Shown piece after piece: positions 1-34,568 of a stretch of DNA of 34,568 nt. The stretch is from a bacterium. Its GTDB lineage: Bacteria > Cyanobacteriota > Sericytochromatia > S15B-MN24 > VGJW01. The stretch spans positions 1 through 34,568 of the forward strand of contig JAJXWQ010000037.1 of NCBI GenBank assembly GCA_021781555.1. Direction: 5' to 3'. Below the pieces are notes generated by a model. It did no database searches, had not been told where the DNA came from, and saw only the letters and a list, made by a program, of their open reading frames with translations. Both the position numbers and the translations under genes were made by a program. Position 1 is the stretch's first letter. The number at the start of each line of letters is the position of its first letter.

Positions 1-981
1 CACGCCTACATTTACATCCGAGGCGAATTCGCAACCCAAGCCGAGCGGCTCGGGCAGGCGATCGCCGAGGCTTACCAGCACGGGTACTTCGGCAAGGATC
101 TCTTCGGCAGCGGCTACGATCTCGAGTTCACGCTGCACCGAGGTGCCGGGGCCTACATCTGCGGCGAGGAGACGGCCCTCATCAACAGCCTCGAGGGCAA
201 GCGCGGCTACCCCAGGCTCAAGCCGCCGTTCCCCGCGACCAACGGCGCGTGGGATTGCCCCACCTGCGTCAACAACGTCGAGACCATCGCGACCGTGCCG
301 TGGATCCTGGCGCACGGGGCGGCCGAGTACGCCAAGATGGGCATTCTGGTCCCGGCCGACGAGCCGGGGAAGCCTCCCAAGGCGGATTCCCGCGGAACGC
401 GCTTGATGTGCGTCTCTGGACACGTCAACAAGCCGGGCGTCTACGAGGTCGAGCTCGGTACGCCGGTCTCGGATCTGCTCGAGAAGTGCGGCGGGATCCG
501 CAACGGCAACAAGCTCAAGGCCGTCATCCCGGGCGGCTCGAGCACCCCCATCCTCACGGCCGAGGAGGCGCTCGGCGCCAAGCTCACGTACGAGGACATG
601 GCCCGGCTCAAGACGATGTTCGGCTCGGGCGGCATGATGTTCATCGACGAGACGCAGTGCATGGTGCGGCTTCTCAAGGTGTTGACGCACTTCTACGCGC
701 ATGAGTCGTGCGGGCAGTGCACGCCCTGCCGCGAAGGCACCGACTGGCTCTCCCAGATCATCGCCCGGCTGGAGGATGGTCAAGGGGCCGAGAAGGATCT
801 CCAGACGATCAAGGAAGTTTGCGTCAACATGGAGAATCGCACCGTTTGCCCGCTCGCGGCGGCGGCTACGATGCCCACGACGAGCTACCTTGCCAAGTTC
901 CAGTCCGAGTTCGATGAGCACGTGCGCCGGCAAGGTTGTCCCCAGCGGCACGAGGCGCGTCTTCCTGTGGGAGTCTCTTGA
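1..981 (+). CDS. nuoF: NADH-quinone oxidoreductase subunit F (NuoF), 5' end missing
   Basis: This is the flavoprotein subunit of respiratory complex I, which binds NADH and FMN in the peripheral arm and passes electrons to the iron-sulfur chain. The frame is open from base 1 (HAYIYIRGEF), so the N-terminus lies outside the window. Visible family marks are the FMN/NADH-site stretch GAGAYICGEETALINSLEG, the SLBB-like segment beginning VSGHVNKPGVYEVELG, and the N3 [4Fe-4S] ligands SCGQCTPCREG with the fourth Cys in NRTVCPLA. The C-terminus (PLAAAATMPT) differs from the usual GDAAAMPV. Its TGA shares one base with the nuoG ATG, indicating translational coupling. Identity is secure; only the length is unknown. 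Confidence 0.97.
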   Translation, partial: HAYIYIRGEFATQAERLGQAIAEAYQHGYFGKDLFGSGYDLEFTLHRGAGAYICGEETALINSLEGKRGYPRLKPPFPATNGAWDCPTCVNNVETIATVPWILAHGAAEYAKMGILVPADEPGKPPKADSRGTRLMCVSGHVNKPGVYEVELGTPVSDLLEKCGGIRNGNKLKAVIPGGSSTPILTAEEALGAKLTYEDMARLKTMFGSGGMMFIDETQCMVRLLKVLTHFYAHESCGQCTPCREGTDWLSQIIARLEDGQGAEKDLQTIKEVCVNMENRTVCPLAAAATMPTTSYLAKFQSEFDEHVRRQGCPQRHEARLPVGVS

Positions 982-2612
982 TGGCCCTGGTCACGATCGA
1001 CGGTCATACCTTCGAGGTCCCGGATGGCGAGAACGTCATCCAGGCGGCGGCGCGTATCGGCATCCACATCCCGCACTATTGCTTCCACTCGGGATTGCCG
1101 ATCGACGGCAACTGCCGCATGTGCCTGGTCGAGGTCGAGGGCGCTCGCGGCCTGCAGGTGGCGTGCAACACCGTCTTGCGCAAGAAGGTCGACAAGGACG
1201 GCAACGAGATCCCGGCAGCCGTGGTGCGCCAGGATACCGAGCAGGTTCGCCAGGCGCGAGCGGGGGTGATGGAGTTCGAGCTCCTCAACCACCCGACCGA
1301 TTGCGTGGTCTGCGATCAGGCGGGCGAATGTGGACTTCAGGACTACTACATGACGGTCGGCAAGTACGACCATCGCTCCAAGGTGCCCAAGGTCGAGAAG
1401 CGCAAGGCGGTTCCCATCGGCCCGATGGTCATGCTGGATCAGGAGCGCTGCATCCTCTGCTCGCGCTGTGTGCGATTTGTCAACACCGTGACAAAGACGG
1501 GCGAGCTCACGATCGCCGGCCGTGGCGACAAATGTCGCATCGAGATCTTCCCCGGGGTGGAGCTGGACAACGACTACTCGGGCAACGTCGTGGACCTGTG
1601 TCCTGTCGGCGCGCTCACGAGCCGGGATTTCCGCTTCAAGAAGCGGGTCTGGTTCCTCAAGACCACCCCCTCCATCTGCACCGGCTGCTCCAAGGGCTGC
1701 AACGTTCTCGTCGATCAGGACCTGGCGGTCGTCCACCGGTACCGTCCGCGCTACAATCCTCACGTCAACCAGTGGTGGATGTGCGATCGCGGTCGCCTGT
1801 CCTACAAGGCGATCAACGACGGGCGGCTCAAGCGCGCCAGGGTGGCGGGAGATCCGGCTCCGTGGCAGAAGGCCGTGGACACGGCACTGGCGCTGCTCCG
1901 AGGCAAGAAGTTCGGCATCGTCGTCGGCCCCCACGCCTCGCTCGAGGACCTGTGGATGGCCCGGGCGCTCGGACGGGAATTCGAGGCACCGCTCTGGGGT
2001 CTGTCCTGGCTGGCCCCGGGCAAGGCGGACGAGTGGCTGATGAAGTCCGATCTCGCCCCCGATCGCAAGGGCTTCGAGTTGCTCGGCATCTCGACCGCCG
2101 AGGCGGCCTTCCGGGCCGCCGCGCCGGGGCTCGATGCGCTGATCGCCCTCGACGTCGATCTCCCGTCCGATCTGGCCAGCGGTGGCCAGGACGCGGCCGG
2201 CGCCCTGGCACCGACCCGGGGGCCCGCGCTCATCGCCTTGTCTACCCACGAAACCGAGACGGCCACGCAGGCTGCCGTCGCCCTTCCCCTGGCCGTTGCG
2301 GCCGAGCGTTTCGCCACCTGGGCCAACTGCGACGGCCGCGTGCAGAAGGGCGTTCCGGCCTTCGATCCGCCCGGCGACGCACTGGGGGCTCGCGAGCTCC
2401 TGGGCCTCCTGGCGGCTCGTCTGGGCAAGCCCGTGCCCGCCGACCTCGAGGAGGTCTGGCGGGAGCTCGGGTCGGAGCTGGGGATCACTGCGGTGACCTT
2501 CGCGGACATTCCGCTCGAAGGCCTGCCAACTGCCACCGGAGCGGCCTGCGCCGTGAGCGAGCCGGATACCTTCGGCACCGGCGCCGGAACCATCGGAGGG
2601 CTGCCTCGTTGA
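981..2612 (+). CDS. nuoG: NADH-quinone oxidoreductase subunit G (NuoG), short form
   Basis: The 75-kDa-type subunit carries most of the iron-sulfur chain of complex I. The ATG at 981 overlaps the nuoF stop (TGATG), and the protein begins MALVTIDGHTFEVPDG, the expected ferredoxin-like start. Cys34, 45, 48 and 62 bind the [2Fe-2S] cluster; His104, Cys108, 111 and 117 are the His-Cys3 N5 site; CILCSRC with a distant CPVGAL forms a [4Fe-4S] site. A further CxxCxxxC motif followed by 27 residues and a Cys (ICTGCSKGC ... MCDRG) matches the off-path N7 site known only from some bacteria. At 543 residues it is much shorter than the roughly 780-900 residue family members: the molybdopterin-like C-terminal domain is reduced. 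Confidence 0.96.
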   Translation: MALVTIDGHTFEVPDGENVIQAAARIGIHIPHYCFHSGLPIDGNCRMCLVEVEGARGLQVACNTVLRKKVDKDGNEIPAAVVRQDTEQVRQARAGVMEFELLNHPTDCVVCDQAGECGLQDYYMTVGKYDHRSKVPKVEKRKAVPIGPMVMLDQERCILCSRCVRFVNTVTKTGELTIAGRGDKCRIEIFPGVELDNDYSGNVVDLCPVGALTSRDFRFKKRVWFLKTTPSICTGCSKGCNVLVDQDLAVVHRYRPRYNPHVNQWWMCDRGRLSYKAINDGRLKRARVAGDPAPWQKAVDTALALLRGKKFGIVVGPHASLEDLWMARALGREFEAPLWGLSWLAPGKADEWLMKSDLAPDRKGFELLGISTAEAAFRAAAPGLDALIALDVDLPSDLASGGQDAAGALAPTRGPALIALSTHETETATQAAVALPLAVAAERFATWANCDGRVQKGVPAFDPPGDALGARELLGLLAARLGKPVPADLEEVWRELGSELGITAVTFADIPLEGLPTATGAACAVSEPDTFGTGAGTIGGLPR

Positions 2613-4006
2613 GCGCGATCGGCTATGTCGCGGTGATCGCCCGCGCGGTCCTCGCCCTCATCGTCCTCCTGAGCTTCGTACCCTTCACGGTGTGGCTGGA
2701 ACGCAAGGGCGCGGCCTTCATGCAGGACCGACCCGGCCCCAATCGCGCCGCGCTCTTCGGGACCTTCCGCCTGGCCGGCATGGCCCATGTCCTGGCGGAC
2801 GTCGTCAAGTTGCTCACCAAAGAAGACATCATCCCGACCGAGGTTTACGGTACCTACTACCGCCTGGCACCGATGATCGCGGCCATGGTGCCGCTCATGA
2901 CCTTCGCCATCATCCCGCTGGCCGACGATCTCGCCATCGGCCACTTCTCGACCCCGCTTTCCGTCCTTCGCATCCCGGGCGGGCTGCTGTGGTTCTTCGC
3001 CATCACCAGCCTGGCGGTCTACGGAGTCGTGTTCGCCGGCTGGGCCTCGGCCAGCAAGTACTCGCTCCTTGGCGGCCTGCGCAGCTCGGCGCAGCTCATC
3101 AGCTACGAGATCAGCATGGCTCTGGCCGTCATCGGGACGATCCTGGTCTTCGGTACGGTCCAGCCCAACGACATCGTCCGTGACCAGGGCCACCTGCTGT
3201 TCGGCTGGCTGCCCCAGTGGGGTTTCGTCGTCCAGCCCGTGGCCTGCATCCTCTTCCTGGTCGCGGCGTTCGCCGAGATCAACCGCGTTCCCTTCGATCT
3301 CGCCGAGGGCGAAGCCGAGCTCGTCGCCGGCTACCACACCGAGTACAGCGGAATGCGGTTCGGACTGTTCTTCATGGCGGAGTACATGGCGCTCGTGACC
3401 AGCGGAGCCGTCGCCATCACGCTGTTCTTCGGGGGCTGGCAGATCCCCTGGGTGCCCACCGCCGCGCTCGTCGCGGGTGCCGGCATCGGGCTGCCCGCCA
3501 TGCTCTTGGTCGGCGCTCTCGGCCTGGCCGGCGCAGGCCACTGGCTCTGGGGCTGGTATCGCTTCTACCGGGAGCGTGACGACTGGCGAGCCAAAGAGCC
3601 GCGGATCCTTGCCACAGGGGCCGTTGCCGGGGTGATCGTGTGCCTCGGGCTGGCGGGCCTGACCTTCGTGGATCGTGCCAGCCTGCCGCTCTGGGTACCG
3701 CCCGTTTTCGCTCTGGTGGCGCAGCTCTCGGCCTTCGTGATCAAGCTCCTGATCTTCTGCTGGATCTTCGTCTGGGTGCGCTGGACCTTGCCGCGGTTCC
3801 GCTACGATCAGCTCATGAACCTCGGATGGAAAGGCCTCTTGCCCGTCGCGTTGCTCAACTTGCTGGTCACTGCGGCGATCGCGATGCCGATGGGCGTGCT
3901 TTCATGGGTGGCCCTGGGAGTGGCCGCGGCCATCATCGTGGTCTGGTACCTGGCGTCGCGACACGCGCCGCAGGCCAGGCTACGCAGCTCGCAGAGTGGC
4001 TCATAG
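2609..4006 (+). CDS. nuoH: NADH-quinone oxidoreductase subunit H (NuoH), extended
   Basis: This membrane subunit forms much of the quinone chamber of complex I. I chose TTG at 2609, which overlaps the nuoG stop (TTGA) and sits 8 bases after a GGAGGG ribosome site at 2595-2600; no better start exists. Family signatures are WLERKGAAFMQDRPGPNR near residue 30 and EINRVPFDLAEGEAELVAG in the conserved acidic loop, followed by the C-terminal helix AFVIKLLIFCWIFVWVRWT with LPRFRYDQLM. The product is about 465 residues against 320-350 usually. The excess is mainly an insert of about 85 residues with extra hydrophobic segments between FFGGWQIPWVP and VFALVAQLSAF, plus a basic tail. Confidence 0.96.
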   Translation: MSAIGYVAVIARAVLALIVLLSFVPFTVWLERKGAAFMQDRPGPNRAALFGTFRLAGMAHVLADVVKLLTKEDIIPTEVYGTYYRLAPMIAAMVPLMTFAIIPLADDLAIGHFSTPLSVLRIPGGLLWFFAITSLAVYGVVFAGWASASKYSLLGGLRSSAQLISYEISMALAVIGTILVFGTVQPNDIVRDQGHLLFGWLPQWGFVVQPVACILFLVAAFAEINRVPFDLAEGEAELVAGYHTEYSGMRFGLFFMAEYMALVTSGAVAITLFFGGWQIPWVPTAALVAGAGIGLPAMLLVGALGLAGAGHWLWGWYRFYRERDDWRAKEPRILATGAVAGVIVCLGLAGLTFVDRASLPLWVPPVFALVAQLSAFVIKLLIFCWIFVWVRWTLPRFRYDQLMNLGWKGLLPVALLNLLVTAAIAMPMGVLSWVALGVAAAIIVVWYLASRHAPQARLRSSQSGS

Positions 4007-4167
4007 CGGGGCGGACGAATGAGTTTCCCATGCACTCCAGGCGCTCGCCTTTGGACGCAACCCGAGGCGCAGTGCTACGAAGCGGCCTTGGCCCGTAGCC
4101 GAGAGAGCTCGCGAGAAGCAGCGCGCGGCTCTCGAACCACTGCCCGAGCACAGCGAGGGAGTATCGA
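4007..4167. other. 161-base spacer between nuoH and nuoI
   Basis: This is the only sizeable gap between same-strand nuo genes before the glycosyltransferase. I see no open frame with coding character and no T-rich terminator. A 6-base inverted repeat (CGAGAG near 4100 / CTCTCG at 4129-4134) lies in it. NuoI is therefore probably reached by readthrough from nuoH. Confidence 0.4.
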
Positions 4168-4668
4168 GTGAGCCTCAAGGTTGAGCGAGTCCAGGGCGAC
4201 CGCGGCGTCGAGTCGTTTTACCTCTGGAATGTCGTCCAGGGCCTGGCCGTCACGGTGCGGCACGCGGTTACCAACCTGCGCGCTCCGCGTGCCGTGCAGA
4301 CGACCAACTACCCCGAGGAGAAGAAGGTCATGCCTCCGGGCTACCGCGGCAAGCACCGACTGGTGCCGCGCCCGGACGGATCGCCCAAGTGTACCGCCTG
4401 CATGATGTGCGCGACGGTGTGCCCGGCTCGCTGCATCAACATCGAGGCCGGCGAGCACCCGGATCCGACCATCGAGAAGTTTCCGGTGCAGTTCGACATC
4501 GATCTGCTCAAGTGCGTCTTCTGTGGCTATTGCGTCGAGGCCTGCCCGGTCGATGCCATCCGGATGGACTCGGGTGTCTACACCTTCGCCGAGTTCAACC
4601 GGTCCGACTTCGTGGCCCACAAGGAGCAGCTCCTGGCCACCTTGTCCCAGTGGGCCGAACCCCGCTAG
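4168..4668 (+). CDS. nuoI: NADH-quinone oxidoreductase subunit I (NuoI)
   Basis: This is the 23-kDa-type (TYKY) subunit, which holds clusters N6a and N6b that relay electrons toward the quinone site. Two 8Fe-ferredoxin motifs are intact: CTACMMCATVCPARCI and CVFCGYCVEACPVDAI. The start is GTG at 4168, 7 bases after the purine-rich CGAGGGA; the protein is 166 residues, normal for the family. The N-terminal amphipathic part (FYLWNVVQGLAVTVRHAVTNL) is the usual membrane-contact helix. The gene is followed by a gene on the opposite strand that ends only 33 bases away, so the cluster's first transcript probably ends here. Confidence 0.96.
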   Translation: MSLKVERVQGDRGVESFYLWNVVQGLAVTVRHAVTNLRAPRAVQTTNYPEEKKVMPPGYRGKHRLVPRPDGSPKCTACMMCATVCPARCINIEAGEHPDPTIEKFPVQFDIDLLKCVFCGYCVEACPVDAIRMDSGVYTFAEFNRSDFVAHKEQLLATLSQWAEPR

Positions 4669-4701
4669 AGTGAGTGCCCGGGACCGCCTGCGCAGCTGCC
4701 C

Positions 4702-5802
4702 TCAGCTCCGGATGCTCGGATCCTGCGGCAAAGCCTCCCCGTGCGCGGTCCGCTCGATCGCCCCTTGCCCCACAAGGGCGAACATCAGGTCCTTGGCCAG
4801 CGCCACGGGGCCAAAGCGCGGGCGCGACGCGCTCAGGTATGCGCCGCGAAGGGCCAGGCCGAGGAATCGGGTGCTCGCCCGCCAGCGCGACTGACCGGCA
4901 GCCATCGCCTCGTAGACATCCGCCCTGAGGTCGAGCATGCGGGCCAGTTCCCGGTAGAAGCGAACCGCGGTCATGGCCGCAGGAAACCCGCCGCCAGGGC
5001 CCGCAAGGTAGTCGACGTAGCGACGGGCCAGCTCCGCCTGCTGGCGGTAATCCGAGGCCAGAACCTGCCGGGCCAACCGGGCTACCGTCAGCGTCCGCGG
5101 TGCACCGGCCACGTTCGCTTCGTGCTGGCGATAGAGGGCCAGGGGCTCGCGAACGAAGACCACCGTTCCCAGCCAGAGAGCGCGCCAGTGCACCCATTCG
5201 TCGTGCGTCATCGGCTGGTCCGGAGCGTTGGCATCGGGTGGCCGGCCGAGGTCCTTGGCCGGGAGAAGCTCCCGCCAGAAGACGATCCGGAACCCCTGCG
5301 CGCCCTGTCCCCACTGGGTGCCGGTATCCGGGAACCGGGCCCGGCGCACCCACGGCTTGCGACCGGTGCGCAGGAACCTCCCGGTCGGGTCAAGCTCCGC
5401 GTTCACGATCCTGGCGTCGTGGACGACGGCCAGCACCCCGGGTTCTGCAAGCCGCCGCGCGCAGACCTCGAGCTTGCGCGGGAGCCAGAGGTCGTCCTGA
5501 TCGCAGAACGCGATCGCCCCGCTCTGGCAAAGGCCTGCAGCCTTCAAGAAATTCTCGGCGTAGCCCAGCCGCGTCTCGTTCCGCACGAAGCGCACGGCGA
5601 AGGGCGCCGACCTGGCAAAGGCCGCTACGACGTCCGCAGTACGGTCGGTCGAGCCGTCGTCGCAGACGACCAGCTCGTGCGGGAGGTGCGTCTGCCCGGC
5701 CAGGCTCGCGAGCTGCTCTGCGAGGAATCGCTCGCCGTTGTACGTTGCCATGGCAACCGACACGGGCGGAAGGCCGCCTGGAAGCCGGCCGGTTCGTTGC
5801 AT
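4702..5802 (-). CDS. Family 2 glycosyltransferase
   Basis: This is a GT-A fold, GT2-family enzyme that transfers a sugar from a nucleotide donor, probably in cell-surface polysaccharide or glycan assembly. Near the N-terminus it has SVAMATYNGERFLAEQL and VVCDDGSTDRTADVV, then the metal-binding FCDQDDLWLP around residue 105. The later MTHDEWVHW and LYRQHEANV motifs are common in rhamnosyltransferase-like members. The product is 366 residues with no clear membrane anchor. It lies antisense inside the nuo cluster, convergent with nuoI and divergent from nuoJ. No good ribosome site precedes the ATG; a TAGGCT hexamer lies exactly 6 bases upstream, so the message may be leaderless. Donor and acceptor cannot be told from sequence. 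Confidence 0.9.
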   Translation of the reverse strand: MQRTGRLPGGLPPVSVAMATYNGERFLAEQLASLAGQTHLPHELVVCDDGSTDRTADVVAAFARSAPFAVRFVRNETRLGYAENFLKAAGLCQSGAIAFCDQDDLWLPRKLEVCARRLAEPGVLAVVHDARIVNAELDPTGRFLRTGRKPWVRRARFPDTGTQWGQGAQGFRIVFWRELLPAKDLGRPPDANAPDQPMTHDEWVHWRALWLGTVVFVREPLALYRQHEANVAGAPRTLTVARLARQVLASDYRQQAELARRYVDYLAGPGGGFPAAMTAVRFYRELARMLDLRADVYEAMAAGQSRWRASTRFLGLALRGAYLSASRPRFGPVALAKDLMFALVGQGAIERTAHGEALPQDPSIRS

Positions 5803-5974
5803 TGCGGCAGCCTAGCACCCTCGACCCCTGGCGTCCACGACCGCCTGTGGCAACGAGTACCTGCGCTGCGGCGGTGCACGTCCGCCTCGGCCCGCGTCCC
5901 TTGCCTCGGCCCGACCGATCGTGGCACCCGATCGTCCAAACCGCGTAGGGACACCATCCAGAGTGGTTTCGCCT

Positions 5975-6060
5975 GGCTCGGATCGAGCCTCGAGCGTCGC
6001 ACGGGGCCCGGTCGTGGAGCGCGGCGACGGCGGACAGGAGCCCGTTCAAACTCAAAGGGC
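5975..6060 (+). repeat. Dispersed hairpin repeat, copy C
   Basis: This stretch resembles copies A (13793) and B (24581). Shared blocks are GGATCGAGCC, then CACGGGGCCCGGT, a GC-rich middle, and CCCGTTCAAACT-CAAAGG at the end. The outer arms (6001-6009 and 6037-6045) still pair partly. It lies between the glycosyltransferase start and the nuoJ promoter. Confidence 0.65.
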
Positions 6061-6100
6061 TACGGCAGGCGGATTGCACGCGGGATCGGCCCCGACATTG

Positions 6101-6106
6101 TAAGAT
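6101..6106 (+). promoter_or_regulatory. Candidate -10 element for nuoJKLMN
   Basis: A TAAGAT hexamer sits about 50 bases upstream of nuoJ, whose cluster is cut off from nuoI by an antisense gene. A TTGCAC lies upstream but with a long 21-base spacer, so the -35 is unconvincing. The call rests on the hexamer matching other -10 candidates in the window. Confidence 0.4.
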
Positions 6107-6158
6107 AGTCCGGTAGGTCCGGGGAGCCTCGGGCAACCTCTGCGGCACAAGACGAAGC

Positions 6159-6665
6159 ATGGTTCACGCAGTCCTCTTTGCAATCCTCTCGGCGATCGCG
6201 GTCGTGGCAGCCATATCGACCGTCCTGCGTCGCCACCCCTTGGGGTCCGCGCTCTCGCTCATCGTGGCGATGATCGCCCTGGCGGGTCTCTATGCGTTGC
6301 TGACCGCGCCGATCGTGGCGATCCTGCAGATTCTCGTGTATGCCGGCGCGATCCTGGCGCTCATCGTGTTCGTGATCATGCTGCTCAACGTCAGGGCCGA
6401 GGACCTCGAGTACGAAAAGGATGCGGTGCCACGAACGCTCTTTGCCCTGGTCGTCGCCGCACTGCCCTTCGGAGCGATGGCATGGGCGATCTGGCAGGTC
6501 GTTCCGGCTCCGCTTCCCGCGGTCGCGACGCGATTCGGCAACCTTTCCGCCATCGGCCTCCATCTCTTCGGTGCCTGGAGCCTACCCTTCGAACTCGTGA
6601 GCTTGCTCCTTACGGTTGCGATGGTGGGTTCGGTCGCCCTGGCCAAGCGGAGGCTCGAGGGATGA
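6159..6665 (+). CDS. nuoJ: NADH-quinone oxidoreductase subunit J (NuoJ)
   Basis: This small membrane subunit of complex I lies next to NuoK in the proton-pumping arm. The product is 168 residues with five predicted membrane helices. The conserved third-helix region (VAILQILVYAGAILALIVFV) is intact and followed by the typical MLLNV loop. ATG at 6159 begins MVHAVLFAILSAIAVVAA; the ribosome site is weak. Its TGA overlaps the nuoK ATG (ATGA), so the two are coupled. It is the first gene of the second half of the split nuo cluster. Confidence 0.96.
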   Translation: MVHAVLFAILSAIAVVAAISTVLRRHPLGSALSLIVAMIALAGLYALLTAPIVAILQILVYAGAILALIVFVIMLLNVRAEDLEYEKDAVPRTLFALVVAALPFGAMAWAIWQVVPAPLPAVATRFGNLSAIGLHLFGAWSLPFELVSLLLTVAMVGSVALAKRRLEG

Positions 6666-6964
6666 TCCCGGCTGCGGGCTATCTGATGGTTTCAGCTGCG
6701 CTCTTCTTCATCGGCGCGGCCGGCTTTGTCGCCAGACGCAACCTTTTCACCGTGCTGATGAGCATCGAGCTCATGCTCAACGCGGTCAACCTGGCGTTCG
6801 TGACTTTTTCTCGCCAGTGGGGGCAGTACGGTGGGCAGATCATCGTGCTCCTGGTCATCGCCGTCGCAGCCGCCGAAGCCGCGGTCGCCCTGGCTCTCGT
6901 GGTCTTGCTGTTCCGCAACAAGGAGACGCTCGACGTGGACGTCTTCGGCCAGATGAGGGAGTAG
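6662..6964 (+). CDS. nuoK: NADH-quinone oxidoreductase subunit K (NuoK)
   Basis: This is a three-helix, MrpC-like membrane subunit of complex I, 100 residues as usual. Both buried glutamates needed for proton transfer are visible: Glu in LMSIELMLNAVNL (helix 2) and Glu in VAAAEAAVALALVV (helix 3). The start ATG at 6662 overlaps the nuoJ stop. A purine-rich stretch (GGAGGCTCGAGGG) directly upstream serves as ribosome site. nuoL begins 4 bases after its stop. Confidence 0.97.
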   Translation: MIPAAGYLMVSAALFFIGAAGFVARRNLFTVLMSIELMLNAVNLAFVTFSRQWGQYGGQIIVLLVIAVAAAEAAVALALVVLLFRNKETLDVDVFGQMRE

Positions 6965-6968
6965 CCGC

Positions 6969-8981
6969 GTGTCGCAGTCCTGGCTGCTCGCCATTTTCTT
7001 GTTGCCGCTCCTCGGCGCGGTGCTGAACGGCGCCATCGCCTTGTCCGTCGCAATGGCCCGGCGTCGAGTCCCGGCGGCTACCGCCGGCGCCGCAGACGGC
7101 TCGACGCACGGACCGACCCTTGGCGGCCCCCATCCCGCAATCCGGTCGGTGGTGTCGCTCATCGGCGTGCTACTGCCCTTTGCCAGTGCGGCGATCGGCT
7201 GGGCTTTCTTCGCCCAGATGCTCCAGCCTGCCGGCAGCCGCCTGATGACGGTCGATCTCGGGCCATGGTTCAGCGCGGGGGGGCTCGACGTCCACTGGTC
7301 GTTCATGCTGGACCCGCTGTCGATCGTCATGGTGCTGGTCGTGACGACGGTCGGATCCTTCATCCACCTCTACTCGATCGGCTACATGGCCGAGGACGCG
7401 GGCTACGCGCGCTATTTCGCCTACCTCAATCTCTTCCTGGCCGCGATGCTGGTCCTGGTGATGGCCCGCGACCTGGTCTTGATGTTCGTCGGCTGGGAAG
7501 GCGTGGGGGTCTGCTCGTACCTCCTGATCGGCTTCTGGTTCGAGGACAGCGTCAAGGCGACGGCAGGTCTCAAGGCCTTCGTGGTCAACCGCGTCGGCGA
7601 TTTCGGTTTCCTGCTCGGCATGTTCTTGCTCTGGTGGTCCCTGGTGCCGACCGGCGGCCCCACTTTCGACCTGCTCAAGCTGCCGGGCGTCGTCTCCGTC
7701 CTGTCCGGGCCGACGGCCACGGCGATCGCCCTCTTGCTGTTTGTCGGGGCGGTGGGCAAGTCGGCGCAGATCCCGCTCCACGTCTGGCTCCCCGATGCCA
7801 TGGCCGGCCCCACCCCGGTGTCGGCGTTGATCCACGCCGCCACGATGGTGACAGCTGGCGTCTACATGGTCAGTCGGATGCACGTCATCTACGAGCTCTC
7901 TCACTACGCTTTGCCCGTCGTGGGGCTCATCGGAGGCGTCACCGCGCTGATGGCGGCCACGGTGGCCTGCGCTCAGACCAACATCAAGCGCGTCATCGCC
8001 TGGTCCACCATCAGCCAGCTCGGATACATGTTCATGGCGCTGGCGGCAAATTCCTACGGCTACGGGATCTTCCACCTGGTGACCCATGCGTTCTTCAAGG
8101 GTCTGTTCTTCCTGTCGGCAGGCGCGGTGATCCATGCCTTGCACGGCGAAGAGGAGCTCTCGCGGATGGGCGGCCTCTGGAAAGTCCCGCAGCTCAAGGG
8201 GACGGCGATCGCATTCGCGATCGCTGCCCTGGCCAACGCGGGCCTGGTGCCCTTGTCTGGCTTTGTCAGCAAGGACGCCATCATCCTGGCAGTCGCCAAC
8301 CACCAGATGCCCGTCGTACTGGCGCTGGCCTGGCTGACCGCCTTCCTCACGGCGTTTTACTCGGTCCGCCTCTTGCTGCTCGTCTTCGCCGGGGACGCGC
8401 GCGATCCGCACCTTGCCGAAACGGCCCACAAGCCAGGCTGGTCGATGAGCATCGCCCTCGGCTTCCTGTCCATCGGGGCGGTGGTCGTCGGTGGCCTCAA
8501 CTGGCCGGCAGAACTCGGCGGCCAGGAATGGTTCTCGGCCTTCCTGGCGCCCGTATTCGGCGGACCGGTGGGAGCGCCCCCGGTTCCCGAGCCACATGCC
8601 GGAGCGGTGGTGGGCATCACGACGGGGTTGGTCCTGCTGGGCATCCTCGTGGCCTGGCTGCGTTACCGGGAGCCGGCGCCAACGCTCGGCGCGCCCTGGC
8701 GCGGGACGCGGGCAGTCTGGACCTTCTTCTGGCGCAAGTGGTACGTCGACGAGCTCTACGGTGCCGTCGTGGTGAGGCCGGTGCTGGCGCTGGCTCAGGG
8801 CTTCTCGACCGCCTTCGACTCCTTCCTGGATGCTGTGGCTGACGCCTTCGCCGAGATCTACGACCGTGGCGCCCGGGTCGTCCGGCTCATCGAGACCGGT
8901 CGGGTCCGGTCCTACGGCTTTGTCATGGTCCTCGGCACGCTGGCCTTGCTGGTCGTGGCGGTCGTGACGGGAAGGCGCTAG
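6969..8981 (+). CDS. nuoL: NADH-quinone oxidoreductase subunit L (NuoL)
   Basis: This is the distal antiporter-like proton-pumping subunit of complex I, with the long lateral helix at its C-terminus. GTG at 6969 is the start, 4 bases after the nuoK stop. Family motifs are MLDPLSIVMV, the helix-5 glutamate in GWEGVGVCSYLLIGFW, and the helix-7 lysine in VGKSAQIPLHVWLPDAMAG followed by PTPVSALIHAATMVTAG. The product is 670 residues, slightly above the average. The N-terminal loop after helix 1 has a variable Ala/Gly-rich insert. The last segment (VDELYGAVVVRPVLALAQG) is the conserved end of the subunit. Its TAG abuts the nuoM ATG. Confidence 0.97.
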   Translation: MSQSWLLAIFLLPLLGAVLNGAIALSVAMARRRVPAATAGAADGSTHGPTLGGPHPAIRSVVSLIGVLLPFASAAIGWAFFAQMLQPAGSRLMTVDLGPWFSAGGLDVHWSFMLDPLSIVMVLVVTTVGSFIHLYSIGYMAEDAGYARYFAYLNLFLAAMLVLVMARDLVLMFVGWEGVGVCSYLLIGFWFEDSVKATAGLKAFVVNRVGDFGFLLGMFLLWWSLVPTGGPTFDLLKLPGVVSVLSGPTATAIALLLFVGAVGKSAQIPLHVWLPDAMAGPTPVSALIHAATMVTAGVYMVSRMHVIYELSHYALPVVGLIGGVTALMAATVACAQTNIKRVIAWSTISQLGYMFMALAANSYGYGIFHLVTHAFFKGLFFLSAGAVIHALHGEEELSRMGGLWKVPQLKGTAIAFAIAALANAGLVPLSGFVSKDAIILAVANHQMPVVLALAWLTAFLTAFYSVRLLLLVFAGDARDPHLAETAHKPGWSMSIALGFLSIGAVVVGGLNWPAELGGQEWFSAFLAPVFGGPVGAPPVPEPHAGAVVGITTGLVLLGILVAWLRYREPAPTLGAPWRGTRAVWTFFWRKWYVDELYGAVVVRPVLALAQGFSTAFDSFLDAVADAFAEIYDRGARVVRLIETGRVRSYGFVMVLGTLALLVVAVVTGRR

Positions 8982-10706
8982 ATGAGTCCCCATCTCCTGT
9001 TCGCACTCGTGTTCTGGCCGGCCCTGGCCGGTCTGGTGGTCTTTGCCCTCCCGGCAGGTCTCGCCCGGATCGGGGCTCTGGTCGTCTCCCTGGCGGAGCT
9101 GGTCGTCGTCTCGGCCATGGCCTTCAATCTCCAGCCACTTCCCGGCTGGCAGTTCGAGGACCGCTGGGACTGGCTGCCCCGGTTAGGCCTCCGATGGCAC
9201 GCCGGCGTGGACGGGATCTCCGGATTCCTGGTCCTGGCCGTGGCCCTCATGCTCGTGCTCGCGATCCTCGCCGTGCCGGATGCCAAGGAGCGCCCTGCCA
9301 CCTTCAGCGCGGCCGGCGGTAGCGATCCGGTTCCCTATCCGCTACCTGGCAAGGCCTTCTATTACGGCCTGCTCCTTTTTGCCGCCGCGATGATCGGCGC
9401 GCTGGTCTCCCTGGACCTGTTGGTCTTCTACGTCTTCTGGGAGCTCATGCTGCTGCCTGCCTTCTTCCTCGTCGGCATGTGGGGCGGCACGCGGCGCATC
9501 GCGGCCACGGTAAAGTTCGCCCTGATGACGCTCGTCGGGTCGGTGACGATGCTGGGCGCCATCTTGTACCTGGGCGCACAGGCGGCGGCCGTCGGCGCCC
9601 GGTGGCCCTTCGACTACGGCTCGGCCCTGGCCCTGCACTTCACGGCACTCCAGGCCACCTTGCTCTTCCTGGCCTTCATGGCCGCCTTCATTGTCAAGAT
9701 CCCGCTCTTCCCGTTCCACGTGTGGCTCCCGGGGGCCTACGGCGAGGCTCCGACGGCTGCGGTTTTCCTGATGAGTGGCGTGATGGCCAAGCTCGGCACC
9801 TACGGCCTGATCCGGTTCGCAATCCCGCTGTTCCCGCACGTCGCCGCGATCTCGGCTGCCTGGTGGTCGGCGCTGGCGGTCATCGGCATCGTCTACGGAT
9901 CCTTCCTGGCCCTCGGGCAGGGGGATGCCAAGCAGGTCATCGCCTACTCGAGCTTCAGCCATCTGGGCTGGATCACGCTCGGCCTCTTCGCCCTGGATTC
10001 GGTCGGACTGACCGGCGGCGTCTACCAGATGCTCTCGCATGCAGTCGCAACGGGAGCCTTGTTCTTGCTGGTCGGCATGCTCTGGGAGCGTCGCGGGACG
10101 GGGGCGATCGCGCGTTTTGGCGGCCTCGCGCACCAGGCCCCGATCATGGCGACCTGCTTCGGGATCGTGGCGCTCGCTTCGGTGGGCTTGCCGGGCCTCA
10201 ATGGCTTCATCGGCGAGTTCATGATCCTGCTCGGCGCCTGGGGGCAGTCTCCCGTGAGGGCAATCCTCGGCGCGACGGGCGTCATCCTCGGCGCCGCGTA
10301 CATGCTGTGGCTGGTCCAGCGATTGATGTTCGGCCCGGTTCCGAGCGGCCCGCCGATCGCCGATCTGCGCCCCCGTGAGGCCCTGGCGGTGGTACCCCTG
10401 GTGGTGCTCACGGTCGTGATGGGGCTCTACCCGATGCCTATCCTCGACCGCATCGAGCCTGCGACGAACGCGCTCATGGCGCGGGTCGACGCCGGTGCGG
10501 TCGCACTGGCGCAGGCCGGGGCGTCTACCAGCGGTCGCGCTGGCACGATCGTTGCCAGTACCGGCCTTTGGCAGGTCCCGAGCTCTGCCGCTCAGTCGGA
10601 CGATACCTCGCCTCGGGCCCTTGGCGCCGCATCGGTGGCCGCTGGTTCCAGGGGCGGGGCCGCCCGGATCGTCGCCGTCATTGCCAAGACGGCAAGGGTG
10701 CGTTGA
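8982..10706 (+). CDS. nuoM: NADH-quinone oxidoreductase subunit M (NuoM), with C-terminal tail
   Basis: This is the middle antiporter-like proton-pumping subunit. Helix-5 Glu is in VFWELMLLPAFFLVGMWGG and helix-7 Lys in FIVKIPLFPFHVWLPGAYG, followed by EAPTAAVFLMSGVMAKLG. ATG at 8982 directly follows the nuoL stop. At 574 residues it is longer than the usual 490-520: after the last helix it carries about 70 residues rich in Ala, Ser and Gly (from about residue 500), ending KTARVR, which look unstructured. The TGA overlaps the nuoN ATG by one base (TGATG). Confidence 0.96.
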   Translation: MSPHLLFALVFWPALAGLVVFALPAGLARIGALVVSLAELVVVSAMAFNLQPLPGWQFEDRWDWLPRLGLRWHAGVDGISGFLVLAVALMLVLAILAVPDAKERPATFSAAGGSDPVPYPLPGKAFYYGLLLFAAAMIGALVSLDLLVFYVFWELMLLPAFFLVGMWGGTRRIAATVKFALMTLVGSVTMLGAILYLGAQAAAVGARWPFDYGSALALHFTALQATLLFLAFMAAFIVKIPLFPFHVWLPGAYGEAPTAAVFLMSGVMAKLGTYGLIRFAIPLFPHVAAISAAWWSALAVIGIVYGSFLALGQGDAKQVIAYSSFSHLGWITLGLFALDSVGLTGGVYQMLSHAVATGALFLLVGMLWERRGTGAIARFGGLAHQAPIMATCFGIVALASVGLPGLNGFIGEFMILLGAWGQSPVRAILGATGVILGAAYMLWLVQRLMFGPVPSGPPIADLRPREALAVVPLVVLTVVMGLYPMPILDRIEPATNALMARVDAGAVALAQAGASTSGRAGTIVASTGLWQVPSSAAQSDDTSPRALGAASVAAGSRGGAARIVAVIAKTARVR

Positions 10707-12328
10707 TGAATTACCTCGCCCTCCTGCCTTTCTTCATCGTCGCCCTGGGCGGTCTGCTCGTGCTGCTCCTGGTGCGCGACCCGGTGCGGATCGGAGCCGC
10801 TCGCGGCGCGGAGCGGCAGCTCGTCGCTGCCGGCGATCCAGCACCGGCGCGAGCGGCCCTCGGTCCCGCTGCAGCGGTCGCAGGGCCGACCGAGGGCAGC
10901 GCGAACCACCCCGTGATTGTCTGGACCACCCTTGCGATCCTGGCCGCTGCGATCGGGACGGCCATCTGGCAGTGGCTGGGCGACGGGTCGGTCGCCGCTG
11001 GACTTTCCGGAGGCACGATCGCATTTCGGCAGGAATTCTTCCATCACCTGCTGGCCGCCGACTGGTTCTCCGCGTTCTTCACCATCCTGGTCCTGGTCGC
11101 GGGCCTGGTCACGGTCATCACCCTCCAGCCCTACGCCGGCCAGGAGCGCATGAACCACGGCGAGCTCTACGCGTTGCTCCTGTTCGCCATCAGCGGAATG
11201 GTCGTGCTGGCCTCGGGCATCGATCTCATCGTTCTGTTCCTTGGCCTCGAGATCATGAGCCTGGCGGTATACGCACTGGTCGGGATGCGCCGATTCGACC
11301 TCCTGGCCAACGAGGGCGCCCTCAAGTACGTGCTGCTCGGCGCGTTCAGCTCGGCGATCTTCCTCTTCGGCGTGGCATTCTGTTACGGAGCGACCGGGAC
11401 GACCCGGCTGGCCGGAATCTCCGCCAGTGCCCCCGGCGGAGCGCAGCACCTTTACCTGCTCGTCGGGTTGATGCTGCTGCTGGCCGGCCTGGCCTTCAAG
11501 GTCGCCTCGTTTCCGTTCCACATGTGGGCTCCGGACGTCTACCAGGGCGCGGCGGCGCCGATCACCGGCTTCATGGCGACGGCCGTCAAGGCCGCCAGCT
11601 TCGCGCTCTTCCTCCGGATCCTGTTCGCGGGTTTCAGCAGCCTCAGCGTGAGCTGGACCGGAGTGCTGTGGTGGTTCGCGGTCTTGACGATGTTCGTGGG
11701 CAACTTCACGGCCCTCCGCCAGACCAACATCAAGCGGATGCTGGCCTACTCGAGCATCGCCCACACCGGCTACCTGCTCATCGGCCTGGCAGCAGCGTTC
11801 GGTCCCCATCACGGGGGCGTGGCGGCCATCCTGTATTACCTGGCCGCGTATGCCCTGACCAATCTGGGTGCCTTTGCCTGTGTGGCGTACCTGTCTGGCC
11901 CGGGCGAGCAGAGGATCACACTCGACAGCTGGGCTGGCATCGGCCGCCGCCACCCGGTGATTGCCACGGCCATGGTCGTCTGCATGCTGAGCCTGATCGG
12001 CTTTCCTCCGACGGCAGGGTTCTTCGGCAAGTACCTGCTCTTCTCGGCGGCCATGCGCGCCGGCCAGACGCCGCTCGCGTTCATCGGCATCTTCAACAGC
12101 ATCCTATCCATCTGGTACTACCTGAGGGTGGTCGTGGTGATGACCATGCGCGCCCCCGAAGGTCAGCCGGTCGCAGCCCAGCCCCGCTGGGGCGCCGGGC
12201 TGGCGGCGGGTTACGCGGCCCTGGCGGTCGTCTGGGCCGGGATCGGGCCGCTCACGCTGATCGCGATCTTCCCCGGCGCCCAGTCGCTGGTCAGCTGGGC
12301 ACATACGGCCATCACCACGCTGTTTTGA
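10706..12328 (+). CDS. nuoN: NADH-quinone oxidoreductase subunit N (NuoN), with N-terminal linker
   Basis: This is the third antiporter-like proton-pumping subunit and the last gene of the cluster. ATG at 10706 overlaps the nuoM stop. Markers are the helix-5 region FLGLEIMSLAVYALVGMRR and helix-7 LAFKVASFPFHMWAPDVYQG, followed by AAAPITGFMATAVKAASFA. The product is 540 residues. After helix 1 (residues 1-25) there is a charged, Ala/Pro-rich linker of about 40 residues before helix 2, which is unusual. Nothing resembling a T-rich terminator follows within 25 bases; a copy of the dispersed repeat starts 28 bases downstream. Confidence 0.96.
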   Translation: MNYLALLPFFIVALGGLLVLLLVRDPVRIGAARGAERQLVAAGDPAPARAALGPAAAVAGPTEGSANHPVIVWTTLAILAAAIGTAIWQWLGDGSVAAGLSGGTIAFRQEFFHHLLAADWFSAFFTILVLVAGLVTVITLQPYAGQERMNHGELYALLLFAISGMVVLASGIDLIVLFLGLEIMSLAVYALVGMRRFDLLANEGALKYVLLGAFSSAIFLFGVAFCYGATGTTRLAGISASAPGGAQHLYLLVGLMLLLAGLAFKVASFPFHMWAPDVYQGAAAPITGFMATAVKAASFALFLRILFAGFSSLSVSWTGVLWWFAVLTMFVGNFTALRQTNIKRMLAYSSIAHTGYLLIGLAAAFGPHHGGVAAILYYLAAYALTNLGAFACVAYLSGPGEQRITLDSWAGIGRRHPVIATAMVVCMLSLIGFPPTAGFFGKYLLFSAAMRAGQTPLAFIGIFNSILSIWYYLRVVVVMTMRAPEGQPVAAQPRWGAGLAAGYAALAVVWAGIGPLTLIAIFPGAQSLVSWAHTAITTLF

Positions 12329-12356
12329 GGTCGCGGCTGCCGCGCCGGGCGGATTG

Positions 12357-12397
12357 AATTTTTCTCAGCTCGAACGGGTCCCTCTGCGCGGTCGCTA
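12357..12397 (-). repeat. Dispersed hairpin repeat, copy D (inverted, partial)
   Basis: Read on the minus strand, this matches the right half of copy A (13793-13876). It shares an unbroken 17-base block, CCCTCTGCGCGGTCGCT on the plus strand, and a neighbouring GAACGGG after a T-run. It sits just downstream of nuoN. The left half of the element is not clearly recognisable. Confidence 0.6.
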
Positions 12398-12538
12398 TGT
12401 CCCCCGAGGCCCGATGGCGTCTGGCGCATGCGGATCTGGACCCGACACTCGCGGCCCAGGGCGACCCTTCGCGCCCTGCGCGTCCGTCAAAGTTCTGTCG
12501 CCGTCCGTCATTTGCTGGAGGTCTCTTCGCCCGCTCGG

Positions 12539-12551
12539 TATGATGGACACG
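12539..12551 (+). promoter_or_regulatory. Candidate leaderless promoter (TATGAT-N6-GTG)
   Basis: TATGAT at 12539-12544 ends 6 bases before the GTG start at 12551, so transcription would start at or next to the start codon. The -35 is weak (TTGCTG with a 21-base spacer). The same spacing appears at 22289 and 33327. Confidence 0.5.
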
Positions 12552-13111
12552 TGCTTCCGCTCCTTTTCGTCGCCGCCATGACGCTGACGCCCTCGGACGT
12601 CCAGGCGCTCGACTCCGGGCAGGTGCTCTCGCGGATCGAGCCGGGACCCGAAGCGGTTCACCATGTTTTCGCCGAGGGTGTCGTGGACGCCCCGCCTGCC
12701 AAGGTCTGGAGCGTGGTCACGGATTTCGCCGATTACTACCAGATTTACTCGGGAATCAAGCGTTCTCAAGTCCGAGCCAGAAATGGCAACACGCTTGTCG
12801 GGTACTTCCTTTTGGCTTTCCCGTGGCCGCTGCCCGAGCGCTGGACGCTCAACGACACCGTCCTCGATCCCAACCGCATGCGGTTCCAGTGGCAGCGGGT
12901 GGGGGGGACGGTGCGCAGCTACGACGGCAGCCTGGAGCTCCTCCCTTGGCATCAGGACGAGACCTTGATGGTCTACCGGGCTGCGATGGATCCGGGTCTG
13001 GCTTTCGTCCCGGGTTGGCTCGTCGACTACGTATCGCTCAATACCTTGCCGGCCATCGTCCAGGGGGTCCGCGACTTCGTTTCCCGGCCTGCGGCGGCCA
13101 AGGCATCCTGA
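12551..13111 (+). CDS. SRPBCC/START-like lipid-binding fold protein with signal peptide
   Basis: This is a 186-residue protein of the polyketide cyclase/START-like (SRPBCC) type, a fold with a hydrophobic ligand cavity. The typical opening is seen in VFAEGVVDAPPAKVWSVVTDF with ADYYQIYSGI after it, and the closing helix in NTLPAIVQGVRDFVSR. The stretch MLPLLFVAAMTLTPSDVQALD after the GTG start looks like an export signal, so it probably acts outside the cytoplasm. I prefer GTG at 12551 because of this signal peptide and the -10 hexamer placed just before it; an upstream GTG-less extension would be rich in Arg and unlike coding sequence. Ligand and role are unknown. Confidence 0.82.
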   Translation: MLPLLFVAAMTLTPSDVQALDSGQVLSRIEPGPEAVHHVFAEGVVDAPPAKVWSVVTDFADYYQIYSGIKRSQVRARNGNTLVGYFLLAFPWPLPERWTLNDTVLDPNRMRFQWQRVGGTVRSYDGSLELLPWHQDETLMVYRAAMDPGLAFVPGWLVDYVSLNTLPAIVQGVRDFVSRPAAAKAS

Positions 13112-13154
13112 GAGCCTCGGGCCCGATCCGCTCCGGGCGAAACCGCTCTTTTCC

Positions 13155-13183
13155 TTGACGACGGGGAAAGGGACCGCTAGCAT
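13155..13183 (+). promoter_or_regulatory. Promoter of tRNA-Leu(CAG)
   Basis: TTGACG (13155-13160), a 17-base spacer and TAGCAT (13178-13183) form a near-consensus housekeeping promoter whose start point would fall about 5-6 bases before the tRNA. Confidence 0.75.
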
Positions 13184-13195
13184 GAACGTCCTCCC

Positions 13196-13277
13196 GCGGA
13201 AGTGGCGGAACGGCAGACGCGCACGCTTCAGGAGCGTGTACCCAAAAGGTGTGGGGGTTCAAGTCCCCCCTTCCGCA
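13196..13277 (+). tRNA. tRNA-Leu (anticodon CAG)
   Basis: The acceptor arms GCGGAAG and CTTCCGC pair fully. The anticodon stem CACGC/GCGTG encloses loop TTCAGGA, giving anticodon CAG. A class II variable arm (ACC-CAAAA-GGT) and a T arm GGGGG-TTCAAGT-CCCCC follow, and the discriminator base is A. CCA is not encoded (the next bases are CCT). All marks fit a leucine tRNA. Confidence 0.95.
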
Positions 13278-13283
13278 CCTCAA

Positions 13284-13329
13284 GACCGCTCTCTGAGCCT
13301 TCAACAAGGCTTTAGGGCGGTTCTTTTTT
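13284..13329 (+). terminator. Rho-independent terminator after tRNA-Leu
   Basis: Outer arms ACCGC (13285-13289) and GCGGT (13317-13321) and an inner pair AGCC/GGCT (13296-13299/13308-13311) form a two-part stem, followed by six T at 13324-13329. Confidence 0.8.
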
Positions 13330-13379
13330 GGCGGGCGCCGTCCTCACAATCGGGCGCTTCGTTGCATTATTGACCCGCC

Positions 13380-13792
13380 AGGGTGCCTTGCCCCTGGCTG
13401 AAGCGTGCGAGGGCCGCTGCAGTCGTCCGCCGCCGCGAGCGCACCAACAGGGTTCACCCCGCCTTGGAGGGCGGGGCGAAGTGGAGGAGGAGGGTTCGGG
13501 AGATTACCAGCAGCGCCGGGGTTTGAGTTCCGATGATTATCTATCGTCAGATGGACCGCCAATTCGGTTAACCATTCGCCAAAAGAGGGGAAAGGGGCGT
13601 TTAAGAAACGCGACCTCCAGAGGCAAAAGAGGGAGCCCCGGAACCGATGAAGGTTCCGGGGTGAGAGATAGGTAGGGAGGGTTCTGTTCAGGAAGCTCTC
13701 TGGCGGGGGACCGTTCCGACGGCCCGCTCACCGCTCACACCCTCTTCTTGGCGAGGAGAGCTTACGGGGTCGGTTAGAGTGCTCCCGGTTTG
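13380..13792. other. Gene-free stretch with a series of strong hairpins
   Basis: No convincing coding frame is present here. Instead there are perfect or near-perfect hairpins: CCCCGCC/GGCGGGG (13457-13476), GCGTTT-AAG-AAACGC (13597-13611), CCTC-CA-GAGG just after it, and a 10-base stem CCCCGGAACC/GGTTCCGGGG with a 6-base loop (13636-13661). A 7-base pair AGCTCTC/GAGAGCT (13694-13700 and 13756-13762) encloses about 55 bases. The strand between stems is purine-rich. This fits a structured non-coding RNA or leader, but I recognise none of the tmRNA, RNase P, SRP or T-box signatures. Confidence 0.45.
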
Positions 13793-13876
13793 AATGGATC
13801 GAGCCCGATGAGTCAAACGGGGCCCGGTTGCGCAGCGAAGCGACCGCGCAGAGGGCCCCGTTCAAACTGCAAAAGG
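13793..13876 (+). repeat. Dispersed hairpin repeat, copy A (best formed)
   Basis: Perfect 10-base arms AACGGGGCCC (13816-13825) and GGGCCCCGTT (13853-13862) enclose an inner stem GGTTGC/GCGACC around GCAGCGAA. Flanks are GGATCGAGCC on the left and CAAACTGCAAAAGG on the right. Copies B (24581) and C (5975) share this whole order, copy D (12357) part of it. Confidence 0.75.
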
Positions 13877-13889
13877 CCTGAGGACAGGC

Positions 13890-13938
13890 GAAGAGCTCCT
13901 CGCGAGCTGCAGTGGGACCCGTTCAAGCTGCAAAAGGT
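13890..13938 (+). repeat. Partial tandem copy of the dispersed repeat (A')
   Basis: CCCGTTCAAGCTGCAAAAGG here repeats the right end of copy A 55-60 bases downstream, preceded by a small hairpin AGCTC-CTCGC-GAGCT in place of the long stem. It ends at the stop codon of the transporter gene on the minus strand. Confidence 0.6.
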
Positions 13939-14931
13939 CTATGCGACCGCGGGCTTGCCGGCCGGTTCTGCGCCGAGCAACCGGGGCGCCATGCGGGCGT
14001 AAAGCGACGACAGCGGGACCTGGACGAAGAAGGCCAGTGCCACCTGGAAGACCACCATGCTGCTGTCGTGACCGGTGCCGAGGATCGGCACCGCGATTCC
14101 GAGGGCCAGGGCCAGGTAGCGAACCGAGGTTCCGTAGATGACGGCGATGCGGACGGGATAATCCATTCGCCAGGTGAGCAGGGAACTCGTCGCGAACATC
14201 GCCAGGTAGTAGATCGCCAGCGGCACCAGGCCGAAGAGCGCCAGCTGCGGGTTGGAAACAAGCATCTTGTTGGTGCTCAAGGACATGATGAGAAAGAGCA
14301 CGAAGAGCAGCCCGACCGAGCTCAATGCCGAAAACATGGGCTTCTTGCCCTGGTAGTACGCGAGCCCCTTTCTGGCCACCAGGACCCGCCGGGTGATATC
14401 GCCGAGCACCAACGGGATCACGATGACGAAGAGAATGCGCTCGAGGATGAACAGCGGGCTCGCCGCGAGGTGGCCGCCGGCAAGGACGGGCAATGCGACC
14501 GGCAGGGCCACGATCACTACGAGCAGACTGATGGCGATGATCGACAAGGCCGTCTTCAGATTGCCCCTGCCAAGCTGGGTCCATGTCGCGGTCATCCCGC
14601 TGGTGGGGATCACGGAGATCAGCATCAGGCCGAGGGCCATGTAGGGCTGCTCCCGGAGGAACACCCTGGCCAGGATGTAGGCATAGAGGGGCGAGAGCAG
14701 GAAGTTGATGACCAGGCTCGTCGCGACCGGCAGCTTGAAGTTGCGAATCTCGGCCACGTCCTCGACCTTCAAGTTGATGAACATCGGATAGATCATCAAG
14801 AACGAGGCCGAGGCGCAGATGCCGATGTTGAAGGGTATGCCGCCCAGAAAGGCAGCATTGAGGAGGCCGGCGATCATCACCGCAAGGATGAGAACGGTCA
14901 AGTGCCGGCTTACGAAACCCAGTACGCGCAT
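13939..14931 (-). CDS. ACR3/BASS-superfamily membrane transporter
   Basis: This is a 330-residue integral membrane protein with about ten helices, of the arsenite (ACR3)/bile-acid:sodium symporter superfamily. Typical pieces are FLMIYPMFINLKVEDV near residue 45, ISVIPTSGMTATWTQLGRG near residue 110 and VIYGTSVRYLALALGIAV near residue 275. In true ACR3 arsenite pumps the second piece holds an essential Cys (PCTAM); here the Cys is replaced by Thr (PTSGM), so arsenite export is doubtful and an organic anion or other solute is possible. ATG at 14931 follows a GAGGGAAAGG ribosome site. No ars regulator lies nearby. The gene is bracketed by fragments of the dispersed repeat. Confidence 0.82.
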   Translation of the reverse strand: MRVLGFVSRHLTVLILAVMIAGLLNAAFLGGIPFNIGICASASFLMIYPMFINLKVEDVAEIRNFKLPVATSLVINFLLSPLYAYILARVFLREQPYMALGLMLISVIPTSGMTATWTQLGRGNLKTALSIIAISLLVVIVALPVALPVLAGGHLAASPLFILERILFVIVIPLVLGDITRRVLVARKGLAYYQGKKPMFSALSSVGLLFVLFLIMSLSTNKMLVSNPQLALFGLVPLAIYYLAMFATSSLLTWRMDYPVRIAVIYGTSVRYLALALGIAVPILGTGHDSSMVVFQVALAFFVQVPLSSLYARMAPRLLGAEPAGKPAVA

Positions 14932-14983
14932 GGCCCTTTCCCTCAAATTTGTGCAGGGGTATCCCCAGCTCCAAATGTAGGGG

Positions 14984-15010
14984 AACGGGAGTTCAAGTTG
15001 CAATAGGGTC
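14984..15010 (+). repeat. Possible degenerate repeat fragment (E)
   Basis: GGGAGTTCAAGTTGCAATAGGGTC resembles the right end of A' (GACCCGTTCAAGCTGCAAAAGGTC) and lies on the other side of the transporter gene in the same orientation. Short and diverged; it may be chance. Confidence 0.3.
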
Positions 15011-15053
15011 GGGGGGTATCGTATGGCGAGAAACCCGTTCAAAGGCCGTCTGG

Positions 15054-16505
15054 TTAGTTGGTGGCGACACCCAGGGCGTTGACCACGCCGCTTCCCGTGT
15101 AGGGGTTGTAACCGGACCCGATGGCGGTGCGACGGATGCGCTCGGCGATGGCCATGGGCGGTTCGGCGTGGGCGGCAATAGCGATCGCGGCGACACCGGA
15201 CGTGAAAGCGCTGGCCATGCTCGTGCCGGCCATGTAGGACCAGGGCGCCGGGCCCAGGGTGATCCCGTCGATCACGTGCGGGATCGCGTGGGTGCTCCAG
15301 GTCGAGAAGACCAGGTCGCGGGGGTCGACGATGACGGGCCCGGTCTGCGCGTTCCAGCCAACCCCACCACCCGGTGCGGCGACCTGCACCATGGGGCTGC
15401 CCCAGTTGCTGTAGCGGGCGAAGGCGTCGAAGTTCTTCTGGCCGACCGGACCGACCGCCGCAGCTCCCAGGACCAAAGGCAGGTCGGCGGGGATGTGCAC
15501 CCACCCCGAAGTCCGGTCTTCCTCCGAATCGTTGCCGACTCCGGCCACCACGAGGCTGCCGTTCATCGTGGCATAGCGGATGGCACGCTCGTAGGCCATC
15601 TCGGCATCCCCGGTACTGCCATCGCCCCACTGCAAGCGATCCTCGAGGCTGAGATTGATGACGTTGGCGTGGTGGTCGGCCGCATAGCGGATGCCCTCGA
15701 GGATGTCGAAGTCATCGCCGTAGGCATCCTTGTCGAGGACCTTGACGGACATGATCCTGGCCAGCGGCGCCACGCCGGCGACGCCGGTTCCGTTACGCGC
15801 CGCTGCGATGATGCCGGCGACGTGGCTGCCATGGCCGTTAAGGTCGGTCAGGTCCTCGCCGGGCACGAAGGAGCGCGAGTCGGCCAGATCCAGGTTGGGG
15901 GCCAGATTGGGGTTGTCGGCATCCACTCCGGTATCCAGCACGGCCACCGTGACGCCTTGACCCTGGTCTCCCGTGGCCCAGGCCTCTGGAGCCTGGACGA
16001 CGTTCAATCCCCACTCGAGGCTCTGGAACGGCTGCTGGTCCCCGACCGGTACCGGCGGGGGCGCGTCCTGCACGCGACCGGCCAGGATGTGCAAGCGCGG
16101 CCGCATCGGATCGCGGCTGACCTCCTCGACCCCTGGTTCTCCCGCGACGGCCGAGGGCGAAGCGTCTTCGACCGACGCGATACCGAGTCTCGGGTCGAAG
16201 CCTCGGACCTCCCCGCCAGCCGCCCGGACTCGAGCCTCGAACGATGCGAAGGCGACCCCTGGCTTCAGGACGACCAGCAACTGATTCGCCGTCGCTACCG
16301 TCAACCCGCCGCGGCTGTCGAGGGACTGACTCGATCTCGGATCGCCACCCGACAGCGTTTCCGGGGCAGCCCCGCGATCGCCGTTCGCGCGAGCAAGGCC
16401 CGCAGCTGTCGTTCCGGCGCCATCGGCGCCAGGGGCGTAGGGGGATGCGCACGCAGCGAGCGAGAGCGCGAGCACGAGCCCGCCGGATCTGAGCGTTCTG
16501 GCCAT
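15054..16505 (-). CDS. Lipoprotein subtilisin-like (S8) serine protease
   Basis: This is a 483-residue peptidase of family S8. A lipoprotein signal opens it: LVLALSLAACAS, with Cys19 as the likely lipidation site, so it is anchored outside the cytoplasm. A pro-region with an inhibitor-I9-like part (LLVVLKPGVAFASFEARVRA) runs to about residue 140. The catalytic triad is complete: Asp191 in VAVLDTGVD, His225 in NGHGSHVAGI and Ser429 in AGTSMASAF, with oxyanion Asn325 in AGVGND. ATG at 16505 follows GAGGAAAG. It is divergent from the peptide/radical SAM unit and could in principle process its product, but proteases of this type are common and no direct link is shown. Confidence 0.93.
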   Translation of the reverse strand: MARTLRSGGLVLALSLAACASPYAPGADGAGTTAAGLARANGDRGAAPETLSGGDPRSSQSLDSRGGLTVATANQLLVVLKPGVAFASFEARVRAAGGEVRGFDPRLGIASVEDASPSAVAGEPGVEEVSRDPMRPRLHILAGRVQDAPPPVPVGDQQPFQSLEWGLNVVQAPEAWATGDQGQGVTVAVLDTGVDADNPNLAPNLDLADSRSFVPGEDLTDLNGHGSHVAGIIAAARNGTGVAGVAPLARIMSVKVLDKDAYGDDFDILEGIRYAADHHANVINLSLEDRLQWGDGSTGDAEMAYERAIRYATMNGSLVVAGVGNDSEEDRTSGWVHIPADLPLVLGAAAVGPVGQKNFDAFARYSNWGSPMVQVAAPGGGVGWNAQTGPVIVDPRDLVFSTWSTHAIPHVIDGITLGPAPWSYMAGTSMASAFTSGVAAIAIAAHAEPPMAIAERIRRTAIGSGYNPYTGSGVVNALGVATN

Positions 16506-16564
16506 GGAAATCTTTCCTCGTGCTGTCGTCTTGCGTGGGCGCGGGCTCGGTTATGTTTACCGGA

Positions 16565-16594
16565 GCTATACCCGACATAAGGGCCTCAAATCAA
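16565..16594 (-). promoter_or_regulatory. Promoter of the S8 protease gene
   Basis: On the minus strand TTGATT (plus 16589-16594), an 18-base spacer and TATAGC (plus 16565-16570) form a good promoter about 55 bases before the protease ATG. Confidence 0.6.
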
Positions 16595-16632
16595 GCCAAT
16601 CATGGGCGAGTTCGCGGCAAATTCTCCAAAGT

Positions 16633-16653
16633 TGTATGTCGTATGAACATACA
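16633..16653. promoter_or_regulatory. Inverted repeat, candidate operator
   Basis: TGTATGT and ACATACA form a perfect 7-base inverted repeat with a 7-base centre, in the AT-richer 368-base region between the divergent protease and peptide genes. A direct repeat GAACAT (16645 and 16660) overlaps it. The layout suits a dimeric repressor or activator. Confidence 0.5.
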
Positions 16654-16873
16654 TCGTCAGAACATGGGCCTAGTGCGCGATATCTCGACTGGCTGGCAGG
16701 TACCGAGCAACGCTCGCTTGATTCTTTGGATATTTCATGATCTTTGCCAGGTCGCGCTCAGAATATTGAACAAGTGGCCGTATCCCTTGGCTATTCGATT
16801 GTTTTATCCGATTATTCGGGTAGGAGCCCAGTAGTAAGCACGCGGACCAGCCTCGTGCACGGAGGATCTAGAC

Positions 16874-17098
16874 ATGCTCATCAATTCGGAGATCCGCAAA
16901 TTCGTCGACCGGATCGCAGCGGACGACAGTCTCAAGCAACGCCTGGAAGGGGATTTCGACGGAGCCCTGGCGGGCGAGAACATCAAGCTGTCCCCACGCG
17001 ACAAAGATGCCCTGGAGGCCGCCCTGCACCTGATCCGCCAGCTCGGCAAGATGGGACAGGGAGCCACGGTCCTCGGTGGATGGGGCATCGGCTGCTGA
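16874..17098 (+). CDS. Nif11-like leader peptide, probable RiPP precursor
   Basis: This is a 74-residue peptide with a good ribosome site (GGAGG, 9 bases before ATG 16874). Residues 5-55 resemble the Nif11-type leader helix pair: EIRKFVDRIAADDSLKQRL, then a loop, then ENIKLSPRDKDALEAALHL. The last 15 residues change character: MGQGATVLGGWGIGC, Gly-rich with one Trp (70) and one Cys as the final residue (74). This leader/core layout, and the radical SAM gene that overlaps its 3' end, suggest a ribosomally made, post-translationally modified peptide. The cleavage point is unknown; LGG at 67-69 is a possible double-glycine-like site. No transporter or peptidase gene follows directly. Function of the product is unknown. 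Confidence 0.72.
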   Translation: MLINSEIRKFVDRIAADDSLKQRLEGDFDGALAGENIKLSPRDKDALEAALHLIRQLGKMGQGATVLGGWGIGC

Positions 17099-18168
17099 AC
17101 CCTGACACCCTGGCGACCGGCCGTTGCAGGACAACGGATCGGACGTCCGGGTCCGCGGGCGCGAGCCCCCCCGACGAGCGCGAGCCCCTGGTTCTCATGC
17201 TCGCGCTCACCAATGCCTGCAACCTCTCTTGCCGCCATTGCTACCGCCACCAGTCCGTAGCCTTCGGTGACGAGCTCAAGCCCGCGGAGATCTTCGGCGT
17301 CCTCGAGCAGTTCGCCGAACTCTGCGAGCGCGAAGACCACCGCGGTGCGGTCGTCTTCTCCGGGGGCGAGCCCCTGCTGCATCCTCACCTGGGCCTGGCG
17401 ATCCGCGTGGCGCGCGCCCTGGGTTTGCACGCCCGCGTGAACACGAGCGCGACGCTGGCGACCCCGGCCGTGGCGGAGGCCCTGGCGGGCTGGGGGCTGG
17501 AGGTAGCGCAGGTCAGCCTGGATGGAGCGGATCGCGTCACCCACGAGGCGGTCCGGGGGCCGCACACGTGGGAGCCGGCACGGCGCGGCATCTCGGCATT
17601 CCAGGCGGCCGGTATCACGGTCGAGCTCAAGGTGACACTGATCCGCGATCGCAACGACGCGGATCCGGTGGCCTTCATGCGTCTGGCCCGGCACTGGGAC
17701 GTGTCGATCGTCAGCTTCGCGCGGCTCATTGCGATCGGCTCGGGGTCGGGGTTTCCTGCCCATGATGCCGCCTCCTGGCGCGCCGTCCTCGAGGCCTTGG
17801 CCAGGGAGCGGGTCGCCGGGGTGATCGGCGACATCCGCGACTTCACCTTCGATCGCAGCTTCCTTCTGGGAGCGCCGCATCGGCTGGGGCCCGAGGAGGC
17901 CTTTCATGTCCTGGCGGTCGATGCTGACGGCACCTGTCTGGTATCGCGTCGACTCCCGATCCCGCTGGGAAACATCCGCTTCGAGCCCCTGGCTCGGATG
18001 TGGCACCATCCGCTGCTCGAGCGGATGCGAGGCGAGCAGTCGACCGGCAAGTGCCAGCGCTGCGACCTGCGGGAACTGTGCCGCGGTGGCAGTCGGGCGG
18101 CCGCCTGGGGCGGGTCCGAGGGGCTGAACCTGGCGCCGGATCCCGCGTGCTGGGTCGAGGTGCCATGA
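17080..18168 (+). CDS. Radical SAM/SPASM-type peptide maturase
   Basis: This is a 362-residue radical SAM enzyme. Cys47, 51 and 54 (CNLSCRHC) bind the [4Fe-4S]/SAM cluster, and FSGGEPLLHP is the SAM-binding GGE motif. The C-terminal part has a short SPASM/twitch-like set of Cys (286, 325, 328, 334, 357) around LGNIRFEPLARMWHHPLL, as in enzymes that modify peptides. No RiPP-recognition (PqqD-like) domain is visible before the barrel. ATG at 17080 lies inside the end of the peptide gene, an overlap of 19 bases in another frame; the ribosome site is poor, so translation is probably coupled. Its likely substrate is the upstream peptide, inferred from position only. The bond it forms is unknown. 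Confidence 0.87.
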   Translation: MGHRLLNPDTLATGRCRTTDRTSGSAGASPPDEREPLVLMLALTNACNLSCRHCYRHQSVAFGDELKPAEIFGVLEQFAELCEREDHRGAVVFSGGEPLLHPHLGLAIRVARALGLHARVNTSATLATPAVAEALAGWGLEVAQVSLDGADRVTHEAVRGPHTWEPARRGISAFQAAGITVELKVTLIRDRNDADPVAFMRLARHWDVSIVSFARLIAIGSGSGFPAHDAASWRAVLEALARERVAGVIGDIRDFTFDRSFLLGAPHRLGPEEAFHVLAVDADGTCLVSRRLPIPLGNIRFEPLARMWHHPLLERMRGEQSTGKCQRCDLRELCRGGSRAAAWGGSEGLNLAPDPACWVEVP

Positions 18169-19256
18169 GCGATTCCGCCGGGCTGGGCATCGAGATCGAG
18201 AATGCCTGGATCAAGTGTGTCCTCACCCGTTCGGCCGGCACACGAGCGCGCCAGTACTCCCTGGCGTTCGTTTCGAGCGGCGATCGCCGGGGCGATCTGG
18301 CGGTCGGCGTCGGCGAGGCCCTGGCTCGTTTCGAGCGGGAAGTCGGGATCCCGCTCGCCAGGGTCCCGACCGCGGTGGCGGCCAGCTGTCATTTCGCCTT
18401 TCCGACCTTCGGTCAGGCACACGACGCCGTGCTGCGGGTTCTCGACCGTCACCTGCCCGGGGCCCTTCTGGCCGCAGCGGATGGCCTCTACCCGCTCGAC
18501 CGCGTACCGGCCGCAGGAGGCTACCTGCGCTTCGTCCTGGGCCGCACGGTAGGCATCCGTGCGGTTGCCGAAGGCTTCAGCAACGCGCAGATCGCCGTCG
18601 ACTGCGGCTCTACCTCGACCGAGGTGGTGCGACTGGCCGCCGCGGCGGTCCCCGGGCATCAAAGCGATCCCGATCGAGATAGCCGCGAGCGGCTGCACGA
18701 CGGCAGGTTGACCTGGATCGGCGCGTTCGACACCCCCCTCGACTATGTGGCAAAGAGTGCCTGCGGCTACCCCCTGGTTCCGCGGATGGCCCGGATGCGC
18801 TCCATCTGGGCCATTGCGGAGCCTGCGGCTGGCCCGGCAAGAGCCAGTTGCGGCCCGCCTTCGGACGGGCCCGCGAGCGTTTCCGGGACCCGGGGACTGG
18901 CCGTCGCGACCCTCGAACTTCTCGGCGCGGAAGCGGCAAGGCGCGAACTTGCCCAGGCGGTGGGACTCGACGCCGAGGTACTCGGTGACGACGTCCAGCA
19001 CCTTGCGGACGAGCTTCGGTGCGCGGCCATCGCCACGCTGCGCGAGTCCTTCTTGAGGGTCATCGGATCCGGCGAGACGCCCCGGGAGGCAGCCGTGATG
19101 GGATGGGGCGCCCACCTGCTGGCCGAACCGGCTCTCTTGGCCCTGGGCGTCAAGCGCATTGCCGATGTCGAGGAGATCGCGGGAGTGCCACCCAACTTCG
19201 GCGCGGCCCTGGGCCTGGCGCTCGCGGCCAGCCGGCAGCGGGTCGCAAGCGGGTAG
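18165..19256 (+). CDS. Hydantoinase/MfnF-like ASKHA-fold protein
   Basis: This 363-residue protein overlaps the radical SAM stop by ATGA. It resembles the hydantoinase/oxoprolinase-type proteins annotated as H4MPT-linked C1-transfer or MfnF proteins. The second phosphate-binding motif is clear at residues 144-154 (AVDCGSTSTEV), then DGRLTWIGAFDTPLDYVAKS matches the family's GELVYTG-RTP stretch, and GWGAHLLAEPALLALGV the C-terminal adenosine-side motif. The first motif near the N-terminus is altered (LGIEIENAWIKCVL in place of the usual D-GG-N-K). No other methanopterin genes are in view, so in this setting it may serve the peptide pathway, for example as an ATP-dependent ligase or kinase-like step. 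That role is inference. Confidence 0.7.
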   Translation: MSDSAGLGIEIENAWIKCVLTRSAGTRARQYSLAFVSSGDRRGDLAVGVGEALARFEREVGIPLARVPTAVAASCHFAFPTFGQAHDAVLRVLDRHLPGALLAAADGLYPLDRVPAAGGYLRFVLGRTVGIRAVAEGFSNAQIAVDCGSTSTEVVRLAAAAVPGHQSDPDRDSRERLHDGRLTWIGAFDTPLDYVAKSACGYPLVPRMARMRSIWAIAEPAAGPARASCGPPSDGPASVSGTRGLAVATLELLGAEAARRELAQAVGLDAEVLGDDVQHLADELRCAAIATLRESFLRVIGSGETPREAAVMGWGAHLLAEPALLALGVKRIADVEEIAGVPPNFGAALGLALAASRQRVASG

Positions 19257-19285
19257 CGTCTTGGCGCGGGTCGTGTGTTTTTTTG

Positions 19286-19339
19286 CCTGGCGCCGCCTGG
19301 CCGGGCCAGATGTCGCCAGGAGGGCCGATCCTCGGCCCT
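19286..19339. terminator. Hairpin cluster between convergent genes
   Basis: CCTGGCG (19286-19292) pairs with CGCCAGG (19314-19320) around an inner CTGGCC/GGCCAG, and AGGGCCGA-TCC-TCGGCCCT (19321-19339) is a perfect 8-base stem overlapping the phosphatase stop. T7 at 19278-19284 lies on the left. It may end both convergent transcripts, but the T-run is not in the canonical place. Confidence 0.45.
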
Positions 19340-21683
19340 ACTGCCGCTTGAGGGTGAGCAAGGTCAGGTCGTCGAAGGGCTCGGCTCCGCCCGAGAACTC
19401 CGAGATCACACGCAGGATCTCGGCGTGCGCCCGGTCAGGCGAAAGCTCCCAGCACCGATCGACCGCTTCGCTGAGCCGCTCGCTGCCGAAGTGCTCCTCG
19501 CGTGGGTTCATGGCGTCCTCGACGCCGTCCGAATAGATCATGAGCCCCTCGCCAGGCTCCAGCCGGTGGTGGTGCTCCTCGTACTGCGATCCGGAGACGA
19601 CGCCCAGTGCCATGCCCCGGGCGACCAGCGGCCCGCCGGGAGTCAGGGGAAACGGCTGGCCCGCGTTGGCATAGGTGAACGACCCGGAGATGCGATCGAG
19701 CACGCTGTAGAAGGCCGTGACGAACATCTTGCGGGAGGGGCGGTTGAGCCAGATCAGCTCGTTGGCCTGGGCGAGCACGGCCGCGGGCGACCGGTTGCCC
19801 TTGGCCAGCGAGCGGAAGACCATCACCGTCATGGCCATCAACAGGGCCGCAGGCACGCCCTTGCCGGCCACGTCCCCGACCAGGATCGCCAGGCGGTCGT
19901 CGCCGATGTCGATCACGTCGTAGAAGTCTCCCCCGACCTCGAGGGCGGGGTGGGTGCAGGCTGCGATCGCCAGGCCCGGCACCTCCGGCAGGCGCTGCGG
20001 CAGGAATCCGCTCTGCACCTCGCGGGCGATCTCGAGCTCGCGCCGGATTCGCTCCTGGCTGGCCACCTGTGCGAACAGAGCCGAGTTCTCGAGCCACAGG
20101 GCGAGCTGGCTCGACAAGCTGGCAACCAGCTCCCGATCCTCCGGCTTGTAGGGCTGGTCCGAGCGGCGGGGACCCAGCATGGCCAGCCCGGAATCCTCTT
20201 TCATGGCGATCGGCACGCGCAGCGCCGGAAACTCGGGCGGCTCGCCATGGCGGAGATGGAGCTCCCCGCCGTCTTGCAGGTACACGGCGATGGCCTGCGG
20301 GTGAAGGGCGCCGTCGATGGCTGCTGCGTAAGCGGCAAACAGCTCGTAAGGATCGAGGGTCTTGCGGGCACGCTCACCGAAATCAGCTAGCACCCGCCCC
20401 AGATCGTAGCCCTCGCGGAAGAACAGCCGATCGACCGTGATCTTCGTGCGGTCGCGCAGAGGGGCGAAGGCGAGCGCCACGGCCGCCGTTGCCAGGACGT
20501 TGGCCCAGCGGGCATTCTGCTGGCCCCAAAGGGACAGCAGGCCGGCCGTCGTGCCGAAGTAGAAGGTACCCAGCGCCGCCGTGACGAGGGCATACACGAG
20601 CGTCCGCTTGACGGCGATCTCGACGTCGAAGAGCCGCCAGCGAACGATGGCGTAGGCCAGAGAGAACGGGAACAGGAGCGTCAGCAGGTAGGCCGACGAG
20701 CTTCCCGGGATGGAGATGTCGGCGAAGGCCGCCATGGTCACGACCAGGGTCGGTACGATGCCCGCGATGGCTCCGGCGAGCACGATCGTGCCCTGAGCGC
20801 GCTCGGAAGCCGACGAGCGGGGATGGATGCAGGCCACTGCAGCCGCCACGGGAATGGCCAGCAGGCCGAGACCGACCAGCAGAGTATCGGCGAGGTAGAC
20901 GGGCTTCCAGAGAACGGGCTGGCGGTAAAAGACCAGGGTCAAGCCCGCCAGGGCCACGCCGGGCCACAGAGGAAGCGACGCCAGAGCCGGCCAGCGTCTG
21001 ACCCATCTTGGTGTCACGGGCATGCGCAAGGCCAGCAACCCGGCCGTCGGCCCCACGAAGGCGAGCGACAGGATGTTCACCCACGAGAACAGGTGCGTCG
21101 TGACGCTCTCGAAATTGGTCAGGGAGAAGACCGCGAAGGTCGCACAGAACCACAGGAAGGCTCGGGAGTCGGCTTCGTGCGGTCGCAATGCCTGCACGAT
21201 CGCTCCGAGTCCGAGGAACACCAGTCCCAGCACCCACCACATCACGAACATCGTGAAGACATCCACGGCCGTGAAATTCTCGAGCGGGATCCGCAGCGAC
21301 AGCAGGCGGCCCTCGCGGTCGATGCCGTAACGGACGATGGTTGCGTGGGCCAGGTGACCAACCGCGGCAGCGAAGGCCGCGGGCGTGGCGACCGGCTGCC
21401 CGTCCACCGTGCGGACCTCGTCCCCGACCTGGATCCCGGCCTGGAAGCCCGCCCACTGCTCGCTGTAGACCGAGGTCACGGTCATGTTCTTCTCGAGCAA
21501 GAAGCCGGGGAAGGGCTTGCCGAACCACGAAAGCGCCAGGAGGAGGGTGACGACCGCCAGTACCGTGCCTCCCACCAGGAGCGGCAACGCGATCTGGCCC
21601 CGAGCCTTGCGGACGTCCAGGACGACCTGCGGCATCAACCCTTTCTCGAGCCGGTCGGCTACCGGATCCGCCTGGCGCTGCAT
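19338..21683 (-). CDS. PDZ-membrane-GAF-SpoIIE (PP2C) phosphatase
   Basis: This is a 781-residue signalling phosphatase. Order: a membrane helix (residues 30-52), a PDZ-like extracytoplasmic domain (MTVTSVYSEQWAGFQAGIQVG with DEVRTVDGQPV), about eight membrane helices (residues 135-400), a GAF-like domain (about 430-540), a short coiled linker with REVQSGFLPQRLP, and a C-terminal SpoIIE/PP2C domain. The metal-binding acids are in GGDFYDVIDI, LVGDVAGKGVPAALL, YSDGVEDAMNP and FDDLTLLTL. Such proteins dephosphorylate STAS anti-sigma-factor antagonists in response to a membrane or periplasmic signal. A STAS gene sits divergently next door, which supports that role. The ATG lacks a clear ribosome site. 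Confidence 0.9.
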   Translation of the reverse strand: MQRQADPVADRLEKGLMPQVVLDVRKARGQIALPLLVGGTVLAVVTLLLALSWFGKPFPGFLLEKNMTVTSVYSEQWAGFQAGIQVGDEVRTVDGQPVATPAAFAAAVGHLAHATIVRYGIDREGRLLSLRIPLENFTAVDVFTMFVMWWVLGLVFLGLGAIVQALRPHEADSRAFLWFCATFAVFSLTNFESVTTHLFSWVNILSLAFVGPTAGLLALRMPVTPRWVRRWPALASLPLWPGVALAGLTLVFYRQPVLWKPVYLADTLLVGLGLLAIPVAAAVACIHPRSSASERAQGTIVLAGAIAGIVPTLVVTMAAFADISIPGSSSAYLLTLLFPFSLAYAIVRWRLFDVEIAVKRTLVYALVTAALGTFYFGTTAGLLSLWGQQNARWANVLATAAVALAFAPLRDRTKITVDRLFFREGYDLGRVLADFGERARKTLDPYELFAAYAAAIDGALHPQAIAVYLQDGGELHLRHGEPPEFPALRVPIAMKEDSGLAMLGPRRSDQPYKPEDRELVASLSSQLALWLENSALFAQVASQERIRRELEIAREVQSGFLPQRLPEVPGLAIAACTHPALEVGGDFYDVIDIGDDRLAILVGDVAGKGVPAALLMAMTVMVFRSLAKGNRSPAAVLAQANELIWLNRPSRKMFVTAFYSVLDRISGSFTYANAGQPFPLTPGGPLVARGMALGVVSGSQYEEHHHRLEPGEGLMIYSDGVEDAMNPREEHFGSERLSEAVDRCWELSPDRAHAEILRVISEFSGGAEPFDDLTLLTLKRQ

Positions 21684-21719
21684 ACCGATTAACTACCCGT
21701 GCGCCAAGGCCAGGTAACC

Positions 21720-21782
21720 TGGAAAGCCGCTTGTTTGCTATATCTGACGGGCTTTCCAAAGAGGCGACGGGCCTGTTACAGT
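21720..21782 (+). promoter_or_regulatory. Inverted repeat plus promoter before the STAS gene
   Basis: TGGAAAGCC (21720-21728) and GGCTTTCCA (21750-21758) form a perfect 9-base inverted repeat with a 21-base centre. Its right arm contains TTTCCA (21753-21758), which with an 18-base spacer and TACAGT (21777-21782) makes a promoter toward the STAS gene. A protein bound at the repeat would block this -35. Confidence 0.5.
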
Positions 21783-21893
21783 ATCGGGACGCCGACGGAC
21801 CGTGACGCCCGCGATCGGCACCTATCCCGGCGCCGTTGGCGGCCCCGCACCCGGCGCGGGCCCCGGCAGATCCGGCCCGCGAAGGCAGAAAAC

Positions 21894-22268
21894 ATGACCT
21901 ACACACAGGAAATCCTCCTCGAGGGGGGCATCTCGATCCTCCGGGTGAGCGGCCACCTGGATGCGCACACCGCGCCGGACCTCGACCGCGCACTCACGGA
22001 TCTGCTCGAGAGCGGGGCATTCCGGGTCGTCCTGGACCTGGCGGAACTGGGTTACATCAGCAGTGCGGGCCTGGGCGTGCTCACCGGGTCGCTGGGCGCG
22101 TTTCGCGAGCGCGGGGGAGATCTCAAGCTCGCGGCCGTCCCTCCGAACGCCTACCGAGTCCTCGACCTGCTGGGCTTCACGCGCCTGCTCGATCTCTACG
22201 ACACCCGGGATGCCGCCATCGCAGCCTTCGCCGGGAAGGCGTCGGGCAGAGAGACCCGTCCAAGCTGA
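21894..22268 (+). CDS. STAS-domain anti-sigma-factor antagonist
   Basis: This 124-residue single STAS domain acts in partner-switching: unphosphorylated it sequesters an anti-sigma kinase, and a PP2C phosphatase reactivates it. The phospho-site loop is seen in LDLAELGYISSAGLGVLTG, with a Ser pair as in SpoIIAA/RsbV. ATG at 21894 begins MTYTQEILLEGGISILRVSG, the usual first strands; the ribosome site is weak. It is divergent from the SpoIIE-type phosphatase gene (start 21683), its probable partner. No anti-sigma kinase (HATPase) or sigma gene lies in the window. The next gene begins 20 bases after its stop. Confidence 0.92.
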   Translation: MTYTQEILLEGGISILRVSGHLDAHTAPDLDRALTDLLESGAFRVVLDLAELGYISSAGLGVLTGSLGAFRERGGDLKLAAVPPNAYRVLDLLGFTRLLDLYDTRDAAIAAFAGKASGRETRPS

Positions 22269-22276
22269 AAAAAGTA

Positions 22277-22289
22277 TAAGATCTGCGCG
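22277..22289 (+). promoter_or_regulatory. Candidate leaderless promoter (TAAGAT-N6-GTG)
   Basis: TAAGAT at 22277-22282 (within TATAAGAT) lies exactly 6 bases before the GTG at 22289, as at 12551 and 33327. No good -35 is seen; readthrough from the STAS gene is also possible. Confidence 0.45.
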
Positions 22290-23113
22290 TGGACCAGCCG
22301 ATCGTTCTAACCAGCGTCCATAACCCGCAGGTAAAGCGGGTGCGCAGGCTGCACGAGGCCAGGCAGCGGCGCGAGGATGGCCTCTTCATCCTGGAAGGGG
22401 CCAAGCTTCTCGCCGAGGCGCAGCGCTCGGGATGGGAGATCGTGGCGCTCTACGCCACGGCCAGCTGGCAAGACGCCGACGCACCCGCGACGTCACCGGC
22501 GGGATCCGATGCGGCTGTGCTTCCGGCCCCGGTACGGGTCGCCGACCACGTCCTGGCGGCGATGAGCGCCCTCGAAACCCCCGAGGGCGTGCTGGCACTG
22601 GCGCGGCTACCGCGACCGTCCGGCCTTCCGGAAATCCAGCCGACGTCGCTGTGGGTCGCGTGCGATCGCCTGCAGGATCCCGGCAACCTGGGCACGATCC
22701 TCCGCACGGCTGACGCAGCCGGGGCCAGTGCTGTGCTGGTGGGCCCCGGGACCACGGATGCCTTCGGCCCCAAAGTCACGCGGGCGTCCATGGGATCCTC
22801 CCTCCATCTGCCCATCGTGCCATTCACCGATCTGGTGGCCCTGCGCCGGGCCACACAGGCCGGCGGGATGCGGTGGGCGGCGGCGGTGCCGAGGTCCGGG
22901 CAAGCGCTCTACGATGCCGATCTCACGGGCCCCTTGTGCTGGTGGATCGGCAACGAGGCCCGGGGACTTTCGCCGGACCTCCTGGCCCTTGCCGACCTCC
23001 AGCTCGAGATCCCCATGCCCGGCCGGGCCGAGTCTCTCAACGCCGCGTCCGCTGCCGCGGTCTGCCTGTTCGAGACGGTTCGCCAGCGGCGGGCGGCTTC
23101 GCTGCAAGCCTGA
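22289..23113 (+). CDS. TrmH/SpoU-family RNA 2'-O-methyltransferase
   Basis: This is a 274-residue SAM-dependent methyltransferase with a trefoil-knot (SPOUT) fold, probably acting on rRNA or tRNA. The N-terminal substrate-binding part is LTSVHNPQVKRVRRLHEA with LFILEGAKLLAEA (residues 7-50). Motif 1 is DRLQDPGNLGTILRTADAAG, motif 2 IGNEARGLS and motif 3 IPMPGRAESLNAASAAAV. GTG at 22289 is the only start that leaves the conserved N-terminus intact; it has no ribosome site but a -10 hexamer 6 bases upstream. The exact target nucleotide cannot be told; RlmB-type and TrmH-type enzymes share these motifs. Confidence 0.92.
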   Translation: MDQPIVLTSVHNPQVKRVRRLHEARQRREDGLFILEGAKLLAEAQRSGWEIVALYATASWQDADAPATSPAGSDAAVLPAPVRVADHVLAAMSALETPEGVLALARLPRPSGLPEIQPTSLWVACDRLQDPGNLGTILRTADAAGASAVLVGPGTTDAFGPKVTRASMGSSLHLPIVPFTDLVALRRATQAGGMRWAAAVPRSGQALYDADLTGPLCWWIGNEARGLSPDLLALADLQLEIPMPGRAESLNAASAAAVCLFETVRQRRAASLQA

Positions 23114-23306
23114 TAGCGGCCGCTCCTCGCCGACGCACGCCGGCCGAAAAGATGGCTTGCCGACCGGATGCGTTCGCGACTCGATTTGCACCTGGCCGAT
23201 CGGTTCGTGGAGCTGGGGGGAGACCGCCCCCTCGGCCCGGATGGACCAGCAAGCTTGGAATCCAGGAACGCTGACGCGGCGAGGCCGGCCGGCCACACTG
23301 GAACCC

Positions 23307-24545
23307 ATGGCCAGACGCTGGTCGAGCCTGAAAGTGGCATTCGCAGCCCTCCCCCTGGTGGGCTGCATGCACGCGAGGGTTCCGCTGCTGGCGCGCACCC
23401 CCCCCGCTCCGACCGCATCCGAACCGCCGGTGTCGGAGCCCGTGGCAACTCCTGGCGCGAGCCCCAGCCAGCCCCCTTCGCCCCTCTTCAAAGAGAATAC
23501 CGAGCTGTCGATCGGCGAGATCCCGATCAACGCAGGCCCCCGCAGCAACCTCTTTTACTACGATCCCCGGCTGGGCGACATGATCGCCGTCTACGCAGCA
23601 GGCCCCGACGTCGAAAATCCGTCTTTCTTTGACAACTTTCGCCGCTTGATGTTCGACCAGGATGGCAAGATCTACGCGTGGGATCTGGCCCTGGACGCCA
23701 AGGAAGCCCCCGAGGCCGTCGACCAGATCCCTGACGTGGCAGACCCGGTGTGGAATGCAAGCGGCAGCGTCATGGTTTTCCACAATCCGGCAAACGCCTA
23801 CCTGTTCGTCCGGTTCGACCAGCCGGCCATGCTGGACCGCATCACGGCTGCCGCCAGGACTGCCGATACGGCGCTAGCGGCCAGCAGATCCATCGCCACG
23901 CCCTCGCCGAGCGTCGCCGGGGCAACGAAGGCGGGAGGCGCGAGGACGTCCAGCTCGGTGGGGACTTCACCTGCGGCGACGCCTGCAGCCAAGCCTGCCA
24001 GCTTCCCTACCGCGGCCCCGCCGACGGATGCCAGCTCCGGCGTCTGGCTGCAGGGCCAGGTCTTCGGATTTCCGAAGATCGCGGCGGTGGGAGCCCTGCA
24101 CGGCGGCATCGCGGACGCCAACATCGACAGCGCGGCGACAGAGGTCGCGTTCATCACCGGTGATGGCGGCCTGTACCTCTACGGGATCCTCGCCGGCACC
24201 CTTTACCAGGCGACGGCAGCCAACCGGGTCGGCGACGGCCGGGTCGAGGAGATGGCCCTGTGCCCGGCCGGCAGCCCGATCGCCTTCCGTTCGGGTGGCC
24301 ACCTCTTCCTCTACTTCCGGCAATCTGGCTTCATCGACCCCATGCCCTACGCCAACGCGGTAGACAGCGCCGTCCGCGCCTACTCTCCGCTGTGGGTCAC
24401 GAACCAGGAGTTCTGGTATCTCCTCGACCTACCGGACGGACGCACGCTCTTCGCCCGCTACAACTGGCTGACCGAGACCGTACGCACGGCCTTCTTCTTC
24501 AACGTGGTGCTCGGTGGGCGATTCCAGACGCTCTCGGCTCCGTGA
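23307..24545 (+). CDS. Lipoprotein with propeller-like repeats, unknown function
   Basis: This is a 412-residue predicted lipoprotein: MARRWSSLKVAFAALPLVGC, with Cys20 as the lipidation site. A Pro/Ser-rich linker (residues 25-65) follows. The rest contains two segments that look like blades of a TolB/WD40-like propeller (DGKIYAWDLALDAKEA and DGGLYLYGILAGTLYQATAA, with PAGSPIAFRSGGHLFLYF), split by a long Ala/Ser/Thr/Pro-rich region (about 190-245). I do not recognise a named family. ATG at 23307 has no strong ribosome site. The 193 bases upstream contain no gene or signal that I can support. Confidence 0.7.
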   Translation: MARRWSSLKVAFAALPLVGCMHARVPLLARTPPAPTASEPPVSEPVATPGASPSQPPSPLFKENTELSIGEIPINAGPRSNLFYYDPRLGDMIAVYAAGPDVENPSFFDNFRRLMFDQDGKIYAWDLALDAKEAPEAVDQIPDVADPVWNASGSVMVFHNPANAYLFVRFDQPAMLDRITAAARTADTALAASRSIATPSPSVAGATKAGGARTSSSVGTSPAATPAAKPASFPTAAPPTDASSGVWLQGQVFGFPKIAAVGALHGGIADANIDSAATEVAFITGDGGLYLYGILAGTLYQATAANRVGDGRVEEMALCPAGSPIAFRSGGHLFLYFRQSGFIDPMPYANAVDSAVRAYSPLWVTNQEFWYLLDLPDGRTLFARYNWLTETVRTAFFFNVVLGGRFQTLSAP

Positions 24546-24580
24546 CCGCGACGGACGACAGCCCGGGGTGCCCCCGGCTG

Positions 24581-24667
24581 GGCTGGTTCGGTCCCGAGGA
24601 GCCAAACGGGGCCCGGTTGCGCAGCGCAGCGACTGCTCCGGGGGATCCGTTCAAGCCGCAAAAAAAT
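24581..24667 (+). repeat. Dispersed hairpin repeat, copy B
   Basis: This copy matches copy A over about 70 bases: AACGGGGCCCGGTTGCGCAG at 24605-24624 is identical. The right arm has drifted to GGGATCCGTT (24642-24651), so the stem keeps 8 of 10 pairs, one of them a G-U pair when read as RNA. It ends with GTTCAAGCCGCAAAA. It lies 35 bases after the lipoprotein gene. Confidence 0.72.
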
Positions 24668-24744
24668 TTAGCGCGGTCTGGATGGTTTGCCAGCGGGGAT
24701 TACTGCCAGGGGAGACCGGACCTGAAATTTGTCTGGCCTGGACG

Positions 24745-24772
24745 TTGATGCGCGCCGCGATCCGGATACGAT
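24745..24772 (+). promoter_or_regulatory. Promoter of the glnS leader
   Basis: TTGATG (24745-24750), a 16-base spacer and TACGAT (24767-24772) make a good housekeeping promoter. The transcript would have a leader of about 305 bases before the glnS ATG. Confidence 0.65.
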
Positions 24773-24779
24773 GGTCCCA

Positions 24780-24952
24780 TCCCGATAGGCTCTTGGATCC
24801 GAGCTCGGCGTAGCCGAGGACCAGATCCGACAGCTGGTGAACTTGGCGATCGAGGCGAAAGCTTCGAACCGAGGCCTCACCCCCCGTAATAGGAGACAAG
24901 GGTACCGAGAGCTTGTAGCCCGAGAGGGTAGCAAGCTCTCGGTTGATTTTTT
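24780..24952 (+). ncRNA. Structured glnS leader with terminator hairpin (candidate attenuator)
   Basis: Hairpins in order: CTCGGC-GTA-GCCGAG (24804-24818), ACCAG/CTGGT (24820-24838), GAGGC/GCCTC (24852-24878), then a perfect 12-base stem ACCGAGAGCTTG/CAAGCTCTCGGT (24904-24943) followed by TTGATTTTTT, an intrinsic terminator. An upstream AAGCTTCG (24859-24866) can pair with CGAGAGCTT (24906-24914) with one bulged base, which would break the terminator. GGGTACC (24900-24906) differs from the T-box UGGNACC by its first base only, but the rest of the T-box consensus is not seen. What it senses is unknown. Confidence 0.55.
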
Positions 24953-25085
24953 GTGGCAAAATGCGGGCCGGTTCCGGCCTCCGGGCCTTGGGATCCGGCC
25001 AGTAGCCCTCGGCGGCCGCCCGCTTGCCCCGGTCAGCGATGCTATGATCGGGTTTCAGCCAGTCACAGCGAAAGTCGAACCAGCA

Positions 25086-26780
25086 ATGAGCACGTCAGGG
25101 ACGAGTTCCTCCCCCACTGCGCCCTCGGTCCCCACCGACTTCATCCGCGAGATCGTCGAGGGCGATCTGGCCAGCGGCAAGCACCATAGCGTGGTGACGC
25201 GGTTCCCACCCGAGCCCAACGGTTACCTGCACATCGGCCACGCCAAGAGCATCACGCTGAACTTCGGCATCGCCGCGCAATATGGCGGCCGTTGCCACCT
25301 TCGGTTCGACGACACCAATCCCGCCAAGGAGGATGTCGAGTACGTCGATTCGATCCAGGAAGACGTGCGGTGGCTGGGCTTCGACTGGGGCGAACATCGT
25401 TACTTTGCCTCGGATTACTTCGACCAGCTGCACCAGTTCGCCGTGCAGCTCATCAAGTCGGGCCTGGCCTACGTCGATGACCTGTCTCCCGAGCAGATTC
25501 GCGAGTTCCGTGGCACACCGACCGAACCCGGCCGGCCCAGTCCCTTCCGCGATCGCTCGGTCGCGGAGAATCTCGACCTCTTCGAGCGCATGCGCAAGGG
25601 CGAGTTCGATGAGGGCGCCTGCGTCCTCCGGACGAAGATCGATATGGCGTCTCCCAACTTCAACCTGCGGGATCCGGCCATCTATCGCATCAAGAAGGCC
25701 TCGCACCACCGCACGGGCGACAAGTGGTGCATCTACCCCATGTACGACTTCGCCCACAGCCTGTCCGACATGATCGAGGGGATCACCCACTCGATCTGCA
25801 CGCTCGAGTTCGAGGATCATCGGCCCCTGTACGACTGGTACCTCGATGTTCTGAAGACCCCGAGCCACCCGCAGCAGGTCGAGTTCGCCCGGCTCGGCTT
25901 GACCTATACGGTCATGAGCAAGCGTCTGTTGTTGCAACTGGTGCGCGAAGGGATCGTCTCGGGCTGGGACGATCCCCGCATGCCCACGCTATCGGGGATG
26001 CGCCGCCGCGGCTATACACCGCAGTCCATCCGACGGTTTTGCGAGCTCATAGGCGTCTCCAAGGCCAACAGCGTGGTCGATTTTTCGCTCCTCGAACACT
26101 GCGTACGCGAAGATCTCAACGCGCGCTCGCAGCGCGTGATGGCAGTCCTGCGCCCGCTCAAGGTCGTGATCACCAATTACCCGGAGGGGCAGGTCGAGGA
26201 GTTCGAAGCCGAGAACAACCCCGAGGATCCAGCGGCCGGCACGCGCAAGGTGCCTTTTTCCCGCGAGATCTTCATCGAACAGGACGATTTCGCCGAGAAT
26301 CCTCCGCCCAAGTACTTCCGCCTCTCACCCGGCAAGGAGATCCGGCTCAAGCACGCGTATTACATCCGCTGTGACGAAGTCGTAAAGGACGCCGCCGGGA
26401 GGGTCACGGAGTTGCGCTGCAGCTACGATCCGCAGAGTCGCGGCGGCTCGACGCCCGATGGCCGCAAGGTCCTCGGCACCAGCCACTGGGTCTCGGCTCC
26501 CCACGCGCTCGATGCCGAGGTTCGCCTTTACGACCATCTCTTCGGCGTACCTGACCCCGGTGCGGCCGACGACTTCAAGACCGTCCTCAATCCGGGATCG
26601 CTCGAGGTTCTCGACGGCTGCAAGCTCGAACCCGGCCTTGCCGGCGCCGTCCCCGGGAGCCGCTTCCAGTTCCTGCGGCAGGGCTACTTCTGCACCGACG
26701 CCGGCTCGACCGGATCGCACCCGGTCTTCAACCGGACCGTCGGGTTGAAGGATACCTGGGCCAAGATCGCCAGGAAGTAG
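25086..26780 (+). CDS. glnS: Glutaminyl-tRNA synthetase
   Basis: This class I enzyme charges tRNA-Gln with glutamine in the cytoplasm. At 564 residues it has normal length. The HIGH motif is in [16 protein letters not shown] (around residues 40-55) and the KMSKS loop is [29 protein letters not shown] and the C-terminal beta-barrels ([29 protein letters not shown]) follow the family order. I chose ATG 25086 ([11 protein letters not shown]); an in-frame ATG at 25044 would add 14 residues but overlaps a TATGAT element. Neither has a good ribosome site. Presence of a true GlnRS means the organism need not rely on Glu-tRNA amidation for glutamine. Confidence 0.96.
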
Positions 26781-26809
26781 GCTTCCCCGGCGACCCGACG
26801 ACGGCCGCA

Positions 26810-27808
26810 CTACCAGGCGTAGGCTTCGGGAGCCGGTCCGCCCGGGCCCGGGAAGATCTCGTCGAGCGCCCGGAGCGTCTCGTCATCGAGCCGGACATCG
26901 AGGGAATCGAGAGCGTCCTTGAGCTGTGCCGTGGTGCGCGGGCCGATGATCGGCGCCGTGACGACAGGCTGCGCCAGGAGCCAGGCCAGAGCGACCTCCG
27001 CTGGCGGGACCCCGATCTCGGCACACAGTGCCTCGTAGCGCTCGATCTGGGGGCGCACGGCCTTGAGCTCCCCCTGGATGCGGGGCGATGCCCTGCGACC
27101 TTCTTGCTCTTTGGCCAGCACCCCGCCCAGCAAGCCGCCAGCCAGCGGGCTCCAGACCATCAGGCCAAGGCCGTACTCCTGGCAAGCGGGCACGACCTCG
27201 AGCTCGAGCGTACGCTCGGTCAGGTTGTAGAGGCTCTGCTCGGACACGAGGCCCAGGAAGTTCCGGGCCCGCGCAGATTCGCTGGCCCGGGCGATGTGCC
27301 ATCCCGCGAAGTTCGACGAGCCCACGTACAGGACCTTGCCCTCCTGTACGAGCTGCTCCATGGCCTGCCAGATCTCTTCCCAGGGAGTCTCGCGATCGAT
27401 GTGGTGCATCTGATAGAGGTCGATATGATCGGTCTGCAGCCGCTTGAGGCTCGCCTCGCAGGCGCGCTTGATGTTGAGGGCCGACAGCCCGCGAAAGTTT
27501 GGCCAGTCCTCCATCGAGCCGAAAACCTTGGTCGCCAGGACCACCCGTTCCCGACGTTGCTTGCCCTTGGCGAACCAGCGGCCGAGGATCTCCTCGGTGG
27601 CCCCGACGCGCCCGGGCTCCAGACCCGGCATGGGTGGAATCCTGCGCCCGTAAACGTTTGCCGTGTCGAAGAAGTTGATGCCGTCCTCGAGCGCCTTGTC
27701 CATCAGGGCGTGTGCCTCGGGTTCAGGCGTGAACGGCCCGAAGTTCATCGTGCCGAGGCACAGGCGACTTACCAGGAGCCCGGTCCGACCCAGGTGCGTG
27801 TATTCCAC
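26810..27808 (-). CDS. Aldo/keto reductase
   Basis: This is a 332-residue NADPH-dependent oxidoreductase of the AKR superfamily (TIM barrel), of the type close to YajO/Gfo-like and Kv-beta-related reductases. The catalytic tetrad is visible: Asp in INFFDTANVYGRR, Tyr in the same motif, Lys in VVLATKVFG and His in YQMHHID. The NADPH-binding C-terminal IIGPRTTAQLKDAL is intact. I take GTG at 27808 as start because GGAGG lies 8 bases upstream; an ATG further up (27859) has no such site and would add a charged, non-conserved tail. It converges with glnS; only 29 bases separate them. The substrate is unknown. Confidence 0.93.
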   Translation of the reverse strand: MEYTHLGRTGLLVSRLCLGTMNFGPFTPEPEAHALMDKALEDGINFFDTANVYGRRIPPMPGLEPGRVGATEEILGRWFAKGKQRRERVVLATKVFGSMEDWPNFRGLSALNIKRACEASLKRLQTDHIDLYQMHHIDRETPWEEIWQAMEQLVQEGKVLYVGSSNFAGWHIARASESARARNFLGLVSEQSLYNLTERTLELEVVPACQEYGLGLMVWSPLAGGLLGGVLAKEQEGRRASPRIQGELKAVRPQIERYEALCAEIGVPPAEVALAWLLAQPVVTAPIIGPRTTAQLKDALDSLDVRLDDETLRALDEIFPGPGGPAPEAYAW

Positions 27809-28006
27809 GACTCGTTCCTCCCATCGGCGCCCGCTCGGCCATCCCGGCGAGCGGTCCATCCATGGTAGCCGGGATGCACCGGTTCCGGCCAGAAGGACGA
27901 TCGCCAGGTTCGATCGACCTGTGGCGATGAAATCTCGATTTTTATTGTGTTAATCCCCGTCCGAACCCATGGTGGACCGCCCATAAGGCTTATGGAGGGA
28001 CTGAGT

Positions 28007-28468
28007 ATGGGACTTGGCGATCCGGTCGGCGGCTTTTCGCAGACCTACATGAACTGGTTCAACAGCATGCCCAAGGCGGCACCCGTGCCCGTCGGGCCGG
28101 TGGGCCAGCTAGGCGCGCCGGTGGACGGGTTCTCGGCTGCCTACAAGGCGTTCCGGGATAGCGATGGCGGGCCGGTGACCTCCGTCGACAATGCCCCGGT
28201 GGGCCAGCTGGGTGCGCCGGTGGACGGTTTCTCGGCTACCTACAAGGCTTTCCGGGACAGCGGCGGCGGGCCGGTGCAGAGTTCCTCGCTCGCCCCGGAC
28301 GATCTGCAGCTTGGCGCGGCGGTGGGTGGGTTCTCCGATTCCTACGAGAAGTGGCTCAACACCATGCCCGAGACCCCACCTCCGCCCCTGGGACCGATCA
28401 ACGGGCTGGGCGATCCCATCGGGGGCTTCTCGCAGAAGTACATCGACTACCGCGACGGCAAGAGCTAG
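28007..28468 (+). CDS. Five-repeat LG-x-P-x-x-GFS protein, unknown family
   Basis: This 153-residue protein has a strong ribosome site (GGAGGG, 7 bases before ATG 28007). It consists of five units of about 33 residues built around LG(D/A)(P/A)(V/I)(G/D)GFS-x-x-Y, with LG at residues 3, 35, 68, 102 and 134. The order is symmetric: units 1 and 5 read GLGDP(V/I)GGFSQ, units 2 and 3 QLGAPVDGFSA with KAFRDS, unit 4 QLGAAVGGFSDSYEKWLN like unit 1. Pro/Gly-rich linkers separate them. There is no signal peptide or membrane helix. I recognise no family; a short amphipathic binding or assembly motif is likely. The gene stands alone and is followed by a hairpin terminator. Confidence 0.78.
   Translation: MGLGDPVGGFSQTYMNWFNSMPKAAPVPVGPVGQLGAPVDGFSAAYKAFRDSDGGPVTSVDNAPVGQLGAPVDGFSATYKAFRDSGGGPVQSSSLAPDDLQLGAAVGGFSDSYEKWLNTMPETPPPPLGPINGLGDPIGGFSQKYIDYRDGKS
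28097..28276 (+). repeat. In-frame tandem repeat inside the five-repeat gene
   Basis: 28097-28177 and 28196-28276 are nearly identical copies with a 99-base period (33 codons), differing at few positions. This points to a recent duplication of units 2 and 3. Confidence 0.75.
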
Positions 28469-28483
28469 GGCTTTCTTGTCGAG

Positions 28484-28507
28484 TCGGCCGCCCTTGCGGG
28501 CGGCCGA
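28484..28507 (+). terminator. GC-rich hairpin after the five-repeat gene
   Basis: TCGGCCGCCC (28484-28493), loop TTGC and GGGCGGCCGA (28498-28507) form a perfect 10-base stem 15 bases after the stop. The following bases are not a T-run, so it is a probable but non-canonical terminator; a second weaker hairpin (GGCCTTGCAAGGGCC, from 28520) follows and may serve the opposing zinc-ribbon gene. Confidence 0.6.
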
Positions 28508-28548
28508 ACCTCTGTTAGCGGCCTTGCAAGGGCCGTCCCCAAGAGACC

Positions 28549-28731
28549 TCAGGCCCCGCTCATGTAGTCCTCGTGGTGGAACCCGCAGCGATCGCAGCGG
28601 AGCCGCCAGAAATGCTCGTCGAAGGAAGCCACGAGCGTGCTCTGGCCACAATCGGGGCAGATCTTGCTGCCGGTCTGCAGCACGCGGATGGCGATCTGTT
28701 CGAGTTCCTGCTCCGTGCGTGGCTTTCTCAT
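28549..28731 (-). CDS. Small zinc-ribbon protein
   Basis: This 60-residue protein begins MRKPRTEQELEQIAIRVLQ and carries a CPDC ... CDRC zinc-ribbon pair (about 20 residues apart). Such small ribbons bind nucleic acid or protein; no specific role can be assigned. I prefer ATG 28731 over an upstream ATG at 28812, which would add an Arg/Pro-rich stretch overlapping the control region of the divergent gene. A TATGCT hexamer lies 9 bases before the ATG, so the leader would be very short. Confidence 0.65.
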   Translation of the reverse strand: MRKPRTEQELEQIAIRVLQTGSKICPDCGQSTLVASFDEHFWRLRCDRCGFHHEDYMSGA

Positions 28732-28790
28732 TCTGGCAAGAGCATAGCACGGGCCCCGAGCCTCGGTGCCGGGAGGCCGGAGTTGCCAAT

Positions 28791-28819
28791 TTGCTCGATT
28801 CAACGGCAACACGTAGAAT
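28791..28819 (+). promoter_or_regulatory. Promoter toward the winged-helix-like gene
   Basis: TTGCTC (28791-28796), 17 bases and TAGAAT (28814-28819) form a good promoter just upstream of the rightward gene. Confidence 0.6.
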
Positions 28820-28843
28820 GTCTCCGATCGCCGCGCTCAGAAT

Positions 28844-29446
28844 GTGGTCGCCGGATCGCCGAGCGTCGTCCCAGGCAGGCCCGACCCGCGGCACGCGCTG
28901 ATTTTCGACACAGACGAGGACAGGTTTTCTTTGATCGAACTGCAGAATCTAGACGAGCTGTCAGCCGGTCTCCGGCGAGCTGCCGACCTCCTGGCCGGGG
29001 GATCCATCGACGGTAACAAGCGCCGGGACATCCTCAAGGCGCTGGATCCGGTGCGTACTGCCTTGTTGAGCTTGGGCTTCGACGAGGAGGGCTCTCGTCG
29101 GCATGTCGTGAGCTTCCTGCGGTCGGTGACCCTGGCCAACGGGATCATCGGCAAGCGCACGGCGCACCGCCTGGCCATCCGGACCTTCGAGGAGGATGGC
29201 GACGCTGCGATGAAGTGGCTCCTGGAGCGCCGCCTGATCGAGGATCAAGGATCCGAAGGCTTCCTCCTCACGGACGACGGCGCGGACTATCTCGAGGAGC
29301 ACAAGGCCGAGCTTGCCTTGCCACCAGAGATCAAGCGTCGGCCGCACGGACCGCGGGCACGCTCCTCGAGGTTTGGCGAAGATGCCGCCCCACGGTCGCA
29401 GGACGGGGCTCCGATCGCACCCGAAGCCGAAGCCTCGCCCTCGTAA
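28844..29446 (+). CDS. Hypothetical protein with winged-helix-like middle
   Basis: This protein is up to 200 residues, cytoplasmic and charged. The middle (about residues 95-160) reads like a small winged helix: RTAHRLAIRTFEEDGDAA, MKWLLERRLIEDQ and SEGFLLTDDGADYLEEH. The first part (ELQNLDELSAGLRRAADLL) is helical; the C-terminal 40 residues are Pro/Arg/Ala-rich and look disordered. The start is uncertain: GTG 28844 lies 24 bases after the -10 element but lacks a ribosome site, while TTG 28931 has GAGGACAGG upstream and would give 171 residues. I recognise no family. It ends 5 bases before a tRNA gene, so the two are probably cotranscribed. Confidence 0.6.
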   Translation: MVAGSPSVVPGRPDPRHALIFDTDEDRFSLIELQNLDELSAGLRRAADLLAGGSIDGNKRRDILKALDPVRTALLSLGFDEEGSRRHVVSFLRSVTLANGIIGKRTAHRLAIRTFEEDGDAAMKWLLERRLIEDQGSEGFLLTDDGADYLEEHKAELALPPEIKRRPHGPRARSSRFGEDAAPRSQDGAPIAPEAEASPS

Positions 29447-29451
29447 GGCGT

Positions 29452-29524
29452 GCGGGCATAGACCAACGGCAGAGTCAAGAGTCTTAAAAACTCTGTAGTC
29501 CGGGTTCGAGTCCCGGTGCCCGCA
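29452..29524 (+). tRNA. Class I tRNA with UAA (leucine-type) anticodon
   Basis: The acceptor arms GCGGGCA/TGCCCGC and T arm CCGGG-TTCGAGT-CCCGG are perfect, as is the anticodon stem AGAGT/ACTCT. The loop CTTAAAA gives anticodon UAA, which reads the leucine codon UUA. The variable region is only GTAGT, five bases, whereas bacterial leucine tRNAs (such as the CAG one at 13196) have a long arm. The D stem is short (GAC/GTC with a C-A mismatch next). The discriminator is A and CCA is not encoded. Amino-acid identity is therefore open. Confidence 0.75.
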
Positions 29525-29585
29525 CCTGCTTAAAAGGCGGGGCTGGCCTGCGTCTCGGGCCCTATCCCTACCCGGCGAAACAGCC

Positions 29586-30182
29586 CTAGAACCGGACAGC
29601 CATCCCCACCGGCTCGAAGGACAGCCGGAGCGCCAGGTCCAGCCGCTCCCAGAAGGTCACGCCGATTTCGAGCGGGGGAATCATCGAGTCCGTGAGCCCT
29701 CGGGTCCAGCTTCCATACGTAAATGGGATCACGACGGTCGGAGAGACCCTGATGAACAGGGGATCCCAGCGCTTTTCGTAGGTCAGGCCGAAAAGCGCGC
29801 CGGCATGGTAATCGGGGCGGCAACCGGGGCATGTCGGCAGGAACCCTTCGGCCCAGTTCGCACCGGCGAGACCCGCCAGGTGAGAAGACCTTCCCTTCCA
29901 GAGAAAGTATTCGCCCCAGGCGCTGGCCCACATGGGCGGAGCCAGCGGGCTGCCGGCGGAGTGGATCCAGTACGACTCCAGGGCGTAGGAACTCAGCCAG
30001 GCCGCACCGACGCCAAGCGGTAGACCCGGTGCCGCCAGCTCCATGGTCGCGGCCACGGTGGGACCCATCGGCGCGAAGCCGATCGGCATCACGCCGACCT
30101 CGATCCTGCAATCCCGTGCTGCCAGCGCCGGGCCAGCGGGCACCAGGATCGAAGCGGCCAAGATGGCGCCGCGCAGAGCCAT
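29586..30182 (-). CDS. Exported protein, probable outer-membrane beta-barrel
   Basis: This 198-residue protein has a clear signal peptide (MALRGAILAASILVPAGPALA, cleavage after ALA). The mature part alternates hydrophobic and polar residues (PLFIRVSPTVVIPFTYG, PPLEIGVTFWERLDLALRLS) and ends in Phe (MAVRF), as outer-membrane barrels do. A CPGC pair (PTCPGCRP) near residue 125 is unusual for a barrel. AGGAGG lies 11 bases before ATG 30182, which favours this start over an upstream one. I recognise no family. If correct, the host has an outer membrane. Confidence 0.6.
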   Translation of the reverse strand: MALRGAILAASILVPAGPALAARDCRIEVGVMPIGFAPMGPTVAATMELAAPGLPLGVGAAWLSSYALESYWIHSAGSPLAPPMWASAWGEYFLWKGRSSHLAGLAGANWAEGFLPTCPGCRPDYHAGALFGLTYEKRWDPLFIRVSPTVVIPFTYGSWTRGLTDSMIPPLEIGVTFWERLDLALRLSFEPVGMAVRF

Positions 30183-30289
30183 GTTGCCAAGATCCTCCTT
30201 TCCGAGCCAGCAGGCAACCGCTCCAGCGCCTCGTTTCGGCGAGTCGCTCCGCCAAGAGTCTCGAAAACGCTCGCAGGTGGGTTCGTGTG

Positions 30290-30742
30290 TCATGGCTGGC
30301 CGAAAAAGCGCCCCTGTAGCCAGGCTCCAGCCAGGATGCCCACCACCACGATCGCCAGCGGCCAGTTACCCGCCCCCAGCCCGGCGATCGCCGGGCCTGG
30401 ACACACACCGCACACGCCCCAACCGATGCCGAAGATCGCCGATCCCACGATGGTGCGTGAGTCCAGGGTCGAGGCATGCTTGGTGAAGGTACGGCCGAAC
30501 AGGGGGCGCGGGAGCAGCCGCGGAAGGAGCTGATACCCCAGCAGACTGACGCCGGCCGCGCCGCCCAGGACCAGCAGCAGCCCCATGTCGTGCAACATGA
30601 GGAAGCTGATGACGATCTCCGGGCGCACCATGGTCGACCAGGCCAGTCCGAAGCCGAAGAATCCGCCCGCCAGCACGGCGCAGGCCAGAATGACAGCCGC
30701 GGGGACGCGCTCCGTTGGGTCTGCCGCAGGAGGTACGGCCAC
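30290..30742 (-). CDS. YeeE/YedE-family transporter, second half
   Basis: This 150-residue membrane protein has about four helices. It matches the C-terminal half of YeeE/YedE (TsuA-like) proteins, which take up thiosulfate or related sulfur compounds. The key Cys stretch is GIGWGVCGVCPGPAIAGLG near residue 105. GTG at 30742 follows GGGAGGG by 8 bases, which fixes the start. The gene begins 2 bases after the stop of the first-half gene, so the pair is one operon and one functional transporter. Neighbouring rhodanese or sulfur-oxidation genes are not seen. Confidence 0.88.
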   Translation of the reverse strand: MAVPPAADPTERVPAAVILACAVLAGGFFGFGLAWSTMVRPEIVISFLMLHDMGLLLVLGGAAGVSLLGYQLLPRLLPRPLFGRTFTKHASTLDSRTIVGSAIFGIGWGVCGVCPGPAIAGLGAGNWPLAIVVVGILAGAWLQGRFFGQP

Positions 30743-30744
30743 GT

Positions 30745-31221
30745 TCAGAGCCCTCCCAGCGCGTGGACCGCGTGCGCGGTGAGGATGGCCGTGGCGAGGA
30801 AGGTCAGCACGGCCAGCAGCGAGGGGATCTGCAGCGAAGCCAGCCCGCAGATGCCATGGCCCGAGGTACAACCATTCGCCATGCGCGTTCCGAAGCCGAC
30901 GATCACGCCTCCGACCAGCAGCTGCCACCACGGGAGTCCGGTGATCTCGACCTGGCCGTGACCCAAGGTCGCGACGAACACCGCAGCGCCCAGGATCAGC
31001 CCCATCGCGTAAGCCATCCGCCAGCTGCGAGTGGCCACGAAGCGCTCCTGCCGAAAAAAATGAAAGCGGGTGAAAAAGGACCACACCGCGCTGAAGGTCG
31101 TGCTGATGCCGCCGACCAAGCCGGTGAGTACGAACAGCAACGTCACTCCCAGCCCGATGGTGAAGCCTCCTGCGAGGTAGTGCTTCCAGCCCAGCGGAAA
31201 CCAGTGGGAAAGTATGTTCAT
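30745..31221 (-). CDS. YeeE/YedE-family transporter, first half
   Basis: This 158-residue membrane protein is the N-terminal half of a split YeeE/YedE-type transporter. The start WFPLGWKHYLAGGFTIGLGV and the Cys motif MANGCTSGHGICGLASL (near residue 120) are typical; in TsuA such Cys guide thiosulfate through the pore. I chose ATG 31221 (MNILSHWFPLGW), which lies about 45 bases after a TACAAT hexamer on this strand; the alternative at 31302 would lie upstream of that promoter. The second-half gene follows at once. Substrate assignment rests on family knowledge only. Confidence 0.87.
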   Translation of the reverse strand: MNILSHWFPLGWKHYLAGGFTIGLGVTLLFVLTGLVGGISTTFSAVWSFFTRFHFFRQERFVATRSWRMAYAMGLILGAAVFVATLGHGQVEITGLPWWQLLVGGVIVGFGTRMANGCTSGHGICGLASLQIPSLLAVLTFLATAILTAHAVHALGGL

Positions 31222-31272
31222 CACTGAGGCAGCATTCCCCGGCCCCACGATCGGCCCACCGATCGCCACGAG

Positions 31273-31278
31273 ATTGTA
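31273..31278 (-). promoter_or_regulatory. -10 element of the split YeeE operon
   Basis: On the minus strand TACAAT (plus ATTGTA) lies 51 bases before the ATG at 31221. The matching -35 position reads TGGCCA, a weak fit. Confidence 0.45.
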
Positions 31279-31376
31279 GCAGGTAGGCTCCCGCCTGGCC
31301 ACCTTGGCCTTCGGGCGGGTAGAAGGTTTGTGTTGATGACTTACCTAGCTGAGGTGCCAGGGGCAAGGGCCAGGAC

Positions 31377-32312
31377 ATGGCCTGGGTTCTGACGAACTTC
31401 GCGATCCTCGTTGTCCTGCTGGCATTCACCATCGCGGTCGCGGGCCCACTCGCACTCGTGCGCAGGATCCTACGAACCCGAGGCCCCGCCGGAGATCTGG
31501 CCAGCCTCGATGTCACGGGGCCCGATCCGCGATCGGGAATTGCGCCCCGCCGGCTGTGGGCATTCACATCCCTGGTCCTGCTGGGTGTCGTGCTCCGGCT
31601 CCTCGGATCGTCCCGCCTGGTGATGCCAGGGCCGCCTCCCGAGGACCTCGCCGGAGTCAAGGCTCTGCTGCCATGGGTCCGAGATCTCTCGCACCAGGCC
31701 CTTGCCGGTCTCGGACCCGGTCCACTCGGGCTCATCCTGATAGGGAGCGGGTTGCTGATCGCCGCCCTCGAGTTTTCGGCCCGTCGCGTGGCGCGATCGG
31801 GATTCACGCCGCTTGGCCGGGCTCCGTCGCGAGAGACCCTGCTTCAGGCGGCAGACGCGGGCCTGGCCCGAGGCCGGACCGACGCCCCACGCGCCACCTG
31901 GCTTGATCGCCACGACGCCGACGCCGACCTGGGCTCCCGCGCCAGCCAGGACTGCGCCGAAGGCGAGCTTCCGGTGGCTTTCCTCGCCGTCGTGGCCGTG
32001 GTGCTCTTCGTCTTGCTCTTCGCGGCGGCTGTGATCGAGAACCGGTTCTATCAGACCGCATACCTGGATTTCGGCTGGTTCGAGCAGGCGGAGTACCTGA
32101 TCAGTCGGGGTGACAACCCGATCATCTCGATCGTCGGAGTCCACGCGCTTGGCGATCATTTCTCGCTCATCCTTTATCCACTGGCGTTGATATTCCGGAT
32201 ATTGCCGTTTGCAAGCACGCTATTGGCCATTCAGGCCCTGGCACTGGCATCCGGAGTATTTCCAGCCTACCGTAAGTCCTCGCCCGGGGACGTCGTGACG
32301 GCCCGCTCCTGA
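31377..32312 (+). pseudogene. DUF2079 membrane protein, truncated by an IS66 element
   Basis: The native frame runs to 32271. It has two N-terminal helices, a third at about residue 115, a long polar loop, a helix at about 200-215, then the conserved DUF2079 stretch: YLDFGWFEQAEYLISRG, VGVHALGDHFSLILYPLAL and LLAIQALALASGVFPAY. In intact members this is followed by several hundred more residues. Here the frame enters the insertion sequence after FPAY and ends 13 codons later in IS sequence (KSSPGDVVTARS). DUF2079 proteins are multi-pass membrane proteins resembling glycosyltransferases that use lipid-linked sugars. The remaining product is probably inactive. ATG 31377 has a weak ribosome site. 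Confidence 0.8.
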
Positions 32313-32345
32313 TCGGCTACGGTCGTAGCTCGACAGGAGGCACTG

Positions 32346-32906
32346 ATGCGGCGCACCCCCCAGAGCTACAGCCACCCGGAGCGGGCGAGGATCATGGCGG
32401 CTGTCCGGCGGGGCCTCGAGGCCGGTCGCCGGGTCGGCATAACGGCACGCGAGTGCGGAATCACCGAGGCCGTTTATTACCGGTGGGTCCGAGAGCAAGC
32501 CCGGGCTCGTTCCGCGGTGCTGCCGCCCGCAAGCCCCGCCGCCGTGGACGATGCACCGGGCAACCCTGTGCCGCCCGGTGAGGGTGGCAACCTGCCCGCC
32601 CGGCGGCGGGGTCCCCTTCCTTTGGACCTACGCGAGCGGCTTCAGCGGCAGGCGGTTGCCCTCCGGGAGGAGGAGCGCCTTCCCCTCGATCTCATTGCCG
32701 AGCGGCTGGGAGTCTCGCAGGCGACGGTGGTGCGCTGGCTGGCCAGGCACAGCCTGGCGACCGGCTTCGTCCAGGTCGAGGTCGTTGCGGATCCTCCCGA
32801 GCCGGAATCGGTCGCACCCGTGCCCGTCCTGCTCGCTCCCGGGGGATACCGAGTGGAGGGCCTTGACGTGGCTGGCCTGGCCGAGCTGCTGCGGCGGCTC
32901 GCATGA
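32346..32906 (+). CDS. tnpA: IS66 accessory protein TnpA, long form with two HTH segments
   Basis: This first IS66 gene encodes 186 residues; the usual size is 110-140. A helix-turn-helix lies at residues 28-50 (VGITARECGITEAVYYRWV), and a second one at about 115-138 (LPLDLIAERLGVSQATVVRW). The C-terminus GYRVEGLDVAGLAELLRRL is the family's typical end. GGAGG lies 5 bases before ATG 32346. Its stop overlaps the tnpB start (ATGA). The role is inferred from family: a DNA-binding helper needed with TnpB and TnpC for transposition. The extra HTH and linker suggest a fused or duplicated domain. Confidence 0.82.
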   Translation: MRRTPQSYSHPERARIMAAVRRGLEAGRRVGITARECGITEAVYYRWVREQARARSAVLPPASPAAVDDAPGNPVPPGEGGNLPARRRGPLPLDLRERLQRQAVALREEERLPLDLIAERLGVSQATVVRWLARHSLATGFVQVEVVADPPEPESVAPVPVLLAPGGYRVEGLDVAGLAELLRRLA

Positions 32907-33259
32907 TCGGGAGCACCCGCCAGGTCGGAGTCTGGTTCCATGATCGACCGACCGACATGCGGCGCTCCTTCGATGGCCTGTACGCGATGGTGTGCAACGC
33001 CATGGCGCGCAATCCGCTCTCAGGGGACCTCTTTGTCTTCGTGGGCAAGGATCGCAAACGCACCAAGGTTCTCTACTGGGACGGCACCGGGCTTTGCGTA
33101 TTCGCAAAACGGCTCGAGCGCGGGTGTTTTTGGGCACCTTGGGTCAAGGGTAGCCATGGCGATCATCACCTTACGGTCAACGAATTGCAGCTATTTCTTG
33201 AGGGATCGACGCTTATTGGCAAGATAAAGCTCAGTCCGGGCGAGTTCACGCTAAAATAA
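32903..33259 (+). CDS. tnpB: IS66 accessory protein TnpB
   Basis: The product is 118 residues, normal for IS66 Orf2. The whole conserved core is present: TDMRRSFDGLYAMV, NPLSGDLFVFVGKDRKRTK and VLYWDGTGLCVFAKRLERG. It is unrelated to the RNA-guided TnpB of IS200/IS605 elements despite the shared name. ATG 32903 overlaps the tnpA stop. Confidence 0.94.
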   Translation: MIGSTRQVGVWFHDRPTDMRRSFDGLYAMVCNAMARNPLSGDLFVFVGKDRKRTKVLYWDGTGLCVFAKRLERGCFWAPWVKGSHGDHHLTVNELQLFLEGSTLIGKIKLSPGEFTLK

Positions 33260-33290
33260 GACATTGCCCGGATAGAGACGCAGATTATCC

Positions 33291-33327
33291 TTTACATAGC
33301 CCAGATAACTGCGCTATGATTGGCAAG
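33291..33327 (+). promoter_or_regulatory. Leaderless promoter of IS66 tnpC
   Basis: TTTACA (33291-33296), an 18-base spacer and TATGAT (33315-33320) form a good promoter, with the GTG start 6 bases after the -10. No ribosome site is present. The same -10/GTG spacing occurs at 12551 and 22289. Confidence 0.6.
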
Positions 33328-34568
33328 TGCGTAGCTTCAGTGGCGAAACTGATGTCAAATTCTTGCAGAAGGTCGTCGGCGTCCTGGAAAACCAGAACGA
33401 ATTCCTCGTCCAGAAACTACAAGAGATGGCCAAGGAGATCGCCGAACTCAAGGGCCTTGATCCCGCCCGCAGCCAGCAACGGCTCCTGGACCTAGAGCAG
33501 CAGCTCAGCGTACGGAACAAGATGCTGTTCGGGACATCCTCCGAGAAGCGGCCCCGGAACAACGACGGCGACACCGAGTCACCGCCTCCAACGCCGGCAT
33601 CCAGGCCACGTAACGGACACGGCCCACGATCCCAGCCCAAGCTGCCCCTGATCGAGGTCATCCACGATCTTCCACTCGATAAGCGGGGATGCCCAGCATG
33701 TGGCGGGGAGCTGGAGCGGATGGGAGACCAGAGCGAGGACTCGGAAGAGATCGATGTGCTCGCCCGGCAATTCGCCGTGCTGCTGCACAAGCGCCTGAAA
33801 TATCGCTGTGATTGCAACGGTGCGGTGGTGACAGCTCCCGGCCCCGTCAAGCTTCAAGAAGGGGGACGCTACTCACCGGCCTTCGCGGTCGAGGTGGCAG
33901 TGGATAAGTACCTGGACAACATCCCCCTCGAACGGCAGGTCACCCGGATGAGGCGCGAGGGTCTCGTGGTCGACAGTCAGACGCTGTGGGACCAGATCGA
34001 CCGGCTGGCCGCGATCGTCGCATTCACCTACCTCGCCATCTGGCAGACGATCCGGCAGGAGCCCCTGGTGCATGCCGACGAGACCCGCTGGCGCCTCATG
34101 AACAAGAAGCAGACCGAGATCAAGACCTGGCAGGTCTGGGGGCTGGCTTGTCAGGACCTCGTCGCCTACAAGATCCTCGACAGCCGCGGCAATGACGCCG
34201 GCAGGGAGATCCTGGCCGGCTACCACGGCATCGTCATGGCCGACGGGTACGGCGTCTACGAATCCCTGGCGCACGATCGTCAGGGACGACTGGACGGGGC
34301 CGAGCCGCCGGGGACCTTCCAGCTGGTGCAATGCTGGGCTCATGGGCGCAGGCCGTTCATCGAGATCGAGAATGTCTTCCCGACCGAGGCGCGAGAGATC
34401 CTGGATCTCATCGGCAAGCTCTTTGCCGTCGAGCGCCTGGTGCCCGAGGAGCTGCCCGAGGCCGAGCGACTGGCGCAGCTCGCCGACGTCCGCCAGCAGC
34501 ACTCGGCGCCGATCCTCGATGCGATCTGGGATTGGTGCGCGGCGACCAAGAAGAATCACCTGCCGAGC
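33327..34568 (+). CDS. tnpC: IS66 transposase TnpC, 3' end missing
   Basis: The frame is open from GTG 33327 to the window edge (414 codons seen; the family has about 500-530). Order: coiled N-terminus (VVGVLENQNEFLVQKLQEM), the leucine-rich LSVRNKMLFGTSSEKRP motif, a zinc-binding part (CPACGGEL with CDC), then the DDE domain: GRYSPAFAVEVAVDKYLDNI, the first catalytic Asp in EPLVHADETRWRLM, and the second in GIVMADGYGVYESL. The last Glu lies beyond the window. Intact as far as visible, so the element could be active. The start follows the promoter described at 33291. Confidence 0.9.
   Translation, partial: MRSFSGETDVKFLQKVVGVLENQNEFLVQKLQEMAKEIAELKGLDPARSQQRLLDLEQQLSVRNKMLFGTSSEKRPRNNDGDTESPPPTPASRPRNGHGPRSQPKLPLIEVIHDLPLDKRGCPACGGELERMGDQSEDSEEIDVLARQFAVLLHKRLKYRCDCNGAVVTAPGPVKLQEGGRYSPAFAVEVAVDKYLDNIPLERQVTRMRREGLVVDSQTLWDQIDRLAAIVAFTYLAIWQTIRQEPLVHADETRWRLMNKKQTEIKTWQVWGLACQDLVAYKILDSRGNDAGREILAGYHGIVMADGYGVYESLAHDRQGRLDGAEPPGTFQLVQCWAHGRRPFIEIENVFPTEAREILDLIGKLFAVERLVPEELPEAERLAQLADVRQQHSAPILDAIWDWCAATKKNHLPS

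Follow-up and report, generated by a model that had tools for sequence, protein, structure and literature searches.

A possible unrecognised peptide-maturation system pairing a radical SAM enzyme with an MfnF-like ASKHA protein in non-photosynthetic cyanobacteria

Three adjoining genes in a Sericytochromatia-type (non-photosynthetic) cyanobacterium, encoding a short precursor-like peptide, a radical SAM/SPASM enzyme (rSAM) and an ASKHA-fold protein, raise the question of whether they jointly make a peptide-derived product and, if so, by what chemistry. RiPPs modified by rSAM enzymes and NHLP leaders are both well known; MfnF-type ASKHA proteins, to our knowledge, have been assigned a role only in the building of a one-carbon cofactor. 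Sequence comparisons point, on balance, to a RiPP-type peptide-maturation operon in which the rSAM would act on a C-terminal cysteine and the ASKHA protein would then add a group, and it is possible that the system represents an unrecognised peptide-maturation class, as proposed in an earlier note on this DNA.

Gene layout and recurrence of the triad

The analysed stretch of DNA, here termed the window, is a complete contig of 34,568 nucleotides (C48 of genome G000). The three open reading frames lie on the same strand as that note described, with an overlap of 19 bases between the peptide and rSAM genes and an ATGA overlap between the rSAM and ASKHA genes (16874-19256; Table 1). In the triads, the peptide genes carry a GGAGG-like, purine-rich stretch directly 5' of the start codon. 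The sequence upstream of the peptide gene in the window (16740-16880) is strongly conserved relative to G001, a genome of the same genus, and may hold a promoter site.

Table 1 Genes of the triad and their conserved neighbours in the window.
Feature	Position	Strand	Remarks
Precursor-like peptide, 74 aa	16874..17098	+	Start ATG, ribosome-binding-like GGAGG upstream; NHLP/Os1348-like
Radical SAM/SPASM enzyme (rSAM), 362 aa	17080..18168	+	ATG at 17080; CxxxCxxC, auxiliary-II ligands
ASKHA-fold protein, 363 aa	18165..19256	+	Distantly related to MfnF/TIGR03123 (methanofuran-type ether synthase)
Divergent S8 subtilase, lipoprotein-like signal	15054..16505	-	Conserved neighbour of the triad
Membrane PDZ/SpoIIE-type phosphatase	19338..21683	-	Convergent to the triad; conserved neighbour

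The triad occurs in identical order in five genomes (that of the window, G002, G004, G006 and G009) from one order of Sericytochromatia-type cyanobacteria, and the co-occurrence in relatives that the earlier note had proposed as a check is thus borne out. Relative to the window, the other four triads share 31–46% identity in the peptide, 42–56% in the rSAM and 29–45% in the ASKHA protein, and recurrence of the gene order at this level of divergence indicates that the arrangement is not due to chance. The apparent absence of the triad from G001 (86% complete) is explained by the end of contig C361, which covers the S8 subtilase gene, the conserved upstream region and about 30 bases of the peptide gene before breaking off. 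A strict-pattern scan of wider genome contigs returned true relatives only in G004 and G009, both already in the set, while the other 43 matches were ~22–37% identical and the 12 of them placed in the rSAM tree all fell outside the clade described below.

Within the phylum, the rSAM and ASKHA genes are restricted to the class, each being found in 13 of the 18 genomes of the class comparison set and in none of 368 others, the rSAM count taking in G001, where only a paralogue of a separate group (group C, below) is present. Neither a triad-type rSAM nor an ASKHA gene was found in G003, G007 or G008. Both are present but apart in G005 (rSAM on C214, ASKHA on C247), and the two genes also lie apart in the genomes of a second family (f6). 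Co-occurrence of rSAM and ASKHA genes across the 18 genomes was of modest significance (one-sided Fisher p = 0.02, relatedness ignored), with p = 0.05 in the same test when G001 was omitted or when the more complete genomes alone were used. As the ASKHA gene sits elsewhere in the genomes of more distant relatives, it is a weaker partner of the system than the rSAM.

The S8 subtilase gene lies ahead of the triad in the window, G002, G006 and G009, is also present in G001, G004 and G005, and was not found in G003, G007, G008 or G010; the enzyme may be a leader protease, or its position may reflect plain synteny. The PDZ/SpoIIE phosphatase gene follows the triad, in convergent orientation, in the window, G006 and G009. 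Within the triad itself, neither an RRE domain nor an exporter was recognised.

These distributions bear on an alternative in which the peptide and the rSAM form a RiPP pair and the ASKHA gene is a co-transcribed, class-specific housekeeping or signalling gene. In keeping with such a role, the ASKHA gene is linked to Ser/Thr-kinase genes in two f6 genomes (G011 and G013) and in G005 stands beside the PDZ/SpoIIE gene without the rSAM. However, the gene order is kept across five divergent genomes, and the rSAM and ASKHA genes are both confined to the class and both missing from the same three genomes, so that a bystander role for the ASKHA protein is unlikely.

Putative precursors with a terminal cysteine

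The window peptide consists of a helical, NHLP/Os1348-like N-terminal domain (approximately residues 3–55) followed by a disordered tail ending in GGWGIGC, and AlphaFold2 predicted four helices with a low-confidence tail at residues 61–74. In an alignment of six copies the N-terminal domain is conserved, while the tails (GGWGIGC, GGSIGC, AGWGIGC, GGATPAC, VADDC and VADDC) are variable and share only the terminal cysteine (6/6). A conserved peptide C-terminus beside the rSAM, as the earlier note had anticipated, is therefore present in every triad, with the last cysteine as the sole invariant residue of the tail. The locus shows the general features of a RiPP system, namely a precursor gene adjoining a maturase gene, a conserved leader and a variable core.

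The NF038399 model (Os1348, NHLP clan) matched the leader of all six peptides (best E = 1.4e-6), with the window copy scoring 19 bits against a curated cut-off of 40 bits. The leader had been described in the earlier note as Nif11-like, a description that gives way to NHLP/Os1348: the Nif11 leader model (PF07862) matched two of the six peptides weakly (best E = 0.15) and the window copy not at all, and Nif11 membership was rejected. No Foldseek match to the peptide was individually significant (E above 1), and most of those listed were RiPP precursors (SonA, Os1348 and a proteusin). The triad peptides thus resemble precursors of the Os1348/NHLP clan, whose leaders are related to those of proteusins and borosins, in leader coverage and helical domain, but differ in that the window copy lies below the family cut-off. 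In place of the rSAM plus ASKHA combination of the triad, the Os1348 cluster (Os1349-Os1351) has genes for an acetyltransferase, a protein of HEXXH type and one resembling SagB (PMC7726476).

A hairpin rich in G+C, with T-rich sequence after it, was noted by eye, and folds were computed, between the peptide and rSAM genes of G004, G006 and G009; a terminator scan lists this hairpin in G006 only, and at other places such scans gave matches no more frequent than in shuffled sequence. Such a terminator-like structure behind the peptide gene is as expected if the precursor exceeds the enzyme. In addition, G009 carries a second, stand-alone precursor copy (L148:7563-7775), counted among the six aligned peptides, with a nearly identical tail, suggesting that modification may occur in trans.

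A second type of putative precursor accompanies homologous rSAM genes in the f6 genomes. In G011, G012, G013 and G014, the gene directly before the rSAM encodes a protein of 171–187 aa that is unrelated to the triad peptide and ends in DDPGC, GGPGC or GC (in G014 the four residues preceding GC were unread). A terminal cysteine occurs in only 1 of 165 long open reading frames of these loci. That two unrelated rSAM partners share the same C-terminal end points to the terminal cysteine as the site of action. We are fairly confident that the peptide is the substrate of the rSAM, and the terminal cysteine is probably the residue that is modified. No convincing NHLP-type peptide was found in G005 or the f6 genomes, no cysteine-ending precursor was found in the neighbourhood of the G005 rSAM, and no cysteine-ending neighbour was found for the rSAM homologues of a further family, f7 (G015 and G017). 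Upstream of the cysteine-ending protein and rSAM in f6 (L100:3052-5985, L103, L105 and L106) lies a gene for a large protein, which in G011 is ~980 aa long and has a weak match to a zinc metallopeptidase family (Peptidase_Mx1, HELGH).

Alternatively, the small protein could be a carrier whose terminal cysteine thiol holds a substrate, with the rSAM and ASKHA protein building a small cofactor upon it. A cysteine at the extreme C-terminus, behind a tail that otherwise varies, would suit thiol-carrier schemes, as would the GC end borne in f6 by a quite different protein, and MfnF-type enzymes do produce cofactors. Nevertheless, the helical domain resembles RiPP leaders and the terminator-like hairpin 3' of the peptide gene suggests surplus peptide, and we consider a carrier role improbable.

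The radical SAM enzyme and its proposed reaction

In agreement with the earlier note, the second protein of the triad was recognised as a radical SAM/SPASM enzyme (Pfam Radical_SAM, PF04055, E = 4e-23; SPASM, E = 1e-4), with a CxxxCxxC motif in which C47, C51 and C54 are invariant. The window enzyme also retains the auxiliary-II ligands (C325, C328, C334 and C357), a set present in all clade enzymes compared. By alignment column counts, the auxiliary-I cysteines are lost in the five triad enzymes and kept in G005, f6 and group C; the f7 enzymes also have no auxiliary I. A full SPASM domain with two auxiliary clusters (7–8 cysteines) was rejected for the triad enzymes, in which the auxiliary-II cysteines alone are present, and these would be better named single-auxiliary-cluster (Twitch-like) enzymes.

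In the phylogenetic tree, the triad enzymes together with those of G005, f6/f7 and group C formed one clade (99/98), within which the triad and G005 enzymes grouped together (98/94). The group C paralogues (G000:C14:1676-2662, G001:C14:3208-4206 and G002:C130:14105-15088) carry the full cysteine set and adjoin a gene of another kind; neither an NHLP-type peptide nor an ASKHA match was found beside them, and the gene directly upstream of the G002 copy encodes no terminal cysteine.

Compared with described families, the window rSAM fell below every NCBIfam equivalog cut-off, its best matches being TIGR04053, AhbD, NirJ, AhbC, GeoRSP, MftC and ACGX. It matched the small-peptide rSAM/SPASM systems ACGX, SbtM/GeoRSP and SynChlorMet at E values of 1e-28 to 1e-20, but far below all of their cut-offs, and we know of no ASKHA partner recorded for these systems, judged by family names. 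The MftC model (TIGR03962) matched all five rSAMs (best E = 4e-43), with the window enzyme scoring 86.5 against a cut-off of 265 bits and so remaining under it. Like mycofactocin (MftA/MftC), the triad combines a short precursor with a SPASM-type rSAM for which the C-terminal residue is the proposed target. Unlike mycofactocin, that residue is Cys rather than Tyr, the leader is of NHLP type, the auxiliary-I ligands are absent and the triad includes no homologue of MftB, MftD, MftE or MftF. Similarly, the haem-related enzymes AhbD, NirJ and AhbC, along with TIGR04053, share the C-terminal auxiliary-II motif GKCxxC...C...DPxCW, and the loss of auxiliary I has a parallel in some AhbDs (PMC10452713, from which the AhbD ligand assignments were taken), but the triad differs from these families in its adjacent NHLP peptide, and the window enzyme reaches none of their equivalog cut-offs. 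AhbD catalyses the oxidative removal of carboxyl groups (PMC10452713).

We propose that the leader domain would dock the peptide on the rSAM, whose 5'-deoxyadenosyl radical would attack the C-terminal cysteine, while the sole remaining auxiliary cluster would pass an electron onward. By analogy with MftC, which acts on the Tyr that ends MftA, and with AhbD, which acts on haem propionates, oxidative decarboxylation of the terminal cysteine, yielding a C-terminal enethiol-type end, is tentatively put forward as the favoured reaction.

A different use of the same residue, in which the rSAM would cross-link the terminal cysteine sulfur to the carbon of a core residue to form a thioether, as in sactipeptides or ranthipeptides, with the ASKHA protein acting later, has little probability. 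Thioether-making SPASM peptide maturases do occur among the related families, and a single invariant cysteine is what the peptide offers; however, the triad enzymes are without any auxiliary-I ligands, the site implicated in substrate binding by ranthipeptide enzymes, no acceptor residue is conserved in tails that range from GGWGIGC to VADDC, and such links do not need a fixed terminal position.

The ASKHA protein and the possible product

The third protein had been called MfnF-like in the earlier note, and both its sequence profile and its predicted fold support that description. The window protein matched TIGR03123 (E = 5e-7) and MfnF (NF040623; E = 0.002, 17 bits against a cut-off of 520), both far under the curated cut-offs, and among its homologues in the class TIGR03123 matched 14/14 (best E = 1.4e-21) and MfnF 13/14 (best E = 2e-13). 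Its AlphaFold2 model (pLDDT 87) was closest to the structures 3cet and 3c0b, with 3cet as the best Foldseek match (E = 8e-14, TM 0.65–0.70), and the ASKHA sequence profile retrieved 3c0b, which is itself MfnF-type (E = 3e-18). The protein shares with MfnF/TIGR03123 the fold, a nucleotide-binding motif (D-x-G-S/T-T/S-S-T) and an RL..G.L.W.G...TP block, but differs in its ~15% identity to 3c0b, its scores below both cut-offs, the lack of MfnB in its genome and its position adjoining a peptide and an rSAM gene. Consistent with the earlier note, which knew of no peptide pathway with such a partner, a literature search covering few subscription papers found none that gives a peptide pathway an ASKHA partner of MfnF-like or hydantoinase type.

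It is very improbable that the ASKHA protein works outside the peptide system and merely carries out the MfnF reaction of normal methanofuran or methylofuran synthesis. Its profile and fold match to MfnF and its separation from the rSAM in f6 would allow such a role. Against it stand the position of its gene, which in the triads of the window, G002, G006 and G009 starts within a few bases of the end of the rSAM gene, and the absence of MfnB (PF04476), required for the furan, from all 18 class genomes, when control methanogens score. As MfnB is absent from the class, methanofuran is not a likely product, and the methanofuran/H4MPT explanation of the protein was rejected.

The chemistry of MfnF nevertheless indicates what an ASKHA protein might contribute to the favoured pathway. 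MfnF joins a furan diphosphate to the phenol of tyramine or Glu-Tyr, and in methylofuran synthesis a Glu-Tyr dipeptide is presumably the substrate of an MfnF homologue (PMC8141765). In the proposed peptide pathway, the ASKHA protein would draw on ATP or, like MfnF, on an activated diphosphate to attach a group to the exposed end of the peptide, or to transfer one there, most simply to the sulfur; the chances that it acts on the product of the rSAM appear to be even. The final product would then be released by a protease, for which the S8 subtilase next to the triad is a candidate. Dedicated genes for export or immunity are not conserved in the cluster, and for that reason the pathway may yield a small redox cofactor, a metallophore or a signal and not an antibiotic.

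More broadly, and with some hesitation, the two precursor types might be taken to mark a new class, in which mutually unrelated precursors distinguished by a C-terminal (Gly-)Cys alone would be modified by a dedicated rSAM (of the single-auxiliary-cluster kind in the triads) and an MfnF-like ASKHA protein would join an activated group to give a peptide-derived cofactor. If the ASKHA protein does act on a ribosomal peptide, it would be a new kind of tailoring enzyme for RiPP pathways. If the rSAM needs little beyond a C-terminal cysteine, as the two precursor types suggest, this would give a simple rule for finding such systems, and recognition of that residue might offer a tool for C-terminal protein labelling. 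In addition, the system would offer an early entry point to the special metabolism of these uncultured cyanobacterial relatives.

Other ASKHA genes of the class lie in varied surroundings. In G011 and G013 (L021:6951-11497 and L019:5574-10165), the ASKHA gene lies between gamma-glutamyltransferase-like and Ser/Thr kinase-like genes, with a polyketide-synthase-like gene next to them. A second, more degenerate ASKHA paralogue occurs in f6 near a sigma-70 factor gene (L151:6037-7173 and L152:2463-3602), with its nucleotide-binding motif altered to DVGSRETH or DVGARETH.
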